Assembly (NCBI GenBank): GCA_030532905.1
Contig: JAUNKE010000017.1
Coordinates: 1 to 38,337, forward strand
Reading direction: 5' to 3'
From: Peptostreptococcaceae bacterium
Lineage (GTDB): Bacteria; Bacillota; Clostridia; Peptostreptococcales; Filifactoraceae
DNA: 38,337 nucleotides
Shown here: positions 1 to 38,337 of the stretch, in pieces
Layout of the letters: each line of letters starts with the position of its first letter
Position numbering within the stretch: position 1 is the first letter of the stretch
Notes under the pieces: model-generated
The model's database searches: none
What the model was told of the DNA's origin: nothing
Seen by the model: only the letters and a program-made list of their open reading frames with translations
Translations under genes and position numbers: made by a program

Positions 1-53
1 TACGGTGGTGTGAGAGGTCGGCTACTCAAATAATGGGTAGCCTCCTACTCGAT
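1..53 (+). mobile_element. 3' end of a group II intron (domain V tail and domain VI)
   Basis: Only the last 53 nt of the intron lie in the window. Domain VI folds by eye: GAGAGG (12-17) pairs with CCT (44-46) and CTC (48-50), leaving A47 bulged. The inner stem GGCTACTC (20-27) pairs with GGGTAGCC (35-42) around an AAATAAT loop. A47 is the seventh base from the 3' end at 53, the canonical position of the branch-point adenosine. The bases before it (TACGGTGGTG) resemble the 3' strand of domain V. The intron ends in AT, matching the usual 3' AY. The reverse transcriptase ORF would lie outside the window. The host exon resumes at 54 inside a peptidase gene. Confidence 0.8.
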
Positions 54-273
54 TATAAAACCAATGGATGAAGTGCCAAACGGTTTTTCACAAAAAGATT
101 ATGCGGGATTAGGATTGATTGATTTCTATGTAGTTCCTCATTATCTATGTCCTCCATTCGAAAAATGTTCACAGCAAATTCTCGACGAAAATCCGGATTT
201 GAATATATATGCTATCAGTAATACGCAAGCGATTCTTGTTGAGAACGGAAATAAAACGGAACTGAATGTATAA
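54..273 (+). CDS. Peptidase S51 (PepE-like), C-terminal exon after a group II intron
   Basis: This is the 3' exon of a gene for a peptidase S51 family protein (cytosolic serine peptidase related to dipeptidase E). The frame is open from the intron boundary and contains LGLIDFYVVPHY, which matches the conserved region holding the catalytic His of the family. PFEKC and NIYAISNTQAI near the end are also typical of Gram-positive members. The first ATG at 64 is internal to the family alignment, so it is not a true start. The nucleophile Ser part is outside the window. The protein is made only if the intron splices; otherwise the gene is inactive. A terminator follows directly. Confidence 0.7.
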
Positions 274-294
274 TGTATGAAAAAATAATTGTAA

Positions 295-325
295 AAGTGA
301 TTAGAAAATTTTAATCGCTTTTTTT
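295..325 (+). terminator. Rho-independent terminator after the peptidase exon
   Basis: AAGTGATTA (295-303) pairs with TAATCGCTT (312-320) with one G-T wobble, followed by a run of T. It separates the interrupted peptidase from the Nudix gene. Confidence 0.75.
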
Positions 326-349
326 ATGAAAATAAAATTGGGAGGGAAT

Positions 350-835
350 ATGTCAAAAATCGATTGTGGATTTACAACAGAGAATTCTTGGTTTCGGTAT
401 CGTACGGGCGGTATTTTGATTAAAGATAATAAAATGCTTTTTATAAAATCGAACGAGGATAATTACTATTATATGATAGGCGGAGCCGTTCATCATGGCG
501 AAACTTCAAAGTCATGTATCGAAAGAGAAATCTTTGAAGAATCGGGGATTATAGCTCATGTAAAATATCTCACGGTGGTCTGCGAAAATTTTTTCAAAGG
601 CAGGGGAGGGAAGATAGACGGTTTGGATTGTCATACTCTCGAATTTTATTATTTTATGGAAATTGAAAATTTGGATGGTCTCAAAGAAAAAACGGATACC
701 GGAGAGGAACTGATTTGGCTTTCTTTGGACGATATAAAGAAAAACAATATAAAACCTGCATTTATCAAAGAGCGAATCCGCGAAATTCTAAATTCGAAAC
801 AAACAATTCATATTTTGGAGGAAAGAGATCGATAA
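350..835 (+). CDS. Nudix hydrolase
   Basis: Predicted Mg-dependent pyrophosphohydrolase of nucleoside diphosphate-linked substrates; the substrate cannot be told. The Nudix box GX5EX7REUXEEXGU is complete at residues 45-67 (G45, E51, R59-E60, E63-E64, G66). The length of 161 aa is normal for a single-domain member. I chose the ATG at 350 because GGAGGG lies 4-5 nt upstream; the ATG at 326 would place that ribosome site inside the gene and overlaps the end of the upstream terminator. No partner gene is adjacent, and the next 350 nt hold a repeat and an antitoxin RNA. Confidence 0.85.
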   Translation: MSKIDCGFTTENSWFRYRTGGILIKDNKMLFIKSNEDNYYYMIGGAVHHGETSKSCIEREIFEESGIIAHVKYLTVVCENFFKGRGGKIDGLDCHTLEFYYFMEIENLDGLKEKTDTGEELIWLSLDDIKKNNIKPAFIKERIREILNSKQTIHILEERDR

Positions 836-910
836 TTACGCAGTGAGAATTATTCGGTTCTACTTAACATAATTCGATTTTTATTTTCAATCTTACACTA
901 AAACCAAATA

Positions 911-1010
911 AACCATAGACGAGCTCATAATTGTTCGTTCCGATGAAACGGTGGGGAGCAAAGAACGGTTGCTCAACATACAAATTGTTGTTAACTATTC
1001 TTTCTAATCA
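911..1010 (+). repeat. Dispersed intergenic repeat, copy A
   Basis: Two blocks recur elsewhere in the window. Block one is AACCATAGA...CCGATGAAACGG (911-951), block two TACAAATTGTTG (979-990) plus AACT and TTTCTA. The same order appears at 8371-8435 (plus strand, diverged) and at 17199-17447 (minus strand, with a longer spacer). The rest of 836-1070 shows no coding sequence. A hairpin TTTCTAAT/ATTAGAAA lies at about 1004-1027. Confidence 0.5.
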
Positions 1011-1073
1011 GGTTTAGTATTAGAAATTAGTTTCCGAGTTTCTCCGTAAATCTCATTGTCGGCACTCAAGTGG

Positions 1074-1101
1074 TTTACAAATCTATAAGATGTGATATAA
1101 T
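1074..1101 (+). promoter_or_regulatory. Promoter of antitoxin RNA 1
   Basis: TTTACA (1074-1079), 16-nt spacer, TATAAT (1096-1101). Transcription is expected to start near 1108 and to run against the toxin gene. Confidence 0.75.
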
Positions 1102-1107
1102 ATTAGT

Positions 1108-1193
1108 AGATAGCTGACCGTTAAAGACGGTTCGCCCTTAGTATTGATTTTATTAGAAAACCACTGTTTCGGGCAAATACAGTGGTTTTCTTA
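1108..1193 (+). ncRNA. Antisense antitoxin RNA 1 of the holin-like toxin
   Basis: A short transcript is predicted from the TATAAT at 1096-1101 to a terminator hairpin: AAAACCACTGT (1157-1167) pairs with ACAGTGGTTTT (1179-1189) around a GC-containing loop, followed by T-rich sequence. It is convergent to and overlaps the 3' end of toxin 1 mRNA. A small internal hairpin (ACCGT/ACGGT) lies near its 5' end. Arrangement and size match type I toxin-antitoxin systems of the TxpA/Fst kind, in which the RNA pairs with toxin mRNA and blocks translation or triggers decay. Function is inferred. Confidence 0.65.
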
Positions 1194-1319
1194 TGCACTA
1201 TTTTTTTTAGACTTTTTGTCTTTCTTAAATAGGACTATGATACTTACCGCAAGTGCGGCAATCATAATTAGAATGGTGGCTGCCTGAAAAACCAGGCTCA
1301 CCGCTTCATAATTTGACAT
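1191..1319 (-). CDS. Holin-like type I toxin, copy 1 (42 aa)
   Basis: This is a small membrane toxin: MSNYEAV, one hydrophobic segment at residues 8-30, then a lysine-rich tail FKKDKKSKKNSA. It resembles the putative holin-like toxin family (Hol_Tox; TxpA/BsrG-type peptides) of Bacillota. It differs from copy 2 by A for V at residue 14, V for S at residue 29 and three extra C-terminal residues. The start at 1319 is preceded by GGGGGT about 8 nt upstream; an in-frame ATG two codons earlier is too close to that site. In the mRNA the leader CCCTAATCT can pair with AGATTGGGG and hide the ribosome site. Probably lethal to the membrane when free of its antitoxin RNA. Confidence 0.8.
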   Translation of the reverse strand: MSNYEAVSLVFQAATILIMIAALAVSIIVLFKKDKKSKKNSA

Positions 1320-1379
1320 CAGCATCACCCCCAATCTTTGAGAGATTAGGGCAAACCATCTGTATCAGCTATCTGATTT

Positions 1380-1409
1380 ATTATATCATATTTATGGTAT
1401 AATAAACAA
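1380..1409 (-). promoter_or_regulatory. Promoter of toxin 1 mRNA
   Basis: On the minus strand TTGTTT (1409-1404), 18-nt spacer and TATAAT (1385-1380). The -10 box and everything downstream to the toxin start are shared with copy 2; the -35 region is not. Confidence 0.6.
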
Positions 1410-1464
1410 AAGACAACAATTTTACTGTGGTTGAGATTTGAAATTTTGGAATTGGAGGTGCGTA

Positions 1465-1743
1465 ATGAATAAAAAAATCCGATATAATTATATTTTGATT
1501 TCGGCAATATGTGTTGTTTTAGCTGTTGTACTTTTGACAGCCGGAATCTTCTACAAACGAGTTTTACTTATTTTTGCAATTCTTCCACTTGCTTGTTACC
1601 TCTATATTGACAAAAAATATTTACGATGTCCGAACTGCTTCACATTTATAAATTTGGGCTGGCTTTTTCATGCAAAAAATCACCAATATCATTGCCATTC
1701 ATGCGGAGAACTGATTGAAATTGATGAGCTTCCGAAAAAATGA
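1465..1743 (+). CDS. Small membrane protein with C-terminal zinc ribbon
   Basis: A 92-aa protein of no named family. There are two transmembrane segments at about residues 9-29 and 33-48, then a cytoplasmic-looking tail with C55-x2-C58 and C77-x2-C80, a four-cysteine zinc ribbon. The ATG at 1465 has GGAGGTG 5-7 nt upstream; the frame opens earlier at 1438 but without a ribosome site. It is the first gene of a compact plus-strand cassette (1465-3082) enclosed by two inverted toxin modules. The ribbon may bind zinc, nucleic acid or a partner protein; no function can be assigned. Confidence 0.7.
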   Translation: MNKKIRYNYILISAICVVLAVVLLTAGIFYKRVLLIFAILPLACYLYIDKKYLRCPNCFTFINLGWLFHAKNHQYHCHSCGELIEIDELPKK

Positions 1744-1786
1744 GAAAGTAAGAGCAAAGTTTTAAGAGCATGAATTGGAGGGAAAT

Positions 1787-2128
1787 ATGAGCAATATAGT
1801 ATTTATTCCACTAGCTATAACCATTCTTTTGATTTTGTTTTATGCCAAAAAGAAGGAAAAAAGTAAAATTCCAAGTATCATCCTCTTAATAACCATATTT
1901 TACATCATACTCACAATCGATTTGGGAATCAACTATGCCGCTTCTTTAAACATAGATTTTAATGACGGAATATCCGTTAACGGCATATTGAGTCCACTCT
2001 TTTTTACGGAAGATAAGTTTTCCATCGTTGCGTTCAAAAATACTTACTATAAATCCATGTGTAGTTTGATTGGGATTTTTATGGCCGATGTTTGCTGTGT
2101 TTTTCTAGCGAAGGAGAAAAAATGCTGA
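1787..2128 (+). CDS. Hypothetical three-segment membrane protein
   Basis: A 113-aa protein I do not recognise. Hydrophobic segments lie at about residues 3-19, 28-50 and 90-110, with a lysine-rich loop (KKKEKSK) after the first. GGAGGG sits 5 nt before the ATG at 1787. Its last 7 nt overlap the next gene, which indicates translational coupling. Second gene of the cassette between the inverted toxin modules. Confidence 0.65.
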   Translation: MSNIVFIPLAITILLILFYAKKKEKSKIPSIILLITIFYIILTIDLGINYAASLNIDFNDGISVNGILSPLFFTEDKFSIVAFKNTYYKSMCSLIGIFMADVCCVFLAKEKKC

Positions 2129-2469
2129 AAGTTGAATTGTATCGTTTTAAGGTCAAGGACGGAAAGTCGAAAATTGTCGATGAGTGGTTGCAATTTTTAA
2201 ATGATAATATGGAAGATACTTTATTGACTCTGGAAAATGAAAAAATGTATGTCGAATCCATTCATCGAGAAACCATTGGAGGAGTCGAATTTCTATACTG
2301 GTACAGCGTACAAGGCGTCGGTGGAAAGACAGTTTTTGAGTCCGAAAGCTACATTGACATCAAGCATTTGGAATACTGGGATGAATGTATCGACGAAGAA
2401 TTTAAAGACAATTGCATCGACACCAAGGTCGTGATGATTCCTCATAAGATACGAGAGGCAATGTTATAA
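2122..2469 (+). CDS. DUF6176-like protein
   Basis: A 115-aa soluble protein starting MLKVELYRFKVKDGKS, which looks like the DUF6176 family: small proteins with a KxxxxxEW(L/M)xFL pattern, a LENEKMYVE strand and a conserved C-terminal I(D/E)xK-V...M. The biochemical role is unknown; the fold is probably a ferredoxin-like alpha/beta domain (inference). AAGGAGA lies 6 nt before the ATG at 2122, inside the upstream gene. No signal peptide or membrane segment. Confidence 0.65.
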   Translation: MLKVELYRFKVKDGKSKIVDEWLQFLNDNMEDTLLTLENEKMYVESIHRETIGGVEFLYWYSVQGVGGKTVFESESYIDIKHLEYWDECIDEEFKDNCIDTKVVMIPHKIREAML

Positions 2470-2482
2470 GAAGGAAAGAACT

Positions 2483-3082
2483 ATGTTTTGGGATAGAATT
2501 GCATTCGTTTACGATCTGTTTGCGAATATTTATAACAAAAAAGTGCATTTGGAATTGCAACAACATATCGAGCGTATGATTCGTCCGTCCGATGTGGTGC
2601 TTGAATGCGCTTGTGGCACGGGGATGTTGAGCATCTGTATTGCGCCGAAATGCAAAAAATTGATTGCAACGGATTTTTCGAGTAATATGCTCAAAAAAGC
2701 GCAGGAAAAATGCAGCGCATATCCGAATGCACAATTTGAGCAGGCAAATATTTTGAGTTTGAATTTTTCCGATGAGCAATTCGACAAGGTGATTGCGGCG
2801 AATGTCATTCATTTGCTGGATGAGCCGTACAAAGCGCTGCGTGAACTCGAAAGGGTTTGTCGGAGTGGGGGACAAATCATTATCCCGACCTATGCCAGCA
2901 AAGAGCGTAAAAAGAAAAGCTCTCTTTCAAAAATAATCGGAAAAGCGGGTGCGAATTTCAAACAACAATTCAGCAAAGCCGGCTATCGAGATTTTTTTGA
3001 AAAGGCAGGTTATACAAATGTGAATTATATTTTTGTGGATGGCCGAGTGCCTTGCGCAATCGCAATTATTACCAAGAAATAA
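2483..3082 (+). CDS. Class I SAM-dependent methyltransferase
   Basis: A 199-aa Rossmann-fold methyltransferase. Motif I is VLECACGTG (residues 39-47), the acidic residue ending strand 2 is D64 (ATDFSS), and later come DKVIAANVIHLL (motif IV) and LRELERVCRSGG (motif V). Such proteins, annotated UbiE/Erg5- or methyltransferase-11-like, methylate small molecules; the substrate is unknown. The start at 2483 has AAGGAAAG 6 nt upstream. Last gene of the cassette, only 13 nt after the DUF6176-like gene. The toxin module 2 promoter follows about 40 nt downstream. Confidence 0.8.
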   Translation: MFWDRIAFVYDLFANIYNKKVHLELQQHIERMIRPSDVVLECACGTGMLSICIAPKCKKLIATDFSSNMLKKAQEKCSAYPNAQFEQANILSLNFSDEQFDKVIAANVIHLLDEPYKALRELERVCRSGGQIIIPTYASKERKKKSSLSKIIGKAGANFKQQFSKAGYRDFFEKAGYTNVNYIFVDGRVPCAIAIITKK

Positions 3083-3123
3083 AAAACCGAGCTCAAAAAG
3101 TCCCGGCAATAATCAGTTTATGA

Positions 3124-3129
3124 TATAAT
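3124..3129 (+). promoter_or_regulatory. -10 box of toxin 2 mRNA
   Basis: TATAAT at 3124-3129, embedded in the same TGATATAATAAA context as copy 1. No good -35 is seen 17 nt upstream (GTCCCG), so this copy may be transcribed more weakly than copy 1. Confidence 0.5.
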
Positions 3130-3190
3130 AAAATCAGATAGCTGATACAGATGGTTTGCCCTAATCTCTCAAAGATTGGGGGTGATGCTG

Positions 3191-3310
3191 ATGTCAAATT
3201 ATGAAGCGGTGAGCCTGGTTTTCCAGGCAGTCACCATTCTAATTATGATTGCCGCGCTTGCGGTAAGTATCATATCCCTATTTAAGAAAGACAAAAAGTC
3301 TAAAAAATAG
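3191..3310 (+). CDS. Holin-like type I toxin, copy 2 (39 aa)
   Basis: MSNYEAVSLVFQAVTILIM followed by a hydrophobic stretch to residue 31 and the tail FKKDKKSKK. Same family and same gene layout as copy 1 (37 of the 39 shared positions identical). GGGGGT lies 8 nt before the ATG. The leader hairpin CCCTAATCT/AGATTGGGG covers this ribosome site. The mRNA probably runs through the antitoxin hairpin, which has no U-tract on this strand, to the terminator at 3426-3451; it then contains the entire antitoxin target. Confidence 0.8.
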   Translation: MSNYEAVSLVFQAVTILIMIAALAVSIISLFKKDKKSKK

Positions 3311-3312
3311 GA

Positions 3313-3394
3313 AAATAACCACCTGTATTCGCAGTACAAGTGGTTACAAATAAAATTAACCCTTGGGCGAACCGTCTTAAACGGTCTGCTATCT
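3313..3394 (-). ncRNA. Antisense antitoxin RNA 2
   Basis: Predicted minus-strand RNA starting near 3394 and ending after the hairpin AACCACTTGTA (3345-3335) / TACAGGTGGTT (3327-3317), followed by ATTTTCC. It covers the 3' untranslated region of toxin 2 mRNA and just reaches the toxin stop codon. Its 5' portion (AGATAGC..., GGTTCGCCC) is the same sequence found at the 5' end of the toxin mRNA. Confidence 0.65.
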
Positions 3395-3400
3395 ACTAAT

Positions 3401-3428
3401 ATTATATCATATCTTTTGGATTTGTAAA
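3401..3428 (-). promoter_or_regulatory. Promoter of antitoxin RNA 2
   Basis: On the minus strand TTTACA (3428-3423), 16-nt spacer, TATAAT (3406-3401). Spacing and boxes are identical to antitoxin promoter 1. Confidence 0.75.
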
Positions 3429-3453
3429 CTGCCTAAACGAGCAGTTTTTTTGT
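3426..3453 (+). terminator. Terminator of toxin 2 mRNA
   Basis: AAACTGC (3426-3432) pairs with GCAGTTT (3441-3447), followed by T to 3451. It lies beyond the antitoxin promoter, so the toxin mRNA would span the whole antitoxin gene. Confidence 0.65.
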
Positions 3454-3463
3454 GTAATAAAAG

Positions 3464-4546
3464 CTATTCAAGCCAGTCCAATTTGTCGATGATTTCTTTT
3501 TTTGCATTCTTCTTATGAGCGGCATATAGCTGCGTGGTGGTTATATTTTCGTGATCGAGCAAATTTTGGACATCGTAGATGGAAAATCCTTTTTCAATCA
3601 TCGAGCTTGCAGCGGTCGCACGCAATTTATGCGGGGAGTATCCATTGGCTTTGCTCGTTCCCATAACCAAAGAAGTATATTTTTTAATCATATTTTGGAT
3701 GCTTCGTTTGGACAGTCGGCTGCCTTGCGTTGACAAAAACAAAGCCGGCTCATTGCCTTTATCAAAACTTTTGCGCTCGGTTTCGATATACTCGATAATG
3801 ATGTTTTTGAATTTATTATCCAAAGGCATTACCGATTCTTTGCCTCTTTTTCTAAAAATCACATATTCATTGCGCTCAAAATGAAAGGAATCGACATTAA
3901 GCGCTTCCAATTCTGAAATTCTCAGCCCATAGATGATAAAAAATAAAATGATGAGATAGTCTCTTTTTTTCGTGAGCTCCCAAAATTGCAATTCTTTTTT
4001 GGAAAGTCCTTCGCCGGTGGATACGATTTGTATCAATTTTTCCGCTTCGCTGATTTCAAGTTTTTTGATAGCATCCGGATTTTTCTTCGGCAATTTGATC
4101 GGATTGATTCCGTCGATGATATTTTTTTCGATTTGCCCATTGCGATAGAGATAGCGGAACATCGATACGAGGGATGATTTTTTTCTTGCCAAAGAAGTAT
4201 TGTGATTCTCGTAGATAATTCGCTCACCGTCACGCTCCGTTTCATAACGCGTGCAATATTCCGCCAAATAATAGTTCAAATCCTGTGCAGTAAATTGATT
4301 GAGCATATCGATGGTAATCTCTTTGGTGGATTCGATATTTTGGTCTAAAATCAAATATCGAAAGAAAAATTCAATATCGTTCAGATAAGCGTATCGGGTT
4401 GCGACGGAAACCGACATTTTTAGAAAAACAAAATAATCTCTCATAAAGGTCGGCATTTTATTTTGCAACTCGGCAATTTTATCTAATAATTCCTGCTCGC
4501 GCTGAAGAATATTCTGCGGGCGATTGGTTTTGTTGTGAACTCGCAT
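3464..4546 (-). CDS. Tyrosine recombinase/integrase (XerS-like length)
   Basis: A 360-aa site-specific DNA recombinase. A SAM-like N-terminal DNA-binding domain spans about residues 30-145 and the catalytic domain about 165-355. All active-site residues are present: R209 (GLRISELEAL), K236 (RKRGKE), H306-x2-R309 (SPHKLR), H332 (LLDHENITT) and nucleophile Y341. The start at 4546 has AAGGAG 5 nt upstream; the longer frame to 4582 lacks a site. Length and architecture fit the single-recombinase XerS group as well as element integrases. A chromosome-dimer role would need a dif site, which I could not identify. It ends 13 nt from toxin module 2, and an IS30 remnant lies upstream, so an integrase of a decayed element is equally possible. 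Confidence 0.8.
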   Translation of the reverse strand: MRVHNKTNRPQNILQREQELLDKIAELQNKMPTFMRDYFVFLKMSVSVATRYAYLNDIEFFFRYLILDQNIESTKEITIDMLNQFTAQDLNYYLAEYCTRYETERDGERIIYENHNTSLARKKSSLVSMFRYLYRNGQIEKNIIDGINPIKLPKKNPDAIKKLEISEAEKLIQIVSTGEGLSKKELQFWELTKKRDYLIILFFIIYGLRISELEALNVDSFHFERNEYVIFRKRGKESVMPLDNKFKNIIIEYIETERKSFDKGNEPALFLSTQGSRLSKRSIQNMIKKYTSLVMGTSKANGYSPHKLRATAASSMIEKGFSIYDVQNLLDHENITTTQLYAAHKKNAKKEIIDKLDWLE

Positions 4547-4815
4547 AAGAACTCCTTGATATCTAAAATAAGAGAAATCCAATAGACAAATGCCATCCGT
4601 CGATTGAAAAGATTATCGGCAACCATACATTTTGAATCGGACTTTGAGCGAATGGCTCTGTTTAGATTTCGTGATTTTATTTCTTTGAAAATATTTCCTG
4701 TATAAAAGCAGATTACATACTGCATTTTTTGAGACAAGTTTTTATCTTCTTCTTGTTATTGTATCACATTCTATGCTCAAAGGGTACATCCGGCAAACAA
4801 AACATATAAGGCTCG

Positions 4816-5110
4816 TTGTAAAATGACATTCAACTAAAAAATCCACAGTGACCTTTTCTATTTATTTTTTCGAGGACTTGGTGTACACTGTGTATAGTCC
4901 ATAGCGATCTCCCTTTCTGCGTAAGATTTTTTGTGGTGAAACTATTTTACAACAGAAAAGTTTGACCGAGCGTATAAAATCGAGCGCATGCTACAGGAGG
5001 GTAAGACCGTTTGCTCGATTGCTAAAGCCCTGCAACCGGCGGATGCGAGACTGTTGATTTGCCCATAAATCGTAAGACTGCTTACGAAAACGCTAAAGCC
5101 CTGTAACCTC
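4816..5110 (+). pseudogene. IS30-family transposase remnant
   Basis: The 710-nt gap between the recombinase and relB contains decayed insertion-sequence material. A frame at about 4958-5032 reads KIERMLQEGKTVCSIAKAL, the N-terminal helix-turn-helix of IS30-type transposases. The preceding KSLTERIK is one frame away, so a base was lost in an A-run near 4976-4979. NRKTAYENAKAL (about 5068-5103) is a second piece. A 17-nt direct repeat (GCTAAAGCCCTG-AACC, 5021-5037 and 5092-5108) marks an internal rearrangement. TTGTAAAAT (4816-4824) and ATTTTACAA (4944-4952) form a possible terminal inverted repeat. Nothing here can encode an active transposase. Confidence 0.6.
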
Positions 5111-5207
5111 TATCAAATGGATCGCTTTTTGGAATTGGAATTTTGAGCTTTGAAAACGGGGATTTATTAGTTGTTATCTCATGACTGCATACAAAATGAT
5201 AAATATA

Positions 5208-5236
5208 TTGACGATGTGTGTAAAATTATTTATAAT
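5208..5236 (+). promoter_or_regulatory. Promoter of the relB-yoeB operon
   Basis: TTGACG (5208-5213), 17-nt spacer, TATAAT (5231-5236), 20 nt before the antitoxin start. RelB-type antitoxins normally repress their own promoter with the toxin as co-repressor. Confidence 0.8.
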
Positions 5237-5256
5237 GATATAAAGGAGGTGTTATC

Positions 5257-5520
5257 ATGGCACAAACGAATATAAATATCCGGATAGATGAAGATTTAAA
5301 AAGACAATTTGAAGCTTTTTGCTCGGATGTCGGAATGAGTATGACCACAGCTTTTTGTATTTTTGCAAAGAAAGCTGTAAGAGAAAACAAAATACCTTTT
5401 GAAGTTTCAGCCGACCCATTTTATTCTGAAGAAAACATTGCTGAATTAGAGAAGCGGGTAGCGGATATTCGTTCAGGAAAAAGTGTTTTGAAAGAGCATG
5501 AATTAATCGAGGTAGATTGA
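5257..5520 (+). CDS. relB: RelB/DinJ-family antitoxin
   Basis: An 87-aa antitoxin. Residues 4-45 (TNINIRIDEDLKRQFEAFC...) form the ribbon-helix-helix DNA-binding domain typical of RelB/DinJ. The C-terminal part after FEVSADPFYSEENI is the toxin-wrapping segment. AAAGGAGGTG lies 7 nt before the ATG. It is expected to neutralise the downstream YoeB-type RNase and to repress the operon. Its stop overlaps the toxin start by one base (TGATG), giving coupled synthesis. Confidence 0.85.
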   Translation: MAQTNINIRIDEDLKRQFEAFCSDVGMSMTTAFCIFAKKAVRENKIPFEVSADPFYSEENIAELEKRVADIRSGKSVLKEHELIEVD

Positions 5521-5783
5521 TGAAAAAATTGTGGGAAGATAATGCTTGGGAAGAATACTTGTATTGGCAAACCCAAGATAAGAAAACTTTAAAGAGAATT
5601 AATAAGCTTTTAGCTGATATTGAACGCAACGGATATGGATGTATCGGAAAGCCGGAGCAGCTTACCGGAAATCTTACTGGCTACTGGAGTGTTCGCATTG
5701 ATGAAAAAAATCGCCTTGTATTTAAAATACACAGCGATTTTATTGAAATCATTCAATGTGGTTCTCATTACCGAGATAAATAA
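5520..5783 (+). CDS. yoeB: YoeB-family mRNA interferase toxin
   Basis: An 87-aa Txe/YoeB-type ribosome-dependent endoribonuclease. KLWEDNAWEEYLYW, GKPEQL, GYWSVRI and NRLVF match the family. The catalytic residues fall at the same positions as in E. coli YoeB: E46, R65 and H83, with Y84 next to the C-terminus. The start is the ATG at 5520 that overlaps the antitoxin stop, with GAGGT upstream. It cleaves mRNA at the ribosomal A site when the antitoxin is degraded. It looks intact. A bidirectional-looking hairpin follows. Confidence 0.9.
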   Translation: MKKLWEDNAWEEYLYWQTQDKKTLKRINKLLADIERNGYGCIGKPEQLTGNLTGYWSVRIDEKNRLVFKIHSDFIEIIQCGSHYRDK

Positions 5784-5788
5784 AAAAG

Positions 5789-5825
5789 AATAAAGTATAT
5801 CTGCACCCATGATATACTTTATTCT
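5789..5825 (+). terminator. Terminator of the relB-yoeB operon
   Basis: Perfect 13-bp stem AATAAAGTATATC (5789-5801) / GATATACTTTATT (5811-5823). The T-rich 3' arm serves as the U-tract. It separates the operon from the next RHH gene. Confidence 0.7.
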
Positions 5826-5859
5826 AATCCTAATAAATTTATTGTAGAAAGGTGGATAT

Positions 5860-6096
5860 ATGCCAATTGTTAGAGTTCATCTGAATAATGAAGAAATGAA
5901 AATTATGAGAAAGTTTGCAAGGAAATATCGCGGAAGAATATCAACGGCAATCAAAAGTTTGGCTTTTGAAAAAATTGAGGATGACCACGATTTGCAAGTC
6001 GTTCTTGATTATGAAAGACGAGTTAAAAATGGTGATGTAAAATATTATACTTCGGAGGAGTTTTGGAAAATAGTCGGAATGGATGATGATGAATAA
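5860..6096 (+). CDS. DUF6290/RelB-like RHH protein (orphan antitoxin-like)
   Basis: A 78-aa protein. The N-terminal strand VRVHLNNEEMKIMRKFARKYR and the helix ISTAIKSLAFEKIEDDHDL resemble the ribbon-helix-helix antitoxins of the DUF6290 group. The C-terminus YYTSEEFWKIVGMDDDE is an acidic toxin-binding-type tail. GAAAGGTGG precedes the ATG. Such genes normally overlap a RelE/ParE toxin start. Here ATGATGATGAATAA at the end offers an overlapping ATG, but that frame stops after 20 codons (6149-6151), so the partner toxin seems lost. It could still bind DNA or cross-talk with the adjacent RelB/YoeB pair; this is inference. Confidence 0.65.
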   Translation: MPIVRVHLNNEEMKIMRKFARKYRGRISTAIKSLAFEKIEDDHDLQVVLDYERRVKNGDVKYYTSEEFWKIVGMDDDE

Positions 6097-6608
6097 GATA
6101 AAAATTGTAAAAATGTCGAATGATTATTCTTGGGAAAATCTATATCATTGAGCCGAAACATCCGGAATATTTTTTATGCTGTATAAAACTTCTTAGCGGA
6201 ATGTTATACGAAAAAATTGATATTGCAGTGTAAAAGCGAGTTCCTTTATTTTCGATAACATTTCTTCGCAAAATATACATTTAACGCATAGTTACCTTTT
6301 TGTTATATTCTCCTCTTCTTGCTTTATCAATCGCTTTTTCATTGATATTTCGACAAACTATTAAAACAAAGCGGTTATTCCAAAAATGATTTTACCATTT
6401 GATTTTTCTGATCTTCTGTTTTCAATTCCGCTCCTTATCGTTTTCGCATTGAGCTCAACATTATATTGTTTTTTGTCCCAAAAACTCTATAAAATTTGGG
6501 ACAAATCCGTATAAATATTCTTTAGGAATCCATTTACTTTTTGAAAATAAAATGCTAATTGGAATTAGAATAAAATTCAATGCTGAAATTTTTTAGAAAT
6601 TACCATCA
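6097..6608. other. 512-nt gap with decayed reading frames and a palindrome
   Basis: No intact gene is seen. On the plus strand MNKIKIVKMSNDYSWENLYH stops at 6151 and an open frame with IIEPKHPEYFLCC continues in another frame to about 6233, as if one gene had been frameshifted. On the minus strand ELNAKTIRSGIENRRSEKSN (about 6450-6390) ends after IIFGITALF, and a shifted frame continues with NINEKAIDKARRGEYNKK. A perfect 11-bp inverted repeat TTTGTCCCAAA (6472-6482) / TTTGGGACAAA (6495-6505) lies at the start of that frame; it has no T-tract on either side. Confidence 0.45.
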
Positions 6609-6982
6609 TTATTCGGCTGATTCAAAATGATGTCCTTCGATATTCGGTAAAGTCCATACGGTAAATTTTCCCCAGTAAATTTCAGATTCTATGACATAAT
6701 TGTTTTTTCCATTTGAAAAAAGAAATCCTCTGCCCATTTGCTCGACATAGGTCACGCCCATTTGTTGCTCAAAATCCTCTATGAGTTTTGCCGAATCATC
6801 TTTTTTTGAAATGATTACATTCTCCGTTACTTTTACATAAGAATTGTTTTTTGTTATTTTCATTGCAGAGGTTAAGTAAGGAATCGGATTTCCTCTCTGA
6901 AAGATGACTGCGCGATTGATATAAACTATGGCGCTGCTCACTATAAACAGAACAATTATAAAAGCTGCAAATCTTTTTTCAT
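6609..6982 (-). CDS. Small single-pass membrane/exported protein with a frameshift at the start
   Basis: I do not recognise the family. The long open frame begins only at about 6941, inside a hydrophobic segment. A strong ribosome site (GGAGGA) and ATG lie at 6982-6980, but ATG plus six A runs into TAA after eight codons. Reading seven A, or a -1 slip on AAAAAAG, joins them: MKKRFAAFIIVLFIVSSAIV then the rest, 124 aa, a typical N-terminal anchor or signal peptide. The external part (NVIISKKDDSAKLIEDFEQQ) has no known motif. Sequencing error, phase variation or real decay are all possible. It may be co-expressed with nothing: the next gene upstream ends at 7070. Confidence 0.5.
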
Positions 6983-7069
6983 AATTCCTCCTTATCCGTT
7001 TTTGAGAATCTTATCGCTTATGGTTTTTGGATTTTTTATATTCAAGTATGATACCAACAGAGAAATTTG

Positions 7070-7456
7070 TTATTCTTTACTATATGCTATTTCCAATTTT
7101 ATTCGATCGGGATCTTCAAAATATAGAGCATAATAATCATTCCCTCCGGCAAATGGAAATTTTTCGTCATACAAAAGAGAAACTCCTTTTTTTATAAGGA
7201 CCTCTCTAAGCTCGTCAATTTTTTTCTTGCTGTTGCATTTAAAAGCCAAATGATTGAGCCCAATATTGCATCGGTTGTATCCGTTGCTCAAATATTTTTC
7301 TTTCGTTTGAACAAAAACGATATAAAAACCGTCCTTGATATACGAAAAACCTTCTTCCCATTCCTGATAAATCTCAAATTCCAGAAATTCAAAAAGCTCC
7401 TTGTAAAATGCCTTGCTTTTATTCAAATCACTTACATATATTTCGATATGATGCAT
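7070..7456 (-). CDS. VOC family (glyoxalase/bleomycin resistance fold) protein
   Basis: A 128-aa vicinal-oxygen-chelate protein with two beta-alpha-beta-beta-beta units. MHHIEIYVSDLNKSKAFYKE begins the first. GLNHLAFKC begins the second, which ends in YYALYFEDPDRIKLEIA. Candidate metal ligands are the His at the start of each unit (H2/H3 and the His of NHLAF) and the Glu of LEIA. The substrate is unknown; possibilities include lactoylglutathione-type, epimerase or resistance proteins. It starts 8 nt after the metalloprotein stop, so the two are probably co-transcribed. Confidence 0.75.
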   Translation of the reverse strand: MHHIEIYVSDLNKSKAFYKELFEFLEFEIYQEWEEGFSYIKDGFYIVFVQTKEKYLSNGYNRCNIGLNHLAFKCNSKKKIDELREVLIKKGVSLLYDEKFPFAGGNDYYALYFEDPDRIKLEIAYSKE

Positions 7457-7464
7457 ACTTCTTT

Positions 7465-8226
7465 CTATAAGCCTTCCTCTAGTTTACGCTCAAACCATTT
7501 GGAGAGCGGAATTTTCCTTCCGTCTCTGTGCCATTGATGATAGCTTTCAAAAACCCGATGGCATGAGCCGAATTTTTCTACCAATTCATCCACGAGCAAA
7601 AAACTTCGCCAATATTCGTAGAAGATGGCGGCATAGCTTTCATTATAAGTAGTTTTGCCGAATTTCTCGATGGTGTCCGCTCGATTGTTTTTCTCAAACA
7701 AATCGACAAGAAATTGATTGGCGGTTTTTTCTTTTTCATATTCTTCTTCCGTAAAAAAATATCGACGGCTGATATATTCCACCATGCCTTCTTCAAACCA
7801 AATTCCCGCTTCTATCTTTTCATCTTCAAAATCGTCAAGAAAAAGCTCGCTGTGATGCGCCAATTCATGTCCGATAATCTGCAAAATAGAGTGTTCGCCC
7901 ATATTTTGATAATGCGCTTTGACAAAATCGGTTTTCTCATCGTCGGGATAATCCGCCAATTGTTTAAGATAAATCCCCTTCCATACCGACAAATCCGGAG
8001 TGATTACCATTCTTACTTCATTTGTATAGGCGGGAATTTTTATTTCGCTTAATACCTTTGTCGCATTTTCAAAATTTGAGAGTACGATGTATTCCGGAAG
8101 CTCTTTCACCTGATATTCGGCAATGAGATGCTCGATATAGGACTGAATGCGATGCTCGTGTTGAAACAAAAACGATTGATATCTCTCCAGTTCGCTTTGA
8201 TTGTCGATGCAAAATGTGTATTTCAA
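7465..8226 (-). CDS. Putative gluzincin-type zinc metallopeptidase
   Basis: A 253-aa soluble protein. HELAHH at residues 120-125 supplies the zinc-binding HEXXH (H120, E121, H124). WFEEGMVEY, about 20 residues later (143-151), supplies the glutamate ligand seen in gluzincins with the (W/F)xxEGxAEY pattern. There is no signal peptide, so it probably works inside the cell. I do not know a characterised relative. The start is a TTG at 8226 preceded by AAGGAGAG at normal spacing; there is no upstream ATG in frame. First gene of a two-gene unit with the VOC protein. Confidence 0.7.
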   Translation of the reverse strand: MKYTFCIDNQSELERYQSFLFQHEHRIQSYIEHLIAEYQVKELPEYIVLSNFENATKVLSEIKIPAYTNEVRMVITPDLSVWKGIYLKQLADYPDDEKTDFVKAHYQNMGEHSILQIIGHELAHHSELFLDDFEDEKIEAGIWFEEGMVEYISRRYFFTEEEYEKEKTANQFLVDLFEKNNRADTIEKFGKTTYNESYAAIFYEYWRSFLLVDELVEKFGSCHRVFESYHQWHRDGRKIPLSKWFERKLEEGL

Positions 8227-8370
8227 ATCTCTCTCCTTTCAAAGAATTGTCGAATAAAAAAGTCATGAAGAATCTCCGAATTCAACGAATGGTACGGAAA
8301 TATCTGCATGACTCGGCTTCAACATTGAAAATCGGTTTTATACAAAGCAAATACCTTAGTAAAATCCTTA

Positions 8371-8435
8371 TTGTTTCGTTTCGATGGAATGGCAAAACGC
8401 TTATTCAAAATACAAATCGTTGATAAATATTTTTT
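8371..8435 (+). repeat. Dispersed intergenic repeat, copy C
   Basis: TTGTTTCGTTTCGATGGAATGG (as two blocks) and TACAAATCGTTGA (8411-8423) match copy A with several substitutions and an 18-nt spacer instead of 27. It fills most of the gap between the metallopeptidase and fic genes, where no coding frame is seen. Confidence 0.4.
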
Positions 8436-8453
8436 AATAGGATTTTTTTGCCA

Positions 8454-9146
8454 TTAAATTTCTTGTTTTGCAAGATTTTTAACAGCGAGATATCGCTTTT
8501 CTTCTTCAAGTAAACTATCTTGCATCATCTCCGTCAACGCTTGCGCATTTCCCTCGGATAAATTCAAAATATATTGTCCGCGCATTGAATTTTTGATAAT
8601 AATCGGCAAAAATCCGTTGGAGAGCAGATAATAATTGATGAGCATACGACCGGTTCTTCCGTTGCCATCGGAAAACGGATGAATTTTTTCAAATTCAATA
8701 TGCTGCTCGCCAATTACAGATAAAATTTGTTCTTTGCTCTCGGCTTTCTCAATTTGATAATTGATATTATCGACCCATTGCTTTATCAGCTGAGGAACGA
8801 GTCTCGGTGCAGCGGTTTGAAAATCGCTTTCCAAAATTATATTTTCATGTTCTTTGAATTTGTCCGCATCATGAGAGATATTGCTCATCAGGATTTTGTG
8901 AATTTCCAATATCATGCTTACGGAACAGGGATTCAAATTGGATATCTCCGTCAGAATATGGAGAAAGGCGGTTTTGTGATTGACCGCCTCATAAATTTCT
9001 CTTAAAGATTTGTTCCCGACACTTTGATTTTCCATCAAAATAATTTTGGTTTCGGCAAGTGTCAAAGTACTTCCTTCGATAGCATTTGAATTGTAAGTGA
9101 AGCGAACTATAAAATCATTGATATACTCTTCAAATAGCTTTCTCAT
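8454..9146 (-). CDS. fic: Fic-domain AMPylase with N-terminal inhibitory helix (class II type)
   Basis: A 230-aa protein predicted to transfer AMP (or another nucleotide moiety) to a hydroxyl of a target protein. The full Fic motif HPFSDGNGRTGR is at residues 156-167: catalytic H156, D160 for metal, R164/R167 for phosphates. The inhibitory (S/T)xxxE(G/N) motif is S20-NAI-E24-G25 in the first helix, which makes it class II, self-inhibited without an antitoxin. AGGAGAGA precedes the ATG. It starts 14 nt after the aspS stop and may be the last gene of the rel-aspS transcript. The target is unknown. Confidence 0.88.
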   Translation of the reverse strand: MRKLFEEYINDFIVRFTYNSNAIEGSTLTLAETKIILMENQSVGNKSLREIYEAVNHKTAFLHILTEISNLNPCSVSMILEIHKILMSNISHDADKFKEHENIILESDFQTAAPRLVPQLIKQWVDNINYQIEKAESKEQILSVIGEQHIEFEKIHPFSDGNGRTGRMLINYYLLSNGFLPIIIKNSMRGQYILNLSEGNAQALTEMMQDSLLEEEKRYLAVKNLAKQEI

Positions 9147-9160
9147 ATTCTCTCCTATCG

Positions 9161-10933
9161 TTAATCCAAGAGTTTTATTTTAAGTTCATCCAATGCGCTT
9201 TCGTCCGCCACGCTCGGTGCGTCGGTCAATGGACAAATCGCATTTTGATTTTTAGGGAATGCAATGACTTCACGAATGTTCTCCTGTTTCAGAAGAAGCA
9301 TCATCATGCGGTCAAATCCGAAAGCGATTCCACCATGCGGCGGCGTTCCGAATTTGAAAGCATCCAGTAGGAAACCGAATTTTTCATTCGCACTTTCTTC
9401 CGTGAATCCAAGCACTTTGAACATCGTTTTTTGAACTTTCGGGTCGAAAATACGAATACTTCCCCCACCGAGTTCGATTCCGTTGAGTACGATGTCATAA
9501 GCTTTTGCGCGCACCTCTCCCGGATTGCTTTCGACCATGTGGAAATCTTCATCCATCGGCGAAGTGAACGGATGGTGCTCGGCAACGAATCGTTGTTCTT
9601 CCTCGCTGTAATTGAATAGCGGGAACTCGGTGACATATAGGAAGTTGAACTGATTTTCGTCAATCACTTTCATTTCCGCACCGGCTTCGAGACGAACATG
9701 TCCGAGCGCATTGAGCGCAACTTTTTCTTTGTCGGCAACAATAAACAAAATGTCGCCCGTCTTTGCATCCATCTGTTTGATGATGGAATCCAAATGCTCC
9801 GGTGTAAAGAATTTTGCAATCGGCGACTGCACACCGTCGGCATCCACTTTGAGCCATGCCAAACCTTTCGCGCCGTATAACTTCGCTACATTTTCAAGCT
9901 CCGTAATTTTTTTGCGGGTAAAATGCTCTCCCCCACCGACAACATTGATGGCGCGAATCGTTCCGCCGGATTCAATTGCATTGTTGAATACGGAGAACTC
10001 GCTGCCTTTTGCAACTTCGGTCATATCGACGATTTCAAATCCGAAACGAGTGTCCGGTTTGTCGGAACCGAATCGGCGCATCGCTTCTTTGTAAGTCATT
10101 CGCTGAATCGGAAGTTTCACATCGATGCCGATGCTCTCTTTGAATATGCGCTGCATCAATCGCTCGGTAACGGAAAGGACATCTTCCATTTCGACAAAGG
10201 ACATTTCGCAGTCGATTTGTGTAAATTCCGGCTGTCTGTCTGCGCGAAGGTCTTCATCGCGGAAGCATTTCACGATTTGGAAATATTTGTCGAATCCGGA
10301 GACCATCAAAATCTGTTTGAAAAGCTGTGGCGATTGCGGCAATGCATAGAAGTTTCCGGGATTGACACGACTCGGCACCAAGTAGTCGCGAGCACCTTCC
10401 GGCGTCGGCTTGGTCAAGAAAGGCGTTTCAATTTCCAAGAATCCTTCTTCGGATAAAAAGTTTCGAATGATTTGTGCAACCTTGTGACGCATTCTCAAGT
10501 TTTCCTGCATCTTCGGCTTACGCAAATCCAAATAACGATATTTCAAACGAAGCGCTTCCGCAACATCGTCGTCATCGCGCACATAAATCGGTGGCGTTTC
10601 CGATTCGCCCAAGATGCGCAGCTCTTCGGCAATCATCTCGATGGAGCCGGTCGGGAGATTCGGATTTTTAGATTCGCGCTCGCGAATTTTTCCGCGCACC
10701 GCAATTACAAATTCCGCACCCAAATTTTCCGCTTTCTCAAAAAGTTGTGCGTCCTTCTGCTCGTCAAAAACTACCTGACAAATCCCTTCTCTATCACGAA
10801 CATCCGTAAAAATCAATCCTTTGTGAACGCGGGATTTTTGCACCCAGCCCATCACAATCTGCTCCGTTCCGATATGATTTTCGCGAAGAAGTCCGCAGTA
10901 TGTCGTTCTTTTCATTCCTTTTATATTATCCAT
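9161..10933 (-). CDS. aspS: Aspartyl-tRNA synthetase (bacterial type)
   Basis: Class II aminoacyl-tRNA synthetase charging tRNA-Asp, 590 aa. An N-terminal OB-fold anticodon-binding domain lies at about 1-110. Motif 2 is FRDEDLRADRQPEFTQID, followed by the GAD insertion typical of bacterial AspRS (about 290-410). Motif 3 is GGIAFGFDRMMML near the C-terminus. I take the ATG at 10933, reached by AAGGGGGC in the hisS end and overlapping the hisS stop by 8 nt; the longer frame to 10951 would put that site inside the gene. Whether it also charges tRNA-Asn depends on gatCAB and asnS elsewhere. Confidence 0.95.
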   Translation of the reverse strand: MDNIKGMKRTTYCGLLRENHIGTEQIVMGWVQKSRVHKGLIFTDVRDREGICQVVFDEQKDAQLFEKAENLGAEFVIAVRGKIRERESKNPNLPTGSIEMIAEELRILGESETPPIYVRDDDDVAEALRLKYRYLDLRKPKMQENLRMRHKVAQIIRNFLSEEGFLEIETPFLTKPTPEGARDYLVPSRVNPGNFYALPQSPQLFKQILMVSGFDKYFQIVKCFRDEDLRADRQPEFTQIDCEMSFVEMEDVLSVTERLMQRIFKESIGIDVKLPIQRMTYKEAMRRFGSDKPDTRFGFEIVDMTEVAKGSEFSVFNNAIESGGTIRAINVVGGGEHFTRKKITELENVAKLYGAKGLAWLKVDADGVQSPIAKFFTPEHLDSIIKQMDAKTGDILFIVADKEKVALNALGHVRLEAGAEMKVIDENQFNFLYVTEFPLFNYSEEEQRFVAEHHPFTSPMDEDFHMVESNPGEVRAKAYDIVLNGIELGGGSIRIFDPKVQKTMFKVLGFTEESANEKFGFLLDAFKFGTPPHGGIAFGFDRMMMLLLKQENIREVIAFPKNQNAICPLTDAPSVADESALDELKIKLLD

Positions 10934-12230
10934 GTTGAGCCCCCTTGCCAATTATATTTACAAATTCGTCTGCAAAATTATTCAATGTGATTTCCTGCTG
11001 CTGTGAAGTCGTCATATTTTTGAGTATCAAACAATTGTTTTGAATCTCGCTCTCACCGATGATTGCCGTATATTTTACGCCAATCTTGTCCGCATATTTC
11101 ATCTGCGCCTTCATGCTTCGATCGAGATGGTCAACCTCGCAGGATATTCCCTTCTTGCGAAGCATGTGGATGATTTCGACCGCCTTTTTCTTCGCCTGCT
11201 CATCCAATGCGACGATGAAAAGATTCATCGCATCGCTTGGCGGAAATTCCGCTCCCACCGTATCCATCAGAAGCAACAGGCGCTCGATTCCCATGCCGAA
11301 ACCGATTCCTGCGGTACTTGGGCCGCCAAGTTGCTCGACCAGACCGTCGTAACGCCCGCCGCCGCAAACCGTCGCCTGACTGCCGAGCTTGTCGGTTACA
11401 AACTCAAATGCGGTTTTGACATAATAATCCAAACCGCGCACGATGTACGGGTCGATTTCATAGGCGATGCCCATAATATCCAGATATTCCTGAAGCGACT
11501 CAAAATGCATTTTGGAATCCTCATCCAAATAATCGATAATCAGCGGCGCTCCTTTTCCAATCGCTTTACAGCTTGTCACTTTGCAATCGAGCAGACGCAT
11601 CGGATTTTTTTCAAAACGCTCCTTGCAATCTTCACAGAGCTCATTCAAATTCGGCTCAAAAAACTTTTTGAGAGCGTCCGAATAATTTTTTCGGCTCTCC
11701 GGTGTACCGACCGAGTTGATTTGCAGTTTGATATGCTCCGCGATGCCGAGACGCTCAAAAAATGTCGCAACCAGCGCAATTACTTCGGCATCGGTATAAG
11801 GCGCTTTGCTCGAAAGCACTTCGATTCCGAATTGGTGAAATTCACGCATGCGACCCTTTTGCGGTTTTTCATATCGAAAACATGGGCTGTTGTAGAAAAC
11901 CTTGGTCGGCTGCGCATTACCATACAATGAATTTTCGATAAAAGCTCGAACGACAGGTGCGGTCACTTCCGGCTTGAGTGTCAACGCTTCGGTTGTTTTG
12001 CCGCCTTCCCCCACTCTTTGCTCCAAATTAAACATTTCTTTTTGCACAACATCGGTCGTTTCGCCGACGCCGCGTCGAAAAAGGTCGGTAAACTCAAACA
12101 TCGGCGTTCGGATTTCGTGATAACCAAATTCATTGCACAATTTTTTGAACTGCTCTTCGACATAGTACCATTTGTCAATCGACGAAGGCAGTACATCATC
12201 GGTTCCTTTTGGTTTCTTGATTATTTTCAT
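10926..12230 (-). CDS. hisS: Histidyl-tRNA synthetase
   Basis: Class II synthetase charging tRNA-His, 434 aa, normal length. KGTDDVLP at the start, motif 1 around YHEIRTPMFE, motif 2 FRYEKPQKGRMREFHQFGIE, the histidine-A signature GLDYYVKTAFE and motif 3 GIGFGMGIERLLLL are all present. The C-terminal anticodon-binding domain covers about 335-425. It overlaps hemZ upstream by 4 nt (ATGA) and aspS downstream by 8 nt, so the hisS-aspS pair, common in Bacillota, is translationally coupled. Confidence 0.96.
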   Translation of the reverse strand: MKIIKKPKGTDDVLPSSIDKWYYVEEQFKKLCNEFGYHEIRTPMFEFTDLFRRGVGETTDVVQKEMFNLEQRVGEGGKTTEALTLKPEVTAPVVRAFIENSLYGNAQPTKVFYNSPCFRYEKPQKGRMREFHQFGIEVLSSKAPYTDAEVIALVATFFERLGIAEHIKLQINSVGTPESRKNYSDALKKFFEPNLNELCEDCKERFEKNPMRLLDCKVTSCKAIGKGAPLIIDYLDEDSKMHFESLQEYLDIMGIAYEIDPYIVRGLDYYVKTAFEFVTDKLGSQATVCGGGRYDGLVEQLGGPSTAGIGFGMGIERLLLLMDTVGAEFPPSDAMNLFIVALDEQAKKKAVEIIHMLRKKGISCEVDHLDRSMKAQMKYADKIGVKYTAIIGESEIQNNCLILKNMTTSQQQEITLNNFADEFVNIIGKGAQHG

Positions 12231-13750
12231 AAGCTCATCTCCTGTGTTTTACGACTTATAAACTGTTTGATATTACCAATATAATTCTCCAAATTCTTCG
12301 TGTTCGCGCAACGCTCGATTCGATTTTCGTCGGGATATACGAATCTCGAAACCGCTCCCGGCCCGAAGGATAGGATGTTCTGATATTCTTCAATAATAAT
12401 CATATTGTATAAAGAACTTTTATTTCTCTTTGCAAAACCGACATTCTCCTGCCCGCCTAAAATTTTTTTCTGGCGATAGAGATAATACGGCAAATACTCC
12501 GCCTTGAGCGATTCATAGATAAAATTCATCATCCGGCTGACTCGCAGATATTGCTGATCGGCAAGATTTTGCGAAATACTCTTTGTCAAATCCGACGCCT
12601 TTTTGAGTGCCAACGAATGAACGGTAATCGAATCCGGCGACAGCTTTTCCAATTCGCTCAAAGTATATTTTAAATCCGAAAGATTTTCATTTTCAAGTCC
12701 GAGGATGATATCCATGTTGATATTGTCAAAACCGACTTCCCGCGCGAGATGAAAAGCATCGATAATCTCCTGCGCCGTATGACCGCGACCGATTTTTGCC
12801 AAAGTCGCATCGACCATCGTCTGCGGATTGATGGAAATTCTATCGATGCCGAAGTCTTTGAGCACTCCCAATTTTTCGCGGTCGATGGTATCCGGTCGTC
12901 CGGCTTCAAAAGTGATTTCTTTGAGCGCCGGAAAATCGATATGACTTTGAAGCAGCTTCAAAAAACGCATGAGCTCACTTGCACTTAAAGTCGATGGTGT
13001 TCCGCCGCCGATATACAGCGTATCCGCTCTTCGTGACTTTGCCCACGGCGAACTCAAAATCGATTCGAGCTCAATTGCCAAAGCTTGTAAGTAAGGCTCA
13101 ATCAAAGCGGATTTTTTTGCAACTTCATTTGAAAAAAAGGTACAATAATTGCATTTGGACGGACAAAAAGGTACGGAAACATAGATGGAAAAATCATTTC
13201 TGTCGATGTCGCCGAGCATTTTCTCCTGTAAAAAATAAATCTGCTCAAGCACTTCGATTTTTTGCGGATTCACCAAATAACTCTGTGCAAAATCTCGATT
13301 CGCCTTCTGTGCATCGCCCGCATTTTTGAATGTTTCGCCATAGAGCTTGCTCGGTCGGATTCCGGATAATATTCCCCAATCGAGTCGCTTGTCATAAGCC
13401 GATGAGCAAATTTCATACAGCAGACGCTTATAAGCATTTTTCAAATTCTTCTCATAAGCAAATTTTTTCTGCGCTCCATCGATGCGCTCCCCGAAAAGAA
13501 TTCCTTTTGCAATCGCCATATCCGATTTTTCTTGTAAAATTAAAAAGTCGGACTCGTCCGCTGACAAATCGGCTATTTCCTGCTGCCGTATAGCATCCTC
13601 CATTGTCAATTTTATTAAATTTTGCTCCCGCTCGGATAAAAGCGAGAACATTTCATCTGAAATATCAACAAAAACCGGAGCATTGCAATATTGTCGTGCA
13701 ATCGTGTCCAGTTCGTATTGAAATTTTGGATTGTCTAAATAAATCTTCAT
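12227..13750 (-). CDS. hemZ: Coproporphyrinogen III oxidase-like radical SAM protein HemZ
   Basis: A 507-aa radical SAM enzyme. The 4Fe-4S ligands C196-x3-C200-x2-C203 lie in VPFCPSKCNYCTF. GGGTPS follows as part of the SAM site, then the HemN-like pattern ISINPQT and NMDIILGLENE. The long N-terminal extension (about 170 aa) and the position before hisS are typical of HemZ of Bacillota. Oxygen-independent coproporphyrinogen dehydrogenation has been proposed for this group, but related HemW proteins are heme chaperones, so the activity is uncertain. It overlaps both neighbours by 4 nt. Confidence 0.88.
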   Translation of the reverse strand: MKIYLDNPKFQYELDTIARQYCNAPVFVDISDEMFSLLSEREQNLIKLTMEDAIRQQEIADLSADESDFLILQEKSDMAIAKGILFGERIDGAQKKFAYEKNLKNAYKRLLYEICSSAYDKRLDWGILSGIRPSKLYGETFKNAGDAQKANRDFAQSYLVNPQKIEVLEQIYFLQEKMLGDIDRNDFSIYVSVPFCPSKCNYCTFFSNEVAKKSALIEPYLQALAIELESILSSPWAKSRRADTLYIGGGTPSTLSASELMRFLKLLQSHIDFPALKEITFEAGRPDTIDREKLGVLKDFGIDRISINPQTMVDATLAKIGRGHTAQEIIDAFHLAREVGFDNINMDIILGLENENLSDLKYTLSELEKLSPDSITVHSLALKKASDLTKSISQNLADQQYLRVSRMMNFIYESLKAEYLPYYLYRQKKILGGQENVGFAKRNKSSLYNMIIIEEYQNILSFGPGAVSRFVYPDENRIERCANTKNLENYIGNIKQFISRKTQEMSL

Positions 13751-14370
13751 AGATTTTTAATGAACGGATTGTGCTTTTTCTCATCGCCAATCGTCGTGCT
13801 GCTGCCATGTCCCGGATGAACGACAATATGGTCGTCATATTGTGACAATCGGTATAACGAATTGCGCATCTGCTCATCGCTTCCGCCATACAAATCCGTT
13901 CTACCCATGGAGCCGTAAAACAAAGTGTCGCCCGTAAACATGATGTCACCCGACAAAAAGCATACGCTACCCTTGGTATGTCCCGGCGTATGAAGCACCG
14001 TAAAAGAAAACGGCCCGATGGTCAACACATCGTTATCGCGGAACAGATGGTCCGCCGAAAAATGCAAATCGCCGTATCCGAAATGACCTGCCAGATTGTA
14101 CTCCGAGCGCATCAGCATTTCATTTTCAACTTTGTGTGCATAAATATCGATGCCATACTTTTCCTTGAGTGGCAAAGTATCGGCGATATGGTCGATATGT
14201 CCATGCGTAAGCAAAATCGCAATCGGTTTAAGATTTTTTTCTTCAATAAAAGTGTTAATCAGCGCCAAATTGATGGCAGGATCAATAATAATTGCTTCTT
14301 CGCTCTTTTCGTCATATACGATATAAGTGTTGACATCAAAACGATTCCGTCCAATTTTTTCTATTTGCAT
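13747..14370 (-). CDS. Metallo-beta-lactamase-fold hydrolase (glyoxalase II-like)
   Basis: A 207-aa protein. The binuclear metal site is shown by THGHIDH (residues 55-61: H56, H58, D60, H61), the His of HTPGHTKGS (about 128-136), the Asp of FTGDTLF and the late His of VVHPGHG. This group (YqgX/GloB-like) hydrolyses thioesters such as S-lactoylglutathione analogues; the in vivo substrate in Clostridia is not known. It lies between dtd and hemZ in the rel operon, as in many Clostridia, and overlaps hemZ by 4 nt. Confidence 0.85.
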   Translation of the reverse strand: MQIEKIGRNRFDVNTYIVYDEKSEEAIIIDPAINLALINTFIEEKNLKPIAILLTHGHIDHIADTLPLKEKYGIDIYAHKVENEMLMRSEYNLAGHFGYGDLHFSADHLFRDNDVLTIGPFSFTVLHTPGHTKGSVCFLSGDIMFTGDTLFYGSMGRTDLYGGSDEQMRNSLYRLSQYDDHIVVHPGHGSSTTIGDEKKHNPFIKNL

Positions 14371-14378
14371 AATTACCT

Positions 14379-14837
14379 CTAAAATATTTTTTTGCTGTCC
14401 AATAAAATCGTCACCGGCCCGTCATTATGAATTTGTACCAGCATTTCGGCGCCGAATTTTCCGGTTTGACACAAAATTCCCTGTGCCGAAAATTTTTCAA
14501 CGGCATATTCATAAAGCGGTATCGCAACTTCCGGTCTTGCGGCTTCGGTAAAACTCGGTCGTTTGCCTTTGCGCGCATCGCCATAGAGCGTAAATTGTGA
14601 TACCAACAGAATCTGACCGCCGACATCGGCAAGTGAGCGATTCATTTTTTCATCTTCATCTTCAAAAATTCGCAGACCCGCAATTTTGTCCACCATATAA
14701 TCGACATCCTGCTTGCTGTCCGAATGTGTGATGCCGAGCAACACTTGGAGACCTGTCAAAATTTCAGAGCAAATCTCCTCTCCATCCTGAACATAGGTCA
14801 CGCTCGCATAGCGTACTCTTTGTACTACTGCTCTCAT
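14379..14837 (-). CDS. dtd: D-aminoacyl-tRNA deacylase
   Basis: A 152-aa enzyme that hydrolyses D-amino acids (and glycine) wrongly attached to tRNA. It starts MRAVVQRV. The two signature loops are SQFTLYGDARKG (80-91, containing the SQxT motif) and NDGPVT (138-143, the Gly-cisPro motif). It forms a homodimer in the cytosol. It begins 1 nt after the rel stop, so it is read on the same mRNA; a rel-dtd pair is common in Bacillota. Confidence 0.95.
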   Translation of the reverse strand: MRAVVQRVRYASVTYVQDGEEICSEILTGLQVLLGITHSDSKQDVDYMVDKIAGLRIFEDEDEKMNRSLADVGGQILLVSQFTLYGDARKGKRPSFTEAARPEVAIPLYEYAVEKFSAQGILCQTGKFGAEMLVQIHNDGPVTILLDSKKIF

Positions 14838-14838
14838 T

Positions 14839-17022
14839 TTATACCCTTGTAACGGAAATCACTCCGTCCACTCTCTTTAATTTATTCATAATCGTTTTAA
14901 GCTGCTCTTTGCTCGACACGGTGATTCCGGCATACATCGTCGCAATCGATTCCTTGTTGGTTCGTGCATTGATGCTGTTCACCATGATTTTTTCATCGGA
15001 AAAGACCTTGCTGACATCGACGAACAATCCGCGTCGGTCGTCCGCCTGAATATTGACTTCCACATCGAATTCCTTTGAAGTGCTCGAGCCTTGATCCCAT
15101 TCGACCTCGACCAATTTGGCATTGGCTATCTCGTCGGTCAAATCGATATTTTCGCAATCCGCACGATGTATCGACACCCCGCGACCCTTGGTCACATAGC
15201 CGACGATTTCATCGCCCGGCAACGGATTACAACATTTTGCAAAACGAATTAAAATGCTCGAATGACCTTTGACGCAAACTCCCTGGTCGGAAGAAGTCAT
15301 TTTTTTGCGCGGCTCTTCGATGATGATTTCGCCGGGATGCTCCGCCGCTTTTTTCAGCTTCGCCTCTTTATGCTCCTGCTCATATTTCTCACGAATACGC
15401 GGAATGATTTGACCGGTCGTCACCCCGCCGTAGCCGAGCGCATTATACATATCTTCTTCGTTTTGGAGATTCAAGCTCTTCAAAATCGGAGCAATATATT
15501 TTTGCTTCATCACTTCGGTTTGACTGAAACCGTTGCGGCGAAGTTCGCGCTCAAACATCTCTTTGCCCTGCTTGATATTGTCATCTCGTCGCTCTTTTTT
15601 GAACCATTGACGAATTTTGTTTTTAGCATGCGAGCTTTGAACAATGTTGAGCCAATCCCGCGACGGTCCGTTCGAATTGGACGAAGTGAGAATCTCGACA
15701 ATGTCTCCGGTTTGGAGCTTGTAGGTTTGCGGAACGATTCGTCCGTTGACCTTCGCCCCGACCGCCTTGTTGCCGACTTCGGAGTGAACCTTGTAGGCAA
15801 AATCCAGCGGCACCGCGCCGGCGGGAAGCTCGATGACTTCACTTCTCGGTGTAAATACATACACTTCATTCGCAAACAAATCCATCTTCAAGGACTGCAT
15901 AAATTCCTGCGGGTCGGAAATCTCCTTCTGCCACTCCATCATCTGTCTGAGCCAAGCAAGCTTGGACTCCAAATCCGATTCGTTGGTATTGATTTTTCCT
16001 TCTTTATATTTCCAATGCGCTGCAATACCGAATTCCGCCGTCTTGTGCATATCCCAAGTACGCATCTGAATTTCAAGCGGCTCGCCGTCCGGTCCGATAA
16101 CCGTAGTATGCAACGATTGATACATATTCGGTTTCGGATTGGCGATGTAATCTTTCATTCGGGAAATAATCGGTCGCCACATCGAATGAACCAATCCGAG
16201 TACGGAATAGCAATCTTTGACGCTGTCAACCAATACACGAACAGCCATCAGGTCAAAAATTTCATCAAATTCCTTGTTTTGATTCTTCATTTTTCGGTAT
16301 ATGCTGTAAAAATGCTTTGCTCTACCGGTCACATCCGCATTGATTTGGGATTCTTCCAATTTATCATGAATCTGATTGATGACCGAATTGATATATTCAT
16401 CGCGCTCGACTTTTTTCTGCGCAATCTTATCGACCAAGTCGTAGTAGCTGTCCGGGTCGATATATCGAAGCGCAATGTCTTCCAGTTCCAACTTGACTTT
16501 GGATATTCCCAATCGATTCGCAATCGGCGCATAAATTTCAATCGTCTCCATCGAAATATCTTTTGCTTTTTCAGGACGCATGTGTTTCAGCGTACGCATA
16601 TTGTGCAACCGGTCAGCCAATTTTATAAGAACGACACGAATGTCCTTCCCCATTGCCAAAAACATTTTTCGCATATTTTCGGCCTGCGTCTCTTCCTTGC
16701 TGCGATACGCAATTTTACCGAGCTTGGTTACGCCGTCGGTCAAATCGGCGATTTCTTTTCCGAACTCATGCACAATATCCTCATAGGAAATTTCGGTATC
16801 TTCGATGACATCATGAAGCAAGCCCGCCGATATCGTTTCGACATCAAGCTCCAGCTCTGCAAGAATCTTTGCTACTTCAATTGGATGTGTAATGTATTTT
16901 TCGCCCGATTTCCTGTATTGATTTTCATGTGCTTTGGCAGCATAATTAAAAGCCTTGACTACGGTTTTCATATCCGCATCGGGATTGTATTGCTCAATTC
17001 GTAGTAACAAATTCTCTAACAA
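14839..17022 (-). CDS. relA: Bifunctional (p)ppGpp synthetase/hydrolase (Rel)
   Basis: A 727-aa stringent-response enzyme of full RSH length. The HD hydrolase domain has H46, H70-D71, E74-D75 and D137. The synthetase domain carries RMKD (the RxKD motif of bifunctional enzymes) and YQSLHTTVIGP...EIQMRT. TGS (about 390-450), a zinc-finger-like cysteine pair region (FAKCCNPLPGDEIVGYVTKG) and a C-terminal ACT domain follow. The start is TTG at 17022, 9 nt after AAAGGTGG. An ATG at 17027 is better spaced but reads ATG-TTT-TGT-TAG; one extra T would fuse it in frame. A consensus promoter lies about 40 nt upstream. First gene of the operon. Confidence 0.95.
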   Translation of the reverse strand: MLENLLLRIEQYNPDADMKTVVKAFNYAAKAHENQYRKSGEKYITHPIEVAKILAELELDVETISAGLLHDVIEDTEISYEDIVHEFGKEIADLTDGVTKLGKIAYRSKEETQAENMRKMFLAMGKDIRVVLIKLADRLHNMRTLKHMRPEKAKDISMETIEIYAPIANRLGISKVKLELEDIALRYIDPDSYYDLVDKIAQKKVERDEYINSVINQIHDKLEESQINADVTGRAKHFYSIYRKMKNQNKEFDEIFDLMAVRVLVDSVKDCYSVLGLVHSMWRPIISRMKDYIANPKPNMYQSLHTTVIGPDGEPLEIQMRTWDMHKTAEFGIAAHWKYKEGKINTNESDLESKLAWLRQMMEWQKEISDPQEFMQSLKMDLFANEVYVFTPRSEVIELPAGAVPLDFAYKVHSEVGNKAVGAKVNGRIVPQTYKLQTGDIVEILTSSNSNGPSRDWLNIVQSSHAKNKIRQWFKKERRDDNIKQGKEMFERELRRNGFSQTEVMKQKYIAPILKSLNLQNEEDMYNALGYGGVTTGQIIPRIREKYEQEHKEAKLKKAAEHPGEIIIEEPRKKMTSSDQGVCVKGHSSILIRFAKCCNPLPGDEIVGYVTKGRGVSIHRADCENIDLTDEIANAKLVEVEWDQGSSTSKEFDVEVNIQADDRRGLFVDVSKVFSDEKIMVNSINARTNKESIATMYAGITVSSKEQLKTIMNKLKRVDGVISVTRV

Positions 17023-17060
17023 AACATAACACCACCTTTCCTAAAATTCCTATACCCCCC

Positions 17061-17089
17061 ATTATATAATATGTTTGTGAATTTATCAA
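17061..17089 (-). promoter_or_regulatory. Promoter of the rel operon
   Basis: On the minus strand TTGATA (17089-17084), 17-nt spacer, TATAAT (17066-17061). It drives rel-dtd-MBL-hemZ-hisS-aspS and probably fic. Confidence 0.8.
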
Positions 17090-17198
17090 GTGTTTGAACA
17101 CAATGATGAGCATCGGAAAAGAAAAATATGGAAGGAAATAAAAATATGAAAAATTCGATGGAGTTATTTGTATAAAATCCCTGAATAGGAATAATACG

Positions 17199-17447
17199 AA
17201 GCCGTAGTAGAAAAACAGTTGTCAACAATTTGTATTTTGAATATCCGTACCTCGCTTCACGACTTATAGGCAATGGTTGCAGTAGGTTACGAATATATGA
17301 TCTCCCTTCGGTCGTTGTATATCTCGTCAACCCATGCATGAAACCTGCAAAAAATTTTCATCGCTGTACTCAAAAATTTGGTTGTGCTTGTAACCCTACC
17401 GTTTTTCCGTTTCATCGGTACGGAACGATTATGATTTATCTATGGTT
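17199..17447 (-). repeat. Dispersed intergenic repeat, copy B (with extended middle)
   Basis: Read on the minus strand: AACCATAGATA (17447-17437), CCGATGAAACGG (17418-17407), then a spacer of about 170 nt, then TACAAATTGTTG (17234-17223) followed by ACAACT and TTTTTCTA. Order and sequence equal copy A at 911-1010, but the spacer is longer by about 145 nt. This is the main content of the 580-nt gap between rel and apt; no coding frame is seen in it. Confidence 0.45.
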
Positions 17448-17516
17448 AATGAGTTGTAGTGAGAAGATTGATAAATCAGAGTCCGATTTTTTTGCACAAG
17501 GCCAAAGCAAAGCTAT

Positions 17517-17592
17517 AAAAAATGCAGCAAGATGAAAATTCTCCATCTGCTGCATTCACATAAAAAAAGAGAATCTGAAATTCAAATTCTCC
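17517..17592 (-). terminator. Two tandem terminators after apt
   Basis: Minus strand: the first is GAGAAT...ATTCTC followed by seven T (17592-17562). The second is AATGCAGCAGATG pairing with CATCT-TGCTGCATT followed by T (17556-17517). They close the pilin-recJ-apt transcript before the rel promoter. Confidence 0.8.
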
Positions 17593-17600
17593 GTTTGTTT

Positions 17601-18119
17601 CTAATAATGGATTTGGACATTGATATCTTTGCTTTGCAAATTTTTTCTGCCTTCCAAAAAGTCCAGCTCAATCAAAAATTCAAAGCCGAGCAATTCGCCG
17701 CCCGCTTGATATACCAATTTTTCGACTGCAGCCGCCGTACCGCCGGTTGCGAGCAAATCGTCCACGATAATCACTTTATCGCCTTTGGAAATGGCATCTT
17801 TGTGAATTTCGATTGCGGTTGAGCCGTATTCCAAATCATAGCTGCATGAAATCACATCACAAGGGAGCTTGCCCGGTTTTCTTGCAGGAATGAATCCGAC
17901 GCCGAGTCCGTAAGCCACCGCGGAGCCGAGCAAAAGACCGCGAGCTTCGATTCCGACGATATAATCTACTTTTACATTTTTATTTTTAATATTTTGAACC
18001 ATCGTATCAATTGCAATTTTGTAGGCATCCTTGTCTTTGAGCAAGGTCGTAATGTCCTTAAAACTGATTCCCTCCTTCGGGTAATCTTCAACTGTTCTAA
18101 TCGTATCTTGTAAATTCAT
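17601..18119 (-). CDS. apt: Adenine phosphoribosyltransferase
   Basis: A 172-aa purine salvage enzyme making AMP from adenine and PRPP. The PRPP-binding motif is [15 protein letters not shown] (about 119-133). The adenine-site region KDITTLLKD and the loop [10 protein letters not shown] are also typical. Normal length. It starts 9 nt after recJ; recJ-apt-rel is a conserved order in Bacillota, here with a repeat and terminators inserted before rel. Confidence 0.96.
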
Positions 18120-18128
18120 TTTATCTCC

Positions 18129-19889
18129 TTATCGTATTGAAATCAATTCAAGGTTCAAATATTCATTCCCTTTGAAATGATTGATTCCCATTTTGAATAA
18201 AATATCAAACGAAATGCTTTGTAATTCGTTTGCCGGCATACCTATTATATCACGCTCCGGCGATAAATCCAGTTTATTTTTGATTTTTTCCAGGATTTTT
18301 TCCGGCGAAAAAGACACAAAGGATTTTACGATTTGATTCGAGATGAGATCCAAACGCAAAACATTCTTTTTTTCGCCCAACAAAGTCATATTTTTGATTT
18401 TTACATCTTTGGAAGAAAACAAAAGCTCCGGATTGCCCTTGCCCATCGGCTCGAACAAATTGCAAGTTCGGAGAAGCTCCATACTCAAAATGTCAAAGCT
18501 TGCCACATTGTCAATCAAAAAAGTATGCTCATGAGAAAGCTCGAGCGCATTCATCTGCGCGATGATTTCTTTTTCAAAGGCATCAAAATTTTCCATGGAA
18601 ACGCTCAGCCCCGCCGCCATCGCGTGACCGCCGAATTTGAGAAAATATTTTTTGAAAGTGGAAAGCACTTCAAAAATATTAACCTCTTCAACGGAGCGGG
18701 CGGAACCTTTATAAAAATCTTCGGATACGGCAAAGACGATGACGGGCACCTGATATCTGTCTTTCAATCTGCCGGCGATGATGCCGACCAAACTTTCGTG
18801 CACATCCTCCAATTTCAACAAAATGATATTGTTTTTGAAAAGCTGTTTTTCTTCGACGATTTGAATCGCCTTTTGTGTCGCATCGATAGTAAGCTGTTTT
18901 CTTTCGCGGTTCAGCGTTATCAATTCTTCGGCAAGTGCCGTCGCTTTGCCCGAGTCCGTTTCAATCAAAAGCTCGAATGCTTTTTCAGCCGAGCTGAGTC
19001 GCCCGCTCGAGTTGAAACATGGACCGATGCGAAAACCGATATCGTAAACCGTCGGCGTTCTTTCAATTCCGAGCGCCTGCATCAAGGCTTTTAATCCCAG
19101 ATTGTGAATATCTTGAAGCGCATTGAGACCATAGTGAACAAAAATTCGATTTTCGTCCACGAGATTCATCACATCACAAATCGTTGCAATCGCAACCAGA
19201 GGATAGATATCGGATAGATGGTTTTCTTCATATCCCATCGCCAGATTGATTGCCAATACCAACTTGTATGCAATCGCGGCTCCGCAGATATCGGGATAGG
19301 GATAATCGCAAAGTTTTTGGTGCGGATTGATAATTGCAAGCGCATCGACCAGCTCGTCCTCTTCTTTTTCGTTCAAAAGAATCTGCGGCACTTCATGATG
19401 GTCGGTCACGATGACATCGATGCCGTTTTCTTTGGCAAAATCGATGGCGTCAAAAGCGGCAATCCCATTGTCAAAAGTGACAATGGTGCCGAATTTGTTG
19501 TCAATCGCATATTGCACGATTCGATTGTTGATGCCGTAGCCGTCGCTGACTCGATGCGGAAAAATACATTCGCAATCAAATCCCAATTTTTGCAAACCTA
19601 AATAAGAAACCGCTCCGCTGATGATGCCGTCCACATCATAATCCAAGGAGAGCAAAAATTTTTCGCCCTTTTGTTTTTTCTCCAATAACAAATCGACCGC
19701 TTTGTCCATATCCTTAAATAAAAACGGACTATGCTCGCACGAGCGACTTCTTTTCAGATAATTTTTTATTTCTTCCTTCGATTTCAAATCCCGTCTTGCC
19801 AAAATTTCCGCCAAAAAGAGCGGAATGTCAAATTCCTTTTGTAATTCTTCCGGCCAAAAATTTCTTTTTTTCAAAAACCATTTTTCCAT
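18129..19889 (-). CDS. recJ: Single-stranded-DNA-specific exonuclease RecJ
   Basis: A 586-aa DHH-superfamily 5'-3' exonuclease used in recombination and mismatch repair. Metal-binding motifs are DYDVDG (83-88), D140 in TFDNG and DHH (163-165). The DHHA1 part has GRLSSAEKA and the GGHAMAAG motif near residue 440. The C-terminal OB-like domain is short. The ATG at 19889 has AGAGGA 5 nt upstream; the open frame extends 20 codons further but without a ribosome site. The length is at the lower end for clostridial RecJ. It starts 10 nt after the pilin-like gene. Confidence 0.92.
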   Translation of the reverse strand: MEKWFLKKRNFWPEELQKEFDIPLFLAEILARRDLKSKEEIKNYLKRSRSCEHSPFLFKDMDKAVDLLLEKKQKGEKFLLSLDYDVDGIISGAVSYLGLQKLGFDCECIFPHRVSDGYGINNRIVQYAIDNKFGTIVTFDNGIAAFDAIDFAKENGIDVIVTDHHEVPQILLNEKEEDELVDALAIINPHQKLCDYPYPDICGAAIAYKLVLAINLAMGYEENHLSDIYPLVAIATICDVMNLVDENRIFVHYGLNALQDIHNLGLKALMQALGIERTPTVYDIGFRIGPCFNSSGRLSSAEKAFELLIETDSGKATALAEELITLNRERKQLTIDATQKAIQIVEEKQLFKNNIILLKLEDVHESLVGIIAGRLKDRYQVPVIVFAVSEDFYKGSARSVEEVNIFEVLSTFKKYFLKFGGHAMAAGLSVSMENFDAFEKEIIAQMNALELSHEHTFLIDNVASFDILSMELLRTCNLFEPMGKGNPELLFSSKDVKIKNMTLLGEKKNVLRLDLISNQIVKSFVSFSPEKILEKIKNKLDLSPERDIIGMPANELQSISFDILFKMGINHFKGNEYLNLELISIR

Positions 19890-19899
19890 GCAGTCCTCT

Positions 19900-20370
19900 T
19901 TAATTTGTCGTTCCCGTTGTTTTCGGCAATGGATACAAAATTTGTCCATTGGCGCTCACTGTTATTTTCTGATCGCTGATACTGTAAGTAAATGCGGCAT
20001 TGTTGGCGCCGTATTTTTTACTTTTGGGCTTCATTTCGCCATCCAGATATTTGGACAGTGCGGTGGAGTTGATTGGCTGATTGCTGACATCGGTTTTAAG
20101 GTCGATGGCATTGGATACACCCGCCAACTTGACCCCCTCCGCAATCGTTCGTGCATTGACCAAATCCAAATTGATATTGTTCTCTTCCACGACGCTTATG
20201 TATTTTATCGCACCAAGCACCGACAGACTGAGCAGTATCGTAATCACAATCAAAATTTCAATGAGTGTAAACGCATTTCGTTTGTAATAAAGTTTCGATG
20301 AGCTGTTTTGTAGTGTTGAATCGTTCTTTGACGCAAAGTTTGTTTGCCATGTAAAGTAATTATTTTTCAT
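19900..20370 (-). CDS. Type IV prepilin-like protein (orphan)
   Basis: A 156-aa protein with a class III prepilin signal. A 33-residue polar leader ends in KRNA, followed by FTLIEILIVITILLSLSVLG; E38 is residue 5 of the mature chain. The residue before the cleavage point is Ala rather than the usual Gly, which prepilin peptidases tolerate less well. The mature part (123 aa) is small, with no cysteine. AGGGGGAA precedes the ATG. No pilus ATPase, peptidase or platform gene is nearby, so it relies on a machine encoded elsewhere (type IV pili, competence or type II-like). It sits just upstream of recJ. Confidence 0.8.
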   Translation of the reverse strand: MKNNYFTWQTNFASKNDSTLQNSSSKLYYKRNAFTLIEILIVITILLSLSVLGAIKYISVVEENNINLDLVNARTIAEGVKLAGVSNAIDLKTDVSNQPINSTALSKYLDGEMKPKSKKYGANNAAFTYSISDQKITVSANGQILYPLPKTTGTTN

Positions 20371-20422
20371 ATTTCCCCCTTAAATCAAACAAGATTTATA
20401 TGAACCATACCATCCCACATGC

Positions 20423-20428
20423 TGTCAA
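20423..20428 (-). promoter_or_regulatory. Possible -35 box of the pilin-recJ-apt unit
   Basis: TTGACA on the minus strand 53-58 nt before the pilin ATG. No -10 hexamer at 17 nt is convincing; TCATAT/TATAAA lie at 19-22 nt. Confidence 0.3.
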
Positions 20429-20477
20429 ACCTAATGCCGAAAAGTTTTGCCGAAACTTGACAAAAGCTTTTGACACA

Positions 20478-20505
20478 ATAAGAAAGCTACTCGATTGAGT
20501 AGCTT
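20478..20505 (-). terminator. Terminator after rubredoxin
   Basis: AAGCTACTC (20505-20497) pairs with GAGTAGCTT (20492-20484) on the minus strand, followed by TCTTATTG. The T-tract is weak, so some read-through into the pilin gene is possible. Confidence 0.6.
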
Positions 20506-20517
20506 CCCTGCTGTCGA

Positions 20518-20676
20518 TTATTCTTCAGAAAAATCATCTTTGCCTACGCCGCAAAGTGGGCAAACCCAATCTGCAGGTACATCTTCCCAAGCTGTTCCCG
20601 GAGCAACGCCGTTATCCGGGTCACCTTGAGCAGGGTCGTAGACATATCCACATACGTCACATACATAACTTTTCAT
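20518..20676 (-). CDS. Rubredoxin
   Basis: A 52-aa electron carrier with one iron held by four cysteines: [12 protein letters not shown] (C6, C9) and [13 protein letters not shown] (C39, C42). The aromatic residues and DNGVAPGT loop are those of clostridial rubredoxins. Its ribosome site GGAGGAG is formed by the last codons of the S1 gene, whose stop lies 6 nt upstream, so it is the last gene of the zapA-S1 operon. Partners would be rubrerythrin, desulfoferrodoxin or a flavoprotein elsewhere; it serves oxygen or peroxide defence in anaerobes. Confidence 0.95.
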
Positions 20677-20682
20677 TATTTT

Positions 20683-21816
20683 TTACTCCTCCGTTTCGAT
20701 AATTTCATCTATTCCATCATCGGAAGTCACTTCTTCTACAGGAGCATCATTCGATTCCTCTGCAGCCTCCGGTTCTTCCTCCGTTAGAATCAGTGTAAGT
20801 TCAATCTTTTTAGCTTCAGGGTCGATATTGAGCACCTTCGCCTCAAGTTTGTCACCAATTTTTACAACATCACTAGGATTTTTGATGTAGTCTTTTGAAA
20901 TATTTGAAATGTGAACAAAACCGTCAATACCTTCTTCAATAGAAATAAATACGCCGTAATCTTTAATATTTTTTACTTCTCCGCTGATGATATCGCCGGG
21001 ATTTGTTTTGTTTACAAACACTTCCCATGGATTCGGAACAAGCGATTTGATACTGAGTGACAATCTGTCTTTTTCAGGGTCGTAGCTGATAACCTGAACA
21101 TCCACTTTTTGCTCAAGCTCAAACATTTTTTCAACATTCTCGCGACGATTCCAAGACAATTCGCTGACATGCACCAAACCGGTAATTCCGCCGATATCTA
21201 CAAAAATTCCATAGTCCTTAATATCTTTTACAATTCCGGAGAACACTTTGCCCTCTGTAATTTGCTCAAGAATTTGTTTTCTATTGTCTTCAACTTCTTT
21301 TTGTAGAAGATTTTTTCTTGATAAAATGAGTCTCTTTTTCTTTGGAACTAAATCTATAATTTCAACATCAAATTCCTGTCCAAGATATTTGTCGAGCGCT
21401 TCATCCCCGATAAATCTGGTTTCAATATGACTTAGTGGGATAAATCCTCTCACATTTCCTTTGTATCGAGCGATAAGACCTTTTTCATTTTTTTCAACGA
21501 CCTTCACATTGATAACATCGGAAATGTTAATCTCTTCCCAAGTTTTGAAATCATCGATTCTCTTCTTGGAAAGAACTATTTCTCCTGTATTTTTGTCGAT
21601 TTTTATTACTTCCAGATCCAGCTCGTCACCGACTTTGATGTCATCGCAAAGACCTGCCTCAGATTTTGGAAGAATACCGTCGGTTTTGTAGCTCAAAGAA
21701 ATATAGAATGAATCCGGCTTGACAACCTCAACAATTCCTTTTACTCTTGAACCCTTATATACCTCTTGGTAATTTTGCTCTTCTTCCATTAATAGTTTTT
21801 CCATTTCACTAATCAT
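20683..21816 (-). CDS. rpsA: Ribosomal protein S1-like protein with four S1 domains
   Basis: A 377-aa RNA-binding protein. Four S1 repeats lie at about residues 17-82, 95-165, 185-255 and 270-340. Repeats 3 and 4 carry the classic IVKDIKDYGIFVDIG and VKNIKDYGVFISIE patterns, and an acidic tail ends in EIIETEE. It is shorter than the six-domain Gram-negative S1 and is the form usual in Bacillota. It may aid mRNA binding to ribosomes. The ATG at 21816 has AAGGAG 9 nt upstream; the open frame extends to 21912 inside ispH but without a start signal. The ispH-S1 pair is adjacent in Clostridia and sometimes fused; here they are separate. Confidence 0.9.
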   Translation of the reverse strand: MISEMEKLLMEEEQNYQEVYKGSRVKGIVEVVKPDSFYISLSYKTDGILPKSEAGLCDDIKVGDELDLEVIKIDKNTGEIVLSKKRIDDFKTWEEINISDVINVKVVEKNEKGLIARYKGNVRGFIPLSHIETRFIGDEALDKYLGQEFDVEIIDLVPKKKRLILSRKNLLQKEVEDNRKQILEQITEGKVFSGIVKDIKDYGIFVDIGGITGLVHVSELSWNRRENVEKMFELEQKVDVQVISYDPEKDRLSLSIKSLVPNPWEVFVNKTNPGDIISGEVKNIKDYGVFISIEEGIDGFVHISNISKDYIKNPSDVVKIGDKLEAKVLNIDPEAKKIELTLILTEEEPEAAEESNDAPVEEVTSDDGIDEIIETEE

Positions 21817-21835
21817 TAATTCCAACTCCTTAAAT

Positions 21836-22684
21836 TTATATTTTGTTAACAAGATCAAAAACCTCCTGAATGATGAAATCCGGGGTGGATGCACCCGCAA
21901 CAATTCCAACATAGCTCAGATTTTTGATTTTTTCTATGTCCAAATCCTCAACTGTCTCAATCAGAAAAGTCATACAATGTTTTCTGCAAATCTCGGCAAG
22001 CTTCAAAGTGTTTGAACTTTTTTTGCCGCCCACCACAATCATTGCATCTACTTTTTTTGAAAGATCTTCGGCTGAATCCTGTCTTTGTTTTGTTGCATAA
22101 CAAATGGTATTACAGAATTCGACATCATCCAGTTTTTCTTTTAGAATTTTTTCGATTTGTTGGAAACTCTCTTGCTTAAATGTTGTCTGAACCACTACGA
22201 GATATTTTCCGCTGCCTAAACCTTGAAATTGATTCGCTTCCTCAATCGAATTGATAATGGTGTGCGCTTTGTCTATCCAACCGCTTATACCGATTATCTC
22301 CGGATGATTTTTATCGCCAATAATGATTATTTCATACCCTTTATTAGACCCTTCAAAAACAATTTTTTGTATTTTTTTTACGAACGGACATGTTGCGTCA
22401 ACAATGGCAATACCTTTATCATTCATTGTATCATAAAAGTGCTTGGCTAGTCCATGACTTCTTATAATTGCGAAGGAATTTTTTTTCATTTTCTCCAAAT
22501 CTTCTTCAATGACCAATCCTTTTTCGGTCAATTTCCCCATCGCCTGATCATTGTGAATCAGCGGTCCGATGGCATAAATTGTATCGTCTGTTGATTGCAA
22601 TTGCTGATTTGTGATTTCCATTGCACGATTCACACCATAGCAATATCCGCTATGTTTTGCAATTTCGACTCTAATTCTCCTCAA
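21836..22684 (-). CDS. ispH: 4-hydroxy-3-methylbut-2-enyl diphosphate reductase
   Basis: 4Fe-4S enzyme of the MEP isoprenoid pathway producing IPP and DMAPP. Counted from the TTG at 22684 the cluster cysteines are C15, C99 and C195. Substrate residues are H44, H77, H127 and E129 (NHPE). The TTG directly abuts AAGGAG with no spacer. An ATT three codons later (22675) is 9 nt from AAGGAG. With it the residues become C12, H41, H74, C96, H124 and E126, the same numbers as in E. coli IspH. No in-frame ATG exists before the first cysteine. It overlaps the plsC end by up to 14 nt. Confidence 0.93.
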   Translation of the reverse strand: MRRIRVEIAKHSGYCYGVNRAMEITNQQLQSTDDTIYAIGPLIHNDQAMGKLTEKGLVIEEDLEKMKKNSFAIIRSHGLAKHFYDTMNDKGIAIVDATCPFVKKIQKIVFEGSNKGYEIIIIGDKNHPEIIGISGWIDKAHTIINSIEEANQFQGLGSGKYLVVVQTTFKQESFQQIEKILKEKLDDVEFCNTICYATKQRQDSAEDLSKKVDAMIVVGGKKSSNTLKLAEICRKHCMTFLIETVEDLDIEKIKNLSYVGIVAGASTPDFIIQEVFDLVNKI

Positions 22685-23243
22685 CTCCTTTATAAATCGT
22701 TTCTAATAAAATATTGGATGTTTTTTCATAATCCAATCCATCTTCCAAATATAATTCCGGGTCAAAAGTCGGCAAGATGTTGACCTTGATTTTTGAAAAA
22801 GGTCGATAGGTCGCCGTAATCGCCACCGGCAAAATCTCCACTTTGGAGCGATGAGCCAACATGACCGCACCGGATTTCGCATCGACATTGGCATCTTTGC
22901 CCGTCGTTCTCGTGCCTTCCGGAAAGAGTCCGAGAATGTCCCCTCTTTTGAGTACACCCAAACTTTTTTTAATCGCCGAAATGTCGTTGGTTCCTCTTTC
23001 GACTTTGATGGTTTTGACCGATTCAAACAGCCATTTTGTAAATTTGGTTCGAAACAGCTCCGCCTTCGCCATAAAATGAATCGGTCTTTTGGTGATGAAG
23101 GAAATGATAATCGGGTCGAAGATGGAAGTATGATTCCCTACGACGACAAATGCTCCTTCGGGTATATTTTCATAGCCTGTGATTTGCAATCGATAGATGA
23201 TGGCGACAATCACACGACAAATTCCTTTTAATGCATAGTACAT
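22671..23243 (-). CDS. plsC: 1-acyl-sn-glycerol-3-phosphate acyltransferase
   Basis: A 190-aa membrane-associated enzyme that acylates lysophosphatidic acid to phosphatidic acid. Catalytic motif HX4D is N37-H38-TSIF-D43; the substrate motif FPEGTR is 107-112. The N-terminal hydrophobic helix (about 8-20) anchors it to the inner face of the membrane. At 190 aa it is a minimal PlsC. It overlaps cmk by 16 nt; the cmk-plsC-ispH-S1 order is conserved in Clostridia. Confidence 0.93.
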   Translation of the reverse strand: MYYALKGICRVIVAIIYRLQITGYENIPEGAFVVVGNHTSIFDPIIISFITKRPIHFMAKAELFRTKFTKWLFESVKTIKVERGTNDISAIKKSLGVLKRGDILGLFPEGTRTTGKDANVDAKSGAVMLAHRSKVEILPVAITATYRPFSKIKVNILPTFDPELYLEDGLDYEKTSNILLETIYKGVEEN

Positions 23244-23902
23244 AATTTCACTCGCTCTTTATATAATTCTTCGATTTTCTCTACCACTTCATCGACGGAT
23301 AAATTGCTCGTGTCAATTTCAATCGCATCTTCCGCTTTTTTGAGCGGCGACATTTCGCGGGTCGAGTCAAAAATATCCCTCGCCTCTATTTGCTCGGCAA
23401 TTTCCCGAAGATTGCTCTGCGTGATTCCGCGTCTTTCGTTTTGACAAAAGCGTCTGTTCGCTCTGGACTGAATATCCGCCGTGAGAAAAATTTTCAAAAT
23501 CGCTTGCGGAAACAGCACCGTCCCGATATCACGCCCGTCCATGACCGACGGATTGTTTTTGCCGAGCTCGATTTGTTGTCGCATCAGATATTCTCGCACG
23601 ATGGGATTGGCGGAAACTTTGGAAACGGCGGCATCGATTTGCGGTGTTCGAATTTCATCGCCGAGCACGCGACCGTCCATGCAAAGATTGTCCTCGCAAT
23701 AAGCAAAAGCGGTTTGTGACAAAATTTTCTTCAACTGCTCCTCGTCTTTCAAGTCGAGATTGCCCACCTTGTAGGTGACGGCGCGGTACATCGCTCCCGT
23801 ATCGATATAAAGCAATTTGAGTTTTTGAGCCAATTTTTTGGATACCGTACTTTTGCCGGAGCCGGATGGTCCGTCGATGGCGATGATATTATTTGTTATC
23901 AT
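23228..23902 (-). CDS. cmk: Cytidylate kinase
   Basis: A 224-aa kinase phosphorylating CMP and dCMP with ATP. P-loop GPSGSGKS at 11-18. The CMP-site region RAVTYKVGN, the MDGRDIGTVLFP loop and the lid RRGITQ are present. Normal length for bacterial Cmk. It overlaps the end of the RpiR gene by 14 nt and the start of plsC by 16 nt. Confidence 0.96.
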   Translation of the reverse strand: MITNNIIAIDGPSGSGKSTVSKKLAQKLKLLYIDTGAMYRAVTYKVGNLDLKDEEQLKKILSQTAFAYCEDNLCMDGRVLGDEIRTPQIDAAVSKVSANPIVREYLMRQQIELGKNNPSVMDGRDIGTVLFPQAILKIFLTADIQSRANRRFCQNERRGITQSNLREIAEQIEARDIFDSTREMSPLKKAEDAIEIDTSNLSVDEVVEKIEELYKERVKLCTMH

Positions 23903-24755
23903 AGATTCTATACTCTTTCCATATTTTTTCTAATTTGTCGAAGGATGTTTTGATTTCGGATTTTTTTCGCATGCCGACGGATACGATGAGTGCATTGGCG
24001 ACGCTGAACGGCGCGACCAACGAATCGACAAAGGAAGCCATATTGCTGCGGGCAATCAAAATATCGGAAGAAAGCTCCGAAATCGGCGCCAACTTGCTGT
24101 CGGTTATCGAAATGATATTCGCTCCCTGCTCCTTCGCATACTCGAGCAGCTCATAAGTTCTTGTCGAATAGCGCGGAAAACTGATTCCGATTACCAAATC
24201 GTCCTCGGTAACTTTGAGAATTTGTTCAAATACATCCGAAATGCCGTAATTTACCAAAACCACATTGTCCAAAATGAAGTTGAGATAAAATGCGAGATAT
24301 TCCCCCAGCGTCGCCGAACTTCTCAGACCGACGATGTATATTTTTTTGGCATGGATGATTTTATTGATGGCACTCTCAAACGCATCCGGGTCGATATCGT
24401 CCAAAGTTCCTTTGATATTTTCGATGTCCGCGCGCAAAACTTTTTTCAAAGTCGTGAAGTCGTTGGAGTATTCCTTGGACATTTCCACACGCTGCACCGT
24501 TGTCAACTTGGTTTTGATAAGCTCCTGTAAAGATTTTTGGAGCTCGGGATAGCCCGAAAAACCGAGCGCGTTGGCAAATCGAACAACCGTCGATTCGCTG
24601 ACTCCGACGGTATCTCCGAGTTTTGCCGCCGTCATAAACGCCACCTTGTCGTAATCGGATAAAATAAATTGTGCTATTATTTTCTGTCCTTTGCTTAACT
24701 TTGAAAATTCGTTTTGGATTAAGTTGATTAAATCCATATTATCGCTCTTTGACAT
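23889..24755 (-). CDS. MurR/RpiR family transcriptional regulator
   Basis: A 288-aa repressor-type regulator. The N-terminal HTH_6 domain (about 8-80) includes KLGDTVGVSESTVVRFANAL as recognition helix. The SIS sugar-phosphate isomerase-like domain (about 125-260) holds VGLRSSAT and GISFPRYSTRT. The ligand would be a phosphosugar, but no sugar genes are near, so its targets lie elsewhere. The ribosome site is weak (GGTG before 24755; AAAGAG before an alternative ATG at 24737). It is embedded between mutS2 and cmk, an unusual place for such a regulator. Confidence 0.85.
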   Translation of the reverse strand: MSKSDNMDLINLIQNEFSKLSKGQKIIAQFILSDYDKVAFMTAAKLGDTVGVSESTVVRFANALGFSGYPELQKSLQELIKTKLTTVQRVEMSKEYSNDFTTLKKVLRADIENIKGTLDDIDPDAFESAINKIIHAKKIYIVGLRSSATLGEYLAFYLNFILDNVVLVNYGISDVFEQILKVTEDDLVIGISFPRYSTRTYELLEYAKEQGANIISITDSKLAPISELSSDILIARSNMASFVDSLVAPFSVANALIVSVGMRKKSEIKTSFDKLEKIWKEYRIYDNK

Positions 24756-24776
24756 AGTTCACCATCACTTCTTATT

Positions 24777-27146
24777 TTATTTGAAATTAACAATTGTAAC
24801 ACCCTGTCCGCCTTCGCCGTAGCTTCCCGCTCGAGCGGATTTGATATATTTAATGGACTTGAGCATTTTTTCAACTCCTTTTTTGAGTACGCCCGTTCCC
24901 ATTCCGTGAATTACCGTCACCGTTTGCATATTCGACAAATACGCATCGTCCAGATATTTTGTAAGCTCGTCCATCGCCTGCTCCAAATCCATGCCGCGAA
25001 GATCCACGCTGGATGAAATCGACATCGCTTTGCTCTTGTAGATTTTGCCGGCGCCGCTCGGAGAAGATTTGCTCTCCTTCGGCTTTTCCGCACGCTCCAA
25101 AACCGACATCGGCACATTGATTTTCATATTGTCCATCTGAACCACCGCCTGTTTTTTTCGCGAATCGACGCTCACGATGGTGGCATTGCGCTGAAAACTT
25201 GTGATAAAAACGGTCGCTCCGACGATGATTTCTTCTTCGGACAACAGCGCATCACTCTCCTTGATGGCGATGAGGTCTTCCCGAACGCCGAAGTGCTCGT
25301 CGAGTCCCGCCATCTCTCGTCGAAGTCGCTCAATCTCCTGATTGTCCAAATGATGCGATTTCTTTTCGATTTTTCGAAGGCTTGCCACGATTTCTTCACT
25401 TTGCAGCTTGGCGTCCTTTACGATTTTCTGCGCTTCTTTCTTCGCTTCTTTGATAATACGCTCCCGATTGCTCTCGAGTTGCCGCTCTTTACGCTCCAAA
25501 TTGCTGAGGCGACCTTTGATATTTTCGCTCGTCAGATGAATCGTTTCCTTTTCACGCTCGATGGCGCGACGGTCTTTCTCGATTTTGAGCAAAATTTCTT
25601 CCATGCGAATCGTATCTTCGCTCAGATGAAGCTTCGCCTTGTCGATAATCTCCTGACTCAATCCCAATTTCATCGAGATGTAAAAAGCATTGGATTTGCC
25701 CGGAACACCAATCAGCAATCGATAGGTCGGGCCGAGCGTTTCAACATCAAATTCGACGCTGGCATTCTCAACGGACTCGGTGTTGAGCGCGTAATTTTTG
25801 AGATTGCTGTAATGCGTGGTCGCAATCGTCGTCGCCTTCTTTTCTTTCAAAAATTCAAGAATCGAAATGGCGAGCGCAGAGCCTTCGTCCGGGTCGGTTC
25901 CCGAGCCGAGCTCGTCCAGAAGAAGCAAGCTGTGTTTGCTGACCTTTTCTAAAATCCGCACGATGTTGACCATATGCGATGAAAAAGTGGACAGATTTTG
26001 GCTGATGCTCTGCTCGTCTCCGATATCCGAAAAGATATCGTCAAATACATACATGCTGCTCCCGAAATCACAAGGAATATGAAGTCCCGCTTGAAACATC
26101 AGCGAAAGCAAGCCGACGGTTTTGAGCGTGACGGTCTTTCCTCCGGTATTGGGACCTGTAATTACCAAAGTGTTGTAGCGGTCGCCAATCATCAGATTGA
26201 GCGGCACGACGGTTTGCGGGTCGAGCAGCGGATGTCTCGCGTTTTTGAGACGAATGATTTTATTTTTATTGATTTTCGGCGAAATCGCATTGATTTGCAC
26301 CGAGAACTTTCCTTTTCCCATGACAAAATCTATTTCCGCAAGCAGTTGTTGATTGCGCAAAATACTTTGAGCGCATCCACCGACTTCGTTGGAAAGCATC
26401 ATCAGAATTCGCTCGATTTCATCCTTTTCGCTCTGGCTCAAAATCCGAAGCTGATTGTTCATCTCGACCACGACCATCGGCTCCACAAAAATGGTCGCGC
26501 CCGAAGAAGAAGTGTCGTGAACGATTCCCTGAAAGTTCGAGCGGTATTCCGCTTTGACGGGAATAACATACCGATCCTGTCTTTGTGTGACGATGGTATC
26601 TTGCAGATATTTTGAAGTCGATTCCGAGGAAACGATTTGATTGAGCTTATTTTTGATTCGCTCCTTCGTCGTTTGCATTTCGCGCCGAATTCTGCGCAAC
26701 TCAGGACTCGCATTGTCCGAAATTTCTTCCTCTGAAATAATCGCGTCAAAAATTTGAGTTTCAAGCGCAATATTGGAATAGAGTTCTTCCGCCCGCTCTT
26801 TCATCAGCGGCAAATCCTCGCGCGTCGCCAATTTGTCGGCGATGATTCGAGCCGAGCGCAAATTGTTCGCTGCGGAAAGCAGAGACATCGGGTCGATTCG
26901 CGCGCCGATTTCAGCCAGCTTGAGTCTATCTGAAATATTTTTCAAATTATACACGCTGACATTGGCGCCTTCGATAATCAGCTTTTGCGCCTCCGAAGTC
27001 TCCTCCTGCAATCGAGTCACTTCGTCCGCATCGGAGCTTGCAACCAAATTGTGCGCAATCTCCTTGCCCAAATCGGTGTTGATGCGCTCCGACAAAAGCT
27101 CGATTACTTTATGAAATTCTAAATTTGAAATTGATTTTTTGTCCAT
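24777..27146 (-). CDS. mutS2: MutS2 endonuclease/ribosome-rescue ATPase
   Basis: A 789-aa homologue of the MutS ATPase lacking the mismatch-recognition domain. Walker A GPNTGGKT at 331-338 and Walker B LLLLDELGSGTDP about 80 residues later. A long coiled coil (about 515-630) follows, then a KOW-like segment and a C-terminal Smr domain with DLRGMDLEQA and HGMGTG. In Bacillus, MutS2 splits collided ribosomes; suppression of recombination has been shown in other species. It starts 2 nt after the U32 stop. Confidence 0.95.
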   Translation of the reverse strand: MDKKSISNLEFHKVIELLSERINTDLGKEIAHNLVASSDADEVTRLQEETSEAQKLIIEGANVSVYNLKNISDRLKLAEIGARIDPMSLLSAANNLRSARIIADKLATREDLPLMKERAEELYSNIALETQIFDAIISEEEISDNASPELRRIRREMQTTKERIKNKLNQIVSSESTSKYLQDTIVTQRQDRYVIPVKAEYRSNFQGIVHDTSSSGATIFVEPMVVVEMNNQLRILSQSEKDEIERILMMLSNEVGGCAQSILRNQQLLAEIDFVMGKGKFSVQINAISPKINKNKIIRLKNARHPLLDPQTVVPLNLMIGDRYNTLVITGPNTGGKTVTLKTVGLLSLMFQAGLHIPCDFGSSMYVFDDIFSDIGDEQSISQNLSTFSSHMVNIVRILEKVSKHSLLLLDELGSGTDPDEGSALAISILEFLKEKKATTIATTHYSNLKNYALNTESVENASVEFDVETLGPTYRLLIGVPGKSNAFYISMKLGLSQEIIDKAKLHLSEDTIRMEEILLKIEKDRRAIEREKETIHLTSENIKGRLSNLERKERQLESNRERIIKEAKKEAQKIVKDAKLQSEEIVASLRKIEKKSHHLDNQEIERLRREMAGLDEHFGVREDLIAIKESDALLSEEEIIVGATVFITSFQRNATIVSVDSRKKQAVVQMDNMKINVPMSVLERAEKPKESKSSPSGAGKIYKSKAMSISSSVDLRGMDLEQAMDELTKYLDDAYLSNMQTVTVIHGMGTGVLKKGVEKMLKSIKYIKSARAGSYGEGGQGVTIVNFK

Positions 27147-27148
27147 AG

Positions 27149-29527
27149 TTATTTCCCTAAATATCCTGCAATCAATTGTTTTGTTTGTTTTTTATCCTCA
27201 TGAAGCAGGTCGATTCGATATTTTGTGAGCGCATAGTCCTTCGCCCTCGAAAGCGTCGATGAAAAATCCAGCGCCTGCTCGCCCATCAACTGCATTCGGC
27301 AAAACATATCGCGAGCAATCGTGATTTTTACATTCCCGTCATCCGACAATAGTTTTGCGCCATCGACCTGACAGCTTGGACACATCGTCTTCTTTTTATA
27401 AGGACAATATTCCGTCACCATCAAAGCCGGATGAATATATAAAGGATATTCCACCCAATTCGGAATGACATCCTCCGAATATTTTTGCATAAAAGGATGC
27501 TCCAAGCTGATTGTCGCCGTATCGATGAAACCGAGCGATTCAATTTGTGTAAAAGTATAGGAATTATAGGCGTTGAAATAGTAATCCAAATGAATTTTGC
27601 GCCCAATCGAATGTGCTTTATAAAAATCCGCCACTTTTTTTGCAAAGCCCAAGCTCGTCGTCAAAAGATTCGGGCGGTATTTTTCTATTATATGCATCAG
27701 CTCATCAATCTGCGAATCTTTGAGCATAATCGGCGTCATATAAAATGCGTCGAGCGAAAGTTCTTCGGCATAGAGATACAGCTCGATGCTGTCCGTATAG
27801 ACAAGTTGAATGCCCATCTCCTGACAGGCTCGGATTTGTTCCCGATTTCTACAACGAATGTGAAACATTTCCGCGCGCAAATTTTTCGTAGGGAAATGTT
27901 GCAACTGATTATTTTCCGCTTTCCGCCTGTTTGAAATTCCATTTTTGTTTTTAATATCAATGGTTTCACTTTTTGAATCCAAGTCGGAAAACGCATTTAT
28001 ATTGCGTTCCTCCGAAATATTTCTGATATATAATTTCTTTCTTTTTTCATTTATCAGAAGCAGAGCATTTCTTCTTAGACTGTTGAGCGTCGATTTTTTG
28101 AGAAAAATGCCGTCGTCCATCTGAATGTCAAAATTGACGAATCGATACGGCTCGCTCTCCGTCTTGTTCAGCTGCGCGATAATTTCTTCCTCGCTCAAAC
28201 TTTTGGTCAACGCATCTTGTGCTTTTTCGGACTCTTCAACATAAAGAATATGATTGTTGCGATTATCCCAAACCTCAATTCTCGGAAAATCATCGCGTCG
28301 CACGGACACTTTTGCAAAAAGCGCCGTCTTGATATTTTCCGCACGAATGCTGTCGCTCGCCATCTGCAGAAGATTTTTGTCACTCGTTTTGCGAACGACA
28401 TCCCCTACTTTCGCTCGTCCGATAAAGTCAATCGTTATCGTCTGATTCTTGTAGGCTTTCTCAACTTGATTTTTCCCCACAAAAATGCGGCCGATATGCT
28501 CGCCGAGACTCAGCCCGTCGCCTTTACTCACTTCCTGCTCGAGCAAAATGTCGAGCTTTTTATTTTTGCTGTCAATCTTCGTGATTTTTCCAATCGGCAC
28601 ACCGATGTTGTTGGGCGTTTTGTTATTGACAAGATTTTTCGGCAAATCGCCAAGAATGAGTCCCCTCGTAAATTCGCGATTGAAAATGCTCGCCATATCC
28701 TGCTCCAAACGCGCCAAGTCGATTTCTTTGTTGTTCATCAGCGCATCGATTGCCTGACGATAGCTGCGCACGACCGTTGCCACATATTCGGGTCTTTTCA
28801 TTCGGCCTTCGATTTTGAGCGAATACACCCCGTTTTCTATGATTTGTTTCAAATCTTTGATGGTGCATAAATCTTTTGTACTCAAAAAATGACTTGCCGG
28901 AAGAGAAATACCGTTGTCAAAATGATATTTTTTTCGACAAGGCTGCGCACATGCACCCTGATTGCTCGAGCGTCCGCCGTTCGCAAAACTGAACAGACAT
29001 TTTCCGCTGTACGATACACAAAGCGCCCCATGCACGAAGGCTTCAATTTCGAGTCCGGTTTTCTCCTGCATTCGACGAATTTCTTCCGCCGTATTTTCAC
29101 GAGCGACAACGATTCGGCTGAAACCGAGACTTTTGTAAAAAAGTGCATCTTCCGAATTGGCAATGCTCATCTGTGTCGAAGCATGGATTTCCAAATCGGG
29201 ATAGTGGCGATGCACATAGGATGCCAATCCGACATCCTGCAAGATGACGGCATCCACATCATGACGGTAAAGAAAATCGATAAAAGCGATGCATTCATCA
29301 AAGTCCTTGTCCTCTATCAGCGTGTTGACGGCGACATAAATTTTTGCATCACGAATATGCGCATACTCGACCGCACGGATAAGTTCTTCATTTGAAAAAT
29401 TTCCGGCAAAGGCACGCGCGCCAAATTGACTGCCCCCGATATATACCGCATCGGCTCCGTTTTGAACGGCAGCCACAAGCGATTCGAAAGTTCCGGCGGG
29501 AGCAAGCAGCTCGATACGATTTATCAT
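27149..29527 (-). CDS. U32 family peptidase/RlhA-type protein with C-terminal DUF3656-like region
   Basis: A 792-aa protein. The U32 catalytic-type core (1-300) starts LLAPAGTFESLVAAVQNGAD and includes the signature AFVHGALCVSYSGKCLFS. Cysteines for an iron-sulfur cluster are seen in GACAQPCRKKY and later TMCPSCQVDG. The middle DUF3656-like collagenase-associated region (about 370-480) and a second barrel half (about 560-790) give the long form found in Clostridia. Relatives modify 23S rRNA (RlhA) or act in tRNA or ubiquinone hydroxylation; proteolysis is reported only for some. The start overlaps the zapA stop by 4 nt. Confidence 0.88.
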   Translation of the reverse strand: MINRIELLAPAGTFESLVAAVQNGADAVYIGGSQFGARAFAGNFSNEELIRAVEYAHIRDAKIYVAVNTLIEDKDFDECIAFIDFLYRHDVDAVILQDVGLASYVHRHYPDLEIHASTQMSIANSEDALFYKSLGFSRIVVARENTAEEIRRMQEKTGLEIEAFVHGALCVSYSGKCLFSFANGGRSSNQGACAQPCRKKYHFDNGISLPASHFLSTKDLCTIKDLKQIIENGVYSLKIEGRMKRPEYVATVVRSYRQAIDALMNNKEIDLARLEQDMASIFNREFTRGLILGDLPKNLVNNKTPNNIGVPIGKITKIDSKNKKLDILLEQEVSKGDGLSLGEHIGRIFVGKNQVEKAYKNQTITIDFIGRAKVGDVVRKTSDKNLLQMASDSIRAENIKTALFAKVSVRRDDFPRIEVWDNRNNHILYVEESEKAQDALTKSLSEEEIIAQLNKTESEPYRFVNFDIQMDDGIFLKKSTLNSLRRNALLLINEKRKKLYIRNISEERNINAFSDLDSKSETIDIKNKNGISNRRKAENNQLQHFPTKNLRAEMFHIRCRNREQIRACQEMGIQLVYTDSIELYLYAEELSLDAFYMTPIMLKDSQIDELMHIIEKYRPNLLTTSLGFAKKVADFYKAHSIGRKIHLDYYFNAYNSYTFTQIESLGFIDTATISLEHPFMQKYSEDVIPNWVEYPLYIHPALMVTEYCPYKKKTMCPSCQVDGAKLLSDDGNVKITIARDMFCRMQLMGEQALDFSSTLSRAKDYALTKYRIDLLHEDKKQTKQLIAGYLGK

Positions 29528-30039
29528 ACGGTTCCTTTGAGCGCATCGTCGGTCAATGCCGTCAGCTCGATTTGTAAATTATAAATATCATTTTGGAATT
29601 GGTTGATCAGCTCGTTGAGTTTTTGGTTCTCCGAGACACGATTGTCCAATTCCGCCTGTAAGTCGCTGATTTCTTTATTTTTTTCAAGCAAAATATTGTC
29701 GAGTTTTTGAATTCGCTCAAACAATTTGTTGATGCTTTCGTTCTGTTCTTCAATCAAATCCGAATCTCTTTGCATCCAATCTTCCTGCTGCTCATTGGAA
29801 GCCGAATAATTGATTTGCTCCATCAACTCTTTGTTTTTCTCTTTTTGTTTGAAATATTGGTCGGCAATATTGATGGATGCCAAGATGACCGGCGTCACAT
29901 TATTGACTTTCGGTGATTTTTCAAGTGCAATCTTTATCTGCTCATCGACATGAGATGCAAGGCTTAGGATATAATCCTTCTCCTCATCTCCGGCAATCGA
30001 ATATTCCTGATTTGCAATTTTTACTACAATTTTATTCAT
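29524..30039 (-). CDS. zapA: Cell division protein ZapA, long coiled-coil form
   Basis: A 171-aa FtsZ-ring stabiliser. Residues 1-75 are the ZapA head: VVKIANQEYSIAGDEEKDY, then a helix with SHVDEQIKIAL and VILASINIADQYFK. The remainder (about 80-160) is an extended coiled coil rich in E, N, Q and L, about 60 residues longer than typical ZapA. GGAGGGGAGGTCACCC gives a strong ribosome site. First gene of the minus-strand operon reaching to rubredoxin. Confidence 0.85.
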   Translation of the reverse strand: MNKIVVKIANQEYSIAGDEEKDYILSLASHVDEQIKIALEKSPKVNNVTPVILASINIADQYFKQKEKNKELMEQINYSASNEQQEDWMQRDSDLIEEQNESINKLFERIQKLDNILLEKNKEISDLQAELDNRVSENQKLNELINQFQNDIYNLQIELTALTDDALKGTV

Positions 30040-30062
30040 GGGTGACCTCCCCTCCTGTTTTC

Positions 30063-30091
30063 ATTATCTCATATCGGAAAATATTTTTCAA
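30063..30091 (-). promoter_or_regulatory. Promoter of the zapA-rubredoxin operon
   Basis: Minus strand TTGAAA (30091-30086), 17-nt spacer, GATAAT (30068-30063), 24 nt before the zapA ATG. Only a small TTGAAA/TTTCAA hairpin separates it from hprK, without a T-tract. Confidence 0.7.
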
Positions 30092-30161
30092 TCTTACTTA
30101 ATCGAAAGGCTCACTTTGAAACCATTTCAAAATTCAAAAGGAAATTTTATACCGACGAAAA

Positions 30162-31100
30162 TTACTTCTTGTTTTTACGGCTTTCTTTCGCCAGCTTGGT
30201 AATCAGCTTTTTGTTAAACTCCACCGCCGCGTTGTAGCCCATAAATTTCTGGCGCTGATTTCTTGCGGCAATTTCCAAAATGACCGCAATATTTCGTCCC
30301 GGTTTGACCGGCACCATAATAAGCGGCACTTTGACGCCCAAAATTTCCATATATTCTTCGTCCATACCCAGACGGTCATAATATTTGTTCTCATCCCAGT
30401 TTTCAAGATAAGCCACGAGGTCGATGGTCTTGCTCGGCTTGACCGCGCCGACGCCGTACAGACTTTTGATATCCAACAAACCGATGCCGCGAATCTCCAT
30501 CATATATTGCGTAATTTCCGGCGATTGTCCGACGAGCATATCATCTTCCAATTTTTTGATTTCAACCGCATCATCCGAAACCAGACGATGCCCTCTTTTA
30601 ATCAACTCCAGCGCCGCTTCGCTTTTTCCGATACCGCTGTCTCCTTTGATTAAAATGCCCAAGCCGTCCACATCGACCAATACGCCATGCGTCACTTCGA
30701 CCGGCGCGGTCTTGTTGTTGATATAACCCGAAATTTTTGAAATGAACTTGGTGGTCGGCAAATCGCTCTGCACTAAAAATCGGTCATGCTTTTTCGCCAG
30801 CGAAATCATCGCTTCCGAAATTTTGTGCCCCCTCGTGACACAGAGCATCGGAAAGTTGTAGGTCATAAAGGTATCGAGTTTTTCGAGCATCTCTTCATTG
30901 GACAAAGTTTGCAGATAGGCATATTCCGCATTCCCGATTACTTGGATTCTTTCGTATGGAAAAAATTGGTAATAGCCGACGAGCTGCATGCCCGGGCGAT
31001 TGATGTCGGATTCTTTGACAATTTTATCTTCCCGCGCGATATTGATGCAGTTCAATTTCATTTCCTGTATCATTTCTAAAACTGAAACTTCCTTACTCAT
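30162..31100 (-). CDS. hprK: HPr(Ser) kinase/phosphorylase
   Basis: A 312-aa bifunctional enzyme that phosphorylates and dephosphorylates Ser46 of HPr, the hub of carbon catabolite control in Bacillota. Walker A GDSGIGKS at 153-160, H139 (VTHGVLVD), the DD pair VSDDAVEI (about 174-181) and the signature MEIRGIGLLDI (about 202) are present. It works as a hexamer. It overlaps uvrC by 1 nt, so uvrC and hprK are coupled; no lgt or PTS genes are adjacent. Confidence 0.96.
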   Translation of the reverse strand: MSKEVSVLEMIQEMKLNCINIAREDKIVKESDINRPGMQLVGYYQFFPYERIQVIGNAEYAYLQTLSNEEMLEKLDTFMTYNFPMLCVTRGHKISEAMISLAKKHDRFLVQSDLPTTKFISKISGYINNKTAPVEVTHGVLVDVDGLGILIKGDSGIGKSEAALELIKRGHRLVSDDAVEIKKLEDDMLVGQSPEITQYMMEIRGIGLLDIKSLYGVGAVKPSKTIDLVAYLENWDENKYYDRLGMDEEYMEILGVKVPLIMVPVKPGRNIAVILEIAARNQRQKFMGYNAAVEFNKKLITKLAKESRKNKK

Positions 31101-32920
31101 TATCTCTCCTCATTTTTCTTTGCAAAATGCGTCACGATGGCTTCGGCGACCGCTTTATTCATGCCGTCGAGCGCCGCCAAATCTTCGACACTTTGTTTTT
31201 TTATATTTTCAACGCTGCCGAAAGTACGCAACAGCATGAGTTTTCTCTTCTCGCCGACGCCTTTGATTTCATCGAGCTGAGAGCGAATCATCGATTTCTC
31301 TCTCGACTTGCGATGGTAGTTGATGGCGAAACGATGCACCTCGTTTTGAATTTCCGAAAGCAAACGAAACAATTTGCTGTTTTTCTCCACTTTATAATCC
31401 GAGCATTCATCCGTCAATCCTTCGGTTTGATGCTTGTCATTTTTGAACATCCCGAATACCGGAATCGTCACCGCATTTTGCTGCAATACTTTTTTGATGG
31501 TCGAAACATGCCCTTTCCCTCCGTCGAGCAAAATGATATCCGGAAAATCCCCTCTTTTGAGACGACGCTCAATCACTTCGGCGGTGGAGGCGTAATCGTC
31601 TGGTTTGCCCTCAGTATGCACCCGATATTTTCGATAATCCGACGGCGATTTTTTTCCGTCTTTGAAAACGACCTTGACGCCGACCGAATCCGCTCCGCCG
31701 ATATTGGAAATATCATACGACTCGATGATTCGAATCGGAGAAATGCCCGTAATCCGCTCCAATTCGCCCAATGCATTTTGAGCATAGCTTTCTTTTCGAT
31801 GCCTTTTCAGCTCCAAAAATTTGAGCTGCTCCTGCGAATTTTTTTTCGCCAAAAGCAAAATCTCTTTTTTCTTTCCGATTTTTACAATTTGGACAATCAC
31901 CCTGCATTCATTCGCGTCGGACAGCGCATGGGACAATGCCGCGACATCTCCGGCATCTTCTTCGACATAGATTTCTTTAGGAAGCGAAGGATTGTCCGTA
32001 TAATATTGCATGATGAAGGACGGCAGCACCTCGCTCGCTTCTCCGATTTGCAAATCGAAATCATAATGCTCTCTCGCAATCAGATTTCCGTCTTCATAAA
32101 TCAAAATCGTAAATACGAGTTTGGTATCGTCCTGAGCGAAAGAGATATAATGCTGACTGTTGCGATATTTTTTGATGGAAACATTTTGCTTTTCACGCAT
32201 CGTGTTCAAATTATACAGCTTATCACGAAGCTCCGCCGCATCTTCAAATCGCAGCTCGCTGACCGCCTGCTCGATTTTTTCTTTATAAATCGCCTTGATT
32301 TTTTCATGATTGCCCTTGAGAAATTCAATCGCCGATTCCACATCTTTGTTATATTCTTCCTTTGAAATTTTCGATGCGCAAGGTGCGGAACAAATCCCGA
32401 TATGATAATTCAAACAAGGTCTTTCTCCCGTCGCTATCGAGCGCTCGATATTTCGGCTGCAATCACGAATCTTGAAAAAGCGAAGGATGTCCTGCAAATA
32501 TTTGTTCACCATCAACACATCGGTATAGGGTCCGAAAAAAATTCCGTCCTTGTCCAATTTATTTCGCGTCTTATAGACTTTCGGAAAATCTTCCTGCGTC
32601 ACCTTGATATAAGGAAAAGATTTATCATCGCGCAGCAAAATATTGTAAAACGGTTTGTTTTTTTTAATGAGATTGTTCTCCAGCATTAGCGCTTCCATCT
32701 CATTGTTCGTGATGATATATTCAATGTCGTCAATATTGCTGACCATCGCCAGCACCTTGATGTCCTTGATGTTCTTGTTGAAATACTGACGAACTCTTTT
32801 TTTCAACGAAATCGCCTTGCCTACATAAATAATGTCGCCGAAAGAATTTTTCATCAGATAGACGCCGGGATTATCCGGCAATTTTTTCAAAATCGCACTT
32901 ATATATTCATTACAACTCAT
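31100..32920 (-). CDS. uvrC: Excinuclease ABC subunit C
   Basis: A 606-aa nuclease making both cuts in nucleotide excision repair. GIY-YIG domain at the start (GVYLMKNSFGDIIYVGKA, about 19-36). UVR domain at about 205-240 (ELRFEDAAELRDKL). RNase H-like endonuclease domain (SYDISNIGGADSVG and LLDGGKGH). Helix-hairpin-helix pair at the C-terminus (IKGVGEKRKLMLL). GAGGAGAAAG precedes the ATG. A possible extended -10 (TGGTATGAT) lies at about 32942-32950. Divergent from leuS. Confidence 0.96.
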   Translation of the reverse strand: MSCNEYISAILKKLPDNPGVYLMKNSFGDIIYVGKAISLKKRVRQYFNKNIKDIKVLAMVSNIDDIEYIITNNEMEALMLENNLIKKNKPFYNILLRDDKSFPYIKVTQEDFPKVYKTRNKLDKDGIFFGPYTDVLMVNKYLQDILRFFKIRDCSRNIERSIATGERPCLNYHIGICSAPCASKISKEEYNKDVESAIEFLKGNHEKIKAIYKEKIEQAVSELRFEDAAELRDKLYNLNTMREKQNVSIKKYRNSQHYISFAQDDTKLVFTILIYEDGNLIAREHYDFDLQIGEASEVLPSFIMQYYTDNPSLPKEIYVEEDAGDVAALSHALSDANECRVIVQIVKIGKKKEILLLAKKNSQEQLKFLELKRHRKESYAQNALGELERITGISPIRIIESYDISNIGGADSVGVKVVFKDGKKSPSDYRKYRVHTEGKPDDYASTAEVIERRLKRGDFPDIILLDGGKGHVSTIKKVLQQNAVTIPVFGMFKNDKHQTEGLTDECSDYKVEKNSKLFRLLSEIQNEVHRFAINYHRKSREKSMIRSQLDEIKGVGEKRKLMLLRTFGSVENIKKQSVEDLAALDGMNKAVAEAIVTHFAKKNEER

Positions 32921-32968
32921 ACTTTCTCCTCATTCTTCAATATCATACCACAAATTTTGCCAAAATGC

Positions 32969-32997
32969 TTGATTTATATTGTAAAATATGCTATTAT
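32969..32997 (+). promoter_or_regulatory. Promoter of the leuS T-box transcript
   Basis: TTGATT (32969-32974), 17-nt spacer, TATTAT (32992-32997). Confidence 0.65.
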
Positions 32998-33003
32998 CTC
33001 TTG

Positions 33004-33216
33004 CAAAGCAATGAAAAGGAATAGTAGTCAAATTATATTTTTCAGAGAGTATCTGGTTGGTGCAAAGATATACTTATATTTGTCGAACTCGCCTTGGAGC
33101 TATGGATGCAAAACATTTATCGGGTGACTCCGTTATCGGTCTTTGAGTGGGTGCATTGCACCAAATAAAGTGGTACCGCGAACTTCGTCTTTATATTGAG
33201 ATGAAGTTTTTTTGTT
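33004..33216 (+). promoter_or_regulatory. T-box leader controlling leuS (specifier CUC, Leu)
   Basis: tRNA-sensing riboswitch. Stem I contains AGAGAGTATCTGGTTGG at the apical side. The specifier is CTC at 33088-33090 in GAACTCGCC, the leucine codon expected for leuS. The T-box proper AAAGTGGTACCGCG (33167-33180) carries the bases that pair with the uncharged tRNA acceptor end. The terminator AACTTCGTCT/AGATGAAGTT plus T-run (33181-33216) is the alternative fold. Uncharged tRNA-Leu is expected to stabilise the antiterminator and switch leuS on. Confidence 0.92.
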
Positions 33217-33229
33217 TGAGGAGGAATTT

Positions 33230-35638
33230 ATGAACTACAATCCAAATTTGATTGAAAAAAAATGGCAAAAAATTTGGGAAGACAACAAAACGTTCGAGGC
33301 GATAACCGGCTCCGAAAAACCTAAATTTTTTGCATTGGTCGAGTTTCCGTATCCATCGGGAGCCGGACTTCATGTCGGGCATATTCGTGCCTACTCATCC
33401 CTTGAAGTAATTTCAAGAAAACGCAGATTACAAGGCTACAATGTACTCTTTCCGATTGGATGGGATGCATTCGGATTGCCGACTGAAAACTACGCAATGC
33501 AAACGGGACAGCATCCACGCAAGGTGACCGATGATAATATAAAAATATTCTCCAGCCAGCTCAAAGCGACCGGATTTTCTTTTGACTGGAGCAGAGAAAT
33601 CGATACGACCGATGAAAACTTTTACAAATGGACGCAGTGGATTTTTCTACAATTATTCAAAAACGGCTTGGCATTCAAAAACAAAACCTTCGTCAACTTC
33701 TGCGAGCATGACAAAGTGGTTCTCGCCAACGAAGAATCGCAAAACGGAATCTGCGATCGATGCGGAAATGAAGTTATTCAGCTTGAAAAAGATGTATGGT
33801 TTCTCAAAATTCGCGACTACGCCGACAAATTGCTTGACGAATTGCCATTCCTTGACTTCTTGCCGCGCATAAAAACCGAGCAGGAAAATTGGATAGGTCG
33901 CTCCTACGGTGCGGAAATCCATTTTGAAGTCAAAGACAGCGATCGGAAAATCAATGTCTTTACGACCAGACCGGATACTTTGTACGGAACGACCTTTATG
34001 GTTATCGCTCCGGAGCATCCAATCTTGGAAGAAATGGCATCGCGCATCAATAATATGGATGCGATTGCCGAGTACCAAGCACTTGCGAAAAGAAAAACCG
34101 AATTCGACCGCGTGCAGATGGCGAAAGATAAAACCGGCGTATGCATCGACGGACTCAGCGTCATCAATCCCGTTACGAAAAAAGAAATGCCGATTTGGGT
34201 TGCCGACTATGTCATGATGGGATACGGTACCGGTGCGGTAATGGGCGTTCCGGGACATGACGGCAGAGACTGGGAATTCGCCAAAAAATTCAACTTGCCG
34301 ATTGTCGAAGTAATTGCCGGCGGAAATATTGAAGAAGGCGCATTCGACGACATCGAAAACGGCACCATCATCAATTCCGAAATCATCAACGGAATGAAAC
34401 CTCGTGAAGCGATGGAAAAAATGATTACCTATGCCGAGGAGCAAGGCTTCGGAAAAAGAAAAGTCAACTACAAAATGAAAGATTGGGCATTCAATCGTCA
34501 GCGCTATTGGGGAGAACCGATTCCAATCATCCATTGTGAGCATTGTGGAATGGTTCCCGTTCCGGAAGAAGAATTGCCGGTAAAACTTCCCGTCGTCGAT
34601 AACTATCATCCGACCGACACCGGCGAGTCACCGCTCGCCAACATACCGGACTGGGTGAATGTAAAATGTCCGAAATGCGGACAAGACGCCAAAAGAGAAA
34701 CCGACACCATGCCGCAATGGGCAGGCTCCTCTTGGTACTTCCTACGCTACATGGATCCGCGCAATACGGAAAAACTTGCGTCCGATGAAAGTTTGAACTA
34801 CTGGGGAATGGTCGATTGGTACAACGGCGGGATGGAGCATGTCACTCGTCACTTGATTTACTCAAGATTTTGGCATCGATTCCTATACGACATCGGCGTC
34901 GTACCGTTCAAAGAGCCTTACGCAAAACGAACCGCACAGGGACTTATTCTCGGTGGAGACGGCGAAAAAATGTCCAAGTCACGCGGCAATGTCATCAATC
35001 CGAACGAAATTATCGAATCCTATGGCGCCGACACGCTTCGAACCTATATGATGTTCATCGGAGAATACGAAAAAGCAGCCGTATGGTCCGACGCGAGCCT
35101 TCGAGGCTGCAAGCGATTCCTGGATAGAGTTTGGAAATTGCAGGAAATTGTAACCGACGAAAATAAATACTCCGACAAACATACCTCATTGATGCACAAG
35201 ACGATTAAAAAAGTGAGTTTGGATATTGAAGCGATGAAATTCAACACCGCCATCGCCGCACTCATGTCGGCAATCAACGAATTCTACGACGACGGATTCG
35301 TGACCAAGGCGGAGCTTCAAACATTCATTACCCTACTTTATCCGATTGCGCCGCATATCACCGAAGAAATTTGGCAGTTACAAAACTTCGGCGGCATGCT
35401 CAACCAAAGCGATTGGCCACAGTGGGATGAAGAAAAAACCATCGACGATGTCATCGAAATTCCAATTCAAATCAACGGGAAAATGCGAGGAAAAATTTTG
35501 GTACCGAAAGATGCCGATGTCAATCTTGCCAAAGAAGAAATGAAAAAAGACGACAAAATCAATCAATTCTTGGAAGGCAAGACGATTGTAAAAGAAATCT
35601 TCGTACCGGGAAAAATCTTCAATATCGTCGTAAAATAA
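33230..35638 (+). CDS. leuS: Leucyl-tRNA synthetase
   Basis: Class I synthetase, 802 aa. HIGH-type motif HVGH at 48-51 (PSGAGLHVGHIRAYS). The CP1 editing domain (about 220-415) contains TTRPDTLYG-type sequence and GTGAVMGVPGHDGRD. The KMSKS loop is EKMSKSRGN at about 577-585. A zinc-type CxxC lies in CPKCG. GAGGAGG is 6 nt before the ATG at 33230. It is monocistronic, controlled by the T-box, and closed by a strong terminator. The only long plus-strand gene in the core. Confidence 0.97.
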   Translation: MNYNPNLIEKKWQKIWEDNKTFEAITGSEKPKFFALVEFPYPSGAGLHVGHIRAYSSLEVISRKRRLQGYNVLFPIGWDAFGLPTENYAMQTGQHPRKVTDDNIKIFSSQLKATGFSFDWSREIDTTDENFYKWTQWIFLQLFKNGLAFKNKTFVNFCEHDKVVLANEESQNGICDRCGNEVIQLEKDVWFLKIRDYADKLLDELPFLDFLPRIKTEQENWIGRSYGAEIHFEVKDSDRKINVFTTRPDTLYGTTFMVIAPEHPILEEMASRINNMDAIAEYQALAKRKTEFDRVQMAKDKTGVCIDGLSVINPVTKKEMPIWVADYVMMGYGTGAVMGVPGHDGRDWEFAKKFNLPIVEVIAGGNIEEGAFDDIENGTIINSEIINGMKPREAMEKMITYAEEQGFGKRKVNYKMKDWAFNRQRYWGEPIPIIHCEHCGMVPVPEEELPVKLPVVDNYHPTDTGESPLANIPDWVNVKCPKCGQDAKRETDTMPQWAGSSWYFLRYMDPRNTEKLASDESLNYWGMVDWYNGGMEHVTRHLIYSRFWHRFLYDIGVVPFKEPYAKRTAQGLILGGDGEKMSKSRGNVINPNEIIESYGADTLRTYMMFIGEYEKAAVWSDASLRGCKRFLDRVWKLQEIVTDENKYSDKHTSLMHKTIKKVSLDIEAMKFNTAIAALMSAINEFYDDGFVTKAELQTFITLLYPIAPHITEEIWQLQNFGGMLNQSDWPQWDEEKTIDDVIEIPIQINGKMRGKILVPKDADVNLAKEEMKKDDKINQFLEGKTIVKEIFVPGKIFNIVVK

Positions 35639-35652
35639 AAAGAACAAAATTC

Positions 35653-35688
35653 AAAAAGGTTGCGGGAATCTCCCCCAACCTTTTTTTA
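35653..35688 (+). terminator. Terminator of leuS
   Basis: AAAAAGGTTG-C-GGG (35653-35666) pairs with CCC-C-CAACCTTTTT (35672-35685), followed by T. Strong hairpin with U-tract. Confidence 0.85.
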
Positions 35689-35702
35689 TAAATATAATCA
35701 AA

Positions 35703-35837
35703 TCATTTACAGGCTTCAATATGCAGTTTTCGGATGCCTTCTTCGACAACTTCGAGCACATCTTCTTCCTTATAATACACATTCGGGTATTTTTTATGAT
35801 CTTCTTCAAATGGAGAAAACCGTTTTGTTATCTCCAT
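35703..35837 (-). CDS. Possible small protein (44 aa)
   Basis: An open frame MEITKRFSPFEEDHKKYPNV continuing to ...IRKLHIEACK. The composition (acidic, amphipathic helix VLEVVEEGIRKL) looks protein-like. GAGGAAAGG lies about 18 nt upstream of the ATG, which is too far for a normal ribosome site. It could equally be the tail of a decayed gene. Unknown function. Confidence 0.35.
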   Translation of the reverse strand: MEITKRFSPFEEDHKKYPNVYYKEEDVLEVVEEGIRKLHIEACK

Positions 35838-35930
35838 AATTTTTTTGAAACAAAACCTTTCCTCTATAAATTTCTCAGTTGATTAGAATATGCGGGTATT
35901 TTTCTTCGCAGATTTTCACTGAACCCTGTT

Positions 35931-36443
35931 TTAAGAGATCCAATTTCTTAATGACTTCGGTTTGTAATCTCCAAACAAAACATCCAGCAAGTCAATATGA
36001 TTCTCCGGTGGATTGAAGCGTGCATGGACGACATATCCATATTGTCTATCAATTGGTGCGATGATTTCCCAGTCTTCCATTACAATTTTGTAATCTATTG
36101 GACATTCTTCGGCATCAAATTGCTTATCAGTATATTTTTCAATCGACTTTGCTTTTAGCAAAAATGCATTTCTCACGGCATAAAGAAAAGAGATGCTCAA
36201 CTCCTCTTCAAGAGAAGGTTCTATAATGACACTCTTCCCTTTTAACTCACCATCTGTTATTACATAATAACTCAACTGCATACAACCGCGATCAAACACT
36301 ATATAATAATTGTCGTTGTTCTCTATCATTCGTTTTGCTTCTTTGTATGAAATCGCGTGCTTTACCGGTAAAAGCATCAAAAATCGAAACAATATTATTA
36401 GAAGTGTAATACCTGCAATGACATATATTTTTTTCTTTTTCAT
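35931..36443 (-). CDS. Hypothetical single-pass membrane protein, paralogue A
   Basis: A 170-aa protein of no recognised family. A lysine-rich start MKKKKIYVIA leads into one transmembrane helix (about 6-26). The remaining domain should lie outside, with two cysteines, C54 (DRGCMQ) and C114 (EECPIDY). It aligns with the gene at 36561-37046 over GELKGK, CPxxY, W-x-I and FGDYKP/HGDYIP; both cysteines are shared, suggesting a disulfide. AGAGGAGGAAAA precedes the ATG at 36443. Just after the stop an overlapping frame (TEVIKKLDLLKQG...) continues to about 35875 and may be the end of another decayed gene. Confidence 0.65.
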   Translation of the reverse strand: MKKKKIYVIAGITLLIILFRFLMLLPVKHAISYKEAKRMIENNDNYYIVFDRGCMQLSYYVITDGELKGKSVIIEPSLEEELSISFLYAVRNAFLLKAKSIEKYTDKQFDAEECPIDYKIVMEDWEIIAPIDRQYGYVVHARFNPPENHIDLLDVLFGDYKPKSLRNWIS

Positions 36444-36560
36444 TTTTCCTCCTCTTTCAGTAAAAATTGCCCCTGCTATTATCATGACTCAAAAAACTCC
36501 AAATTGCACTTTTTTCAGGTACCGAAGTTATTCACTCTCTTAAAATGAAGTGTTTTTGAA

Positions 36561-37046
36561 TTACGGAATATAATCTCCATGGTCTAAATCATATTGGTCA
36601 ATATAACTTTTTGGATAAAACCATCGCTCATGAGGAGTGTAAGTGTAGTCACGGAAAATCGGATATACGATTTTCCAATTCTTCACGGTAATTTCATAAC
36701 TGGCTGGACAAATGATTTCACTCGCACTCTCATAGATAGGACGGATTTCTTCCGCTTCGATTAAAAAGTTTGCGTTTCTAAAAAATATATTTTTTAAATT
36801 TCTATAAGGGGAATCATCCAAGTTGACATATTTCCCCTTGAATTCTCCGGAAGAAAAAACATATACAGTTCCTCCACTGCAACTTCTTGTCGATATTAGA
36901 TACCAATTATCCTCAAAAGTCAATTTACTTGCCACCTCAATCCATGATGCTGCATAAATAATCGGCTTGTAGCGATTACACAGTATCAAATATACGACCA
37001 GTAAAGCAACCATCACATATATTTTTTTCCTTTTCCCTTTTTTCAT
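36561..37046 (-). CDS. Hypothetical single-pass membrane protein, paralogue B
   Basis: A 161-aa protein, paralogue of the previous gene. MKKGKRKKIYVMVALL begins one membrane helix (about 9-23), followed by an external domain with C56 (RSCSGG) and C113 (ICPASY), GEFKGK and a C-terminal HGDYIP. GGAGGGGG lies 5 nt before the ATG at 37046. Gene spacing of 117 nt to paralogue A with no clear terminator suggests co-transcription. No lipobox, peptidase or binding motif is seen. An immunity or surface role is only a guess. Confidence 0.65.
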   Translation of the reverse strand: MKKGKRKKIYVMVALLVVYLILCNRYKPIIYAASWIEVASKLTFEDNWYLISTRSCSGGTVYVFSSGEFKGKYVNLDDSPYRNLKNIFFRNANFLIEAEEIRPIYESASEIICPASYEITVKNWKIVYPIFRDYTYTPHERWFYPKSYIDQYDLDHGDYIP

Positions 37047-37092
37047 ATCCCCCTCCATATTATTGTAGATAAAAAATTTGCCAAAGAACTTC

Positions 37093-37267
37093 TCAGGCAT
37101 TTGCCGAAAAATTTACGCCGGCTCTTAATTCTAAAACCATCCGAACATCCTCAATGAACAACATGTAGAAGTATCTTACTTCAATAGCTTCGATAGTTTC
37201 ATGGTCTTCGTTTCTTTCATAAATCCTTTATTCGTTTGTACTCTTTATCATATAATCCGAATTTCAT
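37093..37267 (-). pseudogene. Frameshifted small ORF
   Basis: ATG at 37267 reads MKFGLYDKEYKRIKDL then stops. One base further the frame continues ERNEDHETIEAIEVRYFYML to NFSANA and a stop at 37093. The segment is 175 nt, one base more than 58 codons. Both halves look like protein, so a single base gain probably broke a 57-aa gene. The ribosome site is weak. Family unknown. Confidence 0.35.
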
Positions 37268-37311
37268 CACCGGGAATTTTCACTTGCCGAGATTAAAATA
37301 GAATTCTCAGT

Positions 37312-37767
37312 TTAATAATAAACCATTCTTATCACACCAAAATCAATCTGAAAAGGATTCAAACTGATTTCTATCTCTTCTTCATGCTCAATACGAAGAA
37401 TATTTTTAGCAAATTGTTCCAGTAAACCCAGCTCGGTTTCAATGTAAAAACAACACCGATGCAATCTCTCGTTGTTATCATCTATCTCCATATCCAACTC
37501 AATCTTTAGACGACCGGTCTTGTGTGCCGGTAAGATTCTCATTGAAAATGTAGGAGGATAATTCCCTTTCAATTCGCCAAATATAAAAAACAACTCACGA
37601 TTATATGTTTTACAATATTCTTGAATCGCTTTGGATGTTTCAGTCAGTTCTTTATATGTCATATAACAATCCTGATAAACTTTTATATATTTAGATTGTC
37701 CTTTCACTCGTAACTCGCAATACTGTTCCTCCGCCTTCCATATTTTTGTAAAAGTAAGATTGTCCAT
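37312..37767 (-). CDS. Hypothetical soluble protein
   Basis: A 151-aa protein with no signal or membrane segment and no family I can name. MDNLTFTKIWKAEEQYCELR is followed by predicted alternating strands, FIFGELKGNYPPTF, and a helix GLLEQFAKNILRIEHE near the end. The phrase GELKG also occurs in the membrane paralogues, probably by chance. GGGAGG and GAAGG lie just before the ATG. Size and layout resemble immunity proteins of polymorphic toxin clusters, but no toxin gene is in the window. Confidence 0.6.
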   Translation of the reverse strand: MDNLTFTKIWKAEEQYCELRVKGQSKYIKVYQDCYMTYKELTETSKAIQEYCKTYNRELFFIFGELKGNYPPTFSMRILPAHKTGRLKIELDMEIDDNNERLHRCCFYIETELGLLEQFAKNILRIEHEEEIEISLNPFQIDFGVIRMVYY

Positions 37768-37819
37768 CCTTCTATTCCTCCCTGCGAATGCTGTCGTTTG
37801 TCCTTAATGCTTTCTTTTC

Positions 37820-37857
37820 GTAAAAAAACCATTTTTTCGATATGCAATTGATGGTTC
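37820..37857 (-). terminator. Terminator after the 37894-38301 gene
   Basis: Minus strand AACCAT (37856-37851) pairs with ATGGTT (37832-37827), followed by six more T. The stem is short, the T-tract good. Confidence 0.55.
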
Positions 37858-37893
37858 TTTTCCCTTTGCAATCATCTCAAAAGCAATCACCTG

Positions 37894-38301
37894 TTATTTA
37901 AGGTTTCGAATTGTGATTTTGGGTTCGGGAGTGCAGACAATATCCAAAGTATAATCACTGTCCACTATAACATAATGTCTTAACTTATCTTTCTCGTAAA
38001 TTCCAAGACACTTTTTTTCTAATTCTTCCAGATAATCCGAATCCTCAATGATGAAAAATCGATTATCCCACAGATAGCCCTTTCCATATTTGTCACGGAC
38101 TGCGTAAATTCGGTCTAAGAAGAAGTTTTCTTCCAGACATTGATAGACAAGCACCCCGTCTTCAAAGTATATTTCGACTTCTACATCATCTTCTACCTGT
38201 ATGATAATTTGAAATCCATCGGAATCATCTTTGATGGATGACATATAGGAATACCTACCTTGAAGTTCAATTATTTTCCATGGTATCCAGTTCTCTTTCA
38301 T
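37894..38301 (-). CDS. Hypothetical soluble acidic protein
   Basis: A 135-aa protein with no known motif. MKENWIPWKIIELQGRYSYM, then an acidic strand-rich centre (DGFQIIIQVEDDVEVEIYFE), a helix DYLEELEKKCLGIYEKD and a final strand. Probably cytosolic. GGAGGAAAT precedes the ATG at 38301. It is separated from 37312-37767 by a terminator. Like its neighbour it has the size of an immunity protein; function unknown. Confidence 0.6.
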   Translation of the reverse strand: MKENWIPWKIIELQGRYSYMSSIKDDSDGFQIIIQVEDDVEVEIYFEDGVLVYQCLEENFFLDRIYAVRDKYGKGYLWDNRFFIIEDSDYLEELEKKCLGIYEKDKLRHYVIVDSDYTLDIVCTPEPKITIRNLK

Positions 38302-38337
38302 ATTTCCTCCATTTATTTTGTTCTAATCCTCACTTCT

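Follow-up and report, generated by a model that had tools for sequence, protein, structure and literature searches.

Gene content of the island beside leuS

The window, meaning the whole 38,337-nucleotide stretch of DNA analyzed here, is the complete contig C91 of a Peptostreptococcaceae bacterium genome (G000) that comprises 2.48 Mb in 132 contigs. According to the open reading frame list, the minus-strand genes B, A, C, and D fill 35.7-38.3 kb, beyond leuS, and upstream of D the contig breaks off after 36 bp. Transcription runs in the order D, C, A, B, which places the soluble proteins C and D upstream of the A/B pair. The island and its left border contain the following features:

33212-35638, plus strand: leuS, a conserved neighbor
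35653-35686, strand not assigned: hairpin AAAAAGGTTG...CAACCTTTTT followed by a T run, read from the sequence; left island border and likely a terminator
35703-35837, minus strand: possible gene remnant between B and leuS, a 44 aa open reading frame
35931-36485, minus strand: B, a membrane-anchored paralogue of A; start supported by a ribosome binding site (RBS) at 36443
36561-37100, minus strand: A, a membrane-anchored paralogue; RBS-supported start at 37046
37093-37224, minus strand: 43 aa open frame located between C and A, with neither start nor RBS; possibly a gene remnant
37312-37767, minus strand: C, which encodes a soluble protein of 151 aa; probably an immunity gene of the array
37894-38301, minus strand: D, which encodes a soluble protein of 135 aa from a putative immunity family found next to Rhs toxins
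38302-38337, minus strand: RBS and leader of D, then the contig end; resembles the congener stretch that follows Imm197

An initial annotation of this DNA had described four unrecognized genes at its right end, to be reconsidered if any proved to match a known family. All four open reading frames are confirmed, and none of A, B, C, or D matches a Pfam, NCBIfam, or PADLOC family above the cut-off. Debris of small genes, also described there, is weakly supported in the window, where neither Pfam nor plasmids gave a match to the open stretches at 37093-37224 and 35703-35837, and is demonstrable at the equivalent place in the congener.

The GC content of the island is 34.4%, versus 41.3% for the remainder of the contig. 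In the congener G001, a metagenome-assembled genome (Peptostreptococcaceae bacterium isolate S17M_Sa_33, a name that reads as indicating a salivary origin), the next gene after leuS, 173 bp away, encodes pyruvate:ferredoxin oxidoreductase (PFOR) in convergent orientation, and nothing is inserted between the two. B-A-C-D therefore constitute extra DNA beside leuS in G000, and the ordinary metabolic surroundings that the initial annotation had named as evidence against its proposal were not what we found. The G000 PFOR gene resides on a separate contig, C31, where an ABC transporter follows it. This ABC exporter-like gene (L076, G000:C31:4568-6277) lies after PFOR at the position where the congener has leuS, and is cut by the contig end. 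The island was considered as an insertion between leuS and PFOR; the PFOR side yielded the ABC transporter but no link to the present contig. A search for the continuation of the contig end revealed no second full copy of the last 100 bases of the window in G000.

Giant Rhs genes in G000 and its congener

RHS repeats are present in G000 and G001 and in none of the nine other family members (G002-G010). Contig C55 of G000 encodes a secreted Rhs protein of at least 3069 aa (RHS_repeat E-value 4.9e-98, DUF6531) that runs off the contig end, and contig C48 of G001 encodes a giant Rhs protein of at least 3554 aa that likewise runs off its contig. The G000 assembly contains no Rhs core end, so that the toxin tip and whatever follows it are missing. 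The initial annotation had suggested that a toxin could lie beyond position 38337; a giant Rhs gene with an unassembled toxin end does exist in the genome, but C55 could not be joined to C91, as the two contigs share no overlap and both break off at contig ends. A location of the missing tip in the gap next to D is consistent with these observations.

In both genomes, a secreted protein of 280-310 aa is encoded 9 bp upstream of the giant Rhs gene (L100, G000:C55:9218-10144, minus strand; L101, G001:C48:2363-3214, plus strand). It contains one YD repeat, a Gly/Ser linker, and a C-terminal domain, and is possibly an Rhs partner or processing factor.

Gene D belongs to an Rhs-adjacent family

As first described, C and D are soluble proteins upstream of the membrane pair, and no hydrophobic segment is present in either. 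A tblastn search of plasmids with D recovered homologues in Enterococcus raffinosus, and these in turn led to Lactococcus raffinolactis. Pairwise comparison of D with the Enterococcus/Lactococcus family gives an E-value of 7e-12, and a hidden Markov model built exclusively from the Enterococcus and Lactococcus members recovers D of the window at 3.4e-10, compared with 0.074 for the top-scoring one among 1000 shuffled sequences.

In E. raffinosus ATCC 49464 (L121), the D homologue begins 12 nt past the stop codon of an Rhs protein of at least 2981 aa; in L. raffinolactis, it begins 2 nt past an Rhs/DUF6531 protein. The toxins of both species end in one common domain (...GKGKVGTL-DGR-VV-RPGS...PTLEIQ...KIRY) that is absent from Pfam. 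At this position a second strain, E. raffinosus Er676 (L122:7957-9345), carries a different Rhs C-terminus, followed by a decayed copy of the common toxin tail and then by a frameshifted D homologue. The pair is intact in ATCC 49464. We read the Er676 locus as an array in the process of forming.

The congener encodes a D orthologue on contig C111 with 60% identity, and this pair is saturated at synonymous sites (pS 0.83, pN 0.22). On sequence evidence, D belongs to an undescribed, putative Rhs-linked immunity family. Because its homologues lie directly behind Rhs toxins in two genera and because its orthologue occupies a place in the congener array described below, we read D as an antidote, and an immunity function is very probable. 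A weakly D-like protein with an EP.I end motif (HMM E-value 0.013) is encoded near the end of another contig (L032, G000:C117:343-837, minus strand); this match is only suggestive.

A dispersed Rhs immunity array in the congener and a remnant of gene C

Toxin ends and immunity genes of G001 are scattered over small contigs. On C107, an Rhs C-terminus is followed after 8 bp by an immunity gene, named Imm197 for this analysis, and then by an orphan Rhs core with a second C-terminus, which overlaps the gene for an STM3941-type membrane protein by 4 nt. Contig C114 carries a truncated Rhs tail, an Imm197 relative, and a further STM3941-type gene. The 84 nt upstream of the D orthologue on C111 are 97.6% identical to the 3' end of Imm197 and the C107 sequence that follows it; this match places D directly behind an Imm197 copy and attributes the contig break to the Imm197 repeat. 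A 66 nt open frame upstream of D on C111, considered as a toxin end, was dropped, since it is the Imm197 end read in a different frame. Over 495 nt, C111 and C107 share 93% identity in their STM3941-type genes, C111 also carries an Imm5_like (PF21805) immunity gene, and DUF4304 and DUF4279-like genes occur in the same contig set. A search of G000 found no Imm197. The congener array lies away from leuS, and hence the two loci are not positional orthologues.

Several further features of these arrays were observed. In another family of the order, an Imm197 relative is fused to an Rhs core tail in one open reading frame (L120, G260:C75, 9796-10728), with the toxin domain apparently deleted between them. 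STM3941/DUF6585-like membrane proteins are repeatedly encoded directly behind a hydrophobic, glycine-rich Rhs C-terminus, with a 4-nt overlap (L110, G001:C107:2006-3948; L031:1375-2432; L111:1553-2317), and are candidates for protecting against an Rhs toxin that acts on membranes. Part of the Rhs gene, 150-190 nt long, recurs beside array immunity genes with 76-89% identity (L111:1054-1242; L101:9832-10020; L100:2307-2462), and is possibly a recombination foothold.

Behind D on C111, an open reading frame starts with MDDLTFTKIWSA, matching the start of C, MDNLTFTKIWKA. The surviving piece of C comprises the first 12 codons (30 nt at 93% identity), after which the frame runs into a tail resembling the second Rhs C-terminus, followed by the STM3941-type gene. 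This tail aligns to the toxin tail with a score of 74, compared with 28 +/- 4.6 and a maximum of 52 for shuffled sequences. The frame is best read as a deletion fusion between a C orthologue and a toxin module. Apart from this remnant, no relative of C was found among the genomes of the order, GTDB contigs, viral contigs, phages, or plasmids. C is very likely an array gene, and an immunity function is probable given that the corresponding place in the congener holds its remnant, joined to a toxin tail.

A and B are diverged, membrane-anchored paralogues

The paralogy, topology, cysteines, and motifs originally described for A and B proved real. The two proteins share 36% identity (E-value 1.7e-23 in a whole-genome search), and their local alignment score of 233 stands far above shuffled sequences (mean 31.9, maximum 56), as does that of the outer domain alone (198 versus a shuffled maximum of 56). 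Each protein has a Lys-rich start, a single hydrophobic segment, and then an outer domain, which is predicted from charge to face outward. Common to both are the motifs GE(L/F)KGK, CPxxY, and GDY(K/I)P and the two outer-domain cysteines; A contains a third cysteine inside the helix. The starts accompanied by an RBS are internal ATG codons, at 37046 in A (GGAGGGGGATATG) and at 36443 in B (GGAGGAAAAATG).

Searches of 395 genomes from the order, of viral contigs, of phages, and of plasmids found no relative of A or B. GTDB contigs likewise gave no match, with poor scan patterns; the automatic peptide patterns used in some of the scans for A, B, and C are mostly N-terminal, which makes those particular negatives weak. 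AlphaFold models of A and D have mean pLDDT values of 50 and 56, and the corresponding Foldseek lists are meaningless and provide no fold match. As A and B have no relative anywhere searched, their assigned role rests on position and form. On linkage, duplication, and topology, they are best read as membrane-anchored, outward-facing immunity proteins, an assignment that we consider rather more probable than its opposite. A and B might further be the founding representatives of an immunity family, membrane-anchored and disulfide-containing, that halts an Rhs toxin on the outside of a Gram-positive membrane and so resembles TipC in its solution without being related to it; we put this forward tentatively, as somewhat short of an even chance.

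Alternatively, C and D could be Rhs immunity genes, with A and B as small membrane proteins that have nothing to do with them and share the same variable island by chance. The array contigs of G001 contain no copy of A or B, and relatives of the pair were found neither in an Rhs array nor elsewhere. However, A and B agree with C and D in strand, low GC content, and compact spacing; they have duplicated and diverged, as array immunity genes often do; and an outer domain on one membrane anchor is an established architecture of immunity proteins, exemplified by TipC. We regard a chance association as unlikely.

The island as the distal part of an Rhs immunity array

Taken together, these results support the reading of B-A-C-D as the distal part of an Rhs (WapA-like) polymorphic-toxin immunity array inserted next to leuS, with a probability of roughly 0.76. 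The original proposal, of immunity genes arrayed at the border of a polymorphic toxin locus, thereby gains support from the D family, the congener array, and the giant Rhs gene.

Three other explanations concern the island as a whole. First, its genes could confer self-protection within a bacteriocin or modified-peptide locus situated between leuS and PFOR, as the ABC transporter behind PFOR at the end of C31 might suggest. Yet neither a precursor peptide nor a maturation gene was seen, the D family is associated with Rhs toxins across three genera, and C31 could not be linked to C91; we consider such a locus quite improbable. Second, the low GC content, the orphan genes, and the insertion site beside leuS would also suit a decayed prophage, or cargo of a mobile element, unconnected with any toxin. 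This explanation is a little less credible again, since the open reading frame list contains no phage gene within the island, A/B, C, and D have no viral or phage match, and D homologues lie behind Rhs toxins elsewhere. Third, and least credible, is a type VII (LXG) toxin immunity array of the TipC kind, which the tandem arrangement and TipC-like plan of A and B (one anchor and an outer domain) would fit but against which stand the lack of a TipC NCBIfam match, the presence of Rhs instead, and the absence of LXG (PF04740) above the cut-off in G000 and its ten relatives (G001-G010), with a positive control genome; of the toxin types named in the initial annotation, Rhs is thus present and LXG, when searched for, absent.

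Under the preferred reading of B-A-C-D as an Rhs immunity array, a giant secreted Rhs protein would carry a variable C-terminal toxin into neighboring cells of related strains, and the gene behind the toxin would make the matching antidote. A new toxin/antidote module would displace the old one and shift the old antidote gene downstream, where it would be retained, as the old toxin may still be present in kin. D would be such a displaced and retained, putative antidote. The outer domain of A and B, perhaps held by a disulfide, may stop a toxin on the outside of the membrane, and their duplication and divergence may widen the range of toxin variants neutralized.

Comparison with known systems

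Both orphan Rhs modules and the retention of immunity genes have been well documented (PMC3150448, PMC5361080, PMC12704120). The Gram-positive Rhs/WapA orphan arrays, such as Streptococcus suis wapA (PMC12704120), share with the system seen in the congener a giant secreted Rhs protein, a variable toxin tip, an immunity gene directly behind it, and truncated Rhs copies with older pairs displaced downstream. They differ in their immunity families, and in the window the immunity part alone is assembled. TipC, which confers immunity to TelC (PMC6193138, PMC9484751), resembles A and B in its N-terminal anchor, outer domain, length of about 200 aa, and tandem paralogues. The likeness is one of plan alone, however, for no sequence similarity was detected, searches of A and B yielded neither an NCBIfam match to TipC nor a solved-structure match, and the genome contains Rhs without LXG. 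The type VI orphan immunity arrays of Vibrio cholerae (PMC5361080) similarly retain immunity genes after effector replacement, but employ another delivery system and unrelated proteins. Within the congener, the STM3941 (NF041635) and Imm5_like (PF21805) genes share a contig with the D orthologue but are not homologous to A, B, C, or D.

The finding is a fresh instance with unnamed immunity families rather than a novel type of system. It adds a Peptostreptococcaceae-like lineage to those with an Rhs toxin and orphan-immunity system, names a partner type for the unannotated D family across three genera of two orders, and yields two further candidate immunity families that are testable. It also illustrates how arrays form: in the congener, an immunity gene has been truncated and joined to a toxin tail; in E. 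raffinosus, a D homologue is intact behind its toxin in one strain and broken behind a decayed tail in the other.
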